This document shows positions 1 to 5,280 of a stretch of 5,280 bases of DNA, piece after piece. Below the pieces are notes generated by a model, which saw only the letters and a list, made by a program, of their open reading frames with translations, searched no databases and was not told the origin of the DNA. The position numbers were made by a program, and so were the translations under genes. How positions within the stretch are numbered: position 1 is the first letter of the stretch; every line of letters starts with the position of its first letter. Source of the DNA: Burkholderiaceae bacterium (lineage in GTDB: Bacteria > Pseudomonadota > Gammaproteobacteria > Burkholderiales > Burkholderiaceae); the NCBI GenBank assembly GCA_022701965.1, contig JAKONL010000321.1, positions 1 through 5,280 of the forward strand, read 5' to 3'.

Positions 1-229
1 CGACCACGGCGGCGTAGTCGGTCACGGGCGTGAACTGCACGTCCATGCCGGTTTCCTTCTTCAGGTAGTCGCCCAGCGGCGTGAACTTGCGCTGCAGCTC
101 GGTCGGCGCCTCGTCGGGAATCGCCGACACGCGAAGCACGCCCTGGGCCATCGCGCCGACGGCGGCGAAGGTCAGGGTGAAGGCGACGGCGAGACGGCCG
201 AAGCCGGAAAGGCGAGGGGAAAACTGCAT
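1..229 (-). CDS. PhnD-like periplasmic binding protein of a putative selenate/selenium ABC transporter (N-terminal part, runs off left edge)
   Basis: The first 76 residues are visible; the rest lies beyond the left edge. The protein starts MQFSPRLSGFGRLAVAF and has a typical Sec signal peptide: basic n-region (Arg6, Arg12), hydrophobic stretch about 13-26, and likely cleavage at AMA|Q (after residue 28). The mature part begins with VLRVSAIPDEAPTELQRKF, then a PLGDYL segment and FTPVTDYAAVV, the usual opening of PhnD-type phosphate/phosphite/phosphonate binding proteins. The IPDEAPTELQRKF version matches, from memory, the clade named putative selenate ABC transporter substrate-binding protein, which is found near selD. 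It would bind an oxyanion in the periplasm and pass it to an inner-membrane ABC permease. It lies 87 bases downstream of senA on the same strand. The ATG at 229 is preceded by a modest AAAGG (238-242, spacing 8). The family is fairly sure; the selenium substrate is inferred from clade and neighbours. Confidence 0.8.
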   Translation of the reverse strand, partial: MQFSPRLSGFGRLAVAFTLTFAAVGAMAQGVLRVSAIPDEAPTELQRKFTPLGDYLKKETGMDVQFTPVTDYAAVV

Positions 230-266
230 CGGGAATGCCTTTGAAGGGGAACGGAAGGAGGGTCGC

Positions 267-272
267 ATTGTA
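267..272 (-). promoter_or_regulatory. Possible -10 box for the binding-protein gene
   Basis: On the minus strand this reads TACAAT, one mismatch from the sigma-70 consensus TATAAT. It lies 37 bases upstream of the ATG at 229, which would give a leader of about 30 bases. No good TTGACA-like -35 is seen at 16-18 bases spacing (the 17-base position reads CAGGTC). If active, the transporter gene could be transcribed separately from senA as well as by read-through. Confidence 0.35.
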
Positions 273-316
273 GAAAGCGGGCGCCGGGCGACCTGGGCAG
301 GAGGGTTCTCGGCGAA

Positions 317-1576
317 CTACGGCGCGGCGCACGAGCGAAAGCCTGCGAAGACGTCGTTGCGCCCGGCGGGAAAGAAGTTGCGGTAGCGCGCGTGCCGCAG
401 GTGCGGCGCCGTCGCGAACGATCCGCCGCGCAGCACGCGCCGGCCATCGAACCATGGCTGCGAGTAGTCGCGGTACGGATGCGGCATGAAGCCGGGATAG
501 GGCGCGAAGGGGCTGGATGTCCATTCCCAGACGTCGCCCCACTCGAAGCCGTCGTGTCCTGCGGCGGTTTCCCATTCGGATTCGGTCGGCAAACGGCGCC
601 CGGCCCAGCGGCACCAGGCCTCGGCCTCGTGCGCGGTGAGCTGCATCGCGGGCGCGGCACGATCGAGCGCGACCCATCGGCCGAACTGCGATCGCTCCCA
701 GCCCGCCGCCGCGCGCCGCAGATGCAGAGGCTGCGTGGCGCCCGTGTCGCGCAGCCATTCGTCGCCCTCCGGCGTCCAGAGTGCCCGGTCCGCATAGCCG
801 CCGGCCTCGACGAAGGGCAGGAACGCCGCCCAGGTCACCGGCCCCGGGTCGATGGCGAAGGCCGGCACGTCGACATCGTGCGCTCCCAGTTCGTTGTCGA
901 ACGCGAAGCCCGGACCGTCGACGCCGATGCGCCGTCGTCCGGCCGCAACGCGCAGCGCGCCGGGAACGTGCGGCGTCCGCGTCGCATCCGTCGACGGCCT
1001 GCGCATCGCCGGTCCGAGATCGATGCCCAGCCCCTGCGCCATGAAGTGCCAGGCTTCGCGGTGCATGTCCTCGTGGAACAGCACCAGCCGGAAGAAGTAG
1101 AGGTCGTCGTCGCTGTCGCCGCCGGCGCGCAACAGGGCCAGCGTGGCTTCGCGCACCGCCGCCAGGTAGGCCGTCGTGGCCGCCGGGTCGGGGAGGTCGA
1201 GCCGCCAGCGCGTCGCATGCGCCACGTTCGACGAGTCGTAGAGCGCGTCGGCCTGCGCCAGTACCGAAGGCGCTCGCGGCGCGAGCGGATCGGCGGCGCT
1301 GCCCATCGCGCGATCCGGATTGCGCGAGAGCCAGAACTCCTCGAACCAGCCGGTATGTCCGAGTTCCCAGAGCGGCAGGTTGACCGCGCTCGCCTGCGCG
1401 ATGCGCAGGCCGTCCGGGCCGAGCGCGTGCCTGAAGCCGTCGAACAGGCCGAGCAGCTGCGTCCGCCCGGCCGTCAGCGCGGCCTCGATTTCCCGTGGCC
1501 CGGCGCGCCGCATCGCCTCGCCCCAGGAAGCCCTGCGGGAACGTCCGACCTCCCGCTCCGATATAAGCGCGTCCAT
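317..1576 (-). CDS. senA: SenA, selenoneine synthase (EgtB-like non-heme iron enzyme)
   Basis: 419 residues with the two-part EgtB architecture. The N-terminal DinB-like half (about 27-185) carries the expected iron-binding triad: His74 in ELGHTGWFEEFW, and His168 and His172 in the HxxxH motif FHEDMH. The C-terminal FGE-sulfatase half (about 205-416) shows FDNE (226-229), RRLPTESEWE (327-336), GDVWEWTSSP (347-356), RVLRGGSF (380-387) and the closing FAGFRS (410-415). EgtB joins hercynine to a sulfur donor with oxygen. SenA is the homologue reported to join hercynine to a selenosugar, giving selenoneine after loss of the sugar. Assignment to SenA rather than EgtB rests on direct linkage to the selenosugar-type glycosyltransferase and selD, not on diagnostic residues. 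The ATG at 1576 is chosen because GGAGGA lies 6 bases upstream; Met22 (ATG at 1513) is the alternative. The stop is TAG. The product is probably cytoplasmic, as no signal peptide is seen. Confidence 0.88.
   Translation of the reverse strand: MDALISEREVGRSRRASWGEAMRRAGPREIEAALTAGRTQLLGLFDGFRHALGPDGLRIAQASAVNLPLWELGHTGWFEEFWLSRNPDRAMGSAADPLAPRAPSVLAQADALYDSSNVAHATRWRLDLPDPAATTAYLAAVREATLALLRAGGDSDDDLYFFRLVLFHEDMHREAWHFMAQGLGIDLGPAMRRPSTDATRTPHVPGALRVAAGRRRIGVDGPGFAFDNELGAHDVDVPAFAIDPGPVTWAAFLPFVEAGGYADRALWTPEGDEWLRDTGATQPLHLRRAAAGWERSQFGRWVALDRAAPAMQLTAHEAEAWCRWAGRRLPTESEWETAAGHDGFEWGDVWEWTSSPFAPYPGFMPHPYRDYSQPWFDGRRVLRGGSFATAPHLRHARYRNFFPAGRNDVFAGFRSCAAP
1562..1567 (+). promoter_or_regulatory. 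Possible -10 box for senB (leaderless start)
   Basis: TATAAG lies seven bases before the senB ATG at 1575, an AT-rich island in very GC-rich surroundings. Transcription from it would begin at or next to the start codon, giving a leaderless mRNA. This fits the absence of any Shine-Dalgarno-like sequence just upstream of senB. No convincing -35 is seen (the 17-base position reads GAACGT), and the bases also encode residues near the senA N-terminus, so this is tentative. Confidence 0.25.
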
Positions 1577-2561
1577 GAAAAGTCCTCCGCCTTCGATCTG
1601 CATCGTGACGCCGGCGCTGGCCGATGCCAACAACGGCAACTGGCAGACGGCCCGGCGCTGGTCGCGGATGCTGGCCGCGGATTATCGGATCGAGCTCGTC
1701 GGGCGCTGGGACGATGCCTGCGCCCCTGCGGACGCCATGGTCGCGCTGCATGCCCGGCGTTCGGCCGATTCGATCGCCCGCTGGGCCGATGCGTCCGCGC
1801 GGGGGCCGCACCGACCGCTCGCCGTCGTGCTGACCGGCACCGATCTCTACCGCGACATCGGCACCGACGCCGCCGCCGACCGCTCGCTGGCGCTGGCCGA
1901 CAGGCTGGTCGTGCTGCACGAGCGTGCGGTCGACGACCTGCCGCCGCGCTTTCGCCACAAGGCCCTGGCCTGCTTCCAGTCGACCTCCTCGCGCCGGCCG
2001 CTCGACAAGCCCGGACGCCACCTGCGCGCCCTGATGGTCGGCCACCTGCGCGCGGAGAAGGCGCCTCGGACCTATTTCGCGGCCGCCCGTGCGCTCGCCG
2101 GTCGCACCGACATCCTGCTCGACCATGTCGGCGCCGCGCTCGACCCCGCGCTCGGCGTCGAGGCCGAGGCGTTGCAGCGGCAATGCCCCGCCTACCGCTG
2201 GCTCGGCGCACGGCCGCATGCCGATGCGCGCCGCCGCATCCAGGCGGCGCATGTGCTCGTCCATCCGAGCGTCATGGAAGGCGGCGCGCACGTCGTGATG
2301 GAAGCGGTCCGCAGCGGCACGCCGGTGCTGGCCAGCCGCATCGCCGGCAACGTCGGCATGCTCGGCGCGGACTACGACGGCTACTTCGAACCGGGCGACG
2401 CCGAAGGTCTCGCCGGGCTGATCGAACTCTGCCGCGACGACCCGGCGATACTTTCCCGCCTCGGCGCGCAGTGCGCACGGCGCGCCCCGTTGTTCGACCC
2501 CGCCCGCGAGCGCGCGACCCTGCGCGCCCTGCTGGCCGAAATGCTGGAGACCTCCGTATGA
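1575..2561 (+). CDS. senB: SenB, selenosugar synthase (GT4-like glycosyltransferase, TIGR04348-type)
   Basis: 328 residues with a GT-B glycosyltransferase layout. The N-terminal Rossmann half has ICIVTPALADANNGNWQTA (8-26) and LTGTDLYRDI (86-95). The nucleotide-sugar half has VGHLRAEKAP (155-164), HPSVMEGGAHVVMEA (230-244) and SRIAGNVGML (254-263). Glu235 and Glu243 form the E-x7-E motif of GT4-type retaining enzymes, which contacts the UDP-sugar. Members of this clade, long annotated only as putative glycosyltransferases, were shown to be SenB, which uses selenophosphate and a UDP-sugar (UDP-GlcNAc in the original report) to make a 1-seleno-sugar, the selenium donor for SenA. The start MKSPPPSICIVTP puts the first beta strand at the usual distance. 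No Shine-Dalgarno precedes it, and its ATG overlaps the ATG of divergent senA. The end overlaps selD by ATGA. No signal peptide or membrane segment is seen. Function is assigned from motifs plus context. Confidence 0.88.
   Translation: MKSPPPSICIVTPALADANNGNWQTARRWSRMLAADYRIELVGRWDDACAPADAMVALHARRSADSIARWADASARGPHRPLAVVLTGTDLYRDIGTDAAADRSLALADRLVVLHERAVDDLPPRFRHKALACFQSTSSRRPLDKPGRHLRALMVGHLRAEKAPRTYFAAARALAGRTDILLDHVGAALDPALGVEAEALQRQCPAYRWLGARPHADARRRIQAAHVLVHPSVMEGGAHVVMEAVRSGTPVLASRIAGNVGMLGADYDGYFEPGDAEGLAGLIELCRDDPAILSRLGAQCARRAPLFDPARERATLRALLAEMLETSV
1583..1588 (-). promoter_or_regulatory. Shine-Dalgarno site of senA, inside the senB reading frame
   Basis: The minus strand reads GGAGGA, six bases before the ATG at 1576. 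This near-perfect ribosome binding site decides the senA start. On the plus strand the same bases are codons 3-5 of senB, encoding its Ser-Pro-Pro run. Confidence 0.75.
2546..2549 (+). promoter_or_regulatory. Shine-Dalgarno site of selD within the end of senB
   Basis: GGAG lies eight bases before the selD ATG at 2558. With the ATGA stop/start overlap it supports the chosen selD start and suggests translational coupling of senB and selD. Confidence 0.55.
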
Positions 2562-3625
2562 CCATCCCTTCGACCGCTCCTTCGACTGGCCCTCGCCTGA
2601 CGTCCCTCTCCCACGGCGGCGGCTGCGGCTGCAAGATCGCCCCCGGCGTGCTGTCGGAGATCCTGCGCAACAGCGGCGGCGGGATCATTCCGCCCGAACT
2701 CATGGTCGGCATCGAGACCGCCGACGACGCCGCCGTCTACCGTCTCAACGACACCCAGGCGCTGATCGCCACCACCGACTTCTTCACGCCCATCGTCGAC
2801 GACCCGTACGACTTCGGCCGCATCGCCGCGACCAACGCCATCAGCGACGTCTACGCGATGGGCGGCAAGCCGATCATGGCGCTGGCGCTGGTCGCCATGC
2901 CGATCGCGCAGCTGCCGGTCGAGGTCATCGGCGAGATCGTGCGCGGCGGGCAGGACGTGTGCCGCGCGGCCGGCATCCCGATCGCCGGTGGCCACACCAT
3001 CGATTCGGTCGAGCCGATCTACGGCCTGGTCGTGATGGGGCTGGTGCATCCGGACCGCGTGCGGCGCAATGCCGGCGCGCGGGCCGGCGACGTGCTGATC
3101 CTCGGCAAGCCGCTGGGCGTGGGCGTGCTGTCGGCGGCGCTCAAGAAGGAACAGCTGCCCGAGGCCGGCTACCGGCAGCTGATCGACACGACGACCAAGC
3201 TGAACACGCCCGGCATCGCGCTCGCGCAGCTCGACGGCGTGCATGCGCTGACCGACGTGACCGGCTTCGGGCTGGCCGGCCATGCGCTGGAACTGGCACG
3301 GGGTGCGGGTCTGACCGCGGTGATCGAATGGTCGAAGGTACCGTTGCTCGACGGCGTCGAGGCGATGGCCGCCGAAGGCTTCGTCACCGGGGCCTCGGGG
3401 CGCAACTGGGTCGGCTACGGCGCGGAAATCGAACTGGCCGACGGCCTTCCGGCGACGGCGCAAAGCCTGCTGAGCGATCCGCAGACCTCGGGCGGGCTGC
3501 TCGTGAGCTGCGCGGCGGAGGCCGTGGCCGAGGTGCTGGACGTGTTCGGCGCCGAGGGCTTCGGGCAGGCGACGGTCGTCGGCCGCGTGGAAGCCGGCCG
3601 GCCGGGACTTCGCGTCGAGGTCTGA
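2558..3625 (+). CDS. selD: Selenide, water dikinase (selenophosphate synthetase) SelD/SenC
   Basis: 355 residues, close to the E. coli SelD length of 347, and alignable along its whole length. It makes selenophosphate from selenide and ATP. The active-site loop SHGGGCGCKIAP (18-29) holds Cys23 and Lys26, equivalent to E. coli Cys17 and Lys20. The catalytic cysteine is encoded by TGC, so this is the Cys form and not the selenocysteine form. Other family signatures are ETADDAAVY (53-61), TTDFFTPIVD (72-81), DFGRIAATNAISD (85-97), MGGKPIMA (101-108), IAGGHTID (142-149), LTDVTGFGLAGH (231-242) and DPQTSGGLL (307-315). The start overlaps the senB stop (ATGA) and has GGAG eight bases upstream. In this setting it corresponds to senC and should feed SenB. 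It may also serve selenocysteine or 2-selenouridine synthesis elsewhere in the genome, but no selA, selB or selU is in the window. Confidence 0.97.
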   Translation: MTIPSTAPSTGPRLTSLSHGGGCGCKIAPGVLSEILRNSGGGIIPPELMVGIETADDAAVYRLNDTQALIATTDFFTPIVDDPYDFGRIAATNAISDVYAMGGKPIMALALVAMPIAQLPVEVIGEIVRGGQDVCRAAGIPIAGGHTIDSVEPIYGLVVMGLVHPDRVRRNAGARAGDVLILGKPLGVGVLSAALKKEQLPEAGYRQLIDTTTKLNTPGIALAQLDGVHALTDVTGFGLAGHALELARGAGLTAVIEWSKVPLLDGVEAMAAEGFVTGASGRNWVGYGAEIELADGLPATAQSLLSDPQTSGGLLVSCAAEAVAEVLDVFGAEGFGQATVVGRVEAGRPGLRVEV

Positions 3626-3670
3626 CCGGACGGGCCGGGCTTTCGATCCGATGGACGGTCGGGACCGGAG
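3626..3670. other. Short gap between convergent selD and Bug-protein genes
   Basis: Forty-five bases separate the two stop codons. A small inverted repeat, CGGTC-GG-GACCG (about 3656-3667), is present, but the loop is too short for the full stem and no T-run follows on either strand. I therefore do not call an intrinsic terminator. Confidence 0.5.
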
Positions 3671-4651
3671 TCAGTCCAGCGTGGCGCCGGACTGCTTGAC
3701 GAGCTGCTGGTGCTTCGTCATCTCCGACTGGAAGAACGCCGGCGCGAGGTCGGGCCCGGTGGCCAGCAGGGTGAGCCCCTGCGCCGTGAGGGCGGTCTGG
3801 GCCTCGGGCGAAGCGAGTGCCGCCCGAACGGCCGCATGGTCGGCGTCGACCACCGCCTTGGGCAGTCCGCTCGGGCCGATGAGCGCGATCCAGGCGTCGA
3901 AGCTGTACTTCGGCACGCCCGCCTCGGCGACGGTCGGCACGTCCGGCAGCGCGGCCGAACGCCCCGGGGTCGACACCGCGAGCGCGCGCAGCGTTCCGGC
4001 CCGCACCTGCGGCGCCACCTGCGAGATCGACACGAACGCCAGGTCGACCTGGCCGCCGACCAGGTCGGTGATCAGCGGCCCGGTGCCGCGGTACGGCACG
4101 TGCTTCATCGCGATGCCGGTCTCGCTGACGAGCAGCTCGCCGGCCAGGTGGAGCGTGCTGCCGTTGCCGGCCGAGCCGTAGTTCAGCTTGCTGGGATGGG
4201 CCCTGGCGTAGGCGACCAGTTCCTTCACGCTCCTGACCGGCAGCGCCGGGTGGACCACCAGCAGCAGCGGCACCGTCGCCACCACGGCGATCGGCGTGAT
4301 GTCGTTCATGCTGTCGTAGGGAATGGACCGGTAGATGCCCGGGTTGATGACGTGGTTCGACGAGATCAGGCCCAGCGTGAGGCCGTCCTTGGGCGCCTTG
4401 ACGATCTGCGCGGTGCCGGGGATGCCGCCGGCGCCGACGATGTTCTCCACCACGACCGGATGGCCGGTGGCCTTGCCGAAGCCCGGCGCGATGGCCCGGG
4501 CGACGGCGTCGACCGTGGAGCCGGCCGCCAGCGGCACGATGAGCCGGAGCGGCCGGTCGGGCTGGGCATGGGCGCCGAGGCCGGCGAGCGCCAGCAGCGC
4601 CGCGAGGGCGGCACGGCGGGTGGCGACAGGAACATTCATCCGGGCTTTCAT
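3671..4651 (-). CDS. Bug/TctC-family tripartite tricarboxylate-type periplasmic solute-binding protein
   Basis: 326 residues, the usual length for Bug proteins. A Sec signal peptide is clear: basic start with Arg12-Arg13, hydrophobic 14-27, and likely cleavage at AHA|Q (after residue 29). The mature protein begins with the family pattern PLRLIVPLAAGSTVDAVAR (34-52), where Asp48 is the conserved ligand-loop aspartate. VVENIVGAGG (67-76), the SIPYDSMNDITPI segment (109-121), LNYGSAGNGS (156-165), VPYRGTGP (185-192) and LPDVPTVAEAG (235-245) are also typical. Bug proteins capture carboxylates or related small molecules in the periplasm; many are orphans without TctAB membrane partners, and none is visible here. 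The ligand cannot be read from sequence. The ATG at 4651 is chosen for AAGGAG nine bases upstream; an in-frame ATG at 4639 is the alternative. It follows an aconitase-family gene by 32 bases, so a hydroxy- or tricarboxylate ligand is plausible. Confidence 0.93.
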   Translation of the reverse strand: MKARMNVPVATRRAALAALLALAGLGAHAQPDRPLRLIVPLAAGSTVDAVARAIAPGFGKATGHPVVVENIVGAGGIPGTAQIVKAPKDGLTLGLISSNHVINPGIYRSIPYDSMNDITPIAVVATVPLLLVVHPALPVRSVKELVAYARAHPSKLNYGSAGNGSTLHLAGELLVSETGIAMKHVPYRGTGPLITDLVGGQVDLAFVSISQVAPQVRAGTLRALAVSTPGRSAALPDVPTVAEAGVPKYSFDAWIALIGPSGLPKAVVDADHAAVRAALASPEAQTALTAQGLTLLATGPDLAPAFFQSEMTKHQQLVKQSGATLD

Positions 4652-4660
4652 CGATCTCGT

Positions 4661-4666
4661 CTCCTT
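4661..4666 (-). promoter_or_regulatory. Shine-Dalgarno site of the Bug-protein gene
   Basis: The minus strand reads AAGGAG nine bases before the ATG at 4651, within the 32-base gap after the aconitase-family stop codon. It fixes the start and supports co-transcription of the pair. Confidence 0.6.
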
Positions 4667-4683
4667 GGTTTTCTTGGGCACGC

Positions 4684-5280
4684 TCAGGCGTGACGTTCGC
4701 GCAGCGTCTCGAACGACACCAGCTCGCCGGCGATGGCGCTGGCGGCCACGGTCGGCGGGCTCGCGAGCCAGACCTGCCCCGGGCCGCCGCGTCCGGGAAA
4801 GTTGCGGTTGATGGCGCTCACCGTGACCTGGCCGGCATCGACCGAACCGCCGGGCCCGCAGTTGCCGCAGGCCCCGCACGACGGCTGCAGCATGCGGGCG
4901 CCGACCTTCTCGAAGGCGTCCATGTAGCCCGCGGCGACGCAGTGGTCCCGCACGGCCGTGGTGCCGAACTGCAGGAACAGCTGCACGCCCGGCGCCACGC
5001 GCAGTCCGCGGTCGGCGGCCCAGCGCAGCACGGCGTGGTAGTGGTCGAAATCCTCCCGCTTGCCGGCGGTGCAGGAGCCGCCGTAGGCGATGTCGACGCG
5101 CACCGGCACCGCGATGTCGGCCAGCGGCATGCCGTTGCCGGGATCGCCGGGCCGCGCCACCATCGGCGGCACCGACGCGCAGTCGACGCGCAGCGTCTTC
5201 GTGTAGACGGCGGCGGCGTCGCTGGCCATCCAGGGTTCGAGCACGAAGTCGACGCCGCGGCGCTCGCGCAGGAACCGAAC
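4684..5280 (-). CDS. Aconitase/LeuC-family hydro-lyase (C-terminal part, runs off right edge)
   Basis: The frame is open to the right edge, so the 198 visible residues are the C-terminal part of a longer protein. Numbering from the first visible residue, likely [4Fe-4S] ligands are Cys70 in YGGSCTAGKRED and the CxxC pair Cys135/Cys138 in PSCGACGNCGPG. SAINRNFPGRGG (155-166) matches the substrate-binding arginine motif of aconitases (NRNFxGR). ASPPTVAASAIAG (173-185) is the usual end of the catalytic domain of LeuC/aconitase large subunits. The family dehydrates and rehydrates hydroxy-acids such as citrate, isopropylmalate or homocitrate. Two details depart from the canonical GSCTNSR motif: Asn is Ala and Arg is Lys. 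A further cysteine (Cys141) follows the CxxC. This may be a divergent clade with another substrate, so I give no gene symbol. It ends 32 bases before the Bug-protein gene on the same strand, probably in one operon. Confidence 0.85.
   Translation of the reverse strand, partial: VRFLRERRGVDFVLEPWMASDAAAVYTKTLRVDCASVPPMVARPGDPGNGMPLADIAVPVRVDIAYGGSCTAGKREDFDHYHAVLRWAADRGLRVAPGVQLFLQFGTTAVRDHCVAAGYMDAFEKVGARMLQPSCGACGNCGPGGSVDAGQVTVSAINRNFPGRGGPGQVWLASPPTVAASAIAGELVSFETLRERHA

Follow-up and report, generated by a model that had tools for sequence, protein, structure and literature searches.

A standard selenoneine (sen) locus and its selenium context in a betaproteobacterium near Variovorax

Does a stretch of DNA that carries an EgtB-like gene, a glycosyltransferase-like gene and selD side by side encode the selenoneine pathway, and to what extent would its SelD serve that pathway? 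The window (the whole stretch analysed here, 5,280 nucleotides) was originally predicted to contain a complete senA, senB and selD set. The frames of the three genes are open: senA (selenoneine synthase, 419 amino acids) occupies 317..1576 on the minus strand, senB (selenosugar synthase, 328 amino acids) 1575..2561 on the plus strand, and selD/senC (selenide, water dikinase, Cys-type, 355 amino acids) 2558..3625 on the plus strand. Each product scores over the cut-off, far beyond chance, against a model of its family (SenA, NCBIfam equivalog NF041186, 506 bits, cut-off 420; SenB, TIGR04348, 434 bits, cut-off 300; SelD, PRK00943, 528 bits, and TIGR00476, 431 bits), which bears out the predicted set. 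The three genes also adjoin without gaps, as had been claimed, with overlaps of 2 bases between senA and senB and 4 bases between senB and selD, but senA is divergent, and the three do not form a single operon. A search for RNA families and tRNAs across the window found none. The expectation that automatic annotation would mislabel such genes holds in part: the NCBIfam models now in use give SenA and SenB their correct names, and some database entries still read EgtB or iron(II)-dependent oxidoreductase.

The senA product could in principle be an EgtB-type sulfoxide synthase, with the locus making ergothioneine. EgtB takes a sulfur donor, unlike SenA, and the product does match the EgtB model TIGR03440 (256 bits). 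It also carries the iron-binding His triad common to EgtB and SenA, intact as predicted: H74, H168 and H172 each align with a His in the SenA structure PDB 8k5i. However, the EgtB score lies below the cut-off of 360 while the SenA cut-off is passed, the gene adjoins senB and selD, and the protein stands apart from 15 EgtB proteins of relatives' genomes in a tree. We consider an ergothioneine locus very improbable, and on family scores and the tree we rejected the EgtB identity. The closest solved structures are those of SenA (8k5i and 8ryz), with 57% identity to 8k5i (223 of 393 aligned residues).

The tree has 74 rows (the window, 51 SenA from loci, 4 SenA from a protein search, the 15 EgtB, and SenA, OvsA and EgtB from the PDB), and in it the window's SenA groups with SenA and not with EgtB, as the original prediction had required. 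The 57 SenA rows form one side of a branch (support 74/84; 74% of 200 bootstrap trees), and the window falls in starred sets of 3, 4 and 6 rows that contain SenA only, its nearest neighbor being P0007 (79% identity). The 16 EgtB rows likewise form one side of a branch (support 100/89), and the program warns that long branches meet here, those of the PDB EgtB row and of the other EgtB rows. The same tree bears on the idea that the locus encodes an OvsA-like selenoxide synthase, with ovoselenol or another selenometabolite as the product. OvsA uses a selenosugar, and its structure (8ux5) is the next solved relative of the window protein after SenA, but it scores 154 bits against 423 bits for SenA. 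Moreover, the OvsA row, which is very long and unsure in its place, is not part of the small, well-supported SenA sets to which the window belongs, and no methyltransferase family was matched in the six translated stretches of the window that were scanned. We regard an ovoselenol-type product as extremely unlikely, and the OvsA identity was rejected on bit scores and the tree.

The length of SenA depends on its start. Besides the start at 1576, the frame is open from a TTG at 1639 as well, and for the homologs P0008, P0009 and P0013 a shorter start has been called. P0001, a close relative (98% identical), is called with 419 amino acids, and when the window's SenA is aligned with 19 of 120 listed SenA relatives, many of the proteins begin alike (for example with M-D-E-L-I) and agree in the length of this region. 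Because this start and length are kept in many relatives, the long SenA is favored.

For SenB, the claim of membership in the SenB clade is supported by the family models, in which the next family reaches 87 bits against the 434 bits of TIGR04348; the placement was assessed by score. The closest solved structures are 8jjq, 8jjn, 8fbx and 8k5u, and identity to 8jjq is 62% (195 of 315 aligned residues). The E-x7-E motif named in the original prediction is present as E235-x7-E243, which corresponds to E231 and E239 of Variovorax paradoxus SenB, and so is the EGGAHV motif. Thirteen of 16 positions, chosen from PMC10891094, match V. paradoxus SenB. These include E239 as well as N20, T23, K158 and E231, whose window equivalents are N22, T25, K162 and E235. 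The three that differ (V157 to E161, L209 to R213, T214 to A218) are variable positions and do not define the family. In 81 rows, comprising the window and 80 genome loci that were retained by their likeness to it and are not a family census, the L209 column holds L 50 times, V 15, Q 11, R 4 and M once, the T214 column T 50 times, V 16, A 14 and S once, and the V157 column E 80 times and V once. In contrast, both SenBs in the PDB, the V. paradoxus and Ramlibacter chains, have Val at this last column. In PMC10891094, V157 is described as touching the N-acetyl group of the donor, and replacing it with A, F, I, M, R or K reduced activity; Glu is absent from these substitutions. The Glu at a donor-sugar contact (window codon at 2055-2057) is a small testable lead. 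In a plasmid collection, SenB-like matches occur in 6 of 72,556 records, three of them across most of the query; plasmid-borne senB is seen in NZ_CP044550.1, NC_010727.1 and NZ_AP014810.1 (Hydrogenophaga sp. BPS33, Methylorubrum populi).

The layout of the window recurs among relatives. A divergent senA lies within 400 bases of senB in 55 of the 80 loci, some of which are cut by contig ends, and egtD and a binding-protein gene are found within the locus in 43 and 36 of the 80, respectively. In a larger junction set (the 80 loci, 100 further loci and the window; 173 after removal of identical junctions), the 500 bases upstream of senB were compared with senA, egtD and egtB: a divergent senA matched best in 122 cases and egtD in 15, and 36 had no match. 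The divergent senA / senB-selD arrangement is the common one. Of 399 genomes sampled from the family of Variovorax soli, 143 have a SenB over the cut-off. Among 30 relatives, which are senB-locus genomes hand-picked from the 80 loci, 28 have a SenA over the cut-off; two do not, and one of these also lacks EgtD, so senB alone is no proof of selenoneine.

Loci in which senB lacks an adjacent senA were seen in 19 selected genomes. Nine of these have senA elsewhere, and ten have no SenA over the cut-off (G420, G421, G007, G422, G423, G424, G018, G427, G430 and G432; nine of the ten are MAGs by title). The locus of Tepidicella baoligensis (L034, in G018) has retained the binding-protein gene, selD and a senB whose product carries all 13 of the residues checked, and searches of that genome for SenA, EgtB and EgtD gave no match. 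In Tepidicella xavieri (L069, in G029), the binding-protein gene is separated from senB by egtD and senA. Comparison of the two loci suggests that SenB may have a use apart from selenoneine.

Selenoneine synthesis also calls for hercynine, and EgtD, the enzyme that makes it, is not encoded in the window. An EgtD is found in 29 of the 30 relatives (27 over the cut-off), and hercynine would have to come from an EgtD encoded outside the window. Next to senA and on the same minus strand, the start of a periplasmic binding protein gene (2..268; TIGR04553, a putative selenate ABC transporter component) runs off the window. The fragment of at most 89 codons scores 63 bits over 46 of 266 model positions, below the cut-off of 250 because the gene is truncated by the window edge. 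TIGR04553 is matched over the cut-off in 22 of the 30 genomes, and 8 of the 80 loci share the arrangement of the window, with such a gene directly behind senA and in its orientation. The neighboring protein probably serves in the uptake of a selenium oxyanion, its substrate being putative. The context is one in which a putative selenium uptake protein adjoins senA and EgtD would be supplied from elsewhere. On the other side of the locus, a family scan found genes on the minus strand for a TctC-type tricarboxylate receptor (3671-4651) and for the C-terminal part of an aconitase/isopropylmalate dehydratase-like protein (4684-5280, running off the window), which probably belong to an unrelated operon.

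The overlap of senA and senB is a palindromic CATG (1574..1577), in which the senB ATG (plus strand, 1575-1577) overlaps the senA ATG (minus strand, 1576-1574). A Shine-Dalgarno-like GGAGG on the minus strand (1584..1588) precedes the senA ATG by 7 bases and falls within senB codons 4-5; a -10-like hexamer picked out by eye, TATAAG on the plus strand (1562..1567), precedes the senB ATG, also by 7 bases, and falls within senA codons 4-5. A scan of 1400-1750 for consensus promoters and for terminators turned up neither a complete promoter nor a terminator. Counting the window, 41 of 120 distinct divergent junctions share the CATG in this way. Reading phases are compatible in 51 of the 120 junctions (40 expected by thirds). 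A C precedes the nearest senB ATG in 36 of 49 compatible-phase loci, and in 11 of 29 and 14 of 15 loci of the other two phases; being frequent there as well, it is no mark of a shared start. The ribosome-site energy of the 41 sharing loci is slightly better than that of synonymous controls (-5.41 vs -4.38), and that of 78 other loci is not (-3.73 vs -3.76). Ranks of 0.05 or below were obtained for 2 of 41 sharing loci and 0 of 78 others, and ranks of 0.2 or below for 13 of 41 and 13 of 78; the window's own site, with a rank of 0.345, is not stronger than its controls. Given that the phase, C and energy tests are weak and that the junction rows are related and not independent, we do not claim selection. 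A literature search on head-to-head start overlap listed 10 papers, and none of their titles concerned this locus. We tentatively raise the idea, which we hold to be rather doubtful, that senA and senB are both translated from the palindromic CATG, with the senA ribosome site placed in senB codons and the senB promoter in senA codons. If true, the genes for the maker and the consumer of the selenosugar would be locked in one head-to-head switch, at 41 of 120 junctions and in several betaproteobacterial groups. The shared start codon is a small testable lead.

The SelD of the window, which was aligned to PDB 3u0o, is full-length and intact, as predicted, with the Cys-type site C23-G-C-K26; we take the Cys and Lys of this site to be the essential pair of SelD. 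The original prediction had this protein dedicated, at least in part, to a small molecule. An opposing explanation is that SelD serves mainly selenouridine or selenocysteine metabolism and is placed here only by operon convenience. For this speak SelU, over the cut-off in 30 of 30 relatives, and SelD, over the cut-off in all 30 and with exactly one such match in 29; in some of the 30 the single SelD does not adjoin senB, and in G022 and G026 selD lies beside selU. SelA is over the cut-off in 5 of the 30. Yet 38 of the 80 loci have, no more than 200 bases after senB and on its strand, a SelD more than 60% identical to that of the window, which ties SelD at least partly to SenB. Placement by convenience is a minority possibility, and the dedication predicted for SelD stands in its partial form, with sole dedication being unlikely. 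Because SelU is present in all 30 relatives and SelD is single in 29 of them, selenophosphate most likely goes to both selenouridine and selenoneine, and SelD is probably common to the two. One enzyme would thus divide selenium between both products. In 23 of the 80 loci the best SelD-like match is less than 45% identical, and in five loci (L008, L010, L019, L022 and L045) such a match begins some 1.3 kb past senB, in the same orientation. This spacing leaves room for an additional domain or gene before the match, which is possibly a SelD-related fusion.

Taken together, family models over curated cut-offs, the closest structures, kept residues, the tree, the conserved divergent order and egtD in relatives lead us to read the window, with near certainty, as a standard sen locus of a betaproteobacterium near Variovorax. 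Gene identity, the kept catalytic residues, the grouping of SenA and the conserved gene order are direct observations; the production of selenoneine is predicted, by analogy with V. paradoxus. If the enzymes act as in that organism, SelD would convert selenide and ATP to selenophosphate, SenB would transfer the selenium to a UDP-sugar, forming a 1-seleno-sugar, and the iron-dependent SenA would join the selenosugar to hercynine, after which the resulting selenoxide would break down and reduction would yield selenoneine (PMC9814287, PMC10891094, PMC10702425, PMC10903977, PMC11448449 and PMC13188914). These sources disagree on production in organisms: PMC9814287 states that selenoneine was found to be produced by organisms with the locus, while PMC11448449 has the V. 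paradoxus enzymes demonstrated in vitro, not in vivo.

The pathway type was already known, as the original prediction said, and the locus is a new copy of it and not a new system, intact and ordinary in kind and layout. Its value is that of one more well-formed sen locus, with context on selenium sharing in these bacteria. The same three families make up the sen cluster of V. paradoxus DSM 30034 (senA, senB and senC/selD). The SenB of V. paradoxus, from which the 8jjq and 8fbx chains derive (PMC10891094 and PMC10702425), differs from the 62% identical window protein at V157, L209 and T214. RsSenB of Ramlibacter sp. (PDB 8k5u), located in a sen cluster according to PMC10891094, is of the same family (361 bits) and has Val where the window has E161. 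OvsA of the ovoselenol pathway, a related selenoxide synthase by its PDB name, is distant in sequence. EgtB of the ergothioneine pathway is of a related fold family and forms a separate group in the tree.
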